Origin: Kineosporia babensis
Lineage (GTDB): Bacteria > Actinomycetota > Actinomycetes > Actinomycetales > Kineosporiaceae
Length of the DNA stretch: 64,000 bases
Assembly (NCBI RefSeq): GCF_021129305.1
Contig: NZ_JAJOMB010000007.1
Coordinates: 248,001-312,000, forward strand
Direction: 5' to 3'
This document shows, piece after piece, positions 1-64,000 of this stretch. A model generated the notes under the pieces. That model searched no databases. It worked only from the letters and a program-made list of their open reading frames with translations, and was not told the DNA's origin. Each line of letters begins with the position of its first letter. Positions within the stretch are counted from its first letter, which is position 1. The position numbers and the translations under genes were made by a program.

Positions 1-2
1 AG

Positions 3-1193
<1,191 letters not shown>

Positions 1194-1203
1194 GTTCTCA
1201 CCG

Positions 1204-1250
1204 ATGGGGGACGTGGGTGCGCACCTGGTGCGCCCACGTCCCCCATTGTT
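1204..1250. terminator. Bidirectional hairpin terminator after argG
   Basis: Bases 1204-1217 (ATGGGGGACGTGGG) are exactly complementary to 1233-1246, with further pairing inside, followed by TGTTTT. It lies 10 bases after the argG stop and 12 bases before the stop of the opposing gene, so it can serve both convergent transcripts. Confidence 0.85.
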
Positions 1251-1257
1251 TTCTGGT

Positions 1258-1941
1258 TCAGTTCACGTTCCGCAGGATGATCTCGGCCAGTTCCTTGGAC
1301 GCGGCGATCTCCTCCTCGCTGGAGGGGAGCTTGTCGTCGTAGTCGTTGTTGTCGAGGGTCAGCTCGTACTGCACACCGTCGGCGATGAAGGCCAGCTCGT
1401 GGCGCGGCCGGTCGATCGCGGCGATCTCGGCCAGGCCGGGGACCGCCACCCTCTCGGTCGAGGTGATGTCGTCGCGCAGCGACTGCGTGCGGTAGTCGAT
1501 CAGGTCGGGGTCGATCGGATCCTGGCGCACCCGGATCGTCACGTGGTAGTCGAGGTCGGTGTCCATCACCAGGTACTCGCAGACGTCAGTGTCGTAGAGA
1601 CGGTCCTTGTAGGTGGCAGTCCCGCCGAGCACGTCCGAGACCTCCTGCTCGGAGAGCGACTGGCACATCTCGCTCTCTTCCGGAGTGATCTGCTGGTAGC
1701 CGGAGGAACTTCCGCCGGTCGAGCTGATGAAGCTGACACAGCCGACGGCGGCCAACGCGAGCACGACGCCGCCACCTAGCAAGACAGCCGTGCGGTTCCG
1801 GTTGGGCTTGCCCGGCGACCCGAGGTTCCCCCCGCCGGGCGATTGGTACGGGGCCGGATAGGCGGGCGGGGCGCCGGGCTCCGGTTTCGACGAGGAAGTG
1901 GGCTCACCGGGCGTACCCCACAGCGGCTTGTCTCCGGGCAC
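1258..1941 (-). CDS. Single-pass membrane protein of unknown function (DUF3558-like layout)
   Basis: 227 residues from a GTG at 1941, chosen because GGAAGG lies 8 bases upstream; the open frame continues further upstream but overlaps the kinase gene out of frame. The first 50 residues are proline- and glycine-rich and presumably cytoplasmic, followed by one hydrophobic segment (about residues 51-72, AVLLGGGVVLALAAVGCVSF) and an acidic outer domain with two cysteines (in EMCQSL and DVCEYL). This resembles the small anchored proteins that sit beside actinobacterial Ser/Thr kinases. It starts 59 bases after the kinase gene and is probably cotranscribed. The function is unknown; DUF3558 membership is a guess from architecture. 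Confidence 0.75.
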   Translation of the reverse strand: MPGDKPLWGTPGEPTSSSKPEPGAPPAYPAPYQSPGGGNLGSPGKPNRNRTAVLLGGGVVLALAAVGCVSFISSTGGSSSGYQQITPEESEMCQSLSEQEVSDVLGGTATYKDRLYDTDVCEYLVMDTDLDYHVTIRVRQDPIDPDLIDYRTQSLRDDITSTERVAVPGLAEIAAIDRPRHELAFIADGVQYELTLDNNDYDDKLPSSEEEIAASKELAEIILRNVN

Positions 1942-2000
1942 GTACCTGACCTTCCGTGGCAGTTGCTGGAAGACCAAACCTAAAGTACCTAAAGCACAGG

Positions 2001-3497
2001 TCACAGCCCCGGCAGGGGGAACTCCTGGTTGAGGTTGTCGCCGGAGCAGTCCCACAGGAACACCTGGGCACCGGGTTCGGCCTCGTTCGCCTCGGTGGTC
2101 AGGCAGCGGCCGGAACTGAGGTGCTGGGTCTGGTTGCCGTGGCGGGCGAAGACCTGGGCCTCGGTGCCGTTGCAGTCCCACAGTTGCACGCCGGTGCCGT
2201 TGCCTCGTTCGCCGGGTGCGACGTCGAGGCAGCGCTCCAGGGCCTTGATCTCGCCGGTGGGGGTGAATTCCCACTGCTGGGCGGGGGAGCCGTCGCAGAC
2301 CTGGACGGTGGGGATGTCGCCGCTGGCGAGAGTTTCCGGGACGCTGAGGCATCCGCCGCCAGGCACCGTCAACGTGGCGTTTTCGGGTTCGGGAGAAGGG
2401 CTTGAGGACGCGGTCGGTTGCGTCGTCGGGTTTTTGTCGGGTTGCCGGTCCAGGCCGTAGACGGCAACCGCACCTGCTGTCAGAGCGAGGGCTGCTGCCG
2501 CGGCGATGGCCAAGGTGATTCGGGAACGTTTGCGGCTGAGTGGTTTTCCGGCCAGCACGGTGGCTGGAACATTGGGGACCGACCCGACCTGAACCGTCTC
2601 CAGTTCTGGCTCTTGGTCCGATGCCGGCTCGGGCCGTCGTTCCTGAGCGCCGCTGCCGCTGATGATGCGCTGGTAGCCGACGTGCTCGAGGAGCGCGGTG
2701 CGGGCCCGGCAGCGTTCTACGATCTGCTCGGGCAGCGGCCGTCGTGAGAGATCGCGGCTGACACAGTCTTCCACCAGCTCGGCGATGTCTTGCGGCAGGC
2801 CCTCCAGATCGATGGCGCCTTCGATGCAGCGGGTGTTGATCGTGTGCACGCTGCCCTTGCCGTAGGGCGGGCGCCCGGTGCCGGCGTAGGCCATGGTCGC
2901 GCCCAGGGCGAAAATGTCTGCGGCGGGCCCGAGTTGCTGATCGATGATGACCTCGGGGGCCAGGTAGCCGGGAGTCCCGATGGTCATGCCCAGTTCGGTC
3001 AGGCCGGGCTGGTCCTCGGTGCGGGCGATGCCGAAGTCGATCAGCTGCGGCCCGGTCACCGACAGAATGATGTTGGCCGGCTTGATGTCCCGGTGCAGCA
3101 CGCGGTGGGCGTGCACGTCCTCGAGCCCCTCGGCCAGCGCGGCGAACAGGCCGCGCAGCAGGTCCGGTTCGAGCGGGCCGTGCTGCTTCACCGCCTCGGC
3201 CAGGGTGGGGCCGGGCACGTACTCCGTGGCCATCCAGAACGGCGGCTGCGTGACCTCGAAGTCGATCAGCGCTGCGGTGAACGGGTTCCGGACCGTGCGT
3301 AGCGTCTCGACCTCACGCTGGAACCGGCTCAGGGCCCCGGGCTGGTCCTGGATACCGCTCTTCACGACCTTGATCGCGGCCGGTCGCCCGCCGGGGGTAC
3401 GGCCCAGGTAGACGGTACCCATGCCACCCGAGCCCAGCCGGGCGGCCAGGCGGTACCGGCCGATCGACGCCGGATCGGACTGCTCCAGCGGAAACAC
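2001..3497 (-). CDS. PknB-type Ser/Thr kinase with extracellular ricin-B lectin domain
   Basis: 498 residues; GTG start at 3497 with AAAGGAG 7 bases upstream. Residues 14-270 are a complete eukaryote-like kinase: glycine loop GSGGMG (22-27), Lys43, HRDIKPAN with Asp137, DFG (154-156) and GTPGYLAPE activation segment. One transmembrane helix lies near 325-347 and is followed by a Thr/Pro/Ser-rich linker and a C-terminal beta-trefoil (about 372-498) with ricin-B repeats such as QQWEF and QLWDC. A sugar-binding sensor outside the membrane coupled to a cytoplasmic kinase is the likely design. PASTA domains are absent. The downstream membrane protein is the most obvious partner. Confidence 0.93.
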   Translation of the reverse strand: MFPLEQSDPASIGRYRLAARLGSGGMGTVYLGRTPGGRPAAIKVVKSGIQDQPGALSRFQREVETLRTVRNPFTAALIDFEVTQPPFWMATEYVPGPTLAEAVKQHGPLEPDLLRGLFAALAEGLEDVHAHRVLHRDIKPANIILSVTGPQLIDFGIARTEDQPGLTELGMTIGTPGYLAPEVIIDQQLGPAADIFALGATMAYAGTGRPPYGKGSVHTINTRCIEGAIDLEGLPQDIAELVEDCVSRDLSRRPLPEQIVERCRARTALLEHVGYQRIISGSGAQERRPEPASDQEPELETVQVGSVPNVPATVLAGKPLSRKRSRITLAIAAAAALALTAGAVAVYGLDRQPDKNPTTQPTASSSPSPEPENATLTVPGGGCLSVPETLASGDIPTVQVCDGSPAQQWEFTPTGEIKALERCLDVAPGERGNGTGVQLWDCNGTEAQVFARHGNQTQHLSSGRCLTTEANEAEPGAQVFLWDCSGDNLNQEFPLPGL

Positions 3498-3613
3498 CGG
3501 GAACTCCTTTGATGTACTGCGACTCTGGGTGGAGCTACTTTCACATTCGGTATGAATGCGGCAACAATGCTGCCCGTGACCTTAGCGCAGCCAGGCTTGA
3601 CCGAGCAGAACCG

Positions 3614-4324
3614 GTGACCGACCTCGACTTCCGCGCCGGCGACGTGCTGGAGATCTCCTGTCCGTTCACCGAGACCATAGTGAACGGTGTCTCCCTCGCG
3701 CACGTGAGCGTTCGCTGGCCCTGGTGGCGGCGTGACCCGGATTCCAAGGGAATGATCTGGGACGGAGACGTGGCCATCGACCGGAGGACTGCCCCGGACG
3801 CCGGGGGCCTGTTCTGTACCGAGCCGTCCGCCGACGTCCTCAAACCCGGATCGGCCTGTCGGGTCGGCATACCCGTCACCATCGTGCACGTGACGCAGGT
3901 GCAGTGGTTCGACCCGTTGCTCGAGACGGGGTATCTGCCCCGGCCGAACCGTGAGATCGGAGTGCTACGGCAAGGCGTGTCCGAGGACCGCCACATGCTC
4001 GAGCAGGAGGCCTTCCTGAACCCGGACGACGAGATCCCCTACCGCATCAAGCGCTTGTTCCGGCCGTACGCCTTCGTCGAAATCGGCGACGAGATGGCCG
4101 ACAGTCTGGGCCGGGCCTGGCATTTCTCCGGCGTGTGGGAGATTGGCGCCCTCGACGGGCAGGGCGGAGTTCCCGGCTGGCCCTTGGCCCTGCTTGCTGA
4201 CCGCCACGGAGTGGCGGGGTCCGAGCGTTGCGAGCGGGTGGCGGCGGGTACCCGGACCGGCTCGCACGAGAGCGAGATCGACCGGTGGCGGGACGCGGCT
4301 CAGGCCGAACCCCCGCATCGCTGA
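3614..4324 (+). CDS. Hypothetical protein
   Basis: About 236 residues from a GTG at 3614; the frame is open back to 3509, but those 35 extra residues (Cys/Asn/Tyr-rich) do not look coded and would leave only 11 bases to the divergent kinase gene. The protein begins with a short beta-rich stretch (DFRAGDVLEISCPF), has a Trp-rich segment (SVRWPWWRRDP) and a charged, Gly-rich C-terminus without signal peptide or membrane segment. No family was recognised. Divergent transcription from the kinase gene may mean a shared control region at 3498-3613, but no function can be claimed. Confidence 0.6.
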   Translation: MTDLDFRAGDVLEISCPFTETIVNGVSLAHVSVRWPWWRRDPDSKGMIWDGDVAIDRRTAPDAGGLFCTEPSADVLKPGSACRVGIPVTIVHVTQVQWFDPLLETGYLPRPNREIGVLRQGVSEDRHMLEQEAFLNPDDEIPYRIKRLFRPYAFVEIGDEMADSLGRAWHFSGVWEIGALDGQGGVPGWPLALLADRHGVAGSERCERVAAGTRTGSHESEIDRWRDAAQAEPPHR

Positions 4325-4349
4325 GCGCAGCTCGGCCACGAACGGAAGG

Positions 4350-4380
4350 CGTCGGTGGGCGCTCCAGGGGCCCACCGACG
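4350..4380. terminator. Hairpin between convergent genes
   Basis: CGTCGGTGGGC (4350-4360) pairs perfectly with 4370-4380 around a 9-base loop. It lies between the stops of the hypothetical gene and rtcB; no clear T-run follows. Confidence 0.7.
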
Positions 4381-4406
4381 TCTACCATTTCGTTCCAGGA
4401 CAGCTT

Positions 4407-5594
4407 CTAGTCGCCCTTGACGTTCAGGATCTGGTGCAGCGTGTGCTTCACCTCGACCAGGTCCTCGGCGTCTGCCATGACACGGTCAATATCCTTGTAC
4501 GCCGACGGGATCTCGTCGACGAAGGCATCCGTGTCGCGGTACTCGATGCCCTTCATCGCCGCCCGCAGATCCTCCACCGTGAACTTCTTGCGCGCCGCGG
4601 TTCGCGAGTACTCCCGGCCCGCACCGTGCGGCGACGAGTTCAGCGAGAGCTTGTTGCCCTTGCCGACGACCACGTAGCTGGCCGTGCCCATCGAGCCCGG
4701 GATCAGGCCCGGCCGGCCCTCGTCGGCCTGGATCGCGCCCTTGCGGCTCACCCAGAGGTTCTTGCCGTAGTGGTTCTCCTGCTGAGTAAAATTGTGGTGA
4801 CAGTTGATCTGCTCGAGGTTCTGCACCGGCTCGCCCATGAAGTCGGCGACGCACAGCTCGAGGCGGTGCATCATCTCCTCGCGGTTGGCCAGGGCGAAGT
4901 CCTGGGCCCAGCGCATCTGGGTGATGTAGGCCCAGAACTCGTCGGTGTCCTGGACCAGGTAGGCCAGGTCCGCCTCGGGCAGGTTGATGTGCCACTTGTC
5001 CATCAGCGCCCGGGCCACCTTGATGTGCTTCTGCGCGATCAGGTTGCCCACGCCGCGCGAGCCCGAGTGCAGGAACAGCCAGACCGTGCCCGCCTCGTCC
5101 GCCGTCACCTCGATGAAGTGGTTGCCCGAGCCCAGGCTGCCGAGCTGGCGCTTCCACTTGCCGGTGTACGACGCCGGGTCGAAGCCGGCCTGGTCCGCCT
5201 TGGCCTCCAGCACCGCCAGGCGCTCGGCGACCACGCTCTCCAGGACTCGCGTTTCCGAGTTGTAACCACCTGCCGAGAGCGGAATCTCGCGCTCGATCGC
5301 CACTCGCAGTTCGCTGAGGTTGCCCGCCGCGCGGACCTGCGACTCGTTCCACTGGGTGCGCACGGCGATCATGCCGCAGCCGATGTCCACGCCGACCGCG
5401 GCCGGGATGATCGCCCGGTCGGTCGGGATCACGGAGCCGACCGTGGCGCCCTTGCCCAGGTGGGCGTCGGGCATCAGGGCCAGGTGCGGGAAGATGAACG
5501 GCATCTCGGCGGTCCGGACGGCTTGCTCCCGGGTCTTCTCCTCCAGGATGCTCGCCCAGTTGTACAGCTTCTTCCCCAGACGTTCGACCGTCAC
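4407..5594 (-). CDS. rtcB: RtcB-type RNA ligase
   Basis: 395 residues, GTG start with a perfect AGGAGG 6 bases upstream. RtcB joins 2',3'-cyclic phosphate or 3'-phosphate RNA ends to 5'-OH ends using GTP and Mn2+. Visible signatures: MPDAHLGKG (Asp43), GVDIGCGM (Cys73), LGSGNHF (Asn158/His159), FLHSGSRG (His176), CHHNF and SSPHGAGR, whose His323 corresponds to the guanylylated histidine. Length fits the short bacterial RtcB form. No archease or rtcA gene is adjacent. Likely role is RNA repair after stress-induced cleavage; that role is inferred from the family. Confidence 0.95.
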   Translation of the reverse strand: MTVERLGKKLYNWASILEEKTREQAVRTAEMPFIFPHLALMPDAHLGKGATVGSVIPTDRAIIPAAVGVDIGCGMIAVRTQWNESQVRAAGNLSELRVAIEREIPLSAGGYNSETRVLESVVAERLAVLEAKADQAGFDPASYTGKWKRQLGSLGSGNHFIEVTADEAGTVWLFLHSGSRGVGNLIAQKHIKVARALMDKWHINLPEADLAYLVQDTDEFWAYITQMRWAQDFALANREEMMHRLELCVADFMGEPVQNLEQINCHHNFTQQENHYGKNLWVSRKGAIQADEGRPGLIPGSMGTASYVVVGKGNKLSLNSSPHGAGREYSRTAARKKFTVEDLRAAMKGIEYRDTDAFVDEIPSAYKDIDRVMADAEDLVEVKHTLHQILNVKGD

Positions 5595-5774
5595 CGTCCA
5601 CCTCCTGTTCGTCCTCGCCCTGATGGCAAGTGCTGAAAAGGGAGCATGGCGGTCCGGTTACCGACTAGTCCAGCGATTTACGGTCCGGTCCCGGACAGTA
5701 CGCCTCGACCGCCTTGCTCAGGCTGTCGGTGTCTGCCTTCCGGCGAAGGGGACGCATCACCGTCCTGTTACGGC

Positions 5775-6797
5775 TCAGCGCTGGCGCTGGCCGAGCTCGG
5801 TGGAGCTCGCCGTGCGAGCCTCGGGCAGGTTGATCACGGCGGGCTTTCGGGTGGCGGACGGCACCGGCCGGGCCCGCAGGAAGGCGCTGGTGGCCACCAC
5901 CCCGACCAGCTCGAAACGGGTTTCGCCGGTCAGGTAGGAGTCGGCCGCGTCCTGCACCCCGGGCCAGTTGCGGTCGCCGTAGTCGTCCAGCACCACCACT
6001 GCCCCGGGCGCCGCGACCTTTTCGGCGAAACGCAGATCGTTCGCCACACCGCGGGCCGTGTGGTCACCGTCGATCACGATCACGCCGTACTTGCGGTCGC
6101 TGACCTTCTTCTGGATCTTCGGGTCCTCCGAGAAGCCTTTCACCAGACGCATCCGGTTCGGGTCGACTCCGGAGAGTGAAAGGTTCTCCCGCACCACGGT
6201 TTCGGTCACCGCAGCGCCGCCGGTACCCTCCACATCGGTCAGCGGATCGATGATGGTGAGCTGGTAGTGCAGGCCGATCCGGCTGATCTGGCGCACCATG
6301 CCGCCGGAGAACAGGCCGAAATGCGTTCCGATCTCCAGGATCTCACCGTTCGGCGGAGCCAGCAGCGCCGTGGTGGCGAGCTTGCCCAGGATGTTCGGCG
6401 CGGCCCCGGCCAGCCGGTCCACCCCGCGCAGCTCCAGCTCGAACAGCGTGCGATAGGCCTGCACCACCCGCCCGTAGGCGTCCGGCGCCTTGGACACCTT
6501 GGCCACCTGCGCGGCCAGCGCCCGCAGCCGTTCTTCGCTGATCAGGCGCGTGCTGCGGCGGCCCTGCGAGCCCAGCAGCAGGTCCACCGCATAGCCCGGG
6601 GTGCGCACCTGGCTGCGCATCTTCTCCAGTTCGGTGCGCAGCTGCAGGACCTCCGTGCGCAGGTCCAGCACGTCGGTGCTCTCGCTGAGCACCTGGCGGG
6701 CCCGGTTGCGCACCAGGCGCTCGATCCGCCGGTCCAGCACGGTGAAGACGGGCCGAAGAGCCCGGGCGGTGGTGTGGTGTGCCCATCTCTGCGCCAT
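5775..6797 (-). CDS. Class I SAM-dependent methyltransferase with N-terminal coiled coil
   Basis: 340 residues from the ATG at 6797 (an in-frame TTG four codons earlier is less likely). Residues about 40-65 are heptad-like (DLRTEVLQLRTELEKMRSQV), suggesting oligomerisation. A Rossmann methyltransferase follows: motif I EILEIGTHFGLFSGG, acidic TIIDPL, then VIVIDGDHTARGVANDL and VVVLDDYGD. This DGDH..DLR pattern is typical of the CmcI/Methyltransf_24 group often acting on sugars or small secondary metabolites. The substrate is unknown. It lies 70 bases downstream of the phosphoribosyltransferase gene in the same direction and may share its transcript. Confidence 0.82.
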   Translation of the reverse strand: MAQRWAHHTTARALRPVFTVLDRRIERLVRNRARQVLSESTDVLDLRTEVLQLRTELEKMRSQVRTPGYAVDLLLGSQGRRSTRLISEERLRALAAQVAKVSKAPDAYGRVVQAYRTLFELELRGVDRLAGAAPNILGKLATTALLAPPNGEILEIGTHFGLFSGGMVRQISRIGLHYQLTIIDPLTDVEGTGGAAVTETVVRENLSLSGVDPNRMRLVKGFSEDPKIQKKVSDRKYGVIVIDGDHTARGVANDLRFAEKVAAPGAVVVLDDYGDRNWPGVQDAADSYLTGETRFELVGVVATSAFLRARPVPSATRKPAVINLPEARTASSTELGQRQR

Positions 6798-6867
6798 GAC
6801 CGTATGCAATCAGAAGATCACGATCTGGCTTCGACGGCGCGCCCGGCCGCTCGTCGCCGGCTCCCGG

Positions 6868-7344
6868 TCAGCTCACCGGCGGCTGGGTGGACCAGGGAAA
6901 GTTGATCCAGAGGTCGGTGGAGCGCCAGTAGTAGTCGGGCTGAACGATGGTGCGGGGCTTGGTGTATAGAACGGCCGAGCGCACCTCGTCCGGATGGTGG
7001 TTGCGCAGCAGGTCGAGCACCAGGTCGAGGGTGCGGCCGGAGTCGGCCACGTCGTCCACCACGAGCAGTCGCTTGCCCACGATCGCCGCGGTGTCCAGCA
7101 GCGGCTCGAGCAGAACCGGGTCGGGCAGGGTCTCCTCGATGTCGCTGTAGAACTCGACGTTGAGGGTGCCCGCGGCCTTGACCCCGAGCGCGTACGAGAT
7201 CGCCCCGGCCGGCAGCAGCCCGCCCCGGGCCACGGCGATCACCATGTCGGGGCGGAAGCCGCTGTCGGCAATGCCCTGGGCCAGATCCCGGCTCGCTTCT
7301 CCGAACAGATCCCAGGTGAGAACTTCGCGTTCCGGGCTAGTCAT
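6868..7344 (-). CDS. Type I phosphoribosyltransferase
   Basis: 158 residues. The PRPP-binding loop is clear: RLLVVDDVADSGRTL, with an upstream VARGGLLPAG segment for pyrophosphate binding. The pattern (short protein, WxxFP near the C-terminus: WINFPW) matches the xanthine-guanine/hypoxanthine PRTase-like family that many actinobacteria encode besides Hpt. It probably transfers the ribose phosphate of PRPP to a purine base for salvage; the base specificity cannot be read from the sequence. The gene seems to be read from a leaderless promoter just upstream. Confidence 0.88.
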   Translation of the reverse strand: MTSPEREVLTWDLFGEASRDLAQGIADSGFRPDMVIAVARGGLLPAGAISYALGVKAAGTLNVEFYSDIEETLPDPVLLEPLLDTAAIVGKRLLVVDDVADSGRTLDLVLDLLRNHHPDEVRSAVLYTKPRTIVQPDYYWRSTDLWINFPWSTQPPVS

Positions 7345-7350
7345 CCGGAC

Positions 7351-7356
7351 AATGTA
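7351..7356 (-). promoter_or_regulatory. Probable -10 box, leaderless start
   Basis: On the minus strand TACATT is followed by six bases and then the ATG of the phosphoribosyltransferase gene. There is no Shine-Dalgarno sequence, so the transcript probably starts at or next to the start codon. Confidence 0.45.
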
Positions 7357-7406
7357 CTGGCCCTACGACCGCTCACCGCAGCCAGGCTTGTCATTTCCGG
7401 GCCGGC

Positions 7407-8879
7407 CTACCTCAGCCAGGTCAGCAGCTTCTCCCCCACCAGCGGATCGGCGAAGTACCGCGTGTGCTCCACCCCCGCGTGCGGCTCCAGCAGCAGCGGC
7501 TCGGGCACCGGAAAACCCGGAACACCGTCGAGCCGATAGACGCCCTGGGTCGGCACCACGAGGTCGTTGCCGTCCCGGCCGAACACCAGATCGGTCAGGC
7601 CGTTGCGGCTCACCCGGGCGAGCGGGGACTCGGCCGGCGGGTCGTAGTCGGAGGCGATGGCGCGCAGCACCGGCGGCGCCTGCTGGTCCGTGGCCAGGGG
7701 CCGGTTCAGCCGCTCACGCAGATAGGTGCCTGCCGGGTCCATCGCCGAGAGCCCGTCCAGACCTCGGACCGCGCCCAGGGCCAGGTGTTTGAGCACGGTG
7801 AGCACAGCGTCGAGGGTGTCGGTGACCGGGTTGTCCGGCACGAACTGCAGCAGGTTCGTCATCCGGTCGATCAGGGCGCCCCAGTGCTTGGAGTCGGCCA
7901 GCACGGTGCCGGCGTTCGGGGTGCCCACCATCACCAGGCGGCGCACGGTGGGCGCGCCACCCCCGACCTGGGCCAGCTCCCGGCCGACCAGTCCGCCACG
8001 GCTGTGGGCAATCACATCGACGGTGAGCCTGGTGCTGCCCGGCAGCCGAGTGACCAGTTCGCGGGCATTCGCGGCCGGGTCGGCGGAGAGCGTGGGGTGG
8101 TCGAAGGCGAACACCCGACCGCCGTACAGCTCGTGCAGTTCGTGCAAACGCTGCGCCGGCAGCTCCCGAAACGCCAGGTCGGAGCGGCTGAACGTGCCGT
8201 GCAGGAACAGCAGCGCCGGACCTTCGGCGAACCGGGCCCAGTCCTGCGCGTCCAGGCCCCGGCCTTCGGTGTGGGAGTAGTCGTCCGGGGTGAAGGTGCG
8301 CAGCAGGTACGGACGATGCTCGGCCTCCCAGCGCGTGGCCAGCCGATCGGCCACCACGGCGGTGCCGCGCTCCAGCAAGGGAAAAGCCAGTACCTTGAGC
8401 AGCTTCCGGCCCAACGCCCAGATCAGGCCGCGATAAGCCGGAGCGCCGGATTCGGTGGGCTGTACTGCTCGGGGAACGACGTAGGTCAGCGATGCCTGAT
8501 CCTGCGGGCCCACCGCCGCTACCGCCTGCGACTCGATCGGCAGGTGCCACGACTGACTGCCGTCCTCGGCCGTGTACAGCAGCACCTGGGCGAAGTACCG
8601 GCCCGGGCCGGGCACCGTCACCGAGATCTCCGGTCCACCACCCCCACGCAGCCCACCGACCTGCGCGACTTCGGTGTGCTCACTGATCTCGACGGTGAGC
8701 TGTTCCATGAACCCGGCCGAGGCCAGGGCCCCGGTGAAGGCATCGGCCGTGCCCTCCCGCATCCGCAGCCCGGGAGCACCGGCGGGCAGGACTTCGGCCT
8801 GGCCGCTGAGGCCGGGCGTGCTCAGGACGACGCCGTCGATCGTGACCGGAGTGCCGTCGGGGTTGAGAGCCTGGGCCAT
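7407..8879 (-). CDS. Alpha/beta hydrolase (lipase-like), partner of CHAT protein
   Basis: 490 residues. The N-terminal 150 residues are a beta-rich accessory region. The hydrolase fold follows: oxyanion-type FLHGTF (about 225-230) and nucleophile elbow AHSRGG with Ser293, followed by VMVGTPNAGT, a pattern shared with lipases and PGAP1-like esterases; the late HAGVEHTRYF supplies a candidate catalytic His. No signal peptide is present, so it acts inside the cell. It starts 17 bases after the CHAT gene and is almost surely cotranscribed. In CHAT-based systems the partner is often the effector or substrate of the caspase-like protease, which makes a regulated lipase or esterase possible here. 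The substrate is unknown. Confidence 0.85.
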   Translation of the reverse strand: MAQALNPDGTPVTIDGVVLSTPGLSGQAEVLPAGAPGLRMREGTADAFTGALASAGFMEQLTVEISEHTEVAQVGGLRGGGGPEISVTVPGPGRYFAQVLLYTAEDGSQSWHLPIESQAVAAVGPQDQASLTYVVPRAVQPTESGAPAYRGLIWALGRKLLKVLAFPLLERGTAVVADRLATRWEAEHRPYLLRTFTPDDYSHTEGRGLDAQDWARFAEGPALLFLHGTFSRSDLAFRELPAQRLHELHELYGGRVFAFDHPTLSADPAANARELVTRLPGSTRLTVDVIAHSRGGLVGRELAQVGGGAPTVRRLVMVGTPNAGTVLADSKHWGALIDRMTNLLQFVPDNPVTDTLDAVLTVLKHLALGAVRGLDGLSAMDPAGTYLRERLNRPLATDQQAPPVLRAIASDYDPPAESPLARVSRNGLTDLVFGRDGNDLVVPTQGVYRLDGVPGFPVPEPLLLEPHAGVEHTRYFADPLVGEKLLTWLR

Positions 8880-8896
8880 GACTGCTCTTTTCTGCC

Positions 8897-11644
8897 TCAG
8901 CGGGTCTGGTCTGCCGGGCGAGGGCTGCTGACCAGCTGCAGCCGGGGATGCCCGAACAACTGGAAAGAGACAAGCGTGGCATCGATGCCCGGCGCCTCAA
9001 GACGTACTGCACCCTCGGTGTACCGGGCCCGGATCTGCCGCAGGAACTCGGCCACCGGCAGCTGCTCGGGGCCCTGCAGACAACGCTCGTAGAACTCCTC
9101 GGCCAGGTCGGCGGCCGTGCTGTCGGAGATGTTCCACAGCGGCGCCACCACCCCACCGGCCCCGGCCTCGAGGAAGGCCGACGCCATGCCCCCGTAGTCG
9201 CCCAGCACCCGGCCGTCGCCGGCCCCGACCTGACAGGCGTTGAGGTAGACGAAGGACGAGGACTCCAGCCTTCGGCCCCGAATATGGTTCTCGTGCAGAA
9301 CATCCGGCGTGCGTGCGGCAGTGTTCTCGGGCGGCAGCAGCAGCCCGCCCTGCACGCCCTGCGGGTCGAAACGGCCGTGCAGGGCGAAGTGCATGAGGTC
9401 AACCGCGGGCCGTCCGCCGATCAGGTCGAGCACATCGGTGAACAGCGGACGCACCGCCACCACGTCCGGCTCCAGCGCCTCGATCAGCCGGGCTGCCTCG
9501 ACCTCGGCGTGCGGCAAGGGCTGCGCGCCGAGCAGACCTTCGTAGCGGGCGGTGACGACCGCGGTGCTGCGGACGGTGAGGGTGGAGGGCGGACGTGGCG
9601 ACGGGGGCGGCTCGTCGCTCAGCAGCCAGCGGCTGATCGCCACGTGGGCGCCCAGAAAGACCGGCTCGTTCTCGGAACCGAACTCGCCGGCTTCGTCCGG
9701 CAACCATCCCTCCGGACGCGCCGCCAGCTCCCAGGGCACGTAGGGCTCATCGCTCAGGACCAGCACGGTGGCCGGCTTCTCCGGCGTGCCCGTGGCCACC
9801 GTGGCCCGCAACGCGTCCCGGATCGGCGCCGGGATCGAACGGTAGATGCGCTGTCCCAGCCCCAGCAGCCAGGCGTACAGATCGAGCTGGTTGACCGTGG
9901 TGGCCACCTTCGCCCGAGCCTGCGCGCCCAGTTCGTGCGGAGTGGCGCCGCGAGCGGCCTCGCCGACGATCACCTCGGTGCGTGGTTCCCACTGATCGGC
10001 GATGTGCGGGTGCCGGCTGAACGCGGAGAACACCAGGCGGGTCCCGGCCGCCTCGTCGCTGCGCCGGATCACCATGAGCAGGTCGGGACGATCGGAGTCC
10101 AGCAGCGGGCCCAGGTCCAGAGTGCTCACCCGGCGCGGCCGTTCGGGCTCGAACTTGAGTTCCAGTTCGGGACCGGTAGCGGTATCGGCCTCGACCGTCT
10201 CGACGGCCAGGCTGTCCAGGGCCCACGGAGGATGCCCCGGACGTTCACGGGCCGACGTGGGCGGCGAGGTCGGCGAGGTCGGTGGTGGTGCCGGGTGTGG
10301 GGTGGAAGTGATTGAGGACGATTCGACCTCACCTGATTCGGGCGGTTGCGGGCCGGTTCGGCGCTGGTCCTGCGGGCCCCAGCCGCTGCCGAGCCCGGCG
10401 CCACCCGCCGGTCCAGCGTCCGGAAGGATCAGGACCGAACGGGAGACGAAGCCGATCAGGGCACCCTCGCGGACGAAGCTGACGTCGATCCGGCGTTCGA
10501 CGGTCAGTTCCGGTCGGGCCAGACCGACGAAGGTGACGGCGACAGAAGGCCAAGGGTCTTCGGGGGTACGCAGCAGCGTGTAGACCCCGGGCTGTTCGCT
10601 GTCCAGCCCCCGGCCCCTCGACTCGACTTCGGGCAGCAGGATGAACGCGTGCGGGTCGAACTGGAAGGCGATCTGCAGCTCGATGGTCTCGGGATGTTGA
10701 GGAAGCCGGACGTAAGGCGGGCCGACAAGTTTCAGATCCCGGTCCGGCCGCAGACCGGCGACCACGGTGAACGGGGTGCCGGGGGCAACCCGGTCGGGAG
10801 CATCGAGGCGGGGATGCACCGGTTCTGGGCGCGGACCAGGCTGAGGGATCGTCCGGGTCTGATGCGGCGGCAGACGATTGGGCCGCGGGCGGTGTGCACT
10901 CTCGCCCGCAGTTTCCGGCTCACCCGGGCTCCCGGTCTCGCCCTGCCGCTCTGTCCCTCCTGGTCGCTCTGTCTCATCCGACTGCCCCGGCTCCCTCGAC
11001 TGCCCCGGCTCCCCCGGCGGTGCCGGCTCACCCGGTGTCGGCGGCAGATCCGGCTCCGAGGACGGGCCAGGCGCCGAACCCGGACCAGGCGGCGGCCCCC
11101 ATGCAGGCGGTGGGGCCACTTCAGGTGGTACGGCAACGTCAGGTGGTACGGCAACGTCTGGCGGTAGGGCAGCGCTCGGCGGAAAGGCCGGCGGCGCTTG
11201 CGCAGCAGCGCCGTCGATCCGCTCGTACGACGATGCCTGCTGCGCAGAGCCCTCGAAGTCGATCGCCACCCAGGGATGCGCGGCCCGGCTACCCGCACTG
11301 CGCAGCCGGAACAGCTGCACCGGCGGCGGGAACCCGTCACGAGTGAGGCTGGCCAGCAGCACGCTCATCACCGTGGAGTCGTCCGGATCGGTGGTGTCCC
11401 GGGCCAGTTCGAACAGAACGGTGTACTTCTGCAACACCGGCATCCGGGCAATGAGCTCGATGAACTCGCGGCGGTGATCGGTGCCCGGCGGAACCTGGGC
11501 CACCCGCAGTGCGAGCCGTCCGAACTCCTGCCACAGGGCCGGGGGCAACTCACCGAGCAGACGCAGCAACAACTGCAGACGGGTCTCGCTGCCGGCGGTT
11601 GCGGCCAGGTCGAGCAGTTCCGCCGCTTCGACTCGATTCAGCAT
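8897..11644 (-). CDS. CHAT-domain (caspase-like) protein with Pro-rich linker
   Basis: 915 residues. Layout: a helical N-terminal domain (1-120) with a DxxDxST-type acidic loop; a long Pro/Gly/Glu low-complexity linker (about 155-290) containing a small tandem repeat; a beta-sandwich-like segment (295-430); a second disordered linker; and a C-terminal CHAT domain from about 600. The catalytic His/Cys pair of the CHAT (caspase-HetF-associated-with-TPR) family is present: His756 in HFALHG and Cys804 in YLNACQVG, followed by GAGGVVAPLW. It lacks TPRs, which are usual upstream of CHAT. The start has GAGG only 3 bases before ATG. It is the first gene of a pair with the hydrolase. Confidence 0.9.
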   Translation of the reverse strand: MLNRVEAAELLDLAATAGSETRLQLLLRLLGELPPALWQEFGRLALRVAQVPPGTDHRREFIELIARMPVLQKYTVLFELARDTTDPDDSTVMSVLLASLTRDGFPPPVQLFRLRSAGSRAAHPWVAIDFEGSAQQASSYERIDGAAAQAPPAFPPSAALPPDVAVPPDVAVPPEVAPPPAWGPPPGPGSAPGPSSEPDLPPTPGEPAPPGEPGQSREPGQSDETERPGGTERQGETGSPGEPETAGESAHRPRPNRLPPHQTRTIPQPGPRPEPVHPRLDAPDRVAPGTPFTVVAGLRPDRDLKLVGPPYVRLPQHPETIELQIAFQFDPHAFILLPEVESRGRGLDSEQPGVYTLLRTPEDPWPSVAVTFVGLARPELTVERRIDVSFVREGALIGFVSRSVLILPDAGPAGGAGLGSGWGPQDQRRTGPQPPESGEVESSSITSTPHPAPPPTSPTSPPTSARERPGHPPWALDSLAVETVEADTATGPELELKFEPERPRRVSTLDLGPLLDSDRPDLLMVIRRSDEAAGTRLVFSAFSRHPHIADQWEPRTEVIVGEAARGATPHELGAQARAKVATTVNQLDLYAWLLGLGQRIYRSIPAPIRDALRATVATGTPEKPATVLVLSDEPYVPWELAARPEGWLPDEAGEFGSENEPVFLGAHVAISRWLLSDEPPPSPRPPSTLTVRSTAVVTARYEGLLGAQPLPHAEVEAARLIEALEPDVVAVRPLFTDVLDLIGGRPAVDLMHFALHGRFDPQGVQGGLLLPPENTAARTPDVLHENHIRGRRLESSSFVYLNACQVGAGDGRVLGDYGGMASAFLEAGAGGVVAPLWNISDSTAADLAEEFYERCLQGPEQLPVAEFLRQIRARYTEGAVRLEAPGIDATLVSFQLFGHPRLQLVSSPRPADQTR
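11121..11156. repeat. Two 18-bp tandem repeats inside the CHAT gene
   Basis: TCAGGTGGTACGGCAACG occurs twice without a gap (11121-11138 and 11139-11156). It encodes two copies of a PPDVAV-type hexapeptide in the disordered linker; a third, degenerate copy follows. Slippage here would change the linker by six residues without a frameshift. Confidence 0.9.
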
Positions 11645-11846
11645 CTACCTCAGCCCGTCTCGACACCGGTAAGAGGGGTGAAGGCAGCAGCCCCGACCCC
11701 CGCTCCTGAGACAGCGGCCTCGGCGCCGGCCCCACCCCGCCATGACACCCGCTGCCCCCTCGGCCCTGCTCGGCATCGCCAGCCCTCCCCCAGTCTGCGC
11801 GACACTAGCTGATCACAATGTTCCGAAAACGTGCAAACGTCCGCAT

Positions 11847-13220
11847 TCACCACACCGGCGGCTCACCCACCTCCAGCTCCGGATCGTCCGAGCGGAACGT
11901 CCGGATCGGCCCGGGACCGGTGTGCGGCCCTTCGAAACGCACTGTCACCCGCCCCAATCCGGCCCCCTGCACCCAGCCCGCCCCACGTTCGGCATGCACC
12001 ACGTCCTGCCCGGGCCGCCAGTCCGGCGTGAGCTCGGTATCGGCCGGCTCGTCGTTCAGCTCGGCGGTCCAGCCGAAACCCTTGGAGCTGGGCAGGTCTT
12101 CGGTCACCTTCACCGGCAGCACCTCGTCGGGCTCGTCGCCGATCTCGGCCAGCAGGTCCGACAGCAGATCGGTCTGGGCGAACGCGGTCAGCCCGGCCAC
12201 GCCCACGCCGAGCAGCCGGATACCGTCGCTGACCTCCACCGCGTCCAGCAGCTGACGCACCCCGGCCAGGACCTTGGGCAGCGAATCGGTGGGCTGGTCC
12301 AGGGTGAACGAGCGGGTGATGGTGCTGAAGTCGTAGCTACGGACCTTGATCGTGATGGTGCGGGCGCACAGCCCGTCCTTCGTGATCCGCCCGACCACCC
12401 GCTCGGCCATCCGGCGGGCATGCTCCATCAGCTCCCGCCGGTCGGTCAGGTCGCGGGAGAAGGTCTCTTCCGCCGAGACCGACTTGGCGTCGCGCTCGGG
12501 CTCCAGCTCACGGTTGTCGCGGCCCAACGCGTGCTGGTGCACCGCCCGGCCGTGGGCCTGGCCGAGGATGCCGACGATCTCCTGCTCGGTGGCTTGGGCA
12601 ACCTCGCCCACCACGTGCATGCCGAACTTGTGCAGCCGCTCCTGCGTGGCCGGGCCGATGCCGGGCAGGCGGCGCACCGGCATCCCGGCCAGCAGCTCCC
12701 GCTCGGAACCGGGCGGCACCACGGTCAGCCCGTCGGGCTTGTTCAGGTCCGAGCCGATCTTGGCGATCAGCTTGCTGGTGCCCACCCCGATCGAGGCGGT
12801 CAGCCCGGTGACCTGATGGATCCGGGCCCGGATGCCCTCGGCCAGCTCGGTGACGGCCGGCACGTCCACCCCCGGGTGGGTGGGGGTCAGATCGACGTAC
12901 GCCTCGTCCACCGAGACCTGCTCGATCAGCGGCGAGACCTCGGCCAGCACCCCCATCACCACCCGCGAGGCGGCCCGGTAGGCCTGGAACCGGGGTGTGA
13001 GATACGCAGCGTTCGGGCAGCGCCGGCGCGCCTCGACGATCGGCATGGCCGAGCCGACGCCGAACTTGCGGGCCTCGTACGAGGCGGTGGCCACGACACC
13101 GCGGCGACCGGTACCGCCGACAATGACCGGTTTGCCGCGCAGCGAGGGCTTGTGCAACTGCTCGACGGCGGAGAAGAACGCGTCAAGATCCAGATGGAGG
13201 ATCACCGGCCGCGTCCGCAT
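11847..13220 (-). CDS. dinB: Y-family DNA polymerase IV
   Basis: 457 residues from the ATG at 13220; the frame is open for 18 more codons to a GTG, but the family begins at this methionine. DinB copies damaged or mismatched templates. Evidence: HLDLDAFFSAVEQ with the first metal-binding Asp (Asp11) near the N-terminus, ATASYEARKFGVGSAMP, the second catalytic motif SVDEAYVDL, and helix-hairpin-helix LPGIGPATQERLHKFGM. Thumb and little-finger regions are complete, plus about 90 extra residues at the C-terminus ending in a Trp-containing segment (DWRPGQDVVHAERGAGWVQG), a tail seen in some actinobacterial DinB proteins. It does not show the PCNA/beta-clamp motif clearly. Confidence 0.93.
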   Translation of the reverse strand: MRTRPVILHLDLDAFFSAVEQLHKPSLRGKPVIVGGTGRRGVVATASYEARKFGVGSAMPIVEARRRCPNAAYLTPRFQAYRAASRVVMGVLAEVSPLIEQVSVDEAYVDLTPTHPGVDVPAVTELAEGIRARIHQVTGLTASIGVGTSKLIAKIGSDLNKPDGLTVVPPGSERELLAGMPVRRLPGIGPATQERLHKFGMHVVGEVAQATEQEIVGILGQAHGRAVHQHALGRDNRELEPERDAKSVSAEETFSRDLTDRRELMEHARRMAERVVGRITKDGLCARTITIKVRSYDFSTITRSFTLDQPTDSLPKVLAGVRQLLDAVEVSDGIRLLGVGVAGLTAFAQTDLLSDLLAEIGDEPDEVLPVKVTEDLPSSKGFGWTAELNDEPADTELTPDWRPGQDVVHAERGAGWVQGAGLGRVTVRFEGPHTGPGPIRTFRSDDPELEVGEPPVW

Positions 13221-13282
13221 AGGCACAGTTGTACCCGTACCGTCCGACAGTCTTGACTGGCCGCGCGGGTGCACTGCACCGA

Positions 13283-13288
13283 TAGAGT
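13283..13288 (+). promoter_or_regulatory. Probable -10 box, leaderless start
   Basis: TAGAGT is followed by TGAGAC and then the ATG of the universal stress gene. No ribosome binding site is present between them. A TTGACT at 13253 is too far upstream (24 bases) to be a normal -35 partner. Confidence 0.45.
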
Positions 13289-13294
13289 TGAGAC

Positions 13295-13765
13295 ATGTCT
13301 GGCTCGGACATTCCGGACCTCTCCCCCGAGGCCTCTCCCAAGCGGCTGATCATGCTGGTGGGAGTGGACGGGTCGGAGAGCTCGCTGCGCGCCCGCGCCT
13401 ACGCCGTGGGCCTGGCCCGGCGCTCGCACGCCTACCTGATCATGGTCTACGTGCGGCAGCTGAGCACGATGACGGCGTTCGCCCCCGGCCCCGGCACCGC
13501 CGCGATCGAGGAGGCGGAGGACGAGGTGGCCGCCGAGCTGCGCAAGGAGATGACCACGCTGGCCGCCGAGCCCGGCCCGCAGCTGGACGCCGAGCTGATC
13601 GAGTGCACCGGCAGCCCGTTCCAGGCGCTGAACCAGATCGCCGCCGAGCGCCGCGCCGACGCGATCATCGTGGGCGCCTCCAAGCAGGCCGGGCACCGGT
13701 TCGTCGGGTCGCTCGCCGTGCACCTGGTCCGTAACGCCAGCTGCCCGGTCACCGTCGTCCCCTGA
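13295..13765 (+). CDS. Universal stress protein, UspA family
   Basis: 156 residues, one Usp domain. It starts with a short acidic tail and then LIMLVGVDGSESSLRARAYA (first strand and Asp contacting adenine). The ATP-binding signature near the end is AIIVGASKQAGHRFVGSLAVHLV, a variant of G-2x-G-9x-G-S/T, followed by the usual NASCPVTVVP ending. It is therefore probably an ATP-binding Usp acting as a stress adaptor in the cytoplasm. It is transcribed divergently from dinB with 74 bases between start codons. Confidence 0.93.
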   Translation: MSGSDIPDLSPEASPKRLIMLVGVDGSESSLRARAYAVGLARRSHAYLIMVYVRQLSTMTAFAPGPGTAAIEEAEDEVAAELRKEMTTLAAEPGPQLDAELIECTGSPFQALNQIAAERRADAIIVGASKQAGHRFVGSLAVHLVRNASCPVTVVP

Positions 13766-14095
13766 CGAGCCACCAAGGTTCGCCAGGCTCCGCGAGGGCA
13801 ATGAATGGGGGCGGAGCCGACCCGGTCAAGGTTCGTGGTCAACGCACTGGGCCAGGAGAAGCAGCCTCGGACCGCGAGGGCGGCGGATGGGGGCAGCTCG
13901 ACAATGTGTACACCTGGCACCAGATGGACCACCTTTACACATCGCGAGCAGCCGTTCGCAGGGTTCTGTGCAATAGCACTGAGGTAGGCGCGGCTCGCGT
14001 GTGCATCGGAGCGAGGCACACATCGCGCGGCAGTCCCCGCAGCCGCAGCCGGTGACCCACGAAGCGCACCGAGCACGAAGCGCACCGAGAAACGA
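13766..14095. other. 330-base intergenic stretch
   Basis: No convincing coding frame was found: short frames here have poor codon bias and no start signal. It holds a perfect 16-bp tandem duplication near its right end and two copies of ACACATCGCG (13937 region and 14020 region). It separates the stop codons of two convergent genes. Confidence 0.6.
14058..14089. repeat. Perfect 16-bp tandem duplication
   Basis: CACGAAGCGCACCGAG occupies 14058-14073 and again 14074-14089, directly after the coding region of the MftD-like gene (minus strand). Confidence 0.85.
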
Positions 14096-15265
14096 TCAGC
14101 CCCGGGCAAACCCCGGCGGCACGATCAGGTCGTCCGGGCTCAGTTCCCGAACGTCTGAGCGCCCGAGCCCGAGCAGCGCCGAGTCGATCCCCCCACGCAA
14201 CAGATCCAGCACGTTCTCCACCCCGGCCTGCCCGTTGGCGGCCAGCCCCCAGAGGTAGGCCCGGCCGATCAGCACCGCGCGGGCGCCCAGGGCGAGCGCC
14301 TTGACCACGTCGGAGCCTCGCCGGATTCCGCCGTCCAGAAGCACTTCCACTTCGTGGCCGACCGCCGCGGCGATCCCGGGCAGGCTCCGCACCGAAGCGA
14401 GTTCACCGTCCAGGTTGTTGCCGCCGTGATTGGACACCGAGATCGCGGTGACCCCCGCATCGACGGCGCGTCGAGCGTCTCCAATTCGGGTTACCCCCTT
14501 GAGCATGAAGGGGCCTTCCCACTGCGAACGCAACCACGCGACGTCCTCCCATGAAGGCGGAGGGGTGTTCTTCCAGCCGCCGTAGGCCTCGAAGAACGTA
14601 GGTACCGGCCGACCCGGTTCGGCCAGGTTGGGCACGGTCAGGTCGGGCAACTGACCGGCCGATATCCATTGCCGCAGCCAGGAAGGCCGCGAGAGCACGG
14701 CGGGGGCGAACCGGATGGCCGTAGGCAGATCGATCCGCAGGGGGATGGACGGCGAGCCCCAGTCCCGCCCTTCCGAGAACGACCAGTTCAGCGTCAGGAT
14801 CAGCCCGCAAGCACCCGCGGCGGCCGCGCGCTCAACGCCGGCCATGACGTGCTCTCGCGAACCCGTCCAGCTGGTCTGGAAGAAGGTCACCGGATTGGCA
14901 ACCACAACGTCCTCAATCGGTTTGCTGGCGAACGACGAAAGCCCCATCGCCGTACCCCGGCTCGCAGCCGCCCGGGCCACCGCGAGCTCTCCCTCCGGGT
15001 GCACCGCCTGTACCCCCGTGGGCGAAATGAGCACCGGCAGGGACAGCTCCTGGCCCATCACCGTCACCCGCTGCGAGCGCTGGTCGGACAGCCCAGCCAC
15101 GTGCGGGGCGAAGCCGAGCTCGGCGAACGCCCACTGGTTGTCCTGGATCGTCAGGCCACGCTCGGAGCCGGCGATCAGCGCCTTGTACACCGGTTCGGGC
15201 AGTCGCCGGCGGGCTCGCCGCTGGGCCTCGGCCACGCTCTCGAACCAGGGGTTCAGTCTTGCCAC
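14096..15265 (-). CDS. MftD-like FMN-dependent oxidase paralogue with altered active site
   Basis: 389 residues, about 60% identical by eye to the MftD encoded divergently next to it, over the entire length. It has the FMN alpha-hydroxy-acid-oxidase barrel: LISPTGVQAVHPEGE, GPFMLKGVTRI (active-site Lys), ISVSNHGGNNLD and LLDGGIRRGSDVVKALALGARAVLIGRAYLWGLAANG. Two residues that correspond to glycolate-oxidase Tyr129 and Asp157 and are kept in the neighbour (FQMYW, TTDWS) are replaced: FQTSW (Ser132) and TLNWS (Asn160). It may bind FMN but use another substrate, or be regulatory. Divergent placement suggests duplication and inversion. Function unproven. Confidence 0.85.
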   Translation of the reverse strand: MARLNPWFESVAEAQRRARRRLPEPVYKALIAGSERGLTIQDNQWAFAELGFAPHVAGLSDQRSQRVTVMGQELSLPVLISPTGVQAVHPEGELAVARAAASRGTAMGLSSFASKPIEDVVVANPVTFFQTSWTGSREHVMAGVERAAAAGACGLILTLNWSFSEGRDWGSPSIPLRIDLPTAIRFAPAVLSRPSWLRQWISAGQLPDLTVPNLAEPGRPVPTFFEAYGGWKNTPPPSWEDVAWLRSQWEGPFMLKGVTRIGDARRAVDAGVTAISVSNHGGNNLDGELASVRSLPGIAAAVGHEVEVLLDGGIRRGSDVVKALALGARAVLIGRAYLWGLAANGQAGVENVLDLLRGGIDSALLGLGRSDVRELSPDDLIVPPGFARG

Positions 15266-15313
15266 GGCGGCAATCTATCCACCTTCCGAGTGAGTCCAGG
15301 GTCTTGGGACCGG

Positions 15314-15340
15314 CTATATTGACACCACGTGCCAATATAG
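15314..15340. promoter_or_regulatory. 27-bp dyad between divergent mftD paralogues
   Basis: CTATATTG (15314-15321) and CAATATAG (15333-15340) are perfect inverted arms around ACACCACGTGC. The inner part reads TGACAC-N3-GTGCCA and is similar to the dyad before mftA (TGACAC-N3-GTGTCG). GGGAC/GTCCC flank it and extend the symmetry. This is a plausible operator for both genes; binding by MftR is an inference. Confidence 0.6.
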
Positions 15341-15386
15341 GTCCCGGGGTGGATCAGACAAGCGTCTCGAAGAGGAGAGATCAGGT

Positions 15387-16604
15387 ATGGCGAACGCGTG
15401 GTTCGAGACGGTTGCCGAGGCGCACCGGCGCGCGAAGAAGCGGCTGCCCAAGGGCGTTTACATGGCGCTGGTCGGCGGCTCCGAGCGTGGTCTGACCGTG
15501 GACGACAACATGAACGCGTTCGGGGAGCTGGGCTTCGCCCCGCACATCGCCGGACTGTCGCAGACCCGCGACCTGAGCACCCGCGTGATGGGCCAGGACC
15601 TGGCCCTGCCGGTGATGATCTCGCCGACCGGCGTGCAGGCCGTGCACCCCGAGGGCGAGGTCGCGGTGGCCCGGGCCGCCGCCGCCCGCGGCATCACGAT
15701 GGGCCTGAGCTCGTTCGCCAGCAAGTCGATCGAAGAGGTCGCGGCGGTCAACGACAAGACGTTCTTCCAGATGTACTGGGTCGGCACCCGGGAGGTCCTG
15801 CTGCAGCGCATGGAGCGCGCGCGGGCGGCCGGGGCCAAGGGCCTGATCATGACCACGGACTGGTCATTCTCGATGGGCCGGGACTGGGGCTCGCCGATGA
15901 TCCCGGAGAAGATCAACCTGAAGGCGGCGCTCGCCTACGGCCCGCAGATCGCGCTGCGCCCGAAGTACGCGCTCCAGTGGGCCAAGTCCCGCACCATCCC
16001 GGACCTGACCACGCCGAACCTGGCCCCGGCCGGCGGCGGCCCGGCCCCGACGTTCTTCGGCGCCTACGGCGAGTGGTACGGCACCCCGCTGCCGACCTGG
16101 GAGGACATCGCCTGGCTGCGCGAGCAGTGGGACGGCCCCTTCATGCTCAAGGGCGTGATGCGGGTGGACGACGCCAAGGCCGCCCGGGACGCCGGCGTCA
16201 CCGCGATCTCGGTGTCCAACCACGGCGGTAACAACCTGGACGCCACCCCGGCCTCGATCCGCGCCCTGCCGGCCATCGCCGAGGCGGTCGGCAACGACAT
16301 CGAGGTGGTTCTGGACGGTGGCATCCGCCGCGGTTCCGACGTGGTCAAGGCGGTTGCGCTGGGCGCCAAGGCCGTGATGATCGGCCGCGCGTACCTGTGG
16401 GGCCTCGCCGCCAACGGCCAGGCCGGGGTCGAGAACGTGATCGACATCCTGCGCGGCGGGATCGACTCCGCGGTGCTGGGCCTGGGGCACTCCTCGATCC
16501 ACGACCTGAGCGCCGACGACCTGATCGTGCCGGACGGTTTCACCCGATCGCTGGGTGTGACGCCCGCGCAGAAGGTGGTCGAGGCCGCTGTGAAATCTGC
16601 GTAA
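15387..16604 (+). CDS. mftD: Pre-mycofactocin synthase MftD
   Basis: 405 residues; ATG preceded by GAGGAGAG. MftD is an FMN enzyme of the glycolate/lactate oxidase superfamily that oxidises the MftE-released cyclised Val-Tyr product (AHDP) to the redox-active pre-mycofactocin. Seen: WFETVAEAHRRAKKRLPKGVY start typical of MftD, FQMYW (Tyr130), TTDWSFSMGRDWGSP (Asp158), GPFMLKGV, VSNHGGNNLD with catalytic His but Asn instead of the Arg found in true hydroxy-acid oxidases, and GGIRRGSDVVKAVALGAKAVMIGRAYLWGLAANGQ (landmarks). It is on the plus strand, 8 kb from mftF and 15 kb from mftC, unlike the compact mycobacterial cluster. An ideal terminator follows. Confidence 0.94.
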   Translation: MANAWFETVAEAHRRAKKRLPKGVYMALVGGSERGLTVDDNMNAFGELGFAPHIAGLSQTRDLSTRVMGQDLALPVMISPTGVQAVHPEGEVAVARAAAARGITMGLSSFASKSIEEVAAVNDKTFFQMYWVGTREVLLQRMERARAAGAKGLIMTTDWSFSMGRDWGSPMIPEKINLKAALAYGPQIALRPKYALQWAKSRTIPDLTTPNLAPAGGGPAPTFFGAYGEWYGTPLPTWEDIAWLREQWDGPFMLKGVMRVDDAKAARDAGVTAISVSNHGGNNLDATPASIRALPAIAEAVGNDIEVVLDGGIRRGSDVVKAVALGAKAVMIGRAYLWGLAANGQAGVENVIDILRGGIDSAVLGLGHSSIHDLSADDLIVPDGFTRSLGVTPAQKVVEAAVKSA

Positions 16605-16652
16605 GCAGTGAACCGGTCCGGCACCGCCCACGGCGCCGGGCCCCACCTGACC

Positions 16653-16693
16653 GCCCGCCGTAAACCAGCCCACTGCACTGGTTTACGGCGGGC
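16653..16693 (+). terminator. Strong terminator after mftD
   Basis: GCCCGCCGTAAACCAG (16653-16668) pairs perfectly with 16678-16693 around a 9-base loop, followed by TTTCCAGTTTG. It isolates mftD from the HSP90 operon that starts 84 bases later. Confidence 0.92.
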
Positions 16694-16753
16694 TTTCCAG
16701 TTTGTCCGGTACCGGGTTGTGATCTGCGTGAGGGAACCGGCTCGCAGAGTGAT

Positions 16754-16788
16754 CGAAACCGCCTGATTTCATACCCATGGCGGTTTCG
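16754..16788 (+). promoter_or_regulatory. Inverted repeat spanning the HSP90 start codon
   Basis: CGAAACCGCC (16754-16763) is perfectly complementary to GGCGGTTTCG (16779-16788); the ATG at 16777 lies at the edge of the loop. In RNA this hairpin would enclose the start; in DNA it could be a repressor site. No CIRCE (TTAGCACTC-N9) or HAIR (CTTGAGT-N7) heat-shock element was seen upstream. Confidence 0.5.
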
Positions 16789-18735
16789 GACAAACCCCCG
16801 GGACCCCCTAGGCTTTCGCAGGTGCCCCCACCCCCCGAGCCCACCTCGCGGCCCTTCCAGGTCGACCTGCGGGGCATCGTCGATCTCCTGAGCCGGAGCA
16901 TCTACTCCGGCCCCCAGGTCTACCTGCGCGAACTCCTGCAGAACGGGGTGGACGCGATCACCGCCCGGCAGGCGTTGCCAGGGGCCCCGGCGGGGGCGAT
17001 CCGGATCACCCCGGCGAGCGCCCCCGGTGAGGATCTGGTGTTCACCGACAACGGGATCGGGCTGACCGCGGCCGAGGTCGGCGAACTGCTGGCCACGGTG
17101 GGCCGCAGTTCCAAGCGGGACGTGCTGGACCTGCCCCGCACCGACCGGCTCGGCCAGTTCGGGATCGGCCTGCTGAGCTGCTTCATGGTCAGCGACGACA
17201 TCCGGGTCCTGTCCCGCAGCGCCGGCGGCGAACCGCCGGTGGAGTGGGTGGGCAGCGCGGACGGCACCTTCACGGTGCGCGAGATCCCCGAATCAGAACT
17301 TTTGGACGTGGCTGGTCCCGGTGGGCTGGCGATCGGCACCCAGGTGCGACTGCGGCCGCGCTCGGTGGGGGCCGGTGAGGGTGATCTGACCTCCGCGGCC
17401 GGGGTGCTCGACCTGGCCTCCCGGTACGGCGCCTACCTGCCGGTCCCGGTGCGGGTGGACCTGCCCGGCGGCGGGGAGCAGACGGTCAGCTCGCAGCCGC
17501 TGTTCGCCCAGCCCTTCAGCCTGCCCTCGCCGCAACTGCTGGCGCTGGGCAAGGAGCTGATCGGGGCCGAGCCGCTGGACGCGATCGCGCTGCACGTGCC
17601 GGCCACCGGCACCCGGGGCACCGCCTTCGTGCTGCCGTTCGCCCCCTCCCCCGGCGCCCGCCAGGCCACCCGGGTGTACCTGCGCGGCATGCTGCTGTCC
17701 GAACGGGTGGACGACCTGCTGCCCGAATGGGCGTTCTTCGCCCGCTGCGTGGTGGACACCACCGGCCTGCGCCCCACCGCCAGCCGCGAGTCGCTGATCC
17801 AGGACGACGCGCTGGAGGAGACCCGGGCCGAGCTGGGCGCCGCGCTGCGCCGCTGGGTGGCCACGATGGCCAACCGCGACCCGGTGCGGCTGAGCACCTT
17901 CCTGGGCGTGCACCACCTGGCCCTGCGCGCGCTGGTGCTGCACGACGACGAGCTGGCCGCGTTCATCGTGCCCTGGCTGCCGATCGAGACCAGCAACGGC
18001 CAGACCACCTACCGCGAGCTGCTGCGCCGGGGTGAGCCGCTGCGCTTCGCCGAGACGGTGGACGAGTTCCGCCAGATCGCGGCGATCGCCCGGCCGGACG
18101 CCCCGGTGATCAACGGCGGCTACGTCTACGACTCCGACATCCTGCGCCGGCTGCCCGACCTGATCCCCGGCACCGTGGTCGAGACGGTCACCATCACCGA
18201 CGAGCTGGCCTCGCTGGACGTGCCTGCCCTGGCCGAGCGCCCGGCGGCGCAGCGGCTGCAGGCCCGGGCCGAGGCCGCCCTCAAAGATCTCGACTGCACG
18301 GTGCTCGTGCGGTCGTTCGCTCCCGACACCCTGCCCGCCCTGCACATCGCCGACGCCGGGGTCCTGCGCCGGCTGCAGCGGCAGCGGGCCAAGGAGGCCG
18401 GGAGCGGAATGTGGGCCTCGATCCTGCAGCGGATCGACGACGCACAAGACGCATCGAACACGTCCGACGGTGAGACGCAGGCGGTCGGCGCGGCCGGCCA
18501 GCTCTGCCTCAACTGGCGCAATCGGCTGGTGCGAGCCCTGGCCGAGAGCGAGGACGAACTGCTGCTGGCCCGTACCGTAAGGGTGGTCCACGTGCAGGCC
18601 CTGCTGGCTGCACACCGCCCGCTCCGCGCGGTCGAGCGGGCCTCGCTCACCGACGCACTGACCGACATCGTGCACCTGAGTGCCGGGCTCGGGGCGGATC
18701 TCGGCGACCTGCCGCACGCCCCCGGGGAGAACTGA
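16777..18735 (+). CDS. HSP90-like ATPase/chaperone (actinobacterial HSP90 family protein)
   Basis: 652 residues, similar in length to HtpG but divergent. The GHKL ATP site is intact: YLRELLQNGVDAI (Glu52, Asn56), FTDNGIGL (Asp91-Gly95) and GQFGIGLLSC (Gly126-Gly131). The middle domain keeps the HSP90 segment GLRPTASRESLIQDDALEE, which contacts the gamma-phosphate in HtpG. The C-terminal 150 residues are poorly conserved and end in DLPHAPGEN, with no EEVD-like tail. It starts at the ATG of 16777 or possibly a GTG at 16821. It leads an operon with three TPR proteins, an arrangement that recalls eukaryotic HSP90 with TPR co-chaperones. Role not established. Confidence 0.9.
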   Translation: MAVSDKPPGPPRLSQVPPPPEPTSRPFQVDLRGIVDLLSRSIYSGPQVYLRELLQNGVDAITARQALPGAPAGAIRITPASAPGEDLVFTDNGIGLTAAEVGELLATVGRSSKRDVLDLPRTDRLGQFGIGLLSCFMVSDDIRVLSRSAGGEPPVEWVGSADGTFTVREIPESELLDVAGPGGLAIGTQVRLRPRSVGAGEGDLTSAAGVLDLASRYGAYLPVPVRVDLPGGGEQTVSSQPLFAQPFSLPSPQLLALGKELIGAEPLDAIALHVPATGTRGTAFVLPFAPSPGARQATRVYLRGMLLSERVDDLLPEWAFFARCVVDTTGLRPTASRESLIQDDALEETRAELGAALRRWVATMANRDPVRLSTFLGVHHLALRALVLHDDELAAFIVPWLPIETSNGQTTYRELLRRGEPLRFAETVDEFRQIAAIARPDAPVINGGYVYDSDILRRLPDLIPGTVVETVTITDELASLDVPALAERPAAQRLQARAEAALKDLDCTVLVRSFAPDTLPALHIADAGVLRRLQRQRAKEAGSGMWASILQRIDDAQDASNTSDGETQAVGAAGQLCLNWRNRLVRALAESEDELLLARTVRVVHVQALLAAHRPLRAVERASLTDALTDIVHLSAGLGADLGDLPHAPGEN

Positions 18736-18739
18736 TCGT

Positions 18740-19852
18740 ATGAACACCACCACCGAGAACCCGGGTGCGACCGAGGCCAAGCCGGCCCGGTCCATCGACA
18801 CCGACGTCCTGCTGGACCGGGTGGAGTGCCTTCTGGTGCTCGAGGAGTTCGGCCTGGCCGGCCAGCTGCTCGACCTGATCGCCACCCGCCGGATGCTGCT
18901 GAAGACGACCTTCACCGACGAGCAGGCCCAGCGCCTGGCCGTCGCCCGGGCGCGCCGCGAGACGCCGCCCGACCTGGACGAGGCACTGGCCCCGGTGGTC
19001 GCCGCCCCGGACGACGCGGACCCGCTGAAGGTCGCCGCGATCGTCGAGGAGCAGCTGGCCCTGGACGGCTGGAACCGCGGCCAGAAGGCGGCCCTGCTGC
19101 GCGCCCGGGCCTGGCTGCTGGCCGGCGCCGGCCAGCTGGAGGACATGCTCAACACCGCCGAGGAAGCCCTGCGGATCGGCCTGGACCTGGGCGCGCACGG
19201 CTTCTGCGTGCAGCTCTCGCGGACCGCCGCCCAGGCCACCCTGGAGCTGCACCGCTACCAGGAGGCGGCCGACCTGTACCGGCTGGCGCTGACCGAGGCC
19301 GCCGCCGGTGAGCCGATCGTGATCGTCGAGCCGCCCCGTCAGCCCCACGGCGACCTGCTCGGCCTGATCAGCTCGCTGCACCTGCTGGGCCAGGCCCGCA
19401 GCCGGGCCACCGACCTCAAGGGCGCCGAGGACGTGCTGCGTGAGGCCCTGCAGCTGGCCTCCACCCCGCCGGCCTCCGAGCACCCGGCGGTCAGCGCCGC
19501 CCGGGCCGAGGTGCTGTACGGCCTGGCCCTGCTGATCAGCGGCGCCGACGCGGCCCGGCTGGACGAGGCGCTGGAGTGCGCCGGCAACGCCGCCGACACC
19601 TTCACCGTGATCAACGCCAAGGTGGACGCGGGCCGGGCGCTGGCCCTGGCCGCCCGGCTGCTCACCTCGGCCGACCGACCGGCCGACGCCATCCCGTTCC
19701 TGGAGCGGGCCACCGCGGTCCTCGCCGCCGAGCCCGAGCACCTGGTCGGCTGCCTGGACATCCTGGCGGCCACCTACGCCCAGCTGGGCCGCACCGAGGA
19801 CGCGCGGGCCGCCGAGGAGATGTCGGAGCACATGAGAACCTCGCAGAGCTAG
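18740..19852 (+). CDS. TPR-repeat protein 1 of HSP90 operon
   Basis: 370 residues, ATG 4 bases after the HSP90 stop with GGGGAGA 9 bases upstream. Entirely helical, with TPR-like Ala/Leu patterns (for example LLRARAWLLAGAGQLEDMLNTAEEALRIG and EDVLREALQLAS). The last 170 residues align with the C-terminal thirds of TPR proteins 2 and 3: ADVLREA..., DEALECAGNAADTF, GRALALAARLL, PFLERATAVL, GCLDILAATYAQLGR. The N-terminal CxxC domain of the other two is absent. It ends in a TAG codon that lies in the same frame as the next gene. Probable scaffold or co-chaperone. Confidence 0.86.
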   Translation: MNTTTENPGATEAKPARSIDTDVLLDRVECLLVLEEFGLAGQLLDLIATRRMLLKTTFTDEQAQRLAVARARRETPPDLDEALAPVVAAPDDADPLKVAAIVEEQLALDGWNRGQKAALLRARAWLLAGAGQLEDMLNTAEEALRIGLDLGAHGFCVQLSRTAAQATLELHRYQEAADLYRLALTEAAAGEPIVIVEPPRQPHGDLLGLISSLHLLGQARSRATDLKGAEDVLREALQLASTPPASEHPAVSAARAEVLYGLALLISGADAARLDEALECAGNAADTFTVINAKVDAGRALALAARLLTSADRPADAIPFLERATAVLAAEPEHLVGCLDILAATYAQLGRTEDARAAEEMSEHMRTSQS

Positions 19853-19855
19853 CCC

Positions 19856-22120
19856 TTGGGACCGGTTCCGGGCGGCACGGACGCCGTCGAGAAGCGCATC
19901 GCCGGGCTGCTGGCCCGGGTCGACGTGACCCCGTTCGGCGTGGCCGAGCGGGTGCTTCTCGACGAGTCCATCGCCCTGGCGGACCAGCACAACCTGCCCG
20001 AATGGGGCTACGCGGCCCGGCTGCGGCTGCTGTCCTCGGCCAACCACACCGGCGACACCGACGCCCAGCTGTCGGCGTTCGCCTGGTGCGCCGGCCGGCA
20101 GGCGGCCGAGCCGCAGCGCTTCCCGCTCCAGGTCGGCGAGTACGACCTGCTCTGGTACCACAAGCACGTGGTGGCCGCCCTGACCGGCAGCCCGCTGTTC
20201 TCGCTGGACGACGTGGAGTCGGCGATCGAGGCGATGCAGGAGCAGTACCTGCGGGCCGGGGTGGGCCAGTCCGGGGTCTGGCAGGCCCGGTTCCAGGCCA
20301 CCATCGGCCTGGGCCGGCCCGAGCAGGCCCGCGGCATGCTGGCCGCGCTCAAGCGCACCCCGCGCGACGAGTACAGCCACTGCTTCACCTGCTCGCGGGC
20401 CGAAGAGGCCGAGTTCCACTACCTGACCGGCGACGACCAGGCCGGGCTGGCGCTCACCGCCGAACTCCTGGCCGGCGACCTGAGCTGCGGCGACGAGCCG
20501 GCCAACGCGATGGCCCACGCCCTGCTGCCGCTGCTGCGGGCGGGCCGCACCGCCGAGGCCCGCCGGCTGCACCTGCGCGGCTACCGGCTGGTGCGCTCCA
20601 GTCCCGACAGCGTCCGGGCGATCGCCCAGCACCTGCGCTTCTGCGCGGTCACCGGCAACGAGGCGCGCGGCCTGGAGATCCTGGTGCAGCACCTGCGGCT
20701 GCTGGAGCACGACAGCCTGAACCAGCTGGCCCGCCTGGACCTGCTCTCGGCCGCCGTGGTGCTGCTGTCGGCGGCCCAGCAGTCCGGAGCGGGTGAGCAG
20801 GCGGTACTGTCCGGTGCCCCCTGGACGATCCGCGAGCTGCAGGTGGCGCTGCGGGCCCGGGCCGCCGCCCTGGCCGTGCAGTTCGACCGGCGCAACGGCA
20901 ACGACTTCGAGAGCACCCGGCTGGAGCGCGACCAGGCGCTGCTGAACACCCGGTACGACCTGCCCCTGGCCACCCGCCCGGCGGCCCGGCCGATGGTCAC
21001 CGACTCCGCCGAGGACCTGCACGCCCGGGCCCGTCAGCTACGCGCCGAGGCCGAGAACCTGGCCGACAAGGAGCCCGCCCGCGCCCTGGCCGCCGCCCGC
21101 GAGGGCCTGCGGCTGGCGCTGTCGCTGGGCAACCGGGAACTCACCATCGCCACCGCCCGGTTCGGCGCGCTGGCCGCGATGACCATGGGCGAGGACGAGG
21201 CGGCGATCGAGTTCTGCCGGGTGGCGGTGGACGAGGCCTCCGCCGCCGAACTGCCCGCCGAGCCCTCGTTCCGGATGGAGCTGGGGGCCGCGCTGTTCCG
21301 CGGCGGCCGGGCCGAGGAGGCCGGGCTGGAGATCGAGGAGGCCCTGCGCCAGCTGCGGATCGCCGGGGCCCCGGCCGGGGAGCTGGCGGTCGGGCACCAC
21401 CAGCTCGGGCAGGCCGAGGCCGCCCAGGGCAAGTTCGGCTCCGCCCGCGAGAACTACCGCGACGCAGTGGCTCTGGCCTCACGTTCGGGTGATCACGCGG
21501 CCAGCACCCGCTACGGTCTGGCCCTGGGCGAGCTGCTGCTCTCCCGCGACGACCCGGCCGGCCTGACCGTGTTGGCCGGCACCGTGGTCTCGGCCCGCAA
21601 CCTGACCAGCGACCCGCAGGTCCAGATCGGCGCCCTGCACCTGCTCGGCCGTTCGCTGGGCGCGATGCACCAGGACGAGCTGGCCGAGCGGGTGCTGCGC
21701 GAGGCCCTGCAGCTGGCCGACAACGCGCCGGAGATCCCGGCGATCCGCTACGAGCACGCCGATGTGCTGGACTCGATCGCCCGCGCGGTCAGCGCCGACC
21801 CCACCCGCCGCGACGAGGCGGTCGAGCTGGCCCAGCGCGCCGCCGACGGTTTCGCCGCCGCCTCGGCCCGTTCCGAGGCCGGCCGGGCCCTGCTGATGGC
21901 CGCCTCGATGCTCGAGCACGACCAGCCCGGGCAGGCCCTGACCCTGATGGAACGGGCCGCCGGCCTCGCCGCCGAGCGCCCGGAGGTGCTGCTGGCCTGC
22001 CTGGACTCGCTGGCCGGGCTGCAGGAGCGGATGGGCCGCACCGGCGAGGCCCACCTGTCCCGGACCCGGGCCGACACCCTGCGTTTCCGACCGGCCGACC
22101 CCCGGTTCACCCCGTCCTGA
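19856..22120 (+). CDS. TPR-repeat protein 2 of HSP90 operon, TTG start or readthrough product
   Basis: 754 residues if it starts at the TTG of 19856. The frame is the same as TPR 1 and only TAG-CCC separates them; no ribosome binding site precedes the TTG, and homology to TPR 3 begins about 8 residues in. So it may be made by reinitiation or readthrough. Residues 10-330 form a unique conserved domain shared with TPR 3: FPLQVGEYDLLWYHKHV, SHCFTC (His175, Cys176, Cys179) and RFCAVTGN, perhaps a metal site. Residues 400-750 are TPR arrays. A duplication with TPR 3 is evident (about 45-50% identity by eye). Confidence 0.83.
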   Translation: MGPVPGGTDAVEKRIAGLLARVDVTPFGVAERVLLDESIALADQHNLPEWGYAARLRLLSSANHTGDTDAQLSAFAWCAGRQAAEPQRFPLQVGEYDLLWYHKHVVAALTGSPLFSLDDVESAIEAMQEQYLRAGVGQSGVWQARFQATIGLGRPEQARGMLAALKRTPRDEYSHCFTCSRAEEAEFHYLTGDDQAGLALTAELLAGDLSCGDEPANAMAHALLPLLRAGRTAEARRLHLRGYRLVRSSPDSVRAIAQHLRFCAVTGNEARGLEILVQHLRLLEHDSLNQLARLDLLSAAVVLLSAAQQSGAGEQAVLSGAPWTIRELQVALRARAAALAVQFDRRNGNDFESTRLERDQALLNTRYDLPLATRPAARPMVTDSAEDLHARARQLRAEAENLADKEPARALAAAREGLRLALSLGNRELTIATARFGALAAMTMGEDEAAIEFCRVAVDEASAAELPAEPSFRMELGAALFRGGRAEEAGLEIEEALRQLRIAGAPAGELAVGHHQLGQAEAAQGKFGSARENYRDAVALASRSGDHAASTRYGLALGELLLSRDDPAGLTVLAGTVVSARNLTSDPQVQIGALHLLGRSLGAMHQDELAERVLREALQLADNAPEIPAIRYEHADVLDSIARAVSADPTRRDEAVELAQRAADGFAAASARSEAGRALLMAASMLEHDQPGQALTLMERAAGLAAERPEVLLACLDSLAGLQERMGRTGEAHLSRTRADTLRFRPADPRFTPS

Positions 22121-22139
22121 TCGAAGGAGCCTCTGAGCA

Positions 22140-24701
22140 ATGGACAGCGCCGAGCACCGGATCGAGCAGCTCTTCGGCGAGATCGACGGCATGTACTTCG
22201 GCGCGGCCGAGCGGGCCCTGATCGACGAGGCGGTGGCTCTGGCCGACGAGCACGGCCTGGACGAGCTCGGTTACGCCGCCCGGCTGCGGCTGCTGCCCTC
22301 GGCCAGCATGCTCGGCGACACCGACGCCCAGCTGTCCGCGTTCGCCTGGTGCGTCGGGCGCAACGCCGCCGACCCACAGCGTTTCCCGCTCCAGGTGGGC
22401 GGTTTCGACCTGCTCTGGTACCACAAGCACGTGGTCAGCTCGCTGATGGGCAGCCCGCTGTTCTCGCTGGCCGACGTGGAGTCGGCGATCGAGTCGATGG
22501 AGCGGCAGTACGTCAAGGAGGGCGTGGGCGTCTCCGGGGTGCTGCAGGCCCGGTTCCAGGCGGCCGGCGGGCAGGGCCGGCTGGAGGAGGCCGGCAAGTG
22601 GCTGGGTGAGCTCAAGCGCACTCCGCGCGACGCCTACAGCCACTGCGAGACGTGTGTGCGGGCCGAGGAGGCCGAGTACCACTACCTGGTCGGTGAGGAC
22701 ACACAGGGCCTGGCCCTCGCCGACGAGATCCTCGGTGAGGGCATGACCTGCGGCGACGAGCCGGAGAACACGATTGCTCAGGCGCTGCTGCCACTGCTGC
22801 GGGCGGGCCGGCTGGAGCAGGCCCGGCAGCTGCACCTGCGCGGCTACCGGATGGCCCGCGGCAATGCCGACCACCTGCCGATGATCGCCCAGCACCTGCG
22901 GTTCTGCGCGGTCACCGGCAACGCCGCGCGGGGGCTGGACATCCTGGAACGGCACCTGGGCTGGCTGGTCCACGACGGCCTGAACGCCGAGGCACACTTC
23001 AACGCGCTGTCCGCGGCCGCCGTGCTGCTGGCCGCGGCCGAGCGGGCCGGGGCCGGCGCGCAGACCGTCAACGCCGCCTCGGACCCCAAGCTGCACAGCA
23101 TCTTCGGTGAGCACACCGGGCCCTGGACGGTGAGCGAACTGCAGACGGCGGCCCGCCAGGCCGCCGCCGAGCTGGGCACCAAGTTCGACGAGCGCAACGG
23201 CAACGAGTGGTACGCCTCCCGGCTGCGCGCGGACGACGCGCTCGCCGAGGTCTCGTACGAGCTGCCGATCGGGGCCACCCGGGTGGTCACCGACCGCACC
23301 GAGACCGCCGCGGCCGCCCTGCCCGAAGACCTCGACGGCCGGCTGATCATGGCCAACGACCTGCTCGTGATGGACGAACGCGGTCAGGCCCGGCAGGTCC
23401 TCACCGCGGCCGAGGCGCTGGGCGACTCACCCGGTGGTGAACCACTGACCGCCGCCCAGATCGCCGAGATCGCCGGGCTGAAGGCTCGTCTGGACGCGGC
23501 CGGCGAGGGTGACGAGGTGCTGGCCGGGATCTTCGAGATCGCGGCCTCGGACGGTCTGCACGCGGCGCTGGCGATGACCGAGACCGCGCTGTCCGACCCG
23601 GAACTGGAACAGGGCCGCGGCCGGGGCCGGCGGGCCGCGCTGCTGCGGACCAAGGCCCAGCTGCTGGGGGCCGACGACCAGTACGACGCCGGTCTGGCCG
23701 CGGCCGACGCCAGCCTGGCCATCGGGCTGCGGCTGGGCGCCCGGGAATGGGCCTCCACCAGTGCGATCCTGGCCGCTCACCTGGCTCAGGACGCGGGCAA
23801 GGCCGACCTGGCGATCGAGCGCTGGCGGATCGCGATCCGGGAGGCGGCGCAGGCCGAGCTGCCGCAGGAACTCAGCGCCCGGCTGGAGCTGGGCTCGCTG
23901 CTGCAGGCGCTGGGCCGGGCCGAGGAGGGCGTGGAAGAGGCCCGCGAGGTGCTCAGGCGGCAGAGCGCCACCGGCGCCCCGGACGCCGAGCGGGCCGAGA
24001 CGCTGCGCCGGATCGGCCAGGGCTCGGTGGCGATGCAGGAGCCGCAGGACGCGCTGGACGCCTACCGCGACGCGGTCGCCCTGGCCTCCAAGGCCGAGGA
24101 CTGGGCGCTGGCCACCCGCGCCGCGCTCGCGCTGGGCGATCTGATGACCGAGTCCGGGGACGAGGAGGGCATCGCGGTGCTGGCCGGGGCGGTGGAGTCG
24201 GCCCGGCACCTGGACGAGGACGACCCGATGTGGGTGATCCGGGCGATGCACATGCACGGCCGCGCGCTGAGCATGGCCGACGACGACGAGAAGGCCGCCG
24301 AGGTGCTGCGCGAGGCGATCGACCGGGCCGCCCGGGCCGCCGCCGACGAGCACCCGGCCGCCGCCTTCGAGCACGCCGACCTGCTCGACTCGCTGGCCCG
24401 GGCGCTGGTCACCGATCACGAGGACGAGGCGCTGAAGCTGGCCCACCAGGCCGCCGAGCAGTTCGTCGCGATCGACGAGGCGGTGCCCGGTGGGCGGGCG
24501 CTGATGCTGGCCGCCGGGATCCACTTCAACAACGAGCGGCCGGAGAAGTCGCTGCCGTTGATGGAACGGGCGGTGGCCCTGCTGGAGGACCACCCCGACG
24601 TGCTCGGCCAGGTGCTGCACGCGATCGGCGACGTGTACGAGGCGCTGGAGCGCCACCACGACGCCAAGCAGGCCCGGGATCGGGCCGAGCAGCTGCTTTA
24701 G
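22140..24701 (+). CDS. TPR-repeat protein 3 of HSP90 operon
   Basis: 853 residues, ATG with GAAGGAG 10 bases upstream and 19 bases after the preceding stop. Same plan as TPR 2: conserved N-terminal domain (1-340) with FPLQVGGFDLLWYHKHV, SHCETC (His168, Cys169, Cys172), MTCGDEPEN and RFCAVTGN, then an extra linker and a longer TPR array to the C-terminus. No signal peptide or membrane helix. It is the last gene of the operon and its stop overlaps by four bases the stop of mftF on the other strand, with no room for a separate terminator. Likely protein-protein scaffold. Confidence 0.87.
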   Translation: MDSAEHRIEQLFGEIDGMYFGAAERALIDEAVALADEHGLDELGYAARLRLLPSASMLGDTDAQLSAFAWCVGRNAADPQRFPLQVGGFDLLWYHKHVVSSLMGSPLFSLADVESAIESMERQYVKEGVGVSGVLQARFQAAGGQGRLEEAGKWLGELKRTPRDAYSHCETCVRAEEAEYHYLVGEDTQGLALADEILGEGMTCGDEPENTIAQALLPLLRAGRLEQARQLHLRGYRMARGNADHLPMIAQHLRFCAVTGNAARGLDILERHLGWLVHDGLNAEAHFNALSAAAVLLAAAERAGAGAQTVNAASDPKLHSIFGEHTGPWTVSELQTAARQAAAELGTKFDERNGNEWYASRLRADDALAEVSYELPIGATRVVTDRTETAAAALPEDLDGRLIMANDLLVMDERGQARQVLTAAEALGDSPGGEPLTAAQIAEIAGLKARLDAAGEGDEVLAGIFEIAASDGLHAALAMTETALSDPELEQGRGRGRRAALLRTKAQLLGADDQYDAGLAAADASLAIGLRLGAREWASTSAILAAHLAQDAGKADLAIERWRIAIREAAQAELPQELSARLELGSLLQALGRAEEGVEEAREVLRRQSATGAPDAERAETLRRIGQGSVAMQEPQDALDAYRDAVALASKAEDWALATRAALALGDLMTESGDEEGIAVLAGAVESARHLDEDDPMWVIRAMHMHGRALSMADDDEKAAEVLREAIDRAARAAADEHPAAAFEHADLLDSLARALVTDHEDEALKLAHQAAEQFVAIDEAVPGGRALMLAAGIHFNNERPEKSLPLMERAVALLEDHPDVLGQVLHAIGDVYEALERHHDAKQARDRAEQLL

Positions 24702-26191
24702 GAGCCCTTTTTCACCGAGCCCAGCAGCCGCCACTTCCACGTCGGCCGGACCGCGCGGAAGTGGCGGCTGCGGAAGCTTCCCGCCCATACCCCGGCGCCG
24801 TAGGCCGCGTCGTCCATCAGCACGGCGATGGTCCAGCGCACTGGGTCGACATCCGGCCTGACCCGCAACCATTCACGGACGGGGGACGCGGCTACCAGCG
24901 CGAGGGCGGCCACCAGCCGTCCCCGGCGTTTGCCGACCGGGGCCGCCGCGACGGCGACGGCTACCGGCAGAGCGAACTGGGACGTCCATCGGCCCATTCC
25001 GAAGAAGGTCTCCCGAACGCCGATCGCCAGTGGACGAGCCAGATCCTCGGGTTTACTGCCGGCCTTCTTCAGCGCCAGGTACGAATCGGCATACCCCGCA
25101 GCAAAAGTGGCCCCGGCCAGCAGAGGACGCCGCGCCAGCAGAGCCAGCGCAGTGGACACCGGCGCCGCCACCATCACCAGCGGAGCTACTTTGCCCGGAT
25201 GCCGCTCCTCCAGCAACGCCGCCGAGGTACCGTAGGCGAACCGCCTGCGCAGCAATGACTTCCATTCGGCCGGCTCCTCGTGCCCGATCTCGACCGAAGG
25301 GTCGTACCGCACCCGCCAGCCGGACTCCAGCAGCCGCCAGACCAGGTCCACGTCCTCGCCATACCGCAGATCCTCGTCGAAACCACGCTTTCCGGCGATG
25401 TCTTCGAGCGCCGCGCGCCGCAGGATCAGCGCGGCGGTGGGCAGGTACGAAACCCGGCTCAGCGGAGCGACGCGAGCCGGCAGACCACCCAGGTCGAGCA
25501 CCGGCCGAGCCTGGGAGAAACGCTCGGCGAAAGTGCGCGGCGCCCTGCCCCCCGCCACGATCCGGGGCGCCACGGCAGCCAGCAGCGGATCGTCGAAATG
25601 CCCCACCAGATCGTCGATCCAGTTGGCCGGGGGCAGGCAGTCGCTGTCCAAGAAAGCCACCAGCGGGGTGTCCACCAGGCGCAGCGCGTCGTTGCGGGCC
25701 GGACCTGGACCACCGTTGACCTCGCGCACCACCACCCGGGCGCCGTGCTTGTCGGCGACCGCAGCGACAGCAGCCGGATCATGGGAAGCGTCGTCCACCA
25801 CGATCACATCGGCAATCGCGCCCTGGGCGGCGGCCGCCAGGCCTTCCAGGCAACGGTCGAGCTCGGCAGAACGGTCACGCACCGGAATCACCACGGTGAC
25901 CACGTTCTGCCGCGACGGCCGACGCTCGTCACCCTCGGGCAGGCCACGGCGTTCGGGGTGCAGCAACCCGGCATCGGAGAAGCGCCGGGCCAGGGCTGCG
26001 GCCGCCGGACTGCTGACGGTGCCTTCCTGCAGCCGTGAGAAAGCTTCCTGCCCGGCCGGATTGAGCCGGAACAAGCGAGCCGGGGAACCGCCGAAAATGG
26101 TGCCGTCCGGCTTGATCACGGCTTCTGGGTCAAGTTGCACCGACATGCCCAGCGGCAACCCGCCGGTCTGGCTGTTCCCCGTCGTCGTCAC
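24698..26191 (-). CDS. mftF: Mycofactocin glycosyltransferase MftF
   Basis: 497 residues. The enzyme attaches beta-1,4-glucose chains to reduced mycofactocin. The N-terminal 90 residues look like a PqqD/RRE-like domain (GMSVQLDPEAVIKPDGTIFGG... LLHPERR), as known for MftF. A GT2 catalytic domain follows: VTVVIPVRDR, VIVVDDASHD, GPGPARNDAL, LVAFLDSDC (DxD metal site), and GEDVDLVWRL. The C-terminal part has weakly hydrophobic stretches that could bind the membrane. It begins 9 bases after mftE and is clearly cotranscribed with it. Confidence 0.94.
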   Translation of the reverse strand: MTTTGNSQTGGLPLGMSVQLDPEAVIKPDGTIFGGSPARLFRLNPAGQEAFSRLQEGTVSSPAAAALARRFSDAGLLHPERRGLPEGDERRPSRQNVVTVVIPVRDRSAELDRCLEGLAAAAQGAIADVIVVDDASHDPAAVAAVADKHGARVVVREVNGGPGPARNDALRLVDTPLVAFLDSDCLPPANWIDDLVGHFDDPLLAAVAPRIVAGGRAPRTFAERFSQARPVLDLGGLPARVAPLSRVSYLPTAALILRRAALEDIAGKRGFDEDLRYGEDVDLVWRLLESGWRVRYDPSVEIGHEEPAEWKSLLRRRFAYGTSAALLEERHPGKVAPLVMVAAPVSTALALLARRPLLAGATFAAGYADSYLALKKAGSKPEDLARPLAIGVRETFFGMGRWTSQFALPVAVAVAAAPVGKRRGRLVAALALVAASPVREWLRVRPDVDPVRWTIAVLMDDAAYGAGVWAGSFRSRHFRAVRPTWKWRLLGSVKKGS

Positions 26192-26200
26192 TCCAGCACT

Positions 26201-26932
26201 CTAGATCCCCAGCTTGCCGTACGGGGGATCCCAGGCCAGAACCTGCGTGTGCAAACCGTCGATCAGGCGCTGCAGCAGCCGATCACCCTCTTCGGCGCTG
26301 GCCCCGGCCGGGTCGCCGAGCACGCCGTTCGGGCTGACCGCCTTCACTCCCCCGGCCCGCAGTTCGTCGATCAGCTCGCGCACCGGCGTGGTGTTACCCG
26401 CCTCGGCCAGTTCCTCGTGCACCAGCCCGGGCTGGATCGCCAGCTGCAGCGAGGTCTCGGCCCGCCCGGCGTGCGCGTCACCGTCCCACATCGCCATCCA
26501 CAGCAGCACATCGCGCGATTCGGCGCGTAACCGCCGCACCGCCCGCACCGCCGGCACGGCATTGCCGCCGTGCGCGTTGACGAAGATCTGCCGCCGGTAC
26601 GTCTCCCCGGCCGAGCGGCCCAGCTCCAGCAGCATCAGCTCCAGTGCCTCCTGCCCGATCGACAGGGTGCCCGGGAAACCGGCGTGTTCCCCGCTGGAGC
26701 CGTAGCCGACCGCCGGAGCCACCGCGACCGAGGGCATCAGCTCGGCCAGCCCCTGAGCGACGGCAACCGCTACGTCACGGTCGGTCCCCAGGGGCAGGTG
26801 CGGACCGTGCTGCTCGGTCGAGCCGATCGGGATGGCAATGATGCCGTCGCCCGCGGCGTGCTCGGCGATCTGCGGGCTGGTCATTGCGGCCAGGTCAAGG
26901 AAAGCCACCCGGGCGAATCTACGCCTGGTCAC
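26201..26932 (-). CDS. mftE: Mycofactocin precursor peptidase MftE (creatininase family)
   Basis: 243 residues from a GTG at 26932; a start nine codons later is possible since no good ribosome site precedes either. MftE cuts the MftC-modified MftA to free the C-terminal Val-Tyr unit. Creatininase-family metal ligands are visible: PIGSTEQHGPHLPLGTDRD (Glu40, His42, Asp51), VNAHGGN (His121) and AHAGRAETS (Glu159). It lies between the VWA gene (61 bases upstream) and mftF (9 bases downstream), all minus strand, so moxR-VWA-mftE-mftF may be one transcript. Confidence 0.94.
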   Translation of the reverse strand: MTRRRFARVAFLDLAAMTSPQIAEHAAGDGIIAIPIGSTEQHGPHLPLGTDRDVAVAVAQGLAELMPSVAVAPAVGYGSSGEHAGFPGTLSIGQEALELMLLELGRSAGETYRRQIFVNAHGGNAVPAVRAVRRLRAESRDVLLWMAMWDGDAHAGRAETSLQLAIQPGLVHEELAEAGNTTPVRELIDELRAGGVKAVSPNGVLGDPAGASAEEGDRLLQRLIDGLHTQVLAWDPPYGKLGI

Positions 26933-26993
26933 TTTCCGTACGCTGCGCGACCCCCACCGCCGGTCCCAACCCGTGTTCTGCTAAAAGGAACGC

Positions 26994-27917
26994 TCAGCTC
27001 CGGAAGATCTGGGACAAGGCGGGAGCCACCTGCCGGTGATCCCGGATCGAGAACATCCTGCCCCGGCCCGCCGCCGCCAGCTCGCGTCCCAAGACCTCGT
27101 CCTTCTCTCCCGAGGAGTCGAGCAGCACGTCAAGGCGTGGCAACAGCCCGGCCGGGCCTCGCGGGTCGGGCCCGGCGTTGTGCACGCAGTCCGACAGCAA
27201 CAGCACCCGGGCCTCCGGGTTGGGCCGCCTTGAGAGCTCGGCCGCCGCCAGCTGCAACGGGAAGCCGACGTTGGTCAGCCCGCGCGCAGGCAGCTTCAGC
27301 AGATCGTCCAGCAGCTTCTGGGCCACGAACGGCCGGCCCATCGGCAGCAGGATCGAGCAGTCCGACCAGAACGCGATCACGCCCACGTCGTCACTGCCCA
27401 GCTCCCCGGCCAGAGCCCCGACCGTGGCCGCTGCGGTCCGGATCCGCTCGCCGCGCATCGACCCTGACACGTCGACCACCAGCTCGACCGAACGCCGGCG
27501 CCGCACCCGCTCGCGAACGATGATGTCCTCGTCCTCAGGAAACGGCTTCTCGGCCAGCACTTCGAGAGTCCGGTCCAGATCGATGTCGTCCGCGCCCTCG
27601 CGGTAGCGCACACTGACCAGCTCGCCCGTACCCCGCCGACTGCCCCGGCCGTGAACCGGACGGTGCAACGACAGGCGCGCGGCGATCTGCTTGGCCCGCG
27701 CCTTGACCGCGTTCTGTTCCGGATCGTCCGCATCCGGTTCCAGGGGCACGTTCTCGCCGACGTCGTCCGTTTCTCCGGGTCCTCCCGAACCCTTCGAGGA
27801 TGCCTTCGCCGCCGCCTTCGTCCCTCGTCCCAACGCCTGCAGCACTGGGCCGCCGCCGCTTTCGGAGATGCTGAACACCATCGGTTCAGCCCGCAGGTCC
27901 TTGGGTTTACGGCGCAA
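26994..27917 (-). CDS. VWA-domain protein, MoxR partner
   Basis: About 307 residues from the only plausible in-frame start, a TTG at 27917, which lacks a ribosome site; the frame is open back to the moxR stop in the same frame, so some extra N-terminal residues are possible. After a charged region of 130 residues comes a von Willebrand A domain with a complete MIDAS: DVSGSM (Asp149, Ser151, Ser153), threonine in GLTNVG and aspartate in LLLSDCVHN. Such proteins work with MoxR AAA+ ATPases to insert metals or remodel enzymes. Its place between SDR genes and mftE suggests a role in maturing a mycofactocin-linked enzyme, which is inference. Confidence 0.85.
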   Translation of the reverse strand: MRRKPKDLRAEPMVFSISESGGGPVLQALGRGTKAAAKASSKGSGGPGETDDVGENVPLEPDADDPEQNAVKARAKQIAARLSLHRPVHGRGSRRGTGELVSVRYREGADDIDLDRTLEVLAEKPFPEDEDIIVRERVRRRRSVELVVDVSGSMRGERIRTAAATVGALAGELGSDDVGVIAFWSDCSILLPMGRPFVAQKLLDDLLKLPARGLTNVGFPLQLAAAELSRRPNPEARVLLLSDCVHNAGPDPRGPAGLLPRLDVLLDSSGEKDEVLGRELAAAGRGRMFSIRDHRQVAPALSQIFRS

Positions 27918-27986
27918 CGGACGTCGTGGGCGCCGATCGCGGCGACCATCGGGTTTCTCTACGGGAGAGTCGGCGTCAACTTCTCT

Positions 27987-28925
27987 TCAACCCGGCTGGG
28001 CCGCGGCCGGGGAAAGGATGAACCGGTCTTCCCAGATCTCCTTCACCACTCGCTCGGCCGTGGTGTCGGAAGCCTCGTCCAGGTGGATCCGGCCGGACAG
28101 GGCCACCGTCATGGCATCAAGAACCAGCTTGGGGTAGGCACTCTCGGCGTCGAGCCGGGTGGTGGAGTCAGCGGCCTCGGCAACCCCGCGCATAGCCGCG
28201 AGCTGGTTGGCCACCAGCACGATGTCGATCGCGCCGCGCACACTGCTGCCCTGGCGCAGGTCCGGGTGACGCCGGGTCGCCCGGTTCACCCACACCGCGT
28301 CCTTGACCAGCAGTTCGCCGAGCGCGCCGCCCTTGTCGGTGCGCAGGTTGACGATGCCGATCTCGGCGGCCTCGTCCTGGTAGTCCACGGCCAGCCGGCA
28401 CAGCCGGTCGGTGATCGACGTGGACAGCCGGGTGGTGCCCACGTTGTCGTACGGGTTCATCGAGGCGATCAGCCGGAACGTCGGGACGGCGGTGACCGAG
28501 CCGGCCCGCGGTACCGTGATCCGGCGTTCGGCGAGCGCGGCCAGCAGGGTGTTCAGGGTGTCGTCGGGCGCGCGGTTGAACTCCTCGAGGTAGAGGAATC
28601 CGCCCTGCTGCATGGCTTCCAGCAGCGGGCCGGGCACGAAGTTGTCCTCGGAGTAGTCCTCCTTGAGCACCCGCGCCGGGTTGTGGTGGCCGACCAGTTT
28701 GGCCGGGGTGAGGTCGGCGTTGCCCTCGACGTAGAACAACGGGATGCCCCACTCCTCGGCGATGGCCCGCAGCAGCGTGGTCTTTCCGGTGCCGGGCGGG
28801 CCCTCGAGGACGAGGTCGCGGCCGGCGGCCACGGCCGAGAGAATGAGCTCGAGCTCGTGCTCACGGCCGACGAGATGGGTGGCGACCCGGTTGCGGGTCT
28901 GGGCGACGTCGGGTGTTTCGGTCAC
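27987..28925 (-). CDS. MoxR-type AAA+ ATPase
   Basis: 312 residues, GTG start with GAGGA 7 bases upstream. MoxR features: Walker A GPPGTGKT (42-49), Walker B FLYLEEFN (110-117), sensor 1 ASMNP, and arginine finger region TSITDRLCRL. The family acts with VWA proteins as chaperone for metalloenzymes or stress complexes. It is separated from the SDR genes by a strong terminator, so it likely starts its own transcript through VWA, mftE and mftF. Confidence 0.92.
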   Translation of the reverse strand: MTETPDVAQTRNRVATHLVGREHELELILSAVAAGRDLVLEGPPGTGKTTLLRAIAEEWGIPLFYVEGNADLTPAKLVGHHNPARVLKEDYSEDNFVPGPLLEAMQQGGFLYLEEFNRAPDDTLNTLLAALAERRITVPRAGSVTAVPTFRLIASMNPYDNVGTTRLSTSITDRLCRLAVDYQDEAAEIGIVNLRTDKGGALGELLVKDAVWVNRATRRHPDLRQGSSVRGAIDIVLVANQLAAMRGVAEAADSTTRLDAESAYPKLVLDAMTVALSGRIHLDEASDTTAERVVKEIWEDRFILSPAAAQPG

Positions 28926-28971
28926 GTCTCGATCCTCGGTCCGCGGGGCAATTATGGACGATTGTCTCGCC

Positions 28972-29007
28972 TCCCCGGCACCCCCACCTTCGCGGGGGTG
29001 CCGGGGA
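28972..29007 (-). terminator. Terminator after the SDR pair
   Basis: TCCCCGGCACCCCC (28972-28985) pairs perfectly with 28994-29007 over an 8-base loop, 11 bases after the stop of the second SDR gene. Confidence 0.85.
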
Positions 29008-29018
29008 CGAAGCGTCCG

Positions 29019-29861
29019 CTATTTGGTGGTGTACCCGGCGTCGACCTTGAGCTCGGTTCCGGTGACGTACCGCGACTCGTCGGAGGCCAGGAACAGCAGG
29101 GCGTTGCTGATGTCGATGGCCTCGACCCACGGCACCGGCAGGCTGTTGGTGGTCCGGAAGACCTCGGCGGCCTGCTCCTGGGTGGGGTGCTCGACGTGCG
29201 GCAGGAACAGCTTGAACGTGGTCTCGTTCAGGATCATCGGGGTGGCCACGCCGGTCGGGTGGATGGTGTTCACCCGGATCGAGTGCTCGGCCAGCTCGTT
29301 CGACAGGGTGCGGGCCAGGCCCAGCACCGCGTGCTTGGAGGCGGTGTAGGGCGCCACGTTCGGCGTGCCCTTCAGCCCGGCCGAGGAGCTGGTGATGATG
29401 ATCGAGCCGCCCTGCCCCTGGTCGATCAGGAACTGGGTGACGGCCTTGGTGGTGTGCCAGACACCCTTCAGGTTGATGTCCAGCACGTCGTTCCAGTCCG
29501 AGTCGCTGACCTCGTGCGTCTTGTCGCTGTGCAGGAAGATCCCGGCGTTCGCGGAAACGATGTCCAGACGGCCCAGTTCGGCGATCCCGGCATCGGTGGC
29601 GGCCTTCAGCGCGGCGTAATCGCGCACGTCCACCTTGGCCGAGTAGATCCGCCGGTCCAGTGCCTCGACCTGCTTCACCGTCTCGGCCAGGTCGGCCTCG
29701 GTGGCGCCGGGATAGAACCGGTCCACGCTGGGGATCGACTCGGCGATGTCCAGGGCGATGATGTCGGCGCCCTCCTGGGCCAGCCGGATCGCGTGGCTGC
29801 GGCCCTGACCGCGGGCCGCCCCGGTGATCAACGCGACCTTACCTTCGACACGTCCTGCCAT
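29019..29861 (-). CDS. Mycofactocin-coupled SDR oxidoreductase
   Basis: 280 residues; AAGGAG 7 bases before ATG. Rossmann SDR with GAARGQGRSHA nucleotide motif, NAGI, catalytic Ser (ITSSSAGL) and YTASK. An insertion after the second strand (IALDIAESIPSVDRFYPGATEADLAETVKQVEALDRR) marks the mycofactocin-associated SDR subfamily, whose NAD cofactor is not exchanged and is recycled by mycofactocin. Substrate is probably an alcohol or ketone; unknown. It follows its paralogue by 30 bases and ends at a terminator, forming a two-gene operon. Confidence 0.92.
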   Translation of the reverse strand: MAGRVEGKVALITGAARGQGRSHAIRLAQEGADIIALDIAESIPSVDRFYPGATEADLAETVKQVEALDRRIYSAKVDVRDYAALKAATDAGIAELGRLDIVSANAGIFLHSDKTHEVSDSDWNDVLDINLKGVWHTTKAVTQFLIDQGQGGSIIITSSSAGLKGTPNVAPYTASKHAVLGLARTLSNELAEHSIRVNTIHPTGVATPMILNETTFKLFLPHVEHPTQEQAAEVFRTTNSLPVPWVEAIDISNALLFLASDESRYVTGTELKVDAGYTTK

Positions 29862-29891
29862 GGTGATGCTCCTTCTCCGTCGAAAGGATCT

Positions 29892-30701
29892 CTACAGCTG
29901 GGTGGTTCCGGCGTCGACCGTCATCGCCAGCGCGGTCACGTAGCGGGACTCGTCCGAGGCCAGGAAGAGCACGGCGTTGGACTGGTCCTCCGGCTGGGTC
30001 GCGGCGATCGGGAGCATGTTGCCCATCATCGCGCCGAGCCGCGGGTCCTGCTCCAGCAGCGGGCCGAAGGCGTTGCCCATCGCGCCCATCGGCGTCTCCA
30101 CACCGGTCGGGTGCAGGCTGTTGACCCGGATGTGGTGCCGGGACAGCTCGGCCGCGAAGGTGCGGGCCAGGCCGGTGACGGCGTGCTTGCTGGCCACGTA
30201 CGGGGTGAGGAACGGCAGGCCCACCAGACCGGCCGCCGAGCTGGTCAGGATGATCGAGCCGCCGCCGGCCGCGATCAGGTGGGGCGCCCCGGCCCGCACC
30301 GTGTTCCAGGTGCCGGTGATGTTCACGTCGAGCGTGTCCTGCCACTGCTTCTGGGTGACCTTGTCCCAGGCGCCGACGTGGCAGATGCCGGCGTTGCCGA
30401 CCACGATGTCCAGCCGGCCGAGCTGGGCCACACCGTCGTCGACGGCCTTGGTCAGCGCCTCGGCGTCGCGAATGTCGGTGACCGAGGCGACGATCCGCCG
30501 GTCCAGCGCCTCGACCTGGCGTACGGTCTCGGCCAGATCCTCCTCGGTCGCCGCCGGGTACTCCAGGTCCTCGAACGGTGCGCAGATGTCGACCGCGATG
30601 ATGTCGGCCCCTTCCGAGGCCAGCTTGAGCGCGTGGCTACGGCCCTGCCCGCGCGCCGCTCCGGTGATGAATGCGACCTTGCCCTCGACACGTCCAGCCA
30701 T
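29892..30701 (-). CDS. Mycofactocin-coupled SDR oxidoreductase, second copy
   Basis: 269 residues from the ATG at 30701 with GGAGAGG 6 bases upstream; the longer open frame (43 more codons) has no family support. Motifs: GAARGQGRSHALKL, NAGI, SSAAGL and YVASK (Ser-Tyr-Lys). It has the same type of insertion (DICAPFEDLEYPAATEEDLAETVRQVEALDRR) seen in mycofactocin-dependent enzymes. It shares about half of its residues with the next gene, so the pair probably arose by duplication and then diverged in substrate. Confidence 0.92.
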   Translation of the reverse strand: MAGRVEGKVAFITGAARGQGRSHALKLASEGADIIAVDICAPFEDLEYPAATEEDLAETVRQVEALDRRIVASVTDIRDAEALTKAVDDGVAQLGRLDIVVGNAGICHVGAWDKVTQKQWQDTLDVNITGTWNTVRAGAPHLIAAGGGSIILTSSAAGLVGLPFLTPYVASKHAVTGLARTFAAELSRHHIRVNSLHPTGVETPMGAMGNAFGPLLEQDPRLGAMMGNMLPIAATQPEDQSNAVLFLASDESRYVTALAMTVDAGTTQL

Positions 30702-30973
30702 GGGGCACCTCTCCAACTTCGTTGTCAGTGAACGGCTTGTGCATCCCCTCCGCCTATTAGTAGCCCCGTCAACTACCTGCGCGCCTTCCCCAAAGGAGCA
30801 ATCCGGCCGTGACCTTGCTCTCATCGACAAGTGTCGAATGTCCTACGTTTTCCCTGGTAGACAAGGACTTTGGCCCTTTTCCGGAGGATCTGCTCGCGGG
30901 CATGACGAAATGCCCCGGGACCGCTGGTCGCTCGGAGCTTGCCTTCGAAGGCTTTATGTAGTTGGCAAAACGG
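30702..30973. promoter_or_regulatory. Control region upstream of the SDR pair
   Basis: No coding frame. It contains a perfect short palindrome TCGACA-AG-TGTCGA (30824-30837) and GCCTTCGAAGGC (30941-30952). Either could be an operator for the SDR operon, whose ribosome site is at 30705-30713. No match to the TGACAC-N3-GTG dyad was found here. Confidence 0.5.
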
Positions 30974-31014
30974 CGGCGCGCGGCCCTCTTCCGCAGGAAG
31001 AGAACCGCGCGCCG
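30974..31014 (-). terminator. Terminator of the mftABC operon
   Basis: CGGCGCGCGG (30974-30983) pairs with 31005-31014 and an inner stem CTCTTCC/GGAAGAG continues it around a GCA loop. On the minus strand it is followed by CGTTTTGCC. It lies just after the mftC stop. Confidence 0.9.
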
Positions 31015-31028
31015 GCGTTCTTCACCGA

Positions 31029-32417
31029 TCAGACCGCCTGAGAGCCTGTTTCGAGGCCCGGCTGCGGGGTGAACCCGGTGAGCGGGTTCTCGTCACAGCC
31101 GCGGGTGGGCGGCCGGACCCCGGCCGCGCTGGGATCGAAACCAGCGAGCGGGTTCTCGTCGCAGCCCCGGGCCGGTGGGGCCGAGACCACACCAGTGGCC
31201 GGGCGTACGCCCAGGGTCAGGGCCACCGGCTTCTTCTTGAGCTTCTGGCTGCGCAGCGGGTTCTTGTGCGAGTGATCGAGACTCGGCTTCGGGACCGAAC
31301 CCTCGACCGCGTCCAGCGCCGACTCACCGAAACCGCGCACGCACTCCGGGTCCGGACCGTCCAGCGGCAGGCCGGTGAAGAACTTGGCCGCCATGCAGCC
31401 GCCCCGGCAGGAGTCGAAGAACTGGCAGGACGAGCACGCCCCACCGCTCTGCGGCTGCCGCAGTTCCTGGAACAGTTCCGAGGTCTGCCAGACGCCCTTG
31501 AAACCACCCTCGTCCCGGACGTTTCCGGCCAGGAACTCGTCGTGGATGGCGAACGGGCAGGCGTACACGTCGCCCACCGGGTCGATCAGGCAGACCACCC
31601 GGCCGGCGCCGCACAGGTTCAGCCCGGGCAGGGCGTCGCCGAAGGCGGCCAGGTGGAAGAAGGAGTCGCCGGTGAGGACCTCCTCGCCGTTGGCGACCAG
31701 CCAGTCGTACAGCTGCTTCTGCTGCGGGGCGAGCAGGTGCAGCTCGTCCCAGACGTCGGCGCCGCGGCCCGAGGGACGCAGCCGGGTCAGCCGCAGCTGG
31801 GCCTTGTACTTGTCGGCGATCGCCTTGAACTCGTCGAGCTGGTCGACGTTCTGGCGGGTGACCACCACCGACAGCTTGAACCCGTGGAAGCCGGCGTCAT
31901 ACATGTTCTGCATGGCCCGCATCGCGGTGTCGTAGCTGCCGGCCCCGCGGACGTAGTCGTTCACCTCGGCGGTGGCGCCGTCGAGCGAGATCTGCACGTC
32001 CACGTAGTCGGACTTGGCCAGGCGCTCGGCCACTTCCTTGTTGATCCGCACACCGTTGGTGGAGAACTTCACGCCGACGTGGTGCTCGGTCGCGTAGTCC
32101 ACCAGGTGCCAGAAATCCGGTCGCACCGTCGGCTCGCCGCCGCCGATGTTGACGTAGAAGACCTGCATCCGCTCCAGCTCGTCGATGACCGCTTCGGCCT
32201 CGGCGGTGGTCAGCTCGCGCGGGTCACGCCGGCCCGAGGAGGACAGGCAGTGCACGCAGGCGAGGTTGCAGGCGTAGGTGAGCTCCCAGGTCAGGCAGAT
32301 CGGCGCGTCCAGCCCGAGGGCGAACTTGTCGACCAGCCGGCCGGGAGATGGGGTAGCGGGCTTACTGGGATTCGGGGTGAAACCGGCCGGGGTAGCCGGT
32401 TCGAGCACAGCCGTCAT
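31029..32417 (-). CDS. mftC: Mycofactocin radical SAM maturase MftC, C-terminal motif duplicated
   Basis: 462 residues. MftC performs oxidative decarboxylation and then cyclisation of the terminal Val-Tyr of MftA. The radical SAM cluster motif is CNLACVHC region (Cys50, Cys54, Cys57), with GGGEPTVRP as glycine-rich SAM motif. The SPASM region has CSSCQFFDSCRGGC and PECVRG for auxiliary clusters. The C-terminus is unusually long: the motif CDENPLxGF occurs twice, at 419-427 (A) and 441-449 (T), separated by a Pro-rich linker, while only one such copy is expected. It overlaps mftB by four bases (ATGA). Confidence 0.95.
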   Translation of the reverse strand: MTAVLEPATPAGFTPNPSKPATPSPGRLVDKFALGLDAPICLTWELTYACNLACVHCLSSSGRRDPRELTTAEAEAVIDELERMQVFYVNIGGGEPTVRPDFWHLVDYATEHHVGVKFSTNGVRINKEVAERLAKSDYVDVQISLDGATAEVNDYVRGAGSYDTAMRAMQNMYDAGFHGFKLSVVVTRQNVDQLDEFKAIADKYKAQLRLTRLRPSGRGADVWDELHLLAPQQKQLYDWLVANGEEVLTGDSFFHLAAFGDALPGLNLCGAGRVVCLIDPVGDVYACPFAIHDEFLAGNVRDEGGFKGVWQTSELFQELRQPQSGGACSSCQFFDSCRGGCMAAKFFTGLPLDGPDPECVRGFGESALDAVEGSVPKPSLDHSHKNPLRSQKLKKKPVALTLGVRPATGVVSAPPARGCDENPLAGFDPSAAGVRPPTRGCDENPLTGFTPQPGLETGSQAV

Positions 32418-32749
32418 GCAGGCTCCTCCGTGGACGTCGTCTTGGGACGGATGAGGTCACCCGCCGCCAGGGACGCAAGCGCCCGGCCCAGGGCCGGGAG
32501 GTGCGCCGGGTCGACCCCCGCCTCCAGACACGCAGTACGCGCGTCCGGGGCGGCGGCCAGACCATTGACGACGTCCAGTAGTTGACGGGTCTTCAGGAAC
32601 GACAGGCGCCGATTCCCGAAGTGGTACATCAGGGCGCCGAAGGGCTCGGGCCGGATGGAGACGCTGGGGTGCAGCTCCCACGCGACGTCGAGATCGAAGC
32701 CCTGTGCAGCCGGTGGGGGCACCGACATCCGGTTGGTCTGGGTCGTCAT
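32414..32749 (-). CDS. mftB: MftB, RRE-type peptide chaperone
   Basis: 111 residues beginning MTTQTNRMSV; a start at Met8 is also possible because no strong ribosome site is present. MftB binds the MftA leader and presents it to MftC. The central part (FDLDVAWELHPSVSIRPEPFGALMYHF...) is a PqqD-like RRE winged helix, followed by a helical C-terminus. It starts 13 bases after the mftA stop and its TGA overlaps the ATG of mftC. Confidence 0.92.
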   Translation of the reverse strand: MTTQTNRMSVPPPAAQGFDLDVAWELHPSVSIRPEPFGALMYHFGNRRLSFLKTRQLLDVVNGLAAAPDARTACLEAGVDPAHLPALGRALASLAAGDLIRPKTTSTEEPA

Positions 32750-32762
32750 GGCCAGGTGGACG

Positions 32763-32867
32763 TCAGTAGACGCCGCACATCCCGTCGATGGAGACCTCTT
32801 CGACGAGCAGCTCCTCGACGGAGTCCTGAACTTCGACGGCGTCCTGGGGCGCGTTCGTGTTGTCCAT
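32763..32867 (-). CDS. mftA: Mycofactocin precursor peptide MftA
   Basis: 34 residues, too short for common gene callers. It begins MDNTNAPQD, has an acidic leader (SVEELLVEEVS) and ends IDGMCGVY, the hallmark of MftA. The last two residues, Val-Tyr, become mycofactocin. ATG at 32867 has GAGAGG 8 bases upstream. It is the first gene of mftABC and lies downstream of a dyad that overlaps its promoter. Confidence 0.96.
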   Translation of the reverse strand: MDNTNAPQDAVEVQDSVEELLVEEVSIDGMCGVY

Positions 32868-32908
32868 CGAAACGACCTCTCTTCCACGTTGAATGCTGGT
32901 GATCGGAG

Positions 32909-32937
32909 TTTATGACACTGCGTGTCGTAAACGTCAA
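32909..32937 (-). promoter_or_regulatory. mftA promoter with candidate MftR operator
   Basis: TTTATGACAC (32909-32918) and GTGTCGTAAA (32922-32931) are inverted arms with one mismatch and a 3-base centre. On the minus strand, TTGACG (32937-32932) can act as -35 and TAAACT near 32909 as -10, so the dyad fills the spacer, a classic place for TetR-type repression. The divergent mftR gene starts 122 bases away. Confidence 0.7.
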
Positions 32938-33052
32938 GACTGGTTATCGACGCGTTCGCGAGGTAGACCGATCGCCCGAAGCGGGGGAAAAGATCACTCC
33001 GATGATTGAATGAGCGGCAACAGCAGTGCCACACGAGGGAGAGTGCACGGCG

Positions 33053-33670
33053 ATGCCGGCGGGGACAGGTTCCAAACAGGCGGAGGCCCGCAGCGGCCGG
33101 CCCCGCGCCACCAGCCGCCACAACCTGGAGCGGATCGCCCTGGAGCTGTTCGCCGAGCAGGGCTTCGACGCCACCACGGTGGAGCAGATCGCCGAGCAGG
33201 CCGGGGTCAGCCGGCGCACCTTCTTCCGCTACTTCGACACCAAGGCCGACGTGCTCTGGTCGGACTTCGACGCCGAGGTGGCCAGCCTGCACCGGCTGCT
33301 GGCCGCGGCCCCGGCCGACCAGCCGCTGACCGAGGCGATCCGCCAGGCCGTGCTGACCGCCAACCACTACGGCGTCGCCGACGTGGCCAGCCTGCGCACC
33401 CGGATGCAGGTGATCGCCGGGGTCCCGGCCATCCAGGCCTCCTCCACCGCGCACTACGACAACTGGGCCGGGGCCCTGGCCGCGTTCGCCGCCCAGCGCC
33501 TGGGCCAGCAGCCCGACGACCTGATCCCGCAGGCCATCGGGTTCAGCGCGCTCGGGGTCTGCCGGGCCGCCTTCGACCAGTGGGTGGCCCGCCGCGACGC
33601 CGACCTGATCAACTATCTCGACATCGCCCTCACCGCCTGGAAGTCCGGCTTCAGCGACCTGCCCGCCTGA
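33053..33670 (+). CDS. mftR: TetR-family regulator MftR
   Basis: 205 residues from the ATG at 33053 (GGGAG about 11 bases upstream); a GTG at 33026 is less likely. N-terminal TetR DNA-binding domain: ATSRHNLERIALELFAEQGFDATTVEQIAEQAGVSRRTFFRYFDTKAD (landmark only). The C-terminal ligand domain matches the mycofactocin-associated MftR type, with ACYL-CoA-like pocket expected from the family. It is divergent from mftABC and a dyad lies between them, so it probably represses mftABC and perhaps mftD. Confidence 0.9.
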   Translation: MPAGTGSKQAEARSGRPRATSRHNLERIALELFAEQGFDATTVEQIAEQAGVSRRTFFRYFDTKADVLWSDFDAEVASLHRLLAAAPADQPLTEAIRQAVLTANHYGVADVASLRTRMQVIAGVPAIQASSTAHYDNWAGALAAFAAQRLGQQPDDLIPQAIGFSALGVCRAAFDQWVARRDADLINYLDIALTAWKSGFSDLPA

Positions 33671-33997
33671 ACACCCGCCCCAGGCGTTACCGAGGCGACG
33701 GAACCAGCACTGCACCGACGGGCCGGGCACGCACCGTCCGAGGCCCCTCGGTCACCGTCGGTTTGTAACGGTTTCCTTAACCCTCTGACATGCCGATCCC
33801 AGCTCCTGCGTACGGAGTGACACCGTCACCATACGGAGGGTCACGAGCTCCGCACGGGAGGTGAAATCAGTCTCGACTTTTGTCGAGCCTGTCGTAATTG
33901 GAACCAAAATCTGTCTCAAGCGAGGTGTAACGCTTCCACTACGCGCGCCGATGGAAGCGGGCGACGGTCCCTGTGCAGTAGTGCGAAGGGTTCATTC
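33671..33997. other. 327-base non-coding stretch after mftR
   Basis: No gene was found. It has several small inverted repeats: CCGAGG/CCTCGG (33738-33751, possible mftR terminator), GTGAC-ACC-GTCAC (33818-33830), CTCGAC-TTTT-GTCGAG (33872-33887) and CGCTTCCA/TGGAAGCG (33931-33959). The later ones may form the leader or control region of the next gene. Confidence 0.55.
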
Positions 33998-34357
33998 ATG
34001 TCACTGGCCATGCCCTATCCGGCTCGACGACGCGCCAAAGCCAAGCAGCAGCAGTCACCCGGTCTGCCGGTCGAGACGCCGGCGGCCGTCGATCACGGTG
34101 CAGCGTCGCCCGGATCCCCCGCTGTCCTGTCGGCAGACCAGGTCTGGCACGTAGGCCTGTCCCTGCCGGGCATGTTCCCGTTCCGTGAGGCGAGTTGCCC
34201 CTGCGCCAAGGCGGCGTGCGGGCTGGTCGTCCCTGACCCCGAGGTCGAGTGCCGGCTGCACACGCAGAGCGCTCGCTTCCTGCAGGTGCACTCCGCGGGC
34301 GAGTGTGACTTCCCGCGGACCGGATGGCGTCGCAAGCGCCGCCCGGGCCAGCGCTGA
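33998..34357 (+). CDS. Small Cys/His-containing protein of unknown function
   Basis: 119 residues, ATG with GAAGGG 7 bases upstream. The first 45 residues are basic and Gln/Pro-rich. The second half has a cluster FREASCPCAKAACG and later ECRLH and SAGECDF, giving five or six Cys and some His that might bind zinc. The tail is very basic (RRKRRPGQR), which could bind nucleic acid. No signal peptide. It is followed by a perfect 12-bp hairpin and looks like a monocistronic gene. Function is unknown. Confidence 0.65.
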   Translation: MSLAMPYPARRRAKAKQQQSPGLPVETPAAVDHGAASPGSPAVLSADQVWHVGLSLPGMFPFREASCPCAKAACGLVVPDPEVECRLHTQSARFLQVHSAGECDFPRTGWRRKRRPGQR

Positions 34358-34375
34358 CACCCCCTGGACGGGTCT

Positions 34376-34418
34376 GATCGCCGGGCCTCGGAAAGCGACC
34401 CTCCGCGGCCCGGCGATC
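34376..34418 (+). terminator. Hairpin after small Cys-rich gene
   Basis: GATCGCCGGGCC (34376-34387) is perfectly complementary to 34407-34418 over a 19-base loop. No T-run follows, common in high-GC actinobacteria. Confidence 0.65.
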
Positions 34419-34436
34419 CGATCCCTCCCGATCCTC

Positions 34437-34442
34437 TAAGGT
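34437..34442 (+). promoter_or_regulatory. Probable -10 box, leaderless start of SMC-like operon
   Basis: TAAGGT is followed by CTCGGG and the GTG start at 34449. No ribosome site precedes the start, which fits a leaderless transcript. Confidence 0.45.
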
Positions 34443-34448
34443 CTCGGG

Positions 34449-35711
34449 GTGACCGACGGCTCCAGCACGCTCTCCCTGGAGGACCTGGCCCCCGAAGCCG
34501 GAGTCCTGCGGATCTACCGCCAGGTGTTCGCCGTGCTCGCCCGCGAGCACGGCGCGATGATCAGCGACGTCGACCTCCTGGACGTCGACGAGGCGATCAT
34601 GGCCGCGTTCGCCGAGGCCGGCACCGAAGGCATGACCCTGGAGACCGCGGTCGCCTCCTGCCGGCGGTTCGACCAGAACATCGTCTCGCGGCGCTTCGAG
34701 GTGCTGCGCGGCTACGGGGCGATCACCCGGGTCGTGGACCATCCCGGCGAGCGCTTTCACCGGGCCGCCTTCGCCCCCTACGTCATGCTGCTGTTCCTGC
34801 GCCGCCTGGCGGCCGCCGGTGGCCAAGGTGAGCTGCACCAGTTGCTGGCCCTGGAAGGGCTGAGCATCCGCTCGCCCAGCGCCGGGGTGGAGGACGGCCA
34901 GGGCTCGGTGAACCGGCTCTCCCGCGTGTTCCGGCTGATGGCCAACCAGCTCTCCAGCCTGACCACCACCAGCCCGGTCGAGGAGCTGCGCGAGCACGCC
35001 GAGCTGCTGTGGGGCAACCGCGCGCTGATCCGCCAGGCCGAGGAGGTGCACTCACAGGCCCTGGGCCGCTGGCCCGAGCTCGACCGCGAGTGCGCCCAGC
35101 TGCGCACCGCCCTGGCCGCATACGCCGACGCCAGCGAGTCAGCCGCGGCCCGGCTGATCGAGCAGGCCGGGTCGACCCGGGCGCTGGGCCTGCTGCCGGT
35201 CGAGACCTGGCGCAGCTTCGCCCGCACCGCCGACGCCGAGACGCTGGCCGGGGTGCTCAAGGGCCAGACCTTCGACGCGGTCGCGCCGTGGTTCTCGCCC
35301 CAGGCCATGGCCCTGGCCGTGGACAACGCCCAGTCCTCCGGGCCGGTCCGGATGCCCCCGCCCCGGCCCACCGGCGACACCGACGCCCCCACCGATCGCC
35401 CGGTCTCGGCGGACAGCGACCTGATCGAGTTCACCGACCGCGTGCTGGCCAGGCACCGCCGGGTCGGGGTCTCCCAGCTGCTGGACGACGCGGACGACTG
35501 GATGCAGGCCCGCCGGATCCTGTCGCTGATGGTCGCCGCGCACCACTCCCCCGAGGTGAATGCCGAGCTGACCTGGTCGGACGGGTTCCGGGTGGACCCC
35601 GAAGGACCGGTCGCCTGGGTCTCCGGCGGGATGTTCGGGCGCACCGCCGTCCCGGCCGGCCGTTCCTCCGAAGAAGGCTCCGAAGAAAGCACTGAGGCTG
35701 TCCAGGCGTGA
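34449..35711 (+). CDS. SMC-operon protein 1, possible MukF/JetA-like kleisin
   Basis: 420 residues. The N-terminus (10-110) looks like a winged helix (ISDVDLLDVDEAIMAAFAEAGTEGMT... SRRFEVLRGYGAITRV), followed by an all-helical middle (110-290) rich in Leu/Ala/Glu and, after a Pro/Thr linker (about 295-320), a short C-terminal alpha/beta region. This order is like MukF/MksF/JetA proteins that link SMC heads. No catalytic residues were seen. Its stop overlaps the next GTG by four bases (GTGA), as do all four genes of the operon. The MukF relation is an inference from layout and context. Confidence 0.75.
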   Translation: MTDGSSTLSLEDLAPEAGVLRIYRQVFAVLAREHGAMISDVDLLDVDEAIMAAFAEAGTEGMTLETAVASCRRFDQNIVSRRFEVLRGYGAITRVVDHPGERFHRAAFAPYVMLLFLRRLAAAGGQGELHQLLALEGLSIRSPSAGVEDGQGSVNRLSRVFRLMANQLSSLTTTSPVEELREHAELLWGNRALIRQAEEVHSQALGRWPELDRECAQLRTALAAYADASESAAARLIEQAGSTRALGLLPVETWRSFARTADAETLAGVLKGQTFDAVAPWFSPQAMALAVDNAQSSGPVRMPPPRPTGDTDAPTDRPVSADSDLIEFTDRVLARHRRVGVSQLLDDADDWMQARRILSLMVAAHHSPEVNAELTWSDGFRVDPEGPVAWVSGGMFGRTAVPAGRSSEEGSEESTEAVQA

Positions 35712-36466
35712 ACAGTAGTGAGACCGCCCTCTGGTGGGCGCGTGCCCGGGCGCTGGGCCCGGCGCAGTACGAGACCGGCACCCCGGCCCCCGACGGGTTC
35801 CTGCGGCTGCTGGAACCGGACGCCGCGCAGGTGTGGCTGCTGCCCGCCCACCCGGGCACGGCCGGGCCCTGGGTGCTGGACGAGCTGGGCCTGAACGGGC
35901 CCACCGTGGAGCAGCCGAACGACACCGCCCGGATGCTGGCCGCCGTGGTGCGCTGCTGCTGGGCCGACCCGGACGACGCGATCTGGCCCGGCCAGGACGT
36001 CGACTGGGACGCCGTCATGTCGGTGTACCGGACCTTCGGCGATCGCGATGAACTGGTGGTGCACCGGGCCGCGACCGGCGCGATCCGGCGGCTGCACAGC
36101 GGTGGCTGGGTGATCTGGGACGAGAACCGGCGGGTGGTCCGTCTGGGGCCGCGCTGCGGCACCTGGGTGAACGCGGACCTGACGGTGTTAAGGGAGTTGT
36201 GGCGTTCGTTGCCTGCTCCGGACGAGCCCGACGACCAGGCGCCCGAGCTGGAAGAGCAGATTGAGGACGCCGGCGAGACCGGGTCCGGATCGGTCGCCTC
36301 CCGGCCCGAACCGGATAACCAGGCCGAACTGAACAACAATGCCGAATCCGTAGCGACGCCGGACACCGACCCCCGTACCGACGAGCCGGACGACGTGGAC
36401 GAGGCCGACACCCCAGCTGAGCCCGAAGCCGAGAACGACACCGAGCCTGAGGAGCCTTCCGCGTGA
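35708..36466 (+). CDS. SMC-operon protein 2 with acidic tail
   Basis: 252 residues. A folded N-terminal part of about 165 residues, rich in Trp (LWWARARALGPAQYE, WVLDELG, WPGQDVDWDA, GGWVIWDEN), is followed by 85 residues of acidic low complexity (Asp/Glu/Pro/Asn). No family was recognised. Acidic tails of this kind can mimic DNA or mediate assembly. It overlaps both neighbours by GTGA. By position it may be the counterpart of MukE/JetB, or a unique subunit. Confidence 0.72.
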   Translation: MNSSETALWWARARALGPAQYETGTPAPDGFLRLLEPDAAQVWLLPAHPGTAGPWVLDELGLNGPTVEQPNDTARMLAAVVRCCWADPDDAIWPGQDVDWDAVMSVYRTFGDRDELVVHRAATGAIRRLHSGGWVIWDENRRVVRLGPRCGTWVNADLTVLRELWRSLPAPDEPDDQAPELEEQIEDAGETGSGSVASRPEPDNQAELNNNAESVATPDTDPRTDEPDDVDEADTPAEPEAENDTEPEEPSA

Positions 36467-37317
36467 CCGAGATGCACCCCGCGTTCACGGCGGCGGTGGC
36501 GGACCTGTCGGAGCGGCACCGCGACGAGGTGCTGGCGGCCTACGCGGCCCTGGAGCACAGCTGGCAGCCGCTGCACGAGTCCCAGCTGCTGGCCCTGCGC
36601 GACGCCACCCTGCGCCGCTCGCTGCAGCAGCTGCTGCACCCGCTGGGCCGCACCCTGGTCAAGGTCGGGCCGCACAACTGGACCTCGGGCTACCGTGACG
36701 ACATCTCCCGAGAGCTCAGCGCCGAGATGCTGGACTCGCTGCCCCTGGTCGACCGGGCGGTCTTCGTCCTGATCCTGATCCACTCGGTGGCGATCCCCCG
36801 CAGCCAGGGCCTGGTCGACCTGGACTCCTGGATCTCCAACCAGCCCACGACGGCGGAAGAACTGACCCGCTACTCCAAACTCCCGCGCACCGCAGTGCGG
36901 GCCGGCCTGGCCCGGTTGCGCGCCTCCGGCCTGGTGCAGCTGGCCCCCGACCGACGCCCGAACTCCCAGAAGGCCGGAAGCAGTTCCAGCGCAGGAGCTT
37001 CCTACCTCCCCGGCCCTCAGCTGGCCCGCCTCACCCCAGCCGCCCGACGCCTGCTCCAGGAAGAACTGATCCTCGCCGCCGGAGCCGACACGCCCCTGGC
37101 CGCAGCGATCCGGGCCCGCCGAGCGCGCCCCTCCGAAGACGGCATCCCCAAGCCCGCCGAAGCCCACACCGACGTGCCCCCGCAACCGGCGGCCGAACCG
37201 CCCGCTGCCACCGACGTCTCCAGTTCCGCCGCAAGCACGAGCACCGGCACCCAGCCGCCCACTCGCGCAGACGCGTCCTTTGCTTCTGAAAATTCTGTAC
37301 CGCAGGAGAATTCGTGA
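36463..37317 (+). CDS. SMC-operon protein 3, winged-helix protein
   Basis: 284 residues. After a helical N-terminus there is a clear winged-helix segment (VDLDSWISNQPTTAEELTRYSKLPRTAVRAGLARLRASGLVQL as landmark), similar to MarR or MukE-type WH domains, and then a disordered Ala/Pro/Ser/Thr C-terminal tail of about 80 residues. MukE/MksE proteins have tandem WH folds and sit directly before the SMC-like gene, as this one does, so it may be the KITE-type subunit. Overlaps neighbours by four bases on each side. Confidence 0.74.
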   Translation: MTEMHPAFTAAVADLSERHRDEVLAAYAALEHSWQPLHESQLLALRDATLRRSLQQLLHPLGRTLVKVGPHNWTSGYRDDISRELSAEMLDSLPLVDRAVFVLILIHSVAIPRSQGLVDLDSWISNQPTTAEELTRYSKLPRTAVRAGLARLRASGLVQLAPDRRPNSQKAGSSSSAGASYLPGPQLARLTPAARRLLQEELILAAGADTPLAAAIRARRARPSEDGIPKPAEAHTDVPPQPAAEPPAATDVSSSAASTSTGTQPPTRADASFASENSVPQENS

Positions 37318-40300
37318 CCACCGCGCCGCTCATCGCCGTCGACCGCAGCGACCCGAACGACATCGTCGGGCCGCGGGTACTGGTCGGCGTCCAGATGGTC
37401 GACATCTCCCGGCTCTCCGCGCACCCTGTCCCACTGACCAACGGCGGCCTGATCACCGTGGCCGGCCAGGGTCCGAAAGACTCCAACGGTGCCGGTAAAT
37501 CATCCTTCATCGCCGCGCTCAGCCTGCTGCACGCAGACGAGCAGTGGCGCCTGGCCGGTGGCGCGCCGGGTTCGGCCGAACTGCTGTTCACCGCGGAACT
37601 TGCCGCGCAGGAAGCACGCTGGGCCAATGCCGACCACGGTTTCGTCATCGGGGTCTTCGCCGATCCGTCGGCCCAGACCGTGGAGGAGCTCGAGGCCGGA
37701 TCGCTGACGGTCTGGCTGCGGATCAACCGTAAGTCGCCGTACCTGAGCCTGCGCTGGAAGCAGGGGCTGCACGTTCCCTACGGCGCGAACGATGCCGAAC
37801 GGGCGGCCGGGGTGCAGCATCTCTGGGCGCAGCTGCCGAACTCGAACGGTCGCGACGACTTTCACGCCGGTCGGCTGGCCCGCGTGCTGTACGGCGGCCA
37901 GGTGCGCTGCGTTTCGTTCCTCTCCACCTCGGTGCGCGCGTCTCCCGCCGCGAACTTGCTGGCCCAGCCGCTGAACGAACTTTCCCCCTGGCGCATGTTC
38001 GACGCCGTGGCCACCCTGACCGGCCTGGATCGCGAGCTGGAGCAGGAGCAGGCGCTGCGTTCGGGCGAGCACGCCCGGCGGGTGGACGTGGTCGAGGCCG
38101 AGCAGGATCTGGCCAACTGGCAGCGCGAGATGGAGGGCGTCGAGGCCGGGATCAAGCGTCGCGACGTGGCCCGGCAGATTCTCGGCCAGGCTCGCGAATC
38201 GTGGCACTCGCGCTGCGCTCGCCACGTGGTCGACGGGCTGGAGCGGATCAGCGAGATCCGGCGCAACCTGGGCGATGTCCGCGGAGGGCAGGCCGAGGCC
38301 CGCGAGCGCCTGGCCGAGAACGAGGCCCGGATGGAGGAACTCGGCAACGACGACGGGCTGCAGGAGACCTTCCGCCAGACCGAGCGCCTGCGCAACGAAC
38401 TGCGTGAGCGCCGGAGCAACGCCGACACCCAGGCCCGGATGAACCTGCGGCAGGTGGAAGAGCTCAGCGCGAAGCTGCGCGACCTGAAGGAAGCAGCCCG
38501 GGCGGCGGACGGCCGGGACGTGGCCAAAGCCCGCGAAGAGGTTGCGTCCGTGCAGGAGGCACTGGAGGCAGTCATCTCCCGGCGGGGCGCGGCCGAAGAT
38601 GCCGTGAGCGCTGCGGCCAAGCAGGTGAAGGCCGCCGAGGCTGGTGACGACGTGGCCGCGCAGCAGCTGAAACTCCTTCAGAAGGCCGGGATTCCGGCGG
38701 CCAGCGTGGTCGATGTCCTGGACCTGGCCGAGAGCGAGCGGGCGGTGTGGGAGCCCCGCCTGGCCCCCTATCGGCACGCGGTAGCAGTGCCCGCAGCACG
38801 CGCCGACGAGGCCCGCGAGGCGCTGGCCGACGAGCCCGGCTCGATGATCGTCCTGGCCGACGGTCAGCCCGGTTCCGGCCTGCCCTCCAGCACCACGGCC
38901 GAGTTCGGCCTGGCGTCCTTCCTGAAAACCCTTTCCGAGCGCGCTGGTTCACTGGACCAGCAGGTGGACGAGGCGGCCGGGGTGATCGTGATCGCCGGCT
39001 TCGAGCGTCCGCTCACCGGCCGCGACGCCCGGGTGCGGGCAGCCCGTGATCAGCACGAGGCCGCCCAGGAGCAGCTCGAGCAGATCGGCACCGCGCTCGA
39101 GAAGGCCCGGGCCCGGCTGGTCACCGCGACCGGACGGCTGGAGGGGGCCAAGGCCGCACAGCAGGTCGAGGAGGCCGAGTTCGAGATCGAGCGGCTTCGT
39201 GAGCAGGCCGGCGATCTGCAGGAGAACCTGGAAGAGCTGATCGGCCCGTTGGAGGACGCCGAGGCCGCGCACACCCGGGCAGCGGTGGACCGGCAGACCC
39301 GGCTGGACAAGATCAACACGCTGCGCGGCGAGGTCTCGCGCAGCAAGAGCGAGGTCAGTCAGGCCGAGCAGATCGCCGAGAAGCTGGAGTCGGAGCTGCA
39401 GGCGGTGGACGTCGATGCCCGCGCGGTGGCCTGGGGGGCCACTTCCGGCTCGGCCGAGCAGCATCTGCTGGAACTGCCCGAGGAGGAGCAGAAGCGCAGC
39501 ACCTCGGAGTGGAACGCGCTGGTCGTGTACCAGCTGGAAGACGTTGTCCGGCGGTGCTTCCCGGACAACACCCCGACGCAGGAGTACCCGGCCGAGCTGC
39601 GCACGCTGATCCACGAGCAGAAGTGGCGCAGCAGCCCGATCGAGACCCGGGTGCCGATGGTCCCCGACCTGGTCCGGGCCATGCGCACCCACCTCGACGT
39701 GACCGCTCAGCAGGACGCCCACGACCAGGCGATGATCGACCAGCAGCGGGCCCAGCGCCGGGCCGACCTGGAGGCCGCGCAGTCCGGCCTGGCCGAGTCC
39801 GAGCAGACCACCCGCGCGCACCGCGCCGTTCTGGCCCAGGGCATCAAGGCCAAGCTCAAGCTGGTCTCGGACGAGTTCGACCGGCTGGACCGGGAATACG
39901 GCGGGTACGGCGCCGGGCTGGAGTACCCCGAGCCCGAGCCGCCGACCGAGCCGGACAAGCCCTGGCGCTGGAGCCTGACCCCGCGCTGGCGACGGGCCGA
40001 GAACCAGCGGATGTCCAGCTACAACCTGCGGGCCAACACCGCGATGATGGACGAGAAGGCGGTCAAGCTGGTCTGCGCCTCGGCACTGGCCGGCGGCAAC
40101 GACCGGCCGCTGCTGCTGATTCTCGACGAACTGGGCCGCAACCTGGGCAAGCAGCACCGGCGTGAAGCGGTGGCGCTGTTCGAGCGGATCGGCCGCGACC
40201 GCAACATCACCGTGATCGGCGCCCTGCAGGACGACATGGAGCGCTACGCGATCGAGGCCTCGAACCTCTACATCAAGCTGCGCCGGTCCTCCGACGCAGT

Positions 40301-40439
40301 GGCCTACAACGATCCGCCGATCGTCCTGGGCGACGACGCGAACCGGGCCCGGGTGGAGATGCTGCGCGAGTGGATGAGCGCCTACCGGCCGCAGCGCACG
40401 TCGATCGATCTGCACGAGGACGAACTCGACCTGAGCTGA
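37314..40439 (+). CDS. SMC-like coiled-coil ATPase (possible MukB/MksB/JetC relative)
   Basis: 1041 residues. Walker A is GPKDSNGAGKSS (53-64) in an N-terminal head; two long coiled coils (about 230-450 and 560-860) flank a hinge-like central region (about 450-545); the C-terminal head has Walker B LLLILDELGRNLGKQH (933-948, Asp938). A canonical LSGGE signature before Walker B is not visible. Length is close to MksB/JetC, but the loop sequence is unusual. It is the last gene of a four-gene operon with GTGA overlaps. Likely function is DNA loop extrusion, chromosome organisation or plasmid defence; no JetD-like nuclease gene is found next to it. Confidence 0.85.
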   Translation: MTTAPLIAVDRSDPNDIVGPRVLVGVQMVDISRLSAHPVPLTNGGLITVAGQGPKDSNGAGKSSFIAALSLLHADEQWRLAGGAPGSAELLFTAELAAQEARWANADHGFVIGVFADPSAQTVEELEAGSLTVWLRINRKSPYLSLRWKQGLHVPYGANDAERAAGVQHLWAQLPNSNGRDDFHAGRLARVLYGGQVRCVSFLSTSVRASPAANLLAQPLNELSPWRMFDAVATLTGLDRELEQEQALRSGEHARRVDVVEAEQDLANWQREMEGVEAGIKRRDVARQILGQARESWHSRCARHVVDGLERISEIRRNLGDVRGGQAEARERLAENEARMEELGNDDGLQETFRQTERLRNELRERRSNADTQARMNLRQVEELSAKLRDLKEAARAADGRDVAKAREEVASVQEALEAVISRRGAAEDAVSAAAKQVKAAEAGDDVAAQQLKLLQKAGIPAASVVDVLDLAESERAVWEPRLAPYRHAVAVPAARADEAREALADEPGSMIVLADGQPGSGLPSSTTAEFGLASFLKTLSERAGSLDQQVDEAAGVIVIAGFERPLTGRDARVRAARDQHEAAQEQLEQIGTALEKARARLVTATGRLEGAKAAQQVEEAEFEIERLREQAGDLQENLEELIGPLEDAEAAHTRAAVDRQTRLDKINTLRGEVSRSKSEVSQAEQIAEKLESELQAVDVDARAVAWGATSGSAEQHLLELPEEEQKRSTSEWNALVVYQLEDVVRRCFPDNTPTQEYPAELRTLIHEQKWRSSPIETRVPMVPDLVRAMRTHLDVTAQQDAHDQAMIDQQRAQRRADLEAAQSGLAESEQTTRAHRAVLAQGIKAKLKLVSDEFDRLDREYGGYGAGLEYPEPEPPTEPDKPWRWSLTPRWRRAENQRMSSYNLRANTAMMDEKAVKLVCASALAGGNDRPLLLILDELGRNLGKQHRREAVALFERIGRDRNITVIGALQDDMERYAIEASNLYIKLRRSSDAVAYNDPPIVLGDDANRARVEMLREWMSAYRPQRTSIDLHEDELDLS

Positions 40440-40494
40440 CCCTCATGATCGGGCAGTACGCTTCACCGATGCCGGAAAGGAGCGCATTCCCATC

Positions 40495-41226
40495 GTGGTG
40501 AAAAGCAATCCGATCAAACCGCAAAAGACGGCGTTGCTCCTGGCGCAGCGGATCGTGCGGGACATCGAGCAGCAGGGTCTGGGGCCCGGGCAGATGCTCC
40601 CGCCCGAGCGCTCGATGATGGATGCCTACGAGACGGGTCGCGGCACGCTGCGCGAATCCCTGCGATTCCTGGAGCTTCAGGGCATCCTCACGTTCCGGCC
40701 CGGGCCCGGCGGTGGGCCGATGGTCCGCAAGCCCACCGCGGACATGCTGGCCACCAGCCTGGCCCTGCTGCTGCAGTTCGACGGCGCCCGGCACCGCGAA
40801 CTGCTCGAAGCCCGTTCGGTGTTCGAGCCCCGGCTGGCCCAGCTGGCGGCCGGCCGGATCAGCGCCGAGCAGCTGTCCGCACTGCGCAGCACCCTGGAGG
40901 ACATGGAGGCCGGCCTGGAGGACCAGGCGCTCTTCCTGGACGCGGACCGGCGTTTCCACCGCACCATCGCCTGGGCCTCGGGCAACTCGCTGTTCGGTTT
41001 CCTGATCGAGGCCCTGGTCGAGCCGCTGGACGTGGACGTCGAGACCTCGCTACGCCGACGGCAGTCGGTGCTCAAGGCGCATCGGCTCATCCACCAGGCC
41101 CTTTCTGCCGCAGACGGGGTGGCCGCCGGGGCGCAGATGAACACCCACCTGGACGAGCACTTCGCCTACGCCGCCAAGAAGGTACCCGACGAGCTGGAAC
41201 GACCGGTCAGCTGGCAGGGCCGGTAG
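40495..41226 (+). CDS. FadR-subfamily GntR regulator
   Basis: 243 residues. GTG at 40495 with AAAGGAG 12 bases upstream. The N-terminal GntR winged helix has LLAQRIVRDIEQQGLGPGQMLPPERSMMDAYETGRGTLRESLRFLELQGI (landmark), followed by FCD-type helices with the likely metal or ligand residues DADRRFHRTIAWASGN and HRLIHQALSAAD, HLDEHFAY. It starts 55 bases after the SMC-like gene and could be cotranscribed, but a separate role in acid metabolism is equally possible. Confidence 0.9.
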   Translation: MVKSNPIKPQKTALLLAQRIVRDIEQQGLGPGQMLPPERSMMDAYETGRGTLRESLRFLELQGILTFRPGPGGGPMVRKPTADMLATSLALLLQFDGARHRELLEARSVFEPRLAQLAAGRISAEQLSALRSTLEDMEAGLEDQALFLDADRRFHRTIAWASGNSLFGFLIEALVEPLDVDVETSLRRRQSVLKAHRLIHQALSAADGVAAGAQMNTHLDEHFAYAAKKVPDELERPVSWQGR

Positions 41227-41229
41227 ACC

Positions 41230-41955
41230 TCAGTCCAGCAGGTGCCGAAGATAGCTCTGCGGATCGTCCAGGTAGCGCCGCCAGTGCTCCACGATCAGCA
41301 GGTCCTCCCAGGCCACCTCGCTGATCCCATTGGCGCCGAACTCCAGGATGCTCGCGCCCGGGGTGGAGGCCAGGATCGGCGAGTGCGTCGCGCAGACCAC
41401 CTGGGCGCCGCTGCGGCCGAGCCGGGTGAACAGCTCGACCAGCCGCAGCGACGAGGTGAACGAGAGTGCGGATTCAGGCTCGTCCAGCACGTAGAAACCC
41501 GGCCGGGCGAACATCGCGTCGAAGGCAGTGAGGAAGCCCTCGCCGTGACTCATCTCCTCGGTGTCGCCGTCCCAGTACCCCGGAACCCCACTGAGGCGGG
41601 CCAGCAGGCCCATCGCCGTCTCGGCCCGCAGGAAGAAACCCCGCCGGGCCTTGCGCGGACCGGTCATCATCCGCTGGCCGTTCGTGGTGGCGTCCAGCTT
41701 CAGCGCCCCGCCGAGCTCCGACACCGGGCGTGAGCTGGCGTATTTCGTGCCCGCCCTACCCCCGTAGGAGTCCAGGCCGAACGCCTCGGCCAGCGCCTCC
41801 ACCACCGTCGACTTGCCGGACCCGTTCTCCCCCACCAGAAACGTGATCGGCTTCGTGAAGGTCAGCCCCTGCTCGGCCAGGTCGGTCACCGCCGGAACGG
41901 TGAACGGCCAGGCGTCCAGATCGGCACCCTCGACGTACGCACGACGCACCAGCAT
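41230..41955 (-). CDS. AAA family ATPase (ABC-type, AAA_15/21 group)
   Basis: 241 residues. Walker A VGENGSGKST, a short linker containing RRGFFLRAE, signature-like EEMSHGEGFL, Walker B FYVLDEPESALSF and switch His in CATHSP. This is the stand-alone soluble ABC ATPase known in many bacteria next to defence or unknown genes. No membrane partner is adjacent. Its stop is three bases from that of the FadR-type gene on the other strand. Confidence 0.9.
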   Translation of the reverse strand: MLVRRAYVEGADLDAWPFTVPAVTDLAEQGLTFTKPITFLVGENGSGKSTVVEALAEAFGLDSYGGRAGTKYASSRPVSELGGALKLDATTNGQRMMTGPRKARRGFFLRAETAMGLLARLSGVPGYWDGDTEEMSHGEGFLTAFDAMFARPGFYVLDEPESALSFTSSLRLVELFTRLGRSGAQVVCATHSPILASTPGASILEFGANGISEVAWEDLLIVEHWRRYLDDPQSYLRHLLD

Positions 41956-41970
41956 CCGGCCAATCTATCC

Positions 41971-42423
41971 TCAGCCGGCCAGGCTCGACCCCAGCAGGTC
42001 CAGCAGTACGCCGGTGCCGTGCTCCCGGTCCTTCACGTTGTCGTTGCCGTCCAGGAACGCGCCGTACTCGGTGAACACCAGCCGGGTGCCTTCCCCCTCG
42101 GCCCGGATCTCGATCGTGGTCTGCGAGACCGACAGCTTCACCCCGTTCACGTACATCTCGTAGCTGTAGACGATCCGCTCGTTCTCCACGATGTCGTGGT
42201 ACGTAGCAACGAAGCGGTGCTCAAAGTCGTTCAGCCGGCCGTGATTGATCTCGGTGCCGCCCACCCGGAAGTCCCAGACCTCCTCCACCACCGCCGATTC
42301 GGGGTGCGAGAACCAGGCCTTCTTGGCCTTCTGGTCCGACAACGCGAAGTACACCCGCGAAGGCCTTGCCGGATAGACCTTCTCGACCACGAAGGTGTCG
42401 TGCCGAACGGAACGCTCGCTCAT
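41971..42423 (-). CDS. SRPBCC (AHSA1-like) protein
   Basis: 150 residues. START/Bet v1-like fold with the AHSA1 pattern: VVEKVYPARPSRVYFALSDQKAKKAWF at the N-terminus, VWDFRVGG, IVYSYEMYVNGV and TRLVFTEYGAFLDG. Such proteins are small ligand binders almost always encoded after an ArsR-type regulator. Here the start overlaps the ArsR stop by four bases, forming a two-gene operon. Confidence 0.92.
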   Translation of the reverse strand: MSERSVRHDTFVVEKVYPARPSRVYFALSDQKAKKAWFSHPESAVVEEVWDFRVGGTEINHGRLNDFEHRFVATYHDIVENERIVYSYEMYVNGVKLSVSQTTIEIRAEGEGTRLVFTEYGAFLDGNDNVKDREHGTGVLLDLLGSSLAG

Positions 42424-42761
42424 CGTTCTCCTTCTTCAGGGTTCTCGGCCAGCCAGGTACCCAGCCGGTCCAGGCGCTGCTCGGTGATCTGCCGCCGGTC
42501 GGCAATCCATTGCCCCACCTGGTCAAGCACCTCAATATCCAGCTCACAGGTGCGCACGCGTCCTTGCTTTCGGCTGCGCACCAGCCCACCGGCCTCCAGC
42601 ACAGCCAGATGCTGCACCACCGCCGGCAGCGACATCTTCAGCGGCTTCGCCAACTCACTGACCGACGCCGGGCCCTCCCCGAGACGCTCGATCATCGCCC
42701 TCCGAGTGGGATCAGCCAGTGCCTGGAAGGTCCGGTCGAGCACCGCAGATTGGTTAAGCAC
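42420..42761 (-). CDS. ArsR-family regulator
   Basis: 113 residues, winged helix ArsR type (HTH_20/HTH_5): FQALADPTRRAMIERLGEGPASVSELAKPLKMSLPAVVQHLAVLEAGGLVRSRKQGR as landmark. No metal-binding cysteines are present, so it is of the metal-free class paired with SRPBCC proteins. GTG start at 42761 lies inside a perfect dyad, suggesting autoregulation. Divergent from the SnoaL-like gene. Confidence 0.92.
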   Translation of the reverse strand: MLNQSAVLDRTFQALADPTRRAMIERLGEGPASVSELAKPLKMSLPAVVQHLAVLEAGGLVRSRKQGRVRTCELDIEVLDQVGQWIADRRQITEQRLDRLGTWLAENPEEGER

Positions 42762-42769
42762 GCGCTTAA
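42754..42769. promoter_or_regulatory. Candidate ArsR operator
   Basis: TTAAGC (42754-42759) and GCTTAA (42764-42769) are perfect inverted arms over a 4-base centre. The site covers the GTG start of the ArsR gene and lies about 52 bases before the SnoaL-like gene, so one site could control both. Confidence 0.65.
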
Positions 42770-42820
42770 GTATTGCGCTAGGCTCCCCGAAGTCAAGACG
42801 CTTCAGCTGAAGGGGATCAG

Positions 42821-43177
42821 ATGAGTCAGCGCACCGACACTGTGCACCGCTACATGGAGGGGTTTCGGCGCAGCGACCACGCGGTCATCCTGGACTGCCT
42901 CACCGACGACGTGGTCTGGAACATCCCGGGCACCCGGAACACCAAGGGCAAGGCCGAGTTCGACACCGAGATCGAGAACCCGGCGTTCGCGGGCAGCCCG
43001 GAACTCGCGGTCGAACGGACGATCGAGGCGGGGGACGTGGTCGTCTGCCTCGGAGTGGGTGTGGGCTTTCTGCGCGAGGCCGGGCCGTTCCGCTTCGCCT
43101 TCAACGACACGTTCACCTTCCGCGACGACCTGATCTGCCAGATCGACTCGTACGTGGTGCCGCTGCCGCCCAGTTGA
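42821..43177 (+). CDS. SnoaL-like/NTF2-fold protein
   Basis: 118 residues; ATG with AAGGGG 7 bases upstream. NTF2-like fold pattern: YMEGFRRSDHAVILDCLTDDVVWNIPGT near the N-terminus and FRFAFNDTFTFRDDLICQIDSYVV at the end. These proteins are small isomerases, cyclases or ligand-binding domains; the substrate is unknown. It diverges from the ArsR operon and ends two bases before the tRNA-like gene on the opposite strand. Confidence 0.88.
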   Translation: MSQRTDTVHRYMEGFRRSDHAVILDCLTDDVVWNIPGTRNTKGKAEFDTEIENPAFAGSPELAVERTIEAGDVVVCLGVGVGFLREAGPFRFAFNDTFTFRDDLICQIDSYVVPLPPS

Positions 43178-43178
43178 A

Positions 43179-43254
43179 TGGCGCCCTGGGCGCGACTCGA
43201 ACGCGCGTCCTCCGCCGTGACGGGCGGCGCTCTACCAACCTGAGCTACCAGGGG
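43179..43254 (-). tRNA. tRNA-Asp-like gene with abnormal anticodon loop
   Basis: Cloverleaf on the minus strand with encoded CCA (43181-43179) and G73. The D stem (GCTC/GAGC), T stem (GCGCG/CGCGC, loop TTCGAGT), 5-base variable loop and an anticodon stem CCGCC/GGCGG are all good. Two faults: the anticodon loop is CGTCAC, six bases, as if U33 were lost from the usual Asp loop CTGTCAC; and position 1-72 is C-C unpaired. An alternative stem CGCCG/CGGCG gives a 7-base loop with CGU and no U33. It may be a pseudo-tRNA or a special tRNA. Confidence 0.65.
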
Positions 43255-43313
43255 ACCGGCCCCAGAATAGTCGGAAAACCGGTCAATTCGCACCTGTTTT
43301 CTAGCGGGACCCG

Positions 43314-43691
43314 CTAGCTGAGCTTCAGGGTCACGGTCGCACCCTTCTCGTCGTGCCAGAAGGAGACCGTGCCCCTGAGGTCAGCCAGATCACCGGTACC
43401 CGAACCCGGAACGATCGTCCCGAAGGTGCTGCCGTCACCGTCGTCCATGATGCCGCCGTGCTGATACACCAAGGTCCCGCTGCGCCCGTCGATCGTTCCC
43501 TCGAATCTTTCCGAGGCCACGTACCCCTGCCCGGTCTTGGCCTGGGCGGTCAGAACCCGAGCCGTGCTGGTACCGGAAATCGCACCGGTGAAGGTCTTCT
43601 CGACCACCACCTGGCTCATCACCGTGTCCTGCTCCGCGTAGGGCTCTGCGTCCCACCGGGTCACCTGAAAGTCCGCCACGATCTCTGTCAT
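43314..43691 (-). CDS. DUF3224 family protein
   Basis: 125 residues from the ATG at 43691. Beta-barrel type small protein: FQVTRWDAEPYAE, EKTFTGAISGTSTARVLTA, GYVASERFEGTIDGRSGTLVYQHGG and GTGDLADLRGTVSF are typical of DUF3224 (allene-oxide-cyclase-like barrel). Cytoplasmic, no known activity. It is the last gene of a minus-strand block with no close partner. Confidence 0.9.
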   Translation of the reverse strand: MTEIVADFQVTRWDAEPYAEQDTVMSQVVVEKTFTGAISGTSTARVLTAQAKTGQGYVASERFEGTIDGRSGTLVYQHGGIMDDGDGSTFGTIVPGSGTGDLADLRGTVSFWHDEKGATVTLKLS

Positions 43692-43739
43692 GCGCCCGAC
43701 CCTAGCCAGACGACTGACCGCAGGCATTGAAGATTCGCG

Positions 43740-45119
43740 TCAGCCCCGCAGAGCCACCCGCACCAGAACCGCCGAACCCAGGCAGGCCACCGCATTCACG
43801 CCAATGGCCAGATGCAGACCACTCAGCAACCCACCGGCAGCGGTACCGGCCACCACGACGGCCGACAGTACCGGCGTCCCCAAAGCGATCCCGACCTGCT
43901 GACTCATCGTCACCAGCCCGGTGGCCAACCCTTGCTCCCCGTCCGGCAACCCACTCGTCGCCGTAGCCACGTACCCCACGATCGCCACCAAGTTCGCCAC
44001 TCCCCCGACGAAGACCAGAACCAACAGCGGCACAACCCAACCCCGTCCGCTCCCCGCAAAGGCCAGCGGCAACGTCGCCAACCCTTGCACCACAAAACCG
44101 ATCACGATGCCCTGCCGCAGCCCAGTCCGGGCAAACACCCGCGGCGCAACCAGCCCACCCAGCACCGTGCCAACCCCCAGCACCCCGAACACCGCACCCG
44201 CCGCGAGCGGACTCAGCCCAAGCACATCCTGCAGATACAGCGTGAGCGCAAACACCAGCGACGTCTCGGTCGCAAAGGCCAGCGCCCCAGCTGCATTCCC
44301 CGCTGCCACCTGACGCCTGCGCAGAATTCCCAGTGCCACCAAAGGCTGAGCCGCGCGCCTTTCAACCAGAACAAAGCCCAGCAAGAGGACGCCCGCGGTC
44401 ACCAGTCCTGTCCAGGTAGCCGTTGCCGTCCAACCCTTTTCACCCGCGCTCGTCGCACCGAACACCAAAGCCACCAGCCCGCCGGTGACCAGTAGCGCAC
44501 CCGGCAGATCAAGCCGCACCCCCTTGACCCGCTCCTGATCCCGCGGCAACACCCGAGGAGCAACCGCCAGCACAGCCACCGCCACAACCACGTTCAGGAA
44601 GAACGCCCAGCGCCAACTCAGTGTGTCGGTCAGCAACCCACCCAGCATCGCCCCGGAGGTGAACCCACCGGCCATCAGAGCGCCGTTCAACCCCAGCGCC
44701 CGATCCCGGGCCGGCCCCTCGGCAAACCCGGTGGTCAGCAGCGACAACGCCGCCGGCGTAACCATCGCCGTAGCAACCCCCTGCGCCGCCCGAGCCGCCA
44801 GCAGCACCACCGCAGTCTGAGCCAGTCCCCCGACCAGCGAAGAAACGCCCAGCAGGACCATGCCGAGCAGAAAGACCCGACGCCGCCCCAGCAGATCGCT
44901 GAACCGCCCGAACAACAAGGTCAAGCCCGCCGCACAGAGCGCATAACTGGTCGCGATCCATTGAAGATCCGCCGTTCTCAGCCCCACGTCACGGCCGATG
45001 ACCGGCAGGGCGACGTTGAGCACCGAGAAGTCGACGGCCAAGGTGAAACCGGCGGTGAGCAGGACAGTCAGAGCCAGCGCCGAAGTGTGCGGACGCTGCG
45101 TCGTAGAGGTATCAAGCAT
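43740..45119 (-). CDS. MFS drug transporter, DHA2-like
   Basis: 459 residues from the ATG at 45119 with a G-run upstream. About 12-14 hydrophobic helices; MFS motif A GRFSDLLGRRRVF and the drug-transporter motif C-like GALMAGGFTSGAMLGGLLTD are visible, with LNVALPVIGRDVGL at helix 1 as in EmrB/QacA-type proton-driven exporters. Substrate unknown. It is divergent from an MmyB-type regulator, which is the best candidate controller. Confidence 0.9.
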   Translation of the reverse strand: MLDTSTTQRPHTSALALTVLLTAGFTLAVDFSVLNVALPVIGRDVGLRTADLQWIATSYALCAAGLTLLFGRFSDLLGRRRVFLLGMVLLGVSSLVGGLAQTAVVLLAARAAQGVATAMVTPAALSLLTTGFAEGPARDRALGLNGALMAGGFTSGAMLGGLLTDTLSWRWAFFLNVVVAVAVLAVAPRVLPRDQERVKGVRLDLPGALLVTGGLVALVFGATSAGEKGWTATATWTGLVTAGVLLLGFVLVERRAAQPLVALGILRRRQVAAGNAAGALAFATETSLVFALTLYLQDVLGLSPLAAGAVFGVLGVGTVLGGLVAPRVFARTGLRQGIVIGFVVQGLATLPLAFAGSGRGWVVPLLVLVFVGGVANLVAIVGYVATATSGLPDGEQGLATGLVTMSQQVGIALGTPVLSAVVVAGTAAGGLLSGLHLAIGVNAVACLGSAVLVRVALRG

Positions 45120-45295
45120 GCCCCCAACGCTGAGGGGGCCGGTCTCCCGCAACCAGCCACCGGGGCAGTCGATGCTTCACCAGCCGATGCTCGTCAGGGT
45201 CACCCTCAGATCAGTCGCGCACCCCGGCCGGCCCTGCTTGCCTGACCCTGACGGGGACAGGCGGGCCCGGCCTGTCCTGTCGCACAATCGTTGCT

Positions 45296-46237
45296 ATGCC
45301 CACCGTCCGCGAGGCCAGCGAGCTCGGCGACTTCCTGCGCACCCGACGCGGGGCCATCTCGCCAGATGCTGCGGGTCTCACCAGCTACGGAACGCGGAGG
45401 GTGCCCGGCCTGCGGCGGGAGGAGCTGGCTCAGCTGGCCGGGATCTCGACGGCGTACTACACCAGGCTGGAACAAGGGCAGTCGCAGGCGGCGTCGGACT
45501 CGATCATTGAGTCGCTGGCCCGGGCGCTGCGCCTGAGTAAGGACGAACGAGCTCATCTGTTCGAGCTGGCCCGACCGAATCCAACGCGTAAGCGGGCCAG
45601 GCCTCGGAAGCCGGAGCGGGCTGAGCCGGGTGTGGTGCAGTTGCTCGAAGCCATGACGGACGTGCCGGCGCTTGCGCTGGGACGGCGCAACGACGTCCTT
45701 CATTGGAACGAACTCGGGCACGCGCTCTTGGCGAGCCATCTCGACCGAGGCGCCCCCGGTGGTCCCGGGCGTCCCAATCTGACCCGAATGCTGTTTCTGG
45801 ATGCGCATACTCGGGAGCTGCATCGGAACTGGGCGGAGGAGGCCGCGACGGCGGTGGCGTCGTTGCGGTACGTAGCGGCGCATCATCCGGATGATCCGGC
45901 GCTGGCTGCGCTGATCGGTGAGCTGAGCCTGGGCAGTCAGGAGTTTGCCGGGCTGTGGGCTCGGCATCAGGTGCGGTTGTGCTCGAGCGGCACGCGGTTG
46001 CTGCATCATCCGCTGGTCGGGGACCTGGACCTGAGCTTCGAGGTGCTGCACCTGCCGGATGCTGCCGGTACCCGCATCCTCACGCACACGGCGGCCCCTG
46101 GATCGGCGTCGGCCGAAGCCCTCGCCCTCTTGCGCCACAGCACCCGGGTAGCTGATCTGAACGAAGCTGTCATGCCTGTCGAACATCAATCCCTGCGGCC
46201 CGACGCCGATGTGGCGCCGGGCCGTTCGCTCAGCTGA
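45296..46237 (+). CDS. XRE/MmyB-type transcription regulator
   Basis: 313 residues. N-terminal HTH with FLRTRRGAISPDAAGL, RRVPGLRREELAQLAGISTAYYTRLEQGQ is the classic actinobacterial XRE start, followed by an MmyB-like ligand domain (ALALGRRNDVLHWNELGHALL, RNWAEEAATAVASLR, LLHHPLVGDLDLSFEVLHLPD). The family binds a fatty-acid-like ligand. It lies divergent from an MFS gene and overlaps by 8 bases the end of another, so it probably controls export. Confidence 0.92.
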   Translation: MPTVREASELGDFLRTRRGAISPDAAGLTSYGTRRVPGLRREELAQLAGISTAYYTRLEQGQSQAASDSIIESLARALRLSKDERAHLFELARPNPTRKRARPRKPERAEPGVVQLLEAMTDVPALALGRRNDVLHWNELGHALLASHLDRGAPGGPGRPNLTRMLFLDAHTRELHRNWAEEAATAVASLRYVAAHHPDDPALAALIGELSLGSQEFAGLWARHQVRLCSSGTRLLHHPLVGDLDLSFEVLHLPDAAGTRILTHTAAPGSASAEALALLRHSTRVADLNEAVMPVEHQSLRPDADVAPGRSLS

Positions 46238-47663
46238 CGGCTTGCTCGGCCACCGGCTCCTGGACTGCATCCGGCCGGGGCACGTAGAGGAACGCGAGCA
46301 CGGCCGCCACCAGGGTCAGCGCAGCCGTGACCTGGAAAGCCCGGTCGTAGCCCTGGATCAGTGCTTCCAGGGGATCTCCAGCAGAGGACGCTCTGGTCGC
46401 CGAGAGCGCGACGGTCGCCAAGGCGGCCAGGGCGAGACTGCCACCACACTGACGGCTGGCATTGATCAGACCGCTGACCAGCCCGGCCTCGTGTTGCTGG
46501 GCCCCGGTGGTACCGAGCGAGGTGTTGGCGACCATGCTCAGGCCCACCCCGACCGAGGCGATGATCGAGGGCAGCAGGAAGGTGCCGAGGAAAGTCGCAT
46601 CCAGGTGCATCTGGCCGAACAGGCCCATGCCGATGGCGCTGCACAACAGGCCGACGGTCATCACCGAGCGCAGGCCGAAGCGGGCCGAGAGCCGGCCGGA
46701 GAGCATCGCGCCGAGAACGGTTCCCGCGCAGAAGGGCAGGAACGCAGCGCCGGCCTGGAGCGGTGAGTAACCGAGGACGTCCTGCAGGACGAGCGAGGCG
46801 AAGTAGAAGCCGGCCACGGCCGAGGCTCCGATGAAGGCCGAGATCAGGTTGGCCACCCAGACCGGGCGGGACTGGAACACGCCCAGCCGGATCAAGGGCT
46901 CGGGCACCCGCAACTCCCACCAGATGAACACCGCGCCGCTGAGGGCGGCCAACCCGAACGAGCCGAGCGCCCAGGCCGAACCCCAGCCGTCCTCCCCAGC
47001 CCGGATCGCGCCGTTGACCAGGGACGTCAGCGCGAGCGTGACCAGGACTGCGCCGGGCACGTCGAGCCGGGACGGGCGAGCGGTGCGGGTGTCGTGGATC
47101 GAGGTCCAGCCCAGGGCCAGAGCGAGCAGCACGATCGGCGCGTTCACCCACATCACCCAACGCCAGGAGAGCCATTCGGTGAGCACGCCGCCGAGCAGTA
47201 CCCCGAGCGCGCTGCCGGAGGCCGCGACCATGGCCCAGATGCCGATCGCCCGGCTGCGTTCCTTGCCCTCGGGGAAGGTGACCATGATGATCGTCAGGCT
47301 CAGCGGTGCCAGCACGGCACTGGCCAGGCCCTGGGCAGCACGGGCGGCGATGAGCTGGCCCGGGTCCTGGGCCAGACCGCCGAGCACCGAGACCACGCCG
47401 AACACGCCCAGGCCGAGGAACAGCGCGCGGCGGTGCCCGATCAGGTCGCCGAACCGCCCGCCGAGCAGCAGCAGACCGCCGAAGAGCAGGGTGTAGGCGT
47501 TCACCACCCAGGACAGCGAACCGGGGCTGAATGAAAGATCTTTGGCGATCGAGGGCAGCGCGACATTCACCACGCTGACGTCGAGCACCACCATCACCTG
47601 GCAGAGACAGACGGCGGCCAGCAGCAGGCCGGTACGCCGGGGCACTTCTTGCGGTTCGGTCAT
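46230..47663 (-). CDS. MFS transporter, EmrB/QacA (DHA2) type
   Basis: 477 residues, 14 hydrophobic segments. Features: VVLDVSVVNVALPSIAKDL in helix 1, motif A GGRFGDLIGHRRALFL, AARAAQGLASAVLAPLSLTII and motif C ASGSALGVLLGGVLTEWLSWRWVMWVN. It is a proton-coupled multidrug-type exporter; substrate unknown. It is divergent from a TetR gene with a striking dyad in between, hence likely repressed by it. Confidence 0.94.
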   Translation of the reverse strand: MTEPQEVPRRTGLLLAAVCLCQVMVVLDVSVVNVALPSIAKDLSFSPGSLSWVVNAYTLLFGGLLLLGGRFGDLIGHRRALFLGLGVFGVVSVLGGLAQDPGQLIAARAAQGLASAVLAPLSLTIIMVTFPEGKERSRAIGIWAMVAASGSALGVLLGGVLTEWLSWRWVMWVNAPIVLLALALGWTSIHDTRTARPSRLDVPGAVLVTLALTSLVNGAIRAGEDGWGSAWALGSFGLAALSGAVFIWWELRVPEPLIRLGVFQSRPVWVANLISAFIGASAVAGFYFASLVLQDVLGYSPLQAGAAFLPFCAGTVLGAMLSGRLSARFGLRSVMTVGLLCSAIGMGLFGQMHLDATFLGTFLLPSIIASVGVGLSMVANTSLGTTGAQQHEAGLVSGLINASRQCGGSLALAALATVALSATRASSAGDPLEALIQGYDRAFQVTAALTLVAAVLAFLYVPRPDAVQEPVAEQAVS

Positions 47664-47679
47664 CGGGAAGACAGCTCTC

Positions 47680-47722
47680 TATGCGTACAGTGTTCGCATC
47701 CAACGCGAACACTGTACGCATA
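47680..47722. promoter_or_regulatory. Double TetR operator with 18-bp perfect arms
   Basis: TATGCGTACAGTGTTCGC (47680-47697) is repeated as its exact reverse complement at 47705-47722. Each arm is itself nearly symmetric (GCGwACAsTGTwCGC), so two TetR dimers could bind side by side. It lies between the MFS gene and the TetR gene. Confidence 0.85.
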
Positions 47723-47773
47723 AGGTTGACCTAACTTCCAGGCCGGCCGCAGATCAATGGGAGGATCACGCGC

Positions 47774-48400
47774 ATGAGCACCCCGCGCCGGGCCCGGCCC
47801 GGCCTGACCCCGGACACGGTCGTCGCCGCGGGTCGGACGCTGATCGAGCGCGAAGGCCTGGAAGCGCTGTCGATGCGGGCGGTGGCCGCCGAACTGAACA
47901 CGGCCGCGACTTCGCTCTACCGCCACGTGGCCGATCGGGACGCCCTGCTGATCGCTCTGCTGGAGCAGGTGGCCGCCGGCCTGCCGGTCGAGGTCCCCGG
48001 TCGCACACCTCGCCGGCGGTTGCTGAACCGCCTGGTCGGCGCGCACGATCACATGAGCCGGCACAGCTGGGTGATGCAGATCCTGATCCGCGGTGAGCTG
48101 GTGGCCGAGGGCGCGTACGCGTTCAGCAATGCCTGCCTGACCGACTTCATGGACGCCGGACTCTCGGCCCGCCGGGCCGTCACCGCGTACGGAGCCTGCT
48201 GGCATCTGACCGTGGGCGAACTGCTCGAACGGCACCCGCATCTACCGCCGCAGCAGCCGACCCAGCGCACGCGAGTGCTGCAAGAGGCTGATGCTGAACG
48301 GCTTCCGGCCGTCGCCGAGGTGCGCGCGCTGAACCTGACCCCGCCGGTCGAGGACTACCAGGCCGAGATCGAGGCCCTGCTGAAGGCTTTCATCCCTTAG
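47774..48400 (+). CDS. TetR-family repressor of the MFS gene
   Basis: 208 residues; GGGAGG 9 bases before ATG. N-terminal HTH: LTPDTVVAAGRTLIEREGLEALSMRAVAAELNTAATSLYRHVADRDALL (landmark); C-terminal TetR_C-like ligand domain. The sequence resembles the tetracycline-repressor subgroup. Its end overlaps the MarR gene by 11 bases on the opposite strand. Confidence 0.93.
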   Translation: MSTPRRARPGLTPDTVVAAGRTLIEREGLEALSMRAVAAELNTAATSLYRHVADRDALLIALLEQVAAGLPVEVPGRTPRRRLLNRLVGAHDHMSRHSWVMQILIRGELVAEGAYAFSNACLTDFMDAGLSARRAVTAYGACWHLTVGELLERHPHLPPQQPTQRTRVLQEADAERLPAVAEVRALNLTPPVEDYQAEIEALLKAFIP

Positions 48401-48839
48401 CCAGCTCGCGCTGGATCACCTGCAGCACATCGTCCATACCGTTCACGAAAGCCGAGAACCGCTCGGCCGGCATCTGCCCGAAAAGCTGTACCGCAAGCGT
48501 CCTCTGACTTTCCTGCAAATGATGGACGGTGTGGGCGCCTTTGTCGGTGAAGGTCACCAGAGTGGCCCGGCGGTCTCCGGGATGCGGTTCACGCGTGACG
48601 AAACCGGTCTCCACCAGGCCGTCCACGATGCCGGTGACATTGCGGGCGGTGACTCCAAGAGCCTGGGCCAGGGCTCGTTGCGGTGAGGGCCCGAGCTCGG
48701 CCAGCACCCACAGCGCATGCGTCCGAGCCGGGGTGAGACCACGGCGTTCGAAGTCCTGCCGCATGTCCTCGTTCAGCAGAGTCACCACCTGCAGCAGCTT
48801 GTTCAGCGCGTCCTGCGCGGCTTCCGGCTTCGTGGTCAT
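48390..48839 (-). CDS. MarR-family regulator
   Basis: 149 residues, full MarR fold: HALWVLAELGPSPQRALAQALGVTARNVTGIVDGLVETGFVTREPHPGDRRATLVTFTDKG as landmark, with the DxR wing (DRR). It overlaps the upstream membrane-protein gene by four bases (ATGA), so it is the second gene of a two-gene operon. A dyad upstream of that operon may be its site. Confidence 0.93.
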   Translation of the reverse strand: MTTKPEAAQDALNKLLQVVTLLNEDMRQDFERRGLTPARTHALWVLAELGPSPQRALAQALGVTARNVTGIVDGLVETGFVTREPHPGDRRATLVTFTDKGAHTVHHLQESQRTLAVQLFGQMPAERFSAFVNGMDDVLQVIQRELAKG

Positions 48840-49465
48840 CGCGCTACCTTCTCGATCTGCTGCTTGGCCAGGGCCGCAAGTGGGGCGGGCTCGTCGGCCC
48901 AGAACCGGAGCTCGGTGATCTTCTCATCACGGTCCGGCAGCCGCACCACCCGGGGTTCGCGCAAGGTGAGTACCAGATTCGTCTGGCTGGTGATCGCGAC
49001 GTGCAGCGCCCCGTCCACCGTCTGAAAGGTCCTTGACCTGTCGAGGTTACAGACCTTCTGGGCGATCCCGGCAACATCGGCCCAGGCGAAGCGCTCCTCG
49101 AAGAACACGCCGTTGCGCACCACCAGCCCGTCCGGACCGGCCTCGTGCGGATTGACCTTCATACTGGCCAGCATCCCGACCATGAACACCACTCCCCACA
49201 GCCCGACGACCAGCAGGATGACGCGCGGGACGGGCCAGCGGTGCAGCAGGAAGTCGACCGCGATCACCTCCACCGCCGACACCCCGATGAAGGCCCAGTA
49301 CAGCGCCACCATCGGCATCGTGTAGGCGAAAGCTTGTGCTCCGGCCGAGGTTCGCGGCTTCTTACCGATCCAGCGGTACAAGCTGCGCCACCCGCCGGCC
49401 TCCATCTTCAGCGCTCGCGCCAGCAACGACGTGCCCGCTCGCCTGCTCGCAGCTACCTCACCCAT
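48836..49465 (-). CDS. Membrane protein with PH-like domain
   Basis: 209 residues from the ATG at 49465, chosen because GAGGAGG lies 6 bases upstream; the longer frame has no support. A short N-terminus is followed by two hydrophobic segments (AFAYTMPMVALYWAFIGVSAVEVIAV and VILLVVGLWGVVFMVGMLAS) and a soluble C-terminal domain (GPDGLVVRNGVFFEERFAWADVAGI... ) that looks like the bacterial PH domain. It is coupled to the MarR gene; perhaps a sensor or stress-related membrane protein. Confidence 0.8.
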   Translation of the reverse strand: MGEVAASRRAGTSLLARALKMEAGGWRSLYRWIGKKPRTSAGAQAFAYTMPMVALYWAFIGVSAVEVIAVDFLLHRWPVPRVILLVVGLWGVVFMVGMLASMKVNPHEAGPDGLVVRNGVFFEERFAWADVAGIAQKVCNLDRSRTFQTVDGALHVAITSQTNLVLTLREPRVVRLPDRDEKITELRFWADEPAPLAALAKQQIEKVAR

Positions 49466-49906
49466 GTTCCCTCCTCGATGAAATGCGCACCAGGTGTACA
49501 CATCGCCGCCCAACCAACCCCGCTCCGCCCGCTCGAGCCGGGCACGAACGTCCGTTTGCATGACCAGCCCGCCCGAACCGACGGCCACCGAACCGCCCGA
49601 GCCCTCACCCCGTCCGTCGGCCGACCCCGCCAACACTTGAGAGCATCATTCATTGTGTAGCTACTTCACTATGCAACACCTTCACCGCCGAGTCCAACTC
49701 CCCGAGATCACGGCGATCCAGCACAGCTGCGTGGTAGCGCCGACCGAACAACCGTTCGCCACGGCGTCCTCGATGACCAACCGCTGACCGTGCCGTGGGC
49801 GCTCGAGCGTTTCGCCCCCGCCGATCGCGACGAGGCCGTCGCGAAGCTGGACCAGTAAGCCGGGCCCGGACGTCATCGGCTTGAGCACAGGAGCTGGGCA
49901 GGCGGC
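49466..49906. other. Intergenic stretch with gene remnant
   Basis: No intact gene. Plus-strand bases 49757-49858 encode an open C-terminal fragment (HGVLDDQPLTVPWALERFAP, ending AKLDQ-stop) with normal codon bias but no start, suggesting the last 30-40 codons of a lost gene. The left side is the leader of the membrane-MarR operon. Confidence 0.45.
49653..49676 (-). promoter_or_regulatory. Candidate MarR operator and promoter
   Basis: TTGTGTAG (49653-49660) and CTATGCAA (49669-49676) form an imperfect dyad (6 of 8 pairs). On the minus strand TTGCAT serves as -35 and ATGAAT 17 bases later as -10, so the dyad overlaps the promoter. Its distance to the first start is about 190 bases. Confidence 0.45.
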
Positions 49907-50233
49907 CTACGCAGTCTCCCAGTGCATGGTGAGTGTCGAATTACGGGACGCGGCCGCCCAGTTGGCTGCCTACCTGGCCCAGACGTCGTCGTCCATCACG
50001 AAGAAGTGCGAGCGCTGCCCCCGGCTTGCGCACCCGGCGGCCGAAACCCCGCTCGACGAGCGCGCGGGTGTACGAGGACACCGAGTCCGCGCTGATCTGC
50101 AGGCGCTCGGCCAGTTCGCTCGGGCTGATCCGTCCGACTCGTCGACCAGCAGGTCCCCGGCGATCAGCCGTTCGATCCGCGACCCGCCGGTGGCCGCCCA
50201 GTAGTCGGCCAAACGTTCGACGAACTAATGCAT
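49907..50233 (-). pseudogene. Decayed GbsR/MarR-type regulator
   Basis: Pieces of a GbsR-like winged-helix protein lie in different frames. Frame 1 reads M-H-stop then FVERLADYWAATGGSRIERL (stop codon at 50225-50227). After about 50131 the homology moves to another frame (RISPSELAERLQISADSVSS, YTRALVERGFGRRVRKPG), as if one C were lost. At a run of five C (50018-50022, plus strand) it moves back (RSHFFVMDDDVWAR) and meets a TAG at 49970-49972. The two frameshifts and a nonsense codon make a functional product unlikely. It diverges from the SDR gene it probably once controlled. Sequencing errors are a less likely cause because three faults would be needed. Confidence 0.75.
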
Positions 50234-50302
50234 TTGGGGCCGGTCAGGAGCGGAGTCAGGAAACTGCATGACGGCAGTATTTCAGTGCGGCAGAGTGGGG
50301 CC

Positions 50303-51214
50303 ATGACGACACTTCAGGGCAAGGTAGCTCTCGTGGCGGGAGCGACCCGCGGTGCCGGACGGGGAATCGCAACAGAGTTGGGCGCAGCCGGGGCGACGGT
50401 GTACGTCACCGGGCGCACCACGCGTTCACAGGCTTCGGAGTACAACCGGCCGGAGACGATCGAGGAGACGGCCGATCTGGTCACGGCGGCCGGGGGTACC
50501 GGGATCGCGGTGCCGACGGATCATCTGGACCAGGACGCGGTGAAGGCCCTGGTCGAGCAGATCCGGCGGGCCAGTGGGCGGCTCGACGTGCTGGTGAACG
50601 ACGTGTGGGGCGGGGAGAACCTCACGGACTGGAACAAGGCGGTCTGGGAGCACAGCCTCGACGACGGCCTGCGGATGCTGCGGCTGGCGGTGGACACTCA
50701 CCTGATCACTGCGCATTACGCGTTGCCGTTGCTGCTGGAGAACCCGGGCGGGCTGCTGGTGGAGATGACGGACGGCACCACCGAGTACAACGCGAAGAAC
50801 TACCGGCTGAACCCGTTCTACGACCTGAGCAAGGTGGCGGTGAACCGGATGGGCTGGTCGCACGCTCAGGATCTGGGAAAGCGCGGCGCCACCGCGGTTT
50901 CGCTGACGCCGGGCTGGCTGCGCTCGGAGATGATGCTGGACGCGTTCAAGGTCACCGAGGAGACGTGGCGGGAGGCGCTGGCGCAGGAGCCGCACTTCGC
51001 CATCTCGGAGAGCCCTCGGTTCGTCGGCCGGGCTGTGGCTGCGCTGGCGGCCGATGCGGACAGGGCCCGATGGAACGGCCAGTCCCTGTCCAGCGGTCAG
51101 CTGGCCAAGGAGTACCAGTTCGATGACCTGGACGGTTCCCGGCCGGATGCGTGGCGGTATGTCGTGGAGGTTCAGGACGCGGGCAAGCCGGCCGACGTGA
51201 CGGGGTACCGGTAG
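50303..51214 (+). CDS. SDR-family oxidoreductase
   Basis: 303 residues from the ATG at 50303 (GTGGGG upstream); 25 earlier codons are open but unsupported. Glycine motif GATRGAGRGIA, TGRTTR (favours NADP), LVNDVWGG in place of NNAG, and a late YDLSK active-site pair Tyr/Lys. Length and motifs fit the SDR group usually found with a GbsR-type regulator; that regulator is now decayed next door. Substrate unknown. Confidence 0.9.
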   Translation: MTTLQGKVALVAGATRGAGRGIATELGAAGATVYVTGRTTRSQASEYNRPETIEETADLVTAAGGTGIAVPTDHLDQDAVKALVEQIRRASGRLDVLVNDVWGGENLTDWNKAVWEHSLDDGLRMLRLAVDTHLITAHYALPLLLENPGGLLVEMTDGTTEYNAKNYRLNPFYDLSKVAVNRMGWSHAQDLGKRGATAVSLTPGWLRSEMMLDAFKVTEETWREALAQEPHFAISESPRFVGRAVAALAADADRARWNGQSLSSGQLAKEYQFDDLDGSRPDAWRYVVEVQDAGKPADVTGYR

Positions 51215-51228
51215 CCCCGGTAGTCCGT

Positions 51229-51256
51229 GCAACCTGAGCAGGCGAAGGTTCCGTCG
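51229..51256 (+). promoter_or_regulatory. Possible ECF sigma promoter
   Basis: GCAACC (51229-51234), 17 bases, then CGTCGA (51252-51257). The AAC/CGTC pair is typical for ECF promoters and lies directly before the sigma gene, suggesting self-activation. Confidence 0.35.
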
Positions 51257-51264
51257 ATGAGGGC

Positions 51265-51804
51265 ATGAGAGCATCAACGAGGGACGAGGAGTTCCTCACC
51301 TTTGTCCGGGAACACCGGACCGAACTGGTGCGAACCGCCGTTCTGCTCACCGCCGGCGACCGCGACCTGGCGGAGGATCTGGTCCAGACCACGCTGACTC
51401 AGCTCTACGTGCGCTGGGACTCGTTCCGTCAGGCGCGGAACCCGGGCGGGTACGCCCGGCGCAGCCTGGTGAACGCGCTGATCGACGAGAAGCGCCGGCC
51501 CTGGCGCCGTGAGCAGGCCACCGACGAACTGCCGGAAGACACGGTCCTGCCGTTCGACCAGATCGACAGCAGCCTGCGCACCGAAGCCCTGTACGCGGCG
51601 CTGGCCGAACTACCGCCCCGGCAGCGTGCGGTGCTGGTGCTGCGCTACTTCCACGACCTGAGCGTGGAGGAGACCGCGGAGACGCTGTCGTGCTCCGGTG
51701 GCACGGTCAAGAGCCAGGCCAAGCGGGCCCTGGACAAGCTGCGGGCCCGGATGACCGAGCAGCTTTCGCCTTCTTACCGTGGAAATGGGGCCTACCATGC
51801 CTGA
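51265..51804 (+). CDS. SigE-family RNA polymerase sigma factor (ECF)
   Basis: 179 residues. Sigma region 2: EFLTFVREHRTELVRTAVLLTAGDRDLAEDLVQTTLTQLYVRWD (landmark), region 4: LAELPPRQRAVLVLRYFHDLSVEETAETLSCSGGTVKSQAKRALDKLR. It is the SigE-family type widespread in actinobacteria. It overlaps the next gene by 8 bases; the partner is probably its membrane-bound control protein. Confidence 0.94.
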   Translation: MRASTRDEEFLTFVREHRTELVRTAVLLTAGDRDLAEDLVQTTLTQLYVRWDSFRQARNPGGYARRSLVNALIDEKRRPWRREQATDELPEDTVLPFDQIDSSLRTEALYAALAELPPRQRAVLVLRYFHDLSVEETAETLSCSGGTVKSQAKRALDKLRARMTEQLSPSYRGNGAYHA

Positions 51805-52477
51805 TCTGCGCGATCTGATGAACGAAGCGGTGGCCGACATCACGACCACCGGCCAGCCCGCTCCCGAGCTCGATCTGGCCCGGGCCCGCAAGGCCGCGCG
51901 GACCCGGCGCAACCGGCTGGCCTTCGTCCCGGCCGGCCTGGCGGCGGCAGCAGCCGGTGTGCTGGCGTTCTCGATGCTCGGCGGATCCTCCGGCGAACCA
52001 GCCGCACCGCAGGCCACGGCCACTTCGACGGCCGCGATCGCCCTGGTCTCGTACACCGGTGACCAGCCGGTGGGCTTCACCATCGATCGGGTTCCGGACG
52101 GCTGGGAGGTCCAGGGGCTGACCGTGACCAGCCTGGTGGTCGCGCCGGTCGGGGCGAAGAACCAGGACGCGAACGAGTTCGAGGGCAAGATCCTGATCAG
52201 CAAGGCCAACGAACTCGAGGTGTCGAGCGATCGTAGTGAGGCCCGCCCGCTGAAGGTCGGCGACGTGGAGGCCACCCGGTTCACCTACGACTCCGAGTGG
52301 AGCGAAGAGGGCGGCTCGCGACCCGGACCCGATGCCTCGGCCGGTCTGCTGGTGCCGGACGGTGACGGTTTCCTGCTGTTCCAGATCCCCTCGGAACTGA
52401 AGTGGGACGACGCCACCATGGTCGCCTTCGCCGAGGGCGTGCACCTGACCGGGGACGCCGTGCCCGCCCAGGGGTGA
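51797..52477 (+). CDS. Membrane protein coupled to sigma factor, probable anti-sigma-like
   Basis: 226 residues from the ATG at 51797. A short charged N-terminus (PDLRDLMNEAVADITTTGQPAPELDLARARKAARTRRNRL) is followed by one transmembrane segment (about residues 42-62) and an outer domain of about 160 residues, rich in Asp/Glu/Gly. The pattern (cytosolic part, single helix, outer sensor) and translational overlap with the sigma gene suggest sequestration control, but no zinc-anti-sigma HxxxCxxC motif is present. Confidence 0.8.
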   Translation: MPDLRDLMNEAVADITTTGQPAPELDLARARKAARTRRNRLAFVPAGLAAAAAGVLAFSMLGGSSGEPAAPQATATSTAAIALVSYTGDQPVGFTIDRVPDGWEVQGLTVTSLVVAPVGAKNQDANEFEGKILISKANELEVSSDRSEARPLKVGDVEATRFTYDSEWSEEGGSRPGPDASAGLLVPDGDGFLLFQIPSELKWDDATMVAFAEGVHLTGDAVPAQG

Positions 52478-52502
52478 CACCGGTGGTGTCGCGGCCGGCT
52501 GC

Positions 52503-53066
52503 TCAGTCGGCCGCGATGCCGCGTTCCAGGGTCCGGATCACCGTGGGCACCACCTCGTGCTTGGCCAGCGTGCCCGCCTCGACCTGCTCGAACGCGGTGT
52601 AGCAGATCCCCCAGAGCACCTGCTGGATCCATTCCGCGCCGACCTCGACGTCGAAGTCACCGGCGGCCTGGCCGCGCCGGATCAGGTCGATCACCGGATC
52701 CTGGTCGGTGGACAGGTGCGGCGCCGCCCTGGGGATGACCTCGGTGAGCATGCACTTGTCGCCCCAGAGGAACATGATCTGGTCGCTGGTGGAGCACAAC
52801 GCGGCCACCACGCGGTGCATCGCCTCCCGGGGAGTGCCCTGGTCGGCGCCGGCCTGCATCATCGCCTCGTCCATCGCCTCCAGCGCCCGCTCGGCCGCCG
52901 CGATCAGCAGCTTCTCGCGGTCGGGGAAGTAGCGGTGCAACGTGGTCCGCCCGACCTGGGCCGCCTGGGCGATCTGCGGAAGTGTCGCCGCCCGGTCCCG
53001 GGCCAGCACACTGGCCGCGGCCTCGAGAATGGCCCGCTCAGTGCGGTTACGGGTAGGGCTGGACAC
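52503..53066 (-). CDS. TetR-family regulator of the ABC exporter
   Basis: 187 residues from a GTG at 53066; the frame is open 19 codons further but family alignment begins here. HTH: RTERAILEAAASVLARDRAATLPQIAQAAQVGRTTLHRYFPDREKLL (landmark). The C-terminal domain has Met/Gln-rich helices for ligand binding. Divergent from the DrrA/B-like genes with a perfect dyad between, so it probably represses them. Confidence 0.92.
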   Translation of the reverse strand: MSSPTRNRTERAILEAAASVLARDRAATLPQIAQAAQVGRTTLHRYFPDREKLLIAAAERALEAMDEAMMQAGADQGTPREAMHRVVAALCSTSDQIMFLWGDKCMLTEVIPRAAPHLSTDQDPVIDLIRRGQAAGDFDVEVGAEWIQQVLWGICYTAFEQVEAGTLAKHEVVPTVIRTLERGIAAD

Positions 53067-53104
53067 CTTCTCACGATAGCAAGCGGAATGCCGACATCCG
53101 AAAA

Positions 53105-53122
53105 TGGAACTTTGCAGTTCCA
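53105..53122. promoter_or_regulatory. TetR operator
   Basis: TGGAACT (53105-53111) and AGTTCCA (53116-53122) are perfect inverted arms over TTGC. A further half site AGTTCCA lies at 53137-53143. The site overlaps the -35 of the ABC operon. Confidence 0.75.
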
Positions 53123-53139
53123 CTTTTGAAGTCTAGAGT
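53112..53139 (+). promoter_or_regulatory. Promoter of the ABC exporter operon, leaderless
   Basis: TTGCAG (-35, 53112-53117), 16 bases, TAGAGT (-10, 53134-53139), then 7 bases to the ATG at 53147. There is no ribosome site, so translation probably starts at the 5' end. Confidence 0.6.
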
Positions 53140-53146
53140 TCCAGTC

Positions 53147-53932
53147 ATGGACGAGCCGCTGATGGTTCAGGCCCGAGGCCTGCGCAAGACGTTCATGGTC
53201 GGCCGGCAACCCGTCGAGGCAGTACGCAACGTCAGCCTCGATGTCCCCGCCGGTGGCCTGCTCGCACTGCTCGGCCCGAACGGGGCCGGGAAGTCCACCA
53301 CCATGCGCATGCTCACCACGCTGCTGCCGCCCACGGCCGGTTCGGTGCACGTCGCCGGGATCGACGCCGTGGCCGAGCCGGCGCTGGCCCGGCGCCAGAT
53401 CGGGTACGTGGGCCAGAAACACGCCGCGGGCGAGAACTACCGGATCCGCGACGAACTGATCACCCAGGCGCGGCTCTTCGGCCTGTCGAAGGCCGTGGCC
53501 CGCGAGCGCGCCGACGAGGCGCTGGAGATGCTGGGCATCGCTTCGCTGGGGAAAAGGGCGCCGGGCACCCTCTCGGGTGGGCAAAGGCGAAGAGTGGATA
53601 TTGCTTTCGGCCTGGTACACCGGCCGCGGGTGCTGTTCCTGGACGAACCGACCACCGGGCTGGATCCGCACAGCCGGGCCGGAGTCTGGGAGCAGATCGA
53701 GCGGCTGCGCCGTGAGCACGACATGACGGTGCTGCTGACCACGCACTACCTGGACGAGGTGGAGCGGGCGGCCGGGCAGATCGTGATTGTGGACGCCGGT
53801 GAGGTGGTTGCGCAGGGATCGGCGGCCGAGCTGCGGGGCCGGGTTCCGGGAGCAGCTTCGCTCGACGATGTGTTCATCGCCCTGACCGGGCGCCGGCTTC
53901 AGGCCACCGGGGAGGCCTACTCCCATGCGTAA
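53147..53932 (+). CDS. DrrA-type ABC transporter ATPase
   Basis: 261 residues from the ATG at 53147. Walker A GPNGAGKSTT, Q-loop VGQKH, signature LSGGQRRRVDIA, Walker B VLFLDEPTTGLD, switch His TTHYLDE. The C-terminus has the PGAASLDDVFIALTGR motif found in drug and lipid exporters of the DrrA group. It overlaps the permease gene by 8 bases. Possible substrates are antibiotics or lipids. Confidence 0.95.
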   Translation: MDEPLMVQARGLRKTFMVGRQPVEAVRNVSLDVPAGGLLALLGPNGAGKSTTMRMLTTLLPPTAGSVHVAGIDAVAEPALARRQIGYVGQKHAAGENYRIRDELITQARLFGLSKAVARERADEALEMLGIASLGKRAPGTLSGGQRRRVDIAFGLVHRPRVLFLDEPTTGLDPHSRAGVWEQIERLRREHDMTVLLTTHYLDEVERAAGQIVIVDAGEVVAQGSAAELRGRVPGAASLDDVFIALTGRRLQATGEAYSHA

Positions 53933-54680
53933 GTTCCTGCGCGATGTCGGCACGGTGTTCGCCCGGGAGATCAGGCCGGAGCTACGTTCGCCGATCGGCC
54001 TGCTGTTCGCCATGATCCAGCCGGTGCTGTTCCTGGTGCTTTTCGGCCCGATGCTCTCCGGCGCCGATCTGACCGAGGCCAGTTCGTCGTGGAGCTGGTT
54101 CGTGCCCGGGATCCTGGTGATGATGTGCCTGTTCGGTCCGCTCGGGGCCGGGCACTCGCTGATGGTGGAGCTGTCCGGCGGCCAGATGGAACGCTTCCTG
54201 GCCACCCCGGTCAACCGGGCCGCGCTGGTGGTCGGCCGCACCGCCAAGGACCTGGTCACGCTGCTGCTTCAGGCCGTGCTGATCATGGCCGTCGCCGTCC
54301 CGCTGGGCCTGGACCTGCATCTGCCCGGCGCCGTGGCCGCGCTCGCCCTGCTGGCCGTGCTCGGGGTCGGGCTGAGCGGGTTCTCCTATCTGCTGGCGAT
54401 CGCGGCTCTGCCCAGCGGCAATCTGTTCTGGATCGTGACCCAGGTCTTCGTCTTCCCGATCATCCTGCTCTCCGGAGTACTGCTGCCGATCGAGGCCGGA
54501 CCGGGCTGGCTGCAGACGATTTCCACGGTCAACCCGGGCCGGTACATCGTCGATGCCGCACGGGTCCTGTTCGGCGGCGAGCTCCTGACCGCTGAGGTGG
54601 CCCAGGGTCTGTTCGCAGCCGCGCTCCTGGCGGCCGGCGGGTTGTGGCTGGCCACCAGGGCCATGCGGCGGGGCGTCTAG
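53925..54680 (+). CDS. ABC-2 type permease (DrrB-like)
   Basis: 251 residues, six hydrophobic segments: LLFAMIQPVLFLVLFGPML, FVPGILVMMCLFGPLGAG, and further ones to the C-terminus. The amphipathic EIRPELRSPIGL before helix 1 and the NPGRYIVDAAR loop are typical for ABC-2 permeases. It forms the membrane half of the exporter with the preceding ATPase and ends at a clear hairpin. Confidence 0.93.
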   Translation: MRKFLRDVGTVFAREIRPELRSPIGLLFAMIQPVLFLVLFGPMLSGADLTEASSSWSWFVPGILVMMCLFGPLGAGHSLMVELSGGQMERFLATPVNRAALVVGRTAKDLVTLLLQAVLIMAVAVPLGLDLHLPGAVAALALLAVLGVGLSGFSYLLAIAALPSGNLFWIVTQVFVFPIILLSGVLLPIEAGPGWLQTISTVNPGRYIVDAARVLFGGELLTAEVAQGLFAAALLAAGGLWLATRAMRRGV

Positions 54681-54686
54681 AACTAG

Positions 54687-54724
54687 TGCTTACGGACGTT
54701 CGTGCCCGACGACGTCCGTAAGCA
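54687..54724. terminator. Bidirectional terminator
   Basis: TGCTTACGGACGT (54687-54699) is perfectly complementary to 54712-54724. It lies between the permease stop and the GNAT stop. Confidence 0.85.
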
Positions 54725-54732
54725 GTAGTTGA

Positions 54733-55269
54733 TCAGTCGTCGCGAAGGCGAGCGAACAGCAACGAGTCTCGCCACCGTCCTCTGATCTTCATGTGGTTAC
54801 GCATCCGGCCCTCAAGAGTGAGCCCGGTCTTGCGCAGCACGTTCGCCGAAGCCTGGTTCTCCGGGTCGCAAGTGGCTTCGATCCGCTGCAGGCCGAGCTC
54901 CTCGAAGCCGAAGGCGACCAGCGCCTGCGCCGCTTCGGTAGCAAAGCCCTGGCCCCACTGATCGCTGCGGTACACGTACCCGAACTCCGCGCGCTGGTGC
55001 AGCCGATTGAGCAGCCGCAGCTCGATCGCCCCGATCAGCAGGCCGTTGTCCGCCCGCACCACCATCTTGTTGAACACCCGGCGATCGTCCGCTGCCTGCG
55101 CCTCGAGCTGCTCCTTGACGAAGTTCCACGAATCAGTGGGAGTGTTCGGCCCCCAGACCATGAACCGGGTCACCGCCGGATCACTGGCATAGACCTGCAC
55201 GGCGTCCACGTCGGCGGCCGTGATGTCGCGCAGGATCAAACGTTCGGTCTTGATCTCGTCCTGGAACAT
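54733..55269 (-). CDS. GNAT acetyltransferase, RimJ/RimL type
   Basis: 178 residues. ERLILRDITAADVDAVQVYASDPAVTRFMVW at the start, then EFGYVYRSDQWGQGFATEA (acetyl-CoA pyrophosphate loop Q-x-x-G-x-A variant) and LQRIEATCDPENQASANVLRKTGLTLEGRMRNH are classic RimJ/RimL features. It probably acetylates a protein N-terminus or a small amine. Cytoplasmic, single gene. Confidence 0.95.
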   Translation of the reverse strand: MFQDEIKTERLILRDITAADVDAVQVYASDPAVTRFMVWGPNTPTDSWNFVKEQLEAQAADDRRVFNKMVVRADNGLLIGAIELRLLNRLHQRAEFGYVYRSDQWGQGFATEAAQALVAFGFEELGLQRIEATCDPENQASANVLRKTGLTLEGRMRNHMKIRGRWRDSLLFARLRDD

Positions 55270-55361
55270 GCCTTCGACGGTAGCGCCGCAGCCGCCTTGA
55301 CCGCTGCCGGTTTTCGCCCGATATGCTCGCCTTCCGGCCGTGGTGAGGGGGGTAGGAACGG

Positions 55362-56273
55362 GTGGCCATCAGCGCCCGGCACCTGGACAAGGCGTTCAGC
55401 GGGGTTCACGCCGTCCGCGACCTGTCCTTCGACGTCCGCCCGGGCATCGTCACCGGATTCCTCGGCCCGAACGGCTCCGGCAAGTCCACCACCATGCGCC
55501 TGATGCTGCACCTGGTCCGGGGCGGCGGGGTGACCACTTTCGGCGGGCAGCGGATCGACCAACTCCGCCGGCCTCTGCGCACGATCGGGGCCGTACTCGA
55601 CCCGGCCGCCCACAATCCGCACCGCAGCGCCCGCGCCCACCTGCGCATCTTCGCCGCCGCAGCCGGAATGCCCGCCTCGAGAGCCGACGAGGTTCTGGAC
55701 CTGGTCGGGCTCACCCACGCCGCATCCCGTTCCAGCGGCGAGTTCTCGCTGGGCATGCAGCAACGCCTGGCTCTGGCCGCCGCGCTGGTCGGCGACCCGG
55801 AGTACCTGATCCTCGACGAGCCCGCCAACGGCCTGGACCCGCAGGGCATCCGCTGGCTGCGCGACTTCCTCACCGCTCGCACCGACGAGGGCCGCACGGT
55901 GCTGCTCTCTTCCCACCAGCTGGCCGAGATAGCCCAGACCGCCGACGAGGTCATCGTGCTCGGACGCGGCGAGATCGTCACCCAAGGCCTGCTCCGCGAC
56001 TTCGTCGACCAGTTCTCCCACCAGCAGGTCCTGGTCCGCTCCCCCGCCGTCGACCGTCTCGCCGGCTGCCTGAAAGCCAACGACATCGGGCCCTTCACCG
56101 CCACGGGCACGGACGGTCTGCTGATCACCGGCGACGTGAACACCGCGCAGATCGGTGACCTGGCCGGGCACTACGGCATCACCCTGCACGAACTGAGCTC
56201 TCACTCGTCCTCCCTGGAAGAAGCCTTCCTCGAGGCCACCGCCGCGACCACCGACTACCAGGGGACTGCGTGA
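55362..56273 (+). CDS. ABC transporter ATPase, second exporter
   Basis: 303 residues, GTG start with a G-run about 10 bases upstream. Walker A GPNGSGKSTT, signature FSLGMQQRLALA (variant of LSGGQ), Walker B YLILDEPANGLD, switch SSHQL. The LDPAAHNPHRSARAHL Q-loop region is characteristic of actinobacterial exporters of the bacitracin/BcrA-like group. It overlaps the permease gene by four bases (GTGA). Confidence 0.95.
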   Translation: MAISARHLDKAFSGVHAVRDLSFDVRPGIVTGFLGPNGSGKSTTMRLMLHLVRGGGVTTFGGQRIDQLRRPLRTIGAVLDPAAHNPHRSARAHLRIFAAAAGMPASRADEVLDLVGLTHAASRSSGEFSLGMQQRLALAAALVGDPEYLILDEPANGLDPQGIRWLRDFLTARTDEGRTVLLSSHQLAEIAQTADEVIVLGRGEIVTQGLLRDFVDQFSHQQVLVRSPAVDRLAGCLKANDIGPFTATGTDGLLITGDVNTAQIGDLAGHYGITLHELSSHSSSLEEAFLEATAATTDYQGTA

Positions 56274-56998
56274 GCTACACACTGCGGATGGAGGCCGAGC
56301 GCATCCGCACCCTCCGGCCGTTCTGGTACCTGGTGTCGGCGGCTCTGCTGATCGGCGTGCTCGCCTCCTCCTTCGTGGCCACCAACCCCGCGCGTGGCCC
56401 GCTCACCGCGGACAAGACCATGGCGGTCCTGACCGGTGGCTCCTCAGCCGCCGTGCTGCCCTTCGTCGGCCTGCCCCTCCTTTTCGCCGGTGCTATCGCC
56501 GTACTCGAAGACACCCGGCACAAGCTCGCCACCGTCGTCCTCGTCGCACAACCTCGACGCAGCACCCTGATGCTCGCGCGCCTCTTGGTCCTGGCCGCCG
56601 TTGCCCTGCCGGTCGGCGTTGCCCAGATGCTGGCGTCGTCCATCAGCGCCGTGGCGTTCGGCCGCACCCCCGACTTCAGCCTGGTCCTCGAAACCGCCGC
56701 ACCGCACCTGGCCGCCTTGATCGTCTTCACCTGGGTCGGTGCTGCCCTGGGGTGGCTCACCGGTTCGGCCGGGGCCACGGTCGGCGTCGTCCTGCTCGAC
56801 ATGCTGCTGCTCGAGCCCCTGGTCAAGATCGCCGGGATCGAGTATTCGGACTGGCTCGAGAACAACGCCGAACGAATGCCTTTCGGCGCCGCCCGGGACT
56901 CGCTCGCGCTGGACCCTTCCGCCATGCTGCATGCAGCCACCTATGCCACGGTGCTCCTGGCCGGCGCCTGGCTGCTGGTCCGTACCCGCGACTACTGA
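56270..56998 (+). CDS. ABC transporter permease, second exporter
   Basis: 242 residues with six hydrophobic helices, starting LRPFWYLVSAALLIGVLASSFVATN. Conserved RMEAERIRTLRPF before helix 1. It is the membrane part of the BcrA-like transporter encoded by the previous gene. No regulator gene is adjacent; the substrate is unknown. Confidence 0.88.
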   Translation: MSYTLRMEAERIRTLRPFWYLVSAALLIGVLASSFVATNPARGPLTADKTMAVLTGGSSAAVLPFVGLPLLFAGAIAVLEDTRHKLATVVLVAQPRRSTLMLARLLVLAAVALPVGVAQMLASSISAVAFGRTPDFSLVLETAAPHLAALIVFTWVGAALGWLTGSAGATVGVVLLDMLLLEPLVKIAGIEYSDWLENNAERMPFGAARDSLALDPSAMLHAATYATVLLAGAWLLVRTRDY

Positions 56999-57011
56999 CC
57001 CGTGCAGTGAG

Positions 57012-57539
57012 CTACGGCCTCCGGCTGGTGCGATGCCGTAGCACCGCGTCGCTGTTGCCGCAGCGGGTCGAGCAGTAGGCCCGGCGGCCGTTGCGGCTGG
57101 TGTCCACGAAGACCGTGCCGCAGCCTGCTCGCAGGCATACGCCCAGACGTTGGCCCTCGGACTCGACGGTGAACATGGCCAGGCCGCCGGCGGTCACTGC
57201 CTTCACCCGGCTGACCACGTCGTTCTCGTCCGGGGTGAAGTGCAGGTGGGGGCGCAGGCCGTCGTGAGTGGTGAGGTGCACGCCAGCCGAGCCTTCTTCG
57301 AGCAGCTCGTTGATCAGGAGGCAGCGCTGTTCCGGGTCGGTGACTTCGAACACGTGGCGTACGCGCTGAGCCCATTCCCGTAGCGCATCGGAGCTGGCGC
57401 GGTTCAGCTCGGGCCAGCGAATGTCGTGCTTGCGCAAGGTGTTTTCGGCCTGTTCGGCGGTCCACGGGGTGGCCAGGGCAAGGTTGACCAGGTCGGCGGC
57501 GAGGAAGGTGCCGGTCATGTTGTCATGGTTGAACTGCAC
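57012..57539 (-). CDS. CGNR zinc-finger protein (ABATE domain)
   Basis: 175 residues from GTG 57539 (or the ATG at 57518). An ABATE-type N-terminal domain (FLAADLVNLALATP) is followed by a C-terminal CGNR zinc finger: GVCLRAGCGTVFVDTSRNGRRAYCSTRCGNSDAVLRHR, with CxxxxC and CSTRCGN cysteines. Members are putative DNA-binding stress regulators. It is divergent from the AEC transporter gene with only 26 bases between, so it may control it. Confidence 0.92.
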   Translation of the reverse strand: MQFNHDNMTGTFLAADLVNLALATPWTAEQAENTLRKHDIRWPELNRASSDALREWAQRVRHVFEVTDPEQRCLLINELLEEGSAGVHLTTHDGLRPHLHFTPDENDVVSRVKAVTAGGLAMFTVESEGQRLGVCLRAGCGTVFVDTSRNGRRAYCSTRCGNSDAVLRHRTSRRP

Positions 57540-57565
57540 TGACCCATTGCAGCACGGTCGGGGGC

Positions 57566-58489
57566 ATGCATCTCGTCGCCACTGGGGTGATCCCGATCGT
57601 CGTGCTGCTCGGCCTGGGTGCCGTGCTGCGCCGGTTCTTTCTGCGTGAGGACGGGTTCTGGCGCGGCCTGGAGTGGGCCAGCTACCAGGTCTTCACCCCA
57701 GCCCTGTTCGTCAGCTCGATCTCCGCCGCAGACCTGACCGCCGTGCCGCCTGGACCTCTGCTGGTCAGTCTGATGGTGCCGGTGCTCGTCGTCGCGCTGT
57801 TCGTGATCGCGTTACGGCGGCCGTTGCGCTTCGAGGGTCCGCAGCTGACTTCGATGGTCCAAGGAAGCATTCGCCTCAACACCTACATCGGCCTGGTGTT
57901 CGCATCGGCGCTGTACGGGGCAGAGGGGGTCGCAACCTTTGCCCTCGCGGCGGCGGTGATGGTTCCCCTGGTGAACGTCATCTCCGTGACCACTCTTTCG
58001 GTCTACGGCGAGAAAGAGCCTGAGCAACGTCGGGTTGGGCTACGGCGCGAGCTGATGGAGAACCCCCTGATCCAAGGCTGCGCGCTCGGGCTGGCGATCA
58101 ACGTCTCGGGCCTGGAACTACCCGCGTTCGCCGCCACCACGATAAGCATGCTCGCCGAGCCCGCCCTGGTCTGCGGCACGCTGGTCGCCGGGGCCGCGAT
58201 CACGTTCCAGCTCCGGGCCCGCGACACCTTCGACATCGGCGCCGCTGCACTGCTCAAGCTGGTGGCCCTGCCCTCGGCGGCTGCGGCCCTGGCCACCACG
58301 CTCGGCGTCTCGGGGGCTACGTTGGCCAGCATCGTCATCATCTGCGCGCTGCCCACAGCCCCTTCGTCCTACGTGCTGGCCGGGAGGATGGGCGGCGACA
58401 CCCGGCTCATGGCCTCGATCACCGGGGTACAAACCATCCTCGCCGTGGTCACGCTTCCTCTGATCATCACCCTTGCCGCTGGGAGGTGA
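57566..58489 (+). CDS. AEC-family transporter
   Basis: 307 residues, about ten hydrophobic helices. Auxin-efflux-carrier family: the N-terminal IPIVVLLGLGAVLRRFF, the helix break NTYIGLVFASALYG, ENPLIQGCALGLAIN and the final LPTAPSSYVLAGRMGG are the usual family landmarks. Substrate is likely an organic acid or metabolite. Divergent from the CGNR protein. Confidence 0.93.
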   Translation: MHLVATGVIPIVVLLGLGAVLRRFFLREDGFWRGLEWASYQVFTPALFVSSISAADLTAVPPGPLLVSLMVPVLVVALFVIALRRPLRFEGPQLTSMVQGSIRLNTYIGLVFASALYGAEGVATFALAAAVMVPLVNVISVTTLSVYGEKEPEQRRVGLRRELMENPLIQGCALGLAINVSGLELPAFAATTISMLAEPALVCGTLVAGAAITFQLRARDTFDIGAAALLKLVALPSAAAALATTLGVSGATLASIVIICALPTAPSSYVLAGRMGGDTRLMASITGVQTILAVVTLPLIITLAAGR

Positions 58490-58546
58490 GAAAAGCAGCG
58501 GCGGCGAGCACCACGTCCATAGTTTGAAAGCAGTAACAATGGACGC

Positions 58547-59317
58547 GTGAATCTCACCCACCTGTTACCGGTCGGCTGTGCTGGCTGGAAGGCCGTTCGC
58601 AGTGGCGAATCCGGTGCTGTGGTTTATCGGGAGAAGAGCGGACGCTGGTACGCGAAGCTGGGGCCGGTCGCTGAATTGGCGGCCGAACGTGATCGGATTA
58701 CCTGGCTTGCTGACACCGGCATTCCGGGGGCCAAAGTTGAGGGCTGGCGGGAAACCATGGATGGTGCTTGCCTTCTCACGTCGGCGGTGAAGGGCGTTCC
58801 CGCGTCCGAGCTCGCACCGGATGAGCTACTGAAGGCCTGGCCTGCCATTGCCGACGTGGTGCGTTCGCTACATCAACGCACCGACTGTCCGTTCGAGCGT
58901 CCGTTGGGAACGGTTTTGGAACAGGCGCGGTCGACGGTCGCGGCCAGGTTGGTGCAGGCCGAGTTCCTGCCCGAGGAATTGCTGGCTACTCCACCTGCGG
59001 AGATCTTGGCTACGTTGGAAGCTCGGCGCCCTTCTGCAGAAACGCCCGTGGTGTGCCATGGGGACCTGTGCCTGCCGAACATCATGGTCGATCCGCGAAA
59101 GGCCCAAGTGACCGGTCTGATTGATGTGGGACGCCTGGGCCTGGCCGATCGGTATGCGGACCTGGCGCTGTTGCTGGCCAATTCGCGCGAAACCTGGACG
59201 GATTCTGACCACGATGCAGAATTCGCAGCGCGCTACGGCATCGAACTCGACGCCACGAAGCTGCAGTTCTATTTGTGGCTGGATCCGCTGACGTGGCCCG
59301 GCTCAGTCGTGGGCTGA
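58547..59317 (+). CDS. Aminoglycoside 3'-phosphotransferase-like kinase
   Basis: 256 residues, GTG start. APH fold: VVYREKSGRWYAKLG (ATP-binding Lys), LLTSAVKGVPASEL, the catalytic loop VCHGDLCLPNIMVDP (Asp and Asn) and GLIDVGRLGLADRYADLALL (metal-binding Asp). The order and sequence follow APH(3')-type kinases of kanamycin/neomycin resistance, but intrinsic actinobacterial homologues may have other substrates. The C-terminus ends LDPLTWPGSVVG and overlaps the opposing gene by 15 bases. GC content is not unusual. Confidence 0.9.
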   Translation: MNLTHLLPVGCAGWKAVRSGESGAVVYREKSGRWYAKLGPVAELAAERDRITWLADTGIPGAKVEGWRETMDGACLLTSAVKGVPASELAPDELLKAWPAIADVVRSLHQRTDCPFERPLGTVLEQARSTVAARLVQAEFLPEELLATPPAEILATLEARRPSAETPVVCHGDLCLPNIMVDPRKAQVTGLIDVGRLGLADRYADLALLLANSRETWTDSDHDAEFAARYGIELDATKLQFYLWLDPLTWPGSVVG

Positions 59318-59689
59318 CTGGAAGCCGAGCTTGATCAGAGTTTCCATGATCTCCATCGCCTCATCGGTGTTCTCGATCGGCATCGACGAAGGGTAGGGCT
59401 TGCAGATCAGGTCCACGCCGACGGTCGACCACCGGCGGGTGAGCACTTCGCCCTGAATCAGCAGGGCCCGGCCGGTCTGGTCGGACATGCTGATGAAAGT
59501 CTCGCCCGAAGGACTGGCGCTCACGCCCATGATCTCAATGTCCTTGCCCATCAACGCGACCAGATCGCCGGGCAACGGGATCTCCGGCAGATCGTGCTCC
59601 AAAGCCTTGAAATAGGCCGGATTGCGGCGGCTGCCGTCGTGGGCGAGGTAGTCCACGATCACCTGAACAGACATTTGACTGTCGGTCAT
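59303..59689 (-). CDS. Hypothetical protein
   Basis: 128 residues. Beta-rich N-terminal half (SVQVIVDYLAHDGSRRNPAYFKALEHDLPEIPLPGDLVALMG) and a helical C-terminus (NTDEAMEIMETLIKLGF). No motif, signal peptide or membrane segment was recognised. Convergent with the APH gene. Codon use is normal, so it is likely real. Confidence 0.7.
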   Translation of the reverse strand: MTDSQMSVQVIVDYLAHDGSRRNPAYFKALEHDLPEIPLPGDLVALMGKDIEIMGVSASPSGETFISMSDQTGRALLIQGEVLTRRWSTVGVDLICKPYPSSMPIENTDEAMEIMETLIKLGFQSAHD

Positions 59690-59761
59690 GCTTTCCAGCG
59701 TAGCGTTATGGCCGCAGATGGCCCGGCGGGCGCTCCCCGCCGGGCCAGTGCACTGCTCCGA

Positions 59762-60730
59762 TCAGGCGAAGCAGGCCCGATCTGCGTCCTCACGGATGGT
59801 TTGGAGTTGCTGCTCGCTCAGCCCGGCCTCTTCCCGGGCTTTCAGGTACTCGCCTGACAGGGTGATGGCCGAAGCACGGGGATCGTCGGTGGCCAGCGAC
59901 ACCGGAACGCCGGCCGCAAGAAGCCGGTGGATCGGGTGCTCCCGGTAGCTGGTTGCCGTGCTGGTGTGAAGGTTGCTGGTCAGCGCCACTTCGAGAGTGA
60001 TCCGGTGCTTGGCCAGGTGCTCCAGCAGTGCTGGGTCTTCCACCGACCGCACCCCGTGCCCGATCCGCTCGGCACCCAAGTGGCGGACTGCGTCCCAAAC
60101 GCTCTGTGCTCCCGCGCCCTCCCCCGCATGCACCGTGACGTGAAGTCCGGCATCGCGGGCGAGCGCAAAGGCTTCGGTGAATCCAGACGCCGGGAAACCG
60201 TTCTCATTGCCGGCCAGGTCGACCGCGCAGAAAGTTTCCCGCCGGCTGAGCAGAGTCTTGACCTGGGCCACGCCGTTCTCCGGGCCGAGATCCCTGAGCA
60301 GGATGCCGATCAGGCCGGTTCTGAGACCAGTTTCATCCGAAGCCTGTGACACGCCGTCCGCAATGGCATCGATGATCTCTTCGGCTCTGAGCGGCGTCTC
60401 CTGCTGGATGAACCATGGGCTGAATCGCAGCTCGAGGTAATCCAAACCGTCGTCTGCCGCGTCTTTCACCGCTTCCTGCGCAGCCCGATGCCAGTCCTCG
60501 GCCCGGCTGAACGCTGATGCGGCCACGTCGACCTTGTCCAGGTACGGCACCAGTCCGCCGAGCGGTCCTTTCGCCACCAGCAGGTCCTCGGGATCATCGG
60601 CCGTGGCCAGGTGATGCCCGTCGCGGTGGGCCAGTTCAAGAATGGTGGCCACCCGCAGCGAGCCTTCGAGATGGCGATGAAGGTCGATCAGGCGATGGGC
60701 GGATCTGGGCAGGACTGATTCAGAGATCAT
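59762..60730 (-). CDS. add: Adenosine deaminase
   Basis: 322 residues. Converts adenosine to inosine with a zinc ion. Signatures: LIDLHRHLEGSL (His18, His20), HAGEGAG (His and catalytic Glu), RIGHGV and SLATDDPRAS (Asp-Asp) in the usual order of the amidohydrolase barrel. Length is typical for the ADA family. No purine genes adjoin. A small frame upstream might be a leader. Confidence 0.95.
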   Translation of the reverse strand: MISESVLPRSAHRLIDLHRHLEGSLRVATILELAHRDGHHLATADDPEDLLVAKGPLGGLVPYLDKVDVAASAFSRAEDWHRAAQEAVKDAADDGLDYLELRFSPWFIQQETPLRAEEIIDAIADGVSQASDETGLRTGLIGILLRDLGPENGVAQVKTLLSRRETFCAVDLAGNENGFPASGFTEAFALARDAGLHVTVHAGEGAGAQSVWDAVRHLGAERIGHGVRSVEDPALLEHLAKHRITLEVALTSNLHTSTATSYREHPIHRLLAAGVPVSLATDDPRASAITLSGEYLKAREEAGLSEQQLQTIREDADRACFA

Positions 60731-60787
60731 TTCGGAGCACTTTCTGGCGGAATGGACGTGGCTGTAGGGCAGAGGGGCTCAAGGGCC

Positions 60788-60871
60788 CTAGCCGTAGAAG
60801 TCCTGCCGGAAGGAGTGATCACCGAAGATGACAGCGCTGCGCACCTCACGCGCGGCCGCCGTCTGCTCCAT
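60788..60871 (-). CDS. Possible 27-residue small protein upstream of add
   Basis: Minus-strand frame from the ATG at 60871, beginning MEQTAAAREV and ending RQDFYG. TAGCAT lies exactly six bases before the ATG, the same leaderless spacing seen elsewhere in this window. The frame stops 58 bases before add. It could be a leader peptide, a small stand-alone protein or chance; no homologue is known to me. Confidence 0.35.
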   Translation of the reverse strand: MEQTAAAREVRSAVIFGDHSFRQDFYG

Positions 60872-60890
60872 GCTGCGATGCTAGCAAGCT

Positions 60891-61784
60891 ATGGATTCCT
60901 CCTGGGCGCTGAAGATCCCCGCGGAGTTCGCGGCTGGCGTTGTCGGCCACACCGGAGACGCCGGCCGCGCTTGGCTACGGGATCTGCCCTCGCTCGCCTT
61001 GCAACTGCTCGAACGGTGGGACCTGCAACCTGATGGATCACCCATGCACGGCTACCTCGGCCTCGTGCTCCCCGTCCGCCAGGGCGCTCTGCCGGGCGCG
61101 CTCAAGATCTCCCAGGTCACGCCGGAAACGCTTAACCAGGCCGCCGCCCTCGATGCCTGGGACGGCCGTGGAATGGTTCAGCTGCTGGACAGTTCGCCGG
61201 CCGAAGGGGCGCTTCTGCTGGAGCGGCTCGACTACACCCGCGCGCTCGAGCACCTGCCCATCCTGAAGGCCGTTCCCGCCGCCGGACTGCTTCTTCGGCG
61301 TCTGTCCCTGCCCAGCTCCGCCTCACTCCCCACACTGACCGATCATGTAGCCGGCTGGCCCGAACGCTGGGCCGCTGGAGCATCCGATCTACTCCCCCAC
61401 CGGTACTTCCAAGCCGCCCACGAGACTTGCCGTGCCCTCGGCCCCCAGGCCGGACGTCTTCTGGTTGACCATGATCTGCACTACGCCAACGTCCTCGCCG
61501 GCGAGCGCGAACCTTGGCTGGCCGTGGATCCGCGCGGCCTGCTGGGCGATCCCGAGTTCGCCCTTGCGCCCCTGATGTGGCGGCGGTTCGACGAAATGCC
61601 CATCGCCCAGCGCTTCGATCTGCTGGTCGAGTCGGCCGAACTGGACCGCGATCGCGCCCGAGGATGGCTTCTGGTCCGGGCCTTTGACTATTTCCTGTGG
61701 TCAACGGGAATCGGGCTCACCTGGGATCCGGCTGCCTGCCGCGAGATCCTGGACTGGCTGCTGGCTCAGCGGATCGGCGGGTAA
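60891..61784 (+). CDS. Aminoglycoside 6-phosphotransferase-like kinase (APH(6)/StrB family)
   Basis: 297 residues. Family landmarks: ALKIPAEFAAGVV near the start, GALPGALKISQVTPET (ATP Lys), GALLLERLDY, catalytic HDLHYANVLAGE and WLAVDPRGLLGDPEFAL (metal site), RRFDEMP. This is the APH(6)/hydroxyurea-type kinase family, known to phosphorylate streptomycin in StrB. Substrate here is unproven. No strict ribosome site, so it may be leaderless. It diverges from add and the small frame. Confidence 0.92.
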   Translation: MDSSWALKIPAEFAAGVVGHTGDAGRAWLRDLPSLALQLLERWDLQPDGSPMHGYLGLVLPVRQGALPGALKISQVTPETLNQAAALDAWDGRGMVQLLDSSPAEGALLLERLDYTRALEHLPILKAVPAAGLLLRRLSLPSSASLPTLTDHVAGWPERWAAGASDLLPHRYFQAAHETCRALGPQAGRLLVDHDLHYANVLAGEREPWLAVDPRGLLGDPEFALAPLMWRRFDEMPIAQRFDLLVESAELDRDRARGWLLVRAFDYFLWSTGIGLTWDPAACREILDWLLAQRIGG

Positions 61785-61970
61785 CCGGCGTGCGTGACTT
61801 TCGCGCGCTGCCGATAGGCGTGACCTGCTCAGCCGAGCCTGGCTCGTGTCGCGGTGGGCAACGATTTCGAGATGGCTGGACCCCAGGCTACCGAGCTGTG
61901 CCGATGTTCCCGCAGCGCTCCACCTGAACACGCTGTGGCGATATTGACACAACGGTCCTCCACGGCCCAA

Positions 61971-61988
61971 TGTGCAGATAATCGCACA
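61971..61988. promoter_or_regulatory. Candidate XRE operator
   Basis: TGTGC (61971-61975) and GCACA (61984-61988) are inverted arms with an 8-base centre, 14 bases before the XRE gene. TTGACA at 61944-61949 with CAATGT 18 bases later forms a possible promoter which the dyad overlaps. Confidence 0.4.
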
Positions 61989-62002
61989 AAGGAGAATCTC
62001 AC

Positions 62003-62248
62003 ATGCAGCAATTTCTGGTCAGAGGTGGGTCCGACCTCGGCGCTGCGGTCGCCGAATCGCGCCTCATCCGTGGCCTGACCCAAGAACAGCTCTCCGAAGA
62101 GACCGGCATCGAGCGCACCTACCTCGCTCGGCTCGAGGCCGGAGCCTCAGTGCAACTCCTGGATCGGGCCCTGTTCCTGCTGCGAAGGCTTGGCGCCGAG
62201 GTGACGGTGACACTGCCAGAAGAACCGGCACCGACGACCAAGGCCTGA
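62003..62248 (+). CDS. Small XRE-type HTH protein (HipB-like)
   Basis: 81 residues; AAAGGAG 9 bases before ATG. A single HTH: LGAAVAESRLIRGLTQEQLSEETGIERTYLARLEAGAS, followed by LLRRLGAEVTVTLPEE, as in HipB-type antitoxins and y4mF-family regulators. No HipA-type kinase gene follows within the window, so it is either an orphan antitoxin or a simple regulator. It probably represses itself through the upstream dyad. Confidence 0.88.
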   Translation: MQQFLVRGGSDLGAAVAESRLIRGLTQEQLSEETGIERTYLARLEAGASVQLLDRALFLLRRLGAEVTVTLPEEPAPTTKA

Positions 62249-62345
62249 GCCTGGCGATAGATCGCCCGCACGGAACCGGGACGAGCCAGTCGGTGCGAGC
62301 TGGTCGTCAGCCCGGAAACGCCCGACTGTCCATGGAACCGACACC

Positions 62346-62378
62346 GCACCCCAATCGTCATTTTGCCAATTGGGGTGC
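62346..62378. terminator. Hairpin after XRE gene
   Basis: GCACCCCAAT (62346-62355) is perfectly complementary to 62369-62378 over a 13-base loop. It might instead be an operator for the following genes. Confidence 0.5.
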
Positions 62379-62478
62379 CCATTGACCGTATCTTCATGCA
62401 GGTGCGCCAGCTTCGCTCCGGTTCTCCTACCGTCTCCGCGTCTCACCAATACTGGGCTGCCTCGCTCCGGACCTGGGT

Positions 62479-63234
62479 ATGAGGCCTCGGGGACGTCGAG
62501 AGCGCCACGGTCCTGCCGAACTCGAGAAGTTCATCGACAGGGCGCTCACCCAGAGCCGACACGATGCCCCGTTTGTCCACGCGGTGCTCGACCGTCTCGG
62601 TCAAGGGCAGCGCCACCCGCGGACGAGTGGCTCGGGTCGCGCACTCGCCTCGCCTTCCCTGCCCAGCCCGGGGGTCGTCCCCAGTTCAGAACTCGCCACA
62701 GGCGTGCGGCCGTCGGTGGTCTTCGCAGCGGCAGCCGCGGTGGTCCACCAGCGGAACCGCGCCGTTGCACACTACGTCGCCGACGAGCAGAGTGCGCCGC
62801 ATCTGACGGGTGAACAAGATCCACTCATTACCCGGAAACTGTTACGGCGCATCGTTGGCCTGGGCCCCTCGTCCTCCATCGAACTCGATGCCCCGCTCGT
62901 GCAGCGAACGACCGCCACCGCGTTCGCGCTGGCGGTGGACCTCCGGTTCGGGACGCATGCGACACACGATCAGGTACAGCGGTTCGTCACCCAGATTCGG
63001 GGGCCTCGCGTGGCGCCGGAAGCGCTCAATCCGGTTCTGGCCGAGCAGGTTCTGGAAGCGATGTACCGGGAGCACAGCCTGCTGGGCAGCACCTCTCCTA
63101 CCGAGGTGCTCAGTGCCCAGAACCTGATGACGTACGCGCTCGTCCACGAGACCAACCTCTTCGGTGGGCTTCCGGAACAGTTCGTCCGGGAGGCGGCGGA
63201 GCTAATCGGCAACCATGGGACGAGGGCGGGGTGA
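62479..63234 (+). CDS. Unknown protein, first of tandem paralogues
   Basis: 251 residues from an ATG at 62479 without a good ribosome site. The first 80 residues are basic and low-complexity, then helical (VFAAAAAVVHQRNRAVAHYVADEQ). The segment FALAVDLRFGTHATHDQVQRFVTQIRGPRVAPEALNPVLAEQVLEA aligns well with FLLAVERRFSETASVEEVREFVVRARTRWIRPESLNPVLAEWSLLDA of the next gene. Overlap with it is four bases (GTGA). No membrane segment, catalytic motif or known family was recognised. Confidence 0.7.
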   Translation: MRPRGRRERHGPAELEKFIDRALTQSRHDAPFVHAVLDRLGQGQRHPRTSGSGRALASPSLPSPGVVPSSELATGVRPSVVFAAAAAVVHQRNRAVAHYVADEQSAPHLTGEQDPLITRKLLRRIVGLGPSSSIELDAPLVQRTTATAFALAVDLRFGTHATHDQVQRFVTQIRGPRVAPEALNPVLAEQVLEAMYREHSLLGSTSPTEVLSAQNLMTYALVHETNLFGGLPEQFVREAAELIGNHGTRAG

Positions 63235-64000
63235 CCGCCCGCTCTCCCGAGCCGTCTCTACTCAAGCTGGTTCTGGGATTTCTTCCCATCGAACAGGAAT
63301 CGGCCGAGGCCGCCTTCGGAACAACGGACGAGAACCAGACGTACGTTGTGGCCGCGTCGCTGGGAGCCTTCACCGCTGCGGTCCTTTCCCTGTTGGAACG
63401 GCTGGATGCGGCCGAACGTGAGCAGTTCTGCCACCGGCTCGCGGCCCGGTCCGCCGGCGACGTCCAGCCCTGGATGGTTGAGGCTGCGCTGCGCGGAACG
63501 CAGGGCGATGCCGATGCCGTCGTCGGTGCCGATTCCACGGTGATGAGCGCGATCCACATGCACGGGCTCTACCTGATCAGGGACGAGTACCTGAGCGCCA
63601 CCGAGAGCCGCAAGCTGCAGGCGTCCGCGCTTGTTCACGCCCTGGAGTACCGACGCCGATGGGACGGTCCGCTTCCGAGCGACCTCAGCCAGCAGTTCAG
63701 AGATCTCGTCCGTGCGATGGTGAGCGGGCAGAACTTTGAGAAGGTGCGGGTCTCCGAGATCGGTTCCTTCACCTTTCACCGTCTCGCCTATTGCGCCTTT
63801 CTTCTTGCTGTCGAGCGACGATTCAGCGAGACAGCGAGCGTCGAGGAGGTACGAGAGTTCGTGGTCCGCGCGCGGACCCGGTGGATTCGGCCCGAATCCC
63901 TCAACCCGGTCCTGGCCGAATGGTCCCTGCTGGACGCCATCGTTGAGAACGGATCAGTGGACGATCTCTCGTTGGACGAGACCCTCCGAGTCCAGATCGT
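63231..64000 (+). CDS. Unknown protein, second of tandem paralogues, 3' end outside window
   Basis: Open from the GTG at 63231 to the window end (256 residues), with high-GC third positions throughout. The start overlaps the preceding stop in GTGA, so translation is coupled. It is mostly helical and has no signal peptide. It shares the PE-[SA]-LNPVLAE motif and the surrounding 50 residues with its neighbour, showing an ancient duplication. No family was recognised; the missing end may hold more. Confidence 0.72.
   Translation, partial: MTARSPEPSLLKLVLGFLPIEQESAEAAFGTTDENQTYVVAASLGAFTAAVLSLLERLDAAEREQFCHRLAARSAGDVQPWMVEAALRGTQGDADAVVGADSTVMSAIHMHGLYLIRDEYLSATESRKLQASALVHALEYRRRWDGPLPSDLSQQFRDLVRAMVSGQNFEKVRVSEIGSFTFHRLAYCAFLLAVERRFSETASVEEVREFVVRARTRWIRPESLNPVLAEWSLLDAIVENGSVDDLSLDETLRVQI

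Follow-up and report, generated by a model that had tools for sequence, protein, structure and literature searches.

Gene layout of the locus

In the window, the 64 kb of DNA from a soil actinobacterium analysed as a whole, positions 34449-40439 hold four open reading frames (ORFs), with the tetranucleotide GTGA common to each stop and the next start (Table 1). A preliminary description of the sequence had proposed such a four-gene overlapping operon, and all four ORFs were borne out. The order of kleisin, P0002-type (P2), P0003-type (P3) and SMC genes is kept in 35 complete loci of the window's clade and in six divergent loci. Comparison with four Kineosporia relatives gives dN/dS values of 0.11-0.30 for the four genes, a sign of purifying selection on each. 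With this selection, and with the same gene order in each complete relative that was retrieved, the operon is more than a chance array. A small Cys-rich ORF, P0005, was considered as a fifth member and rejected, being confined to Kineosporia among the loci compared. At one related locus, L061, a recognisable remnant is left.

Table 1. Genes and predicted features of the operon (coordinates of the window).
Feature	Position	Strand	Description and basis
P0001	34449..35711	+	Predicted MukF/JetA-type kleisin, 420 aa; AF2 model, Foldseek
P0002	35708..36466	+	Candidate KITE-like subunit, possible winged helix, acidic tail, 252 aa; alignment
P0003	36463..37317	+	Winged-helix protein, candidate KITE-like subunit, 284 aa; sub-cut-off MarR_2 match
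P0004	37314..40439	+	Predicted SMC-type ATPase, 1041 aa; AF2, Foldseek, hhalign
Variant Walker A VAGQGPKDSNGAGKSSFI	37458..37511	+	P0004 residues 49-66; D replaces the expected first P-loop G
Hinge-like alpha/beta domain	38652..38993	+	P0004 residues 447-560, between the coiled-coil arms; AF2
Variant ABC signature	40017..40097	+	P0004 residues 902-928 (NTAMMDEKA...)
Walker B LLLILDELGRNLG	40104..40193	+	Within P0004 residues 931-960; D-E pair intact

Predicted subunits and ATPase motifs

P0004 as an SMC-type ATPase: The AF2 model of P0004 (mean pLDDT 80.3) runs head-arm-hinge-arm-head, with N- and C-terminal ABC half-heads, antiparallel coiled-coil arms and a hinge, which is the architecture of the SMC superfamily and agrees with the coiled-coil SMC-like ATPase of 1041 residues described earlier. 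Its leading Foldseek matches are Smc5/6, condensin, MukB and JetC, with E values of 3e-19 for Smc5/6 (the best single match), 7e-16 for MukBEF and 6e-14 for Wadjet-II, and the Wadjet-II JetABC structure stands at rank 10. Assignment of P0004 to the SMC-type ATPases as a molecular class is well supported by these predicted structures. Within the hinge-like domain, residues 544-552 have pLDDT values under 50. The sequence of the domain matched no known hinge, and comparisons of the isolated hinge and mid-domain gave nothing clear of reversed controls. By hhalign, P0004 aligns with JetC1 at a Prob of 98.3 (score 136 versus 44.6 for the reversed control), mainly over coiled coil. With single sequences, the N-terminal head scores nearly alike against JetC1 (Prob 14.0), SbcC (11.9), MukB (10.4) and Smc (10.2), and the C-terminal head barely exceeds the best reversed controls, so that closeness to JetC as such is unsupported.

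Variant ATPase motifs: The unusual Walker A noted earlier, GPKDSNGAGKSS, lies at residues 53-64 of P0004, and D56, S57, N58, G61 and K62 are the same in all 27 relatives compared. The comparators (Smc, two SbcC proteins, JetC1 and JetC2 of the same genome, and E. coli MukB) carry G at the P-loop position. The earlier report that LSGGE is missing also holds: the equivalent stretch reads NTAMMDEKA (residues 908-916), with N908 and A910 invariant (27/27), where the comparators have S-G-G or S-T-G. In place of the canonical G-x-N-G-x-G-K and LSGGE/Q, all 27 relatives thus carry DSN[GE][AS]GK[ST] and N-x-A, nuclease-bearing loci included. The Walker A lysine and the Walker B D-E pair (D938 and E939, 27/27) are retained. 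With these departures in P-loop and signature, ATPase cycling could be weak or lost.

P0001 as a predicted kleisin: The AF2 model of P0001 (mean pLDDT 69.8, pTM 0.36) comprises an N-terminal winged helix (residues 41-106), a helical part (127-243) and a C-terminal winged helix (322-398). The chains at Foldseek ranks 1-10 all belong to MukF, MukBEF, MukEF or JetABC(D) entries and have lengths expected of MukF or JetA, and no Smc5/6 entry appears among the 50 matches listed. The best match, 9gm7_C (E = 2.4e-4), is the sole one at E <= 0.001, and TM-scores are about 0.2. Comparison with JetA and MukF by hhalign and profiles gave no sequence support, and nothing in a viral structure library matched P0001 at E <= 0.001. 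On this moderate-confidence model, P0001 is a predicted MukF/JetA-type kleisin, as the preliminary description had suspected in calling it MukF-like. A kleisin of this type encoded with an SMC protein marks the MukBEF/Wadjet group, here with one structural match at E <= 0.001 and without sequence-profile support.

P0002 and P0003 as a candidate pair: These two proteins occupy the KITE position between kleisin and SMC. The acidic tail attributed to P0002 is present (28 D/E and 2 K/R in the last 79 residues) and variable; the protein is 198-260 aa long in six Kineosporia, and 176-199 aa in the split forms of genome G008 and family f38. Its winged-helix signal is a weak IclR match (E = 0.28). P0003, described earlier as a winged-helix protein, shows a weak MarR-type signal under the curated cut-off (MarR_2, E = 1.5e-4), and its PDB matches are winged-helix regulators (best E = 0.02). 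Neither hhalign (P0002 against JetB, P0003 against JetB and MukE) nor an HMM search against JetB gave a match. P2 and P3 are fused in 11 of 35 core loci and three of six divergent loci, the fusion in L118 being judged from ORF length and alignment alone. That such fusions turn up in two distinct regions of the tree suggests a joint function of P0002 and P0003.

Profile matches, nuclease genes and distribution

Against Pfam and NCBIfam, the four proteins gave nothing above cut-off. Weak matches in PADLOC and PHROGs, libraries that carry no cut-off, lie mostly on coiled coil (LmuB, E = 6.5e-6; SbcC-like phrog_77, E = 3.6e-5), together with mad8 over the C-terminal head of P0004 (E = 4.4e-5) and winged-helix families for P0003. 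PDB sequence searches returned coiled coils and weak winged helices; two strong-looking matches to designed proteins were discarded, as no stretch passes alone. The best PADLOC Jet match is to JetC3 (E = 0.011), purpose-built JetA-C profiles (positive control, L142) did not match the window operon, and the JetC1 profile touches the SMC protein of L117 at E = 1e-4. A direct profile hit on a known Wadjet or MksB type, which the preliminary description had named as refuting its own reading, came from none of the libraries. P0004 scores 16.4 and 14.6 bits against SMC_prok_A and SMC_prok_B, whose cut-offs are 729.4 and 567.35, well short of a Smc-ScpAB assignment. Elsewhere, the same genome holds a recognisable complete Wadjet I, a Wadjet II-like JetC (JetC2), Smc and ScpB; the JetD of its Wadjet I starts about 10 kb past the window end.

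The absence of an adjacent JetD, noted from the start, was confirmed: none lies beside the operon, and the proposed neighbourhood survey with two JetD profiles found none in the 64 kb window. A JetD-type TOPRIM gene adjoins five of six divergent operons, a set not established as a single clade, versus one of 35 in the window's clade, a count that covers genes beside the operon. That one, in L124, is joined to the core operon by a GTGA overlap. The JetD-type gene precedes the kleisin gene in L114, L115 and L118 and overlaps its start in the latter two. Searched against the PDB, the L124 nuclease alone found nothing and a six-row nuclease profile found a match. A class-wide search gave no further divergent operons. 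Nuclease-bearing and nuclease-less forms coexist in family f35 and in the single genomes G773 and G809.

The operon is present in all six Kineosporia genomes, versus a strong JetC1 match in two and a weak one in a third (E = 7e-4). It was found in 8 of 13 genomes of the window's own family (one a coiled-coil match only), 79 of 200 in f35 (one weak) and 14 of 22 in f38, including 14 of 14 within two f38 genera, and in every genome searched of genera g1, g73 and g93; in many genome searches only a few first-look candidates were scored in each genome, and some loci may have been missed. The f1 and f38 loci each form one clade, and flanking clusters are shared by 9 of 10 f38 loci fetched. Among 16 flanking ORFs scanned with Pfam (six from the window, ten from three other loci), no named defence gene was found, with one exception: the ORF at 41230-41955 matches AAA_21, which is listed as a putative AbiEii toxin family. 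No shared neighbour of clear repair function was found between families. Phage records gave no match for P0004 or the L124 SMC protein, a two-motif scan of viral contigs gave none, and the sole match in a plasmid collection is an 11.85 Mb record, evidently a chromosome.

A putative chromosomal SMC complex and its alternatives

Kleisin first, SMC last and small proteins between is the order of E. coli mukFEB and of the genome's own JetABC. With Wadjet I (JetABCD/MksFEBG), the window operon shares this order, the MukF/JetA-type kleisin model, a remote JetC1 profile match and, beside its divergent relatives, a JetD-type TOPRIM gene. It differs in having no convincing Jet-profile match and no nuclease at the locus, in its variant P-loop and signature, in two small proteins (or their fusion) in place of JetB, and in a JetD-type gene 5' of the kleisin gene in L114, L115 and L118. 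With MukBEF and MksBEF, it has in common an operon of kleisin, small (candidate KITE) and SMC genes without nuclease, and MukF-type chains top the Foldseek list of P0001; however, P0004 is 1041 aa versus 1486 aa for MukB, hhalign between the two aligns coiled coil only, and the operon is found beside canonical Smc and ScpB. Wadjet II (JetC2, TIGR02680) and III share the superfamily with P0004, which gives only weak coiled-coil matches to the JetC2 and JetC3 profiles in a genome with a separate JetC2. The models support the earlier reading of a divergent MukBEF/Wadjet-like SMC complex.

The four genes probably encode one SMC complex, of a type within the MukBEF/Wadjet group; the branch of this type that lacks the nuclease would act on the chromosome, as MukBEF does. 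We infer an assembly of four proteins in which P0004 would dimerise through its hinge and bind ATP at its heads, the kleisin P0001 would bridge these heads, and P0002 and P0003 would act together on the kleisin, taking the part of JetB or MukE. Such a complex would entrap DNA and most likely extrude loops. Its type is unnamed in the annotation libraries searched; most of its divergent relatives have a JetD-type nuclease, which the window's branch mostly lacks and may have lost. The role would most likely be folding or segregation of the host chromosome, beside canonical Smc and ScpB. MukBEF and MksBEF, nuclease-less members of the group, act on chromosomes (PMC10586767, PMC7617805), and a nuclease mostly absent from the window's branch makes similar work most likely there. 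The distribution also favours a chromosomal role over defence, given the presence of the operon in all six Kineosporia genomes and in all 14 genomes of two f38 genera, its shared flanks, the f1 and f38 clades, and mobile-DNA searches with a chromosome as their sole match.

A defence function, in which the complex would sense plasmid or phage DNA and then either silence it by compaction without cutting or borrow the JetD of a resident Wadjet, is clearly less probable. The JetD-type nucleases of the divergent operons and of L124 fit it, as do the complete Wadjet I of the same genome and the patchiness of the operon between genera, since a slowly moving defence system would show likewise; against it stand the contrast with JetC1 across the six Kineosporia genomes, the flanking ORFs with AAA_21 as their one exception, and the uniformly positive genera g1, g73 and g93 alongside the lack of phage-record or viral-contig matches. 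Less probable still is a function in DNA repair or recombination, by a complex akin to Smc5/6 or Rad50. The Smc5/6 subunits include Nse1, Nse3 and Nse4, and P0002 and P0003 would be an Nse1/Nse3-like heterodimeric KITE pair. The SMC fold and the best Foldseek match of P0004 agree with this, as does the presence of two small proteins rather than a single one, probably both of winged-helix type and in some lineages fused, whereas the P0001 model resembles MukF/JetA with no Smc5/6 among the 50 matches listed, the operon has one SMC gene and not two, the JetD-type genes that adjoin most divergent operons indicate a Wadjet affinity, and the shared neighbours include no clear repair gene. Very improbable is a decaying, functionless Wadjet relative whose ATPase motifs reflect loss: the nuclease is absent, the first P-loop residue and the signature serine are replaced and L061 is a remnant, but dN/dS is low in all four genes and the variant residues are invariant even in nuclease-bearing loci.

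Returning to the chromosomal reading, a wider proposal, to which we give slightly less than even weight, is that the operon represents a further actinobacterial Wadjet type, with an SMC motor of non-canonical site and a two-protein KITE. Some members would have kept JetD, while one branch lost it and turned into a chromosome condensin that is inherited vertically and works alongside Smc-ScpAB, thereby repeating independently the route proposed from Wadjet to MukBEF. One proposal on the origin of MukBEF-type condensins, put forward in PMC10586767, is descent from nuclease-armed Wadjet systems. No paper describing the operon was found by title and abstract start, and a prior listing in the Wadjet-group survey of PMC7617805 is possible. 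With armed and disarmed relatives in one separate family, and both forms together in two genomes, the step from defence to chromosome care would become directly testable: if the operon is a further Wadjet type, the two forms can be compared directly in f35, G773 and G809. The invariant departure in P-loop and signature is a natural experiment on the requirements of an SMC motor for head engagement driven by ATP. The probable SMC complex, unnamed by the libraries searched, occurs in 79 of 200 and 14 of 22 genomes of two actinobacterial families.

Gene order and conservation of the operon

Translation of 34449-40439 yields ORFs of 420, 252, 284 and 1041 residues with a GTGA stop/start overlap at each junction, bearing out the four-gene layout of the preliminary description. 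The products are designated P0001 (probable kleisin), P0002 and P0003 (P2 and P3, a candidate KITE-like pair) and P0004 (SMC-type ATPase). The genome carrying the operon is 9.4 Mb; two named relatives match at P0004, Kineosporia rhizophila at 92% and K. mesophila at 86%. The order kleisin-P2-P3-SMC recurs in the distinct fetched loci having the four subunits: 35 core loci of the window's clade (the window, L014-L019, L045-L059, L062, L119-L126, L128-L131) and six divergent operons (L112, L114-L118), duplicates L012 and L013, cut locus L060 and fragments L061 and L113 being excluded. P2 and P3 are fused into a single ORF in 11/35 core and 3/6 divergent loci; in divergent locus L118, P2 sits inside the fused ORF, to which the P2 profile gave no match. 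The frames of core locus L054 (8902-13143) are odd: P2 continues without a stop into the SMC frame in the region of P3, which points to a frameshift or else to an unusual fusion.

The fusions fall in two separate parts of a 65-row tree, built by a quick method, with 14 open forks and long divergent branches, in which families f1 and f38 each form one clade, f35 appears at three places, and the divergent rows do not group as one clade with L117. Flanking genes are common mostly within a single genus or family; clusters 3, 9 and 30, the three seen in more than one family, look like common gene families, cluster 9 being one of short-chain dehydrogenases. Comparison of the window with four Kineosporia relatives (L016 left out) gave the following dN/dS values: SMC 0.11-0.19, kleisin 0.18-0.22, P2 0.21-0.29 and P3 0.19-0.30. 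Among neighbouring genes, the values were 0.11-0.16 for the radical SAM gene, 0.36-0.58 for TetR and 0.17-0.37 for a Cys-rich ORF found only in Kineosporia among the loci compared.

Features of P0004 and of neighbouring and related loci
Feature	Location	Remark
P0004 N-terminal half-head	residues 22-202	AF2 model
P0004 coiled coil	residues 238-443	AF2 model
P0004 hinge-like domain	residues 447-560	AF2 model
P0004 coiled coil	residues 570-698	AF2 model
P0004 small helical part	residues 700-768	AF2 model
P0004 coiled coil	residues 776-861	AF2 model
P0004 second half-head	residues 867-1023	AF2 model
TetR regulator with MftR C-terminal domain, radical SAM/SPASM protein, short-chain dehydrogenase	window 29892-33670	presumably part of a mycofactocin-type cluster
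Cys-rich small ORF, 119 aa	window 33998-34357	just upstream of operon
Small AAA_21-type ATPase	window 41230-41955, minus strand	near operon, conserved in some Kineosporia
Complete Wadjet I (JetA, JetB, JetC1, JetD)	G000:C67:316733-323343 (L142:4733-11343)	same genome
Wadjet II-like JetC2/TIGR02680 protein, 1730 aa	L144:939-6131 (G000:C17)	same genome

Subunit models and a variant active site

Pfam and NCBIfam gave no match above curated cut-offs for P0001-P0004. In PADLOC and PHROGs, libraries without cut-offs, P0004 matches are weak and mostly to the coiled coil (LmuB, E=6.5e-6; phrog_77, E=3.6e-5), with mad8 weakly matching the C-terminal head (E=4.4e-5). No direct match to a known Wadjet type emerged, PADLOC JetC profiles reaching P0004 at E 0.011 or worse. 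Across 27 P0004 relatives, Pfam at E<=0.001 found SMC_N in 1/27 and AAA_21 in 1/27.

The P0004 AF2 model, built from a 27-row alignment (mean pLDDT 80.3), has 94 Foldseek matches in the PDB at E<=0.001, the top ten comprising Smc5/6, condensin, MukBEF and one Wadjet-II JetABC; as modelled, P0004 clearly belongs to the SMC class. Against a 22-row JetC1 alignment, including one duplicate of the query, hhalign gave Prob 98.3 and a score of 136 (reversed control, 44.6), chiefly over the coiled coil, the N-head following as a second alignment (Prob 72.9). The N-head alone reached Prob 69.4 against this alignment (reversed, 0.1); against single sequences its Prob values lie close together (JetC1 14.0, SbcC 11.9, MukB 10.4, Smc 10.2), and the C-head comparison is barely above the best reversed controls. 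P0004 alone thus fixes the SMC class, not JetC as nearest kin.

Residues D56, S57, N58, G61, K62, N908, A910, D938 and E939 are invariant in 27/27 aligned relatives; thus the P-loop starts with D and the signature S-G-G is replaced by N-x-A, with the lysine of Walker A and the D-E pair of Walker B kept throughout. E. coli MukB has the usual G and S, as do Smc, JetC2 and two SbcC from the window's genome; a pattern search of the JetC1 rows (n=22) found 20 with the usual motifs and 2 with neither.

The P0001 model is weaker than that of P0004 (mean pLDDT 69.8, pTM 0.36). Its Foldseek ranks 1-10 are all MukF, MukBEF, MukEF or JetABC(D) entries, with only rank 1 at E<=0.001, and their chain lengths of 260-498, judged from lengths alone, fit MukF/JetA, not MukE (234 aa). 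MarR winged helices appear from rank 11 on, and a viral structure library gave no match at E<=0.001. Sequence-profile comparison did not support pairing P0001 with JetA, or P0002/P0003 with JetB; position, weak winged-helix signals and fusion suggest that P0002 and P0003 are KITE-like.

JetD-type nucleases beside related operons

A JetD profile derived from Wadjet I operons matches ORFs beside L114, L115, L116 and L118 (E 1e-9 to 9e-14), which score 46-62 bits against a Pfam JetD_C cut-off of 22 bits; a profile from these four adds L112 (E=2e-15) and core locus L124 (E=4.7e-15). The nuclease gene lies 12 bases past the SMC in L112, shares GTGA with the SMC stop in L124, overlaps the start of the kleisin gene in L115 and L118, and is convergent to the SMC gene in L116. 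Residues E290, N291, D337 and D339, which we take to be the TOPRIM acidic residues, are invariant in 6/6. The six-row profile matches C. glutamicum MksG (E=1.6e-5) and the window genome's own JetD (hhalign Prob 95); a PDB search with the L124 nuclease by itself returned no match.

From these matches, a JetD-type gene stands beside 5/6 divergent (not L117) and 1/35 core loci within the flanks compared, mostly 5-7 kb, with just 427 bases downstream in L128. The JetD profiles found no trace in the window, confirming the earlier remark that JetD is not adjacent. At L061:9529-10755, 79 residues 61% identical to the P0004 C-terminus are followed in one frame by a JetD-like remnant, apparently the degenerate end of an SMC that continues into what is left of the nuclease; fragment L113 has a faint match (E=0.006). 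Core and divergent copies occur together in two f35 genomes (G773, G809). The reading that best fits the kleisin model, the gene order and the JetD-type neighbours is that these operons form an additional type within the MukBEF/Wadjet group; the window belongs to a branch of it that is for the most part disarmed.

Distribution and possible role

Counted in genomes, with the window's own included where part of the sample, the operon occurs in 7/58 relatives, 6/6 Kineosporia, 8/13 of its family (G007 by a coiled-coil match only, E=8e-4), 24/296 of the class sample (G173 a remnant, G332 weak) and 4/396 of the phylum sample (G469 fragmentary, G563 weak). Family f38 has it in 14/22 (genera g73 12/12, g93 2/2, g98 0/5, three others 0/3), f35 in 79/200 (G714 weak) and f97 in 2/21 (one fragmentary). 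A class-wide search of 394 genomes with the divergent profile matched 35, 7 of them weakly, and revealed no further divergent locus.

The window's genome encodes two SbcC, Smc (897 bits), ScpB (168 bits) and a recognisable Wadjet I (JetC1, 1396.8 bits; JetA, DUF3375; JetB, DUF4194/MksE; JetD_C). Wadjet I starts 4.7 kb beyond the window end, ~28 kb after the SMC operon, its JetD lying ~10 kb beyond that end; JetC1 is strong in 2/6 Kineosporia genomes and weak in a third (E=7e-4).

By analogy with the family, P0001-P0004 would assemble, bind DNA, use ATP and extrude loops. A chromosomal role is somewhat favoured over defence, since the disarmed group members MukBEF and MksBEF act on chromosomes, according to passages of PMC10586767 and PMC7617805, and since the operon is present in all g1, g73 and g93 genomes searched, Wadjet I not being in all Kineosporia. 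That the operon serves defence appears unlikely. Phage records held no match to P0004 or the L124 SMC, and 367 pattern matches in viral contigs included no relative. The plasmid collection yielded a single matching record, NZ_LT559118.1 of Nonomuraea gerenzanensis; this 11.85 Mb sequence, classed there as a plasmid, is evidently the chromosome.
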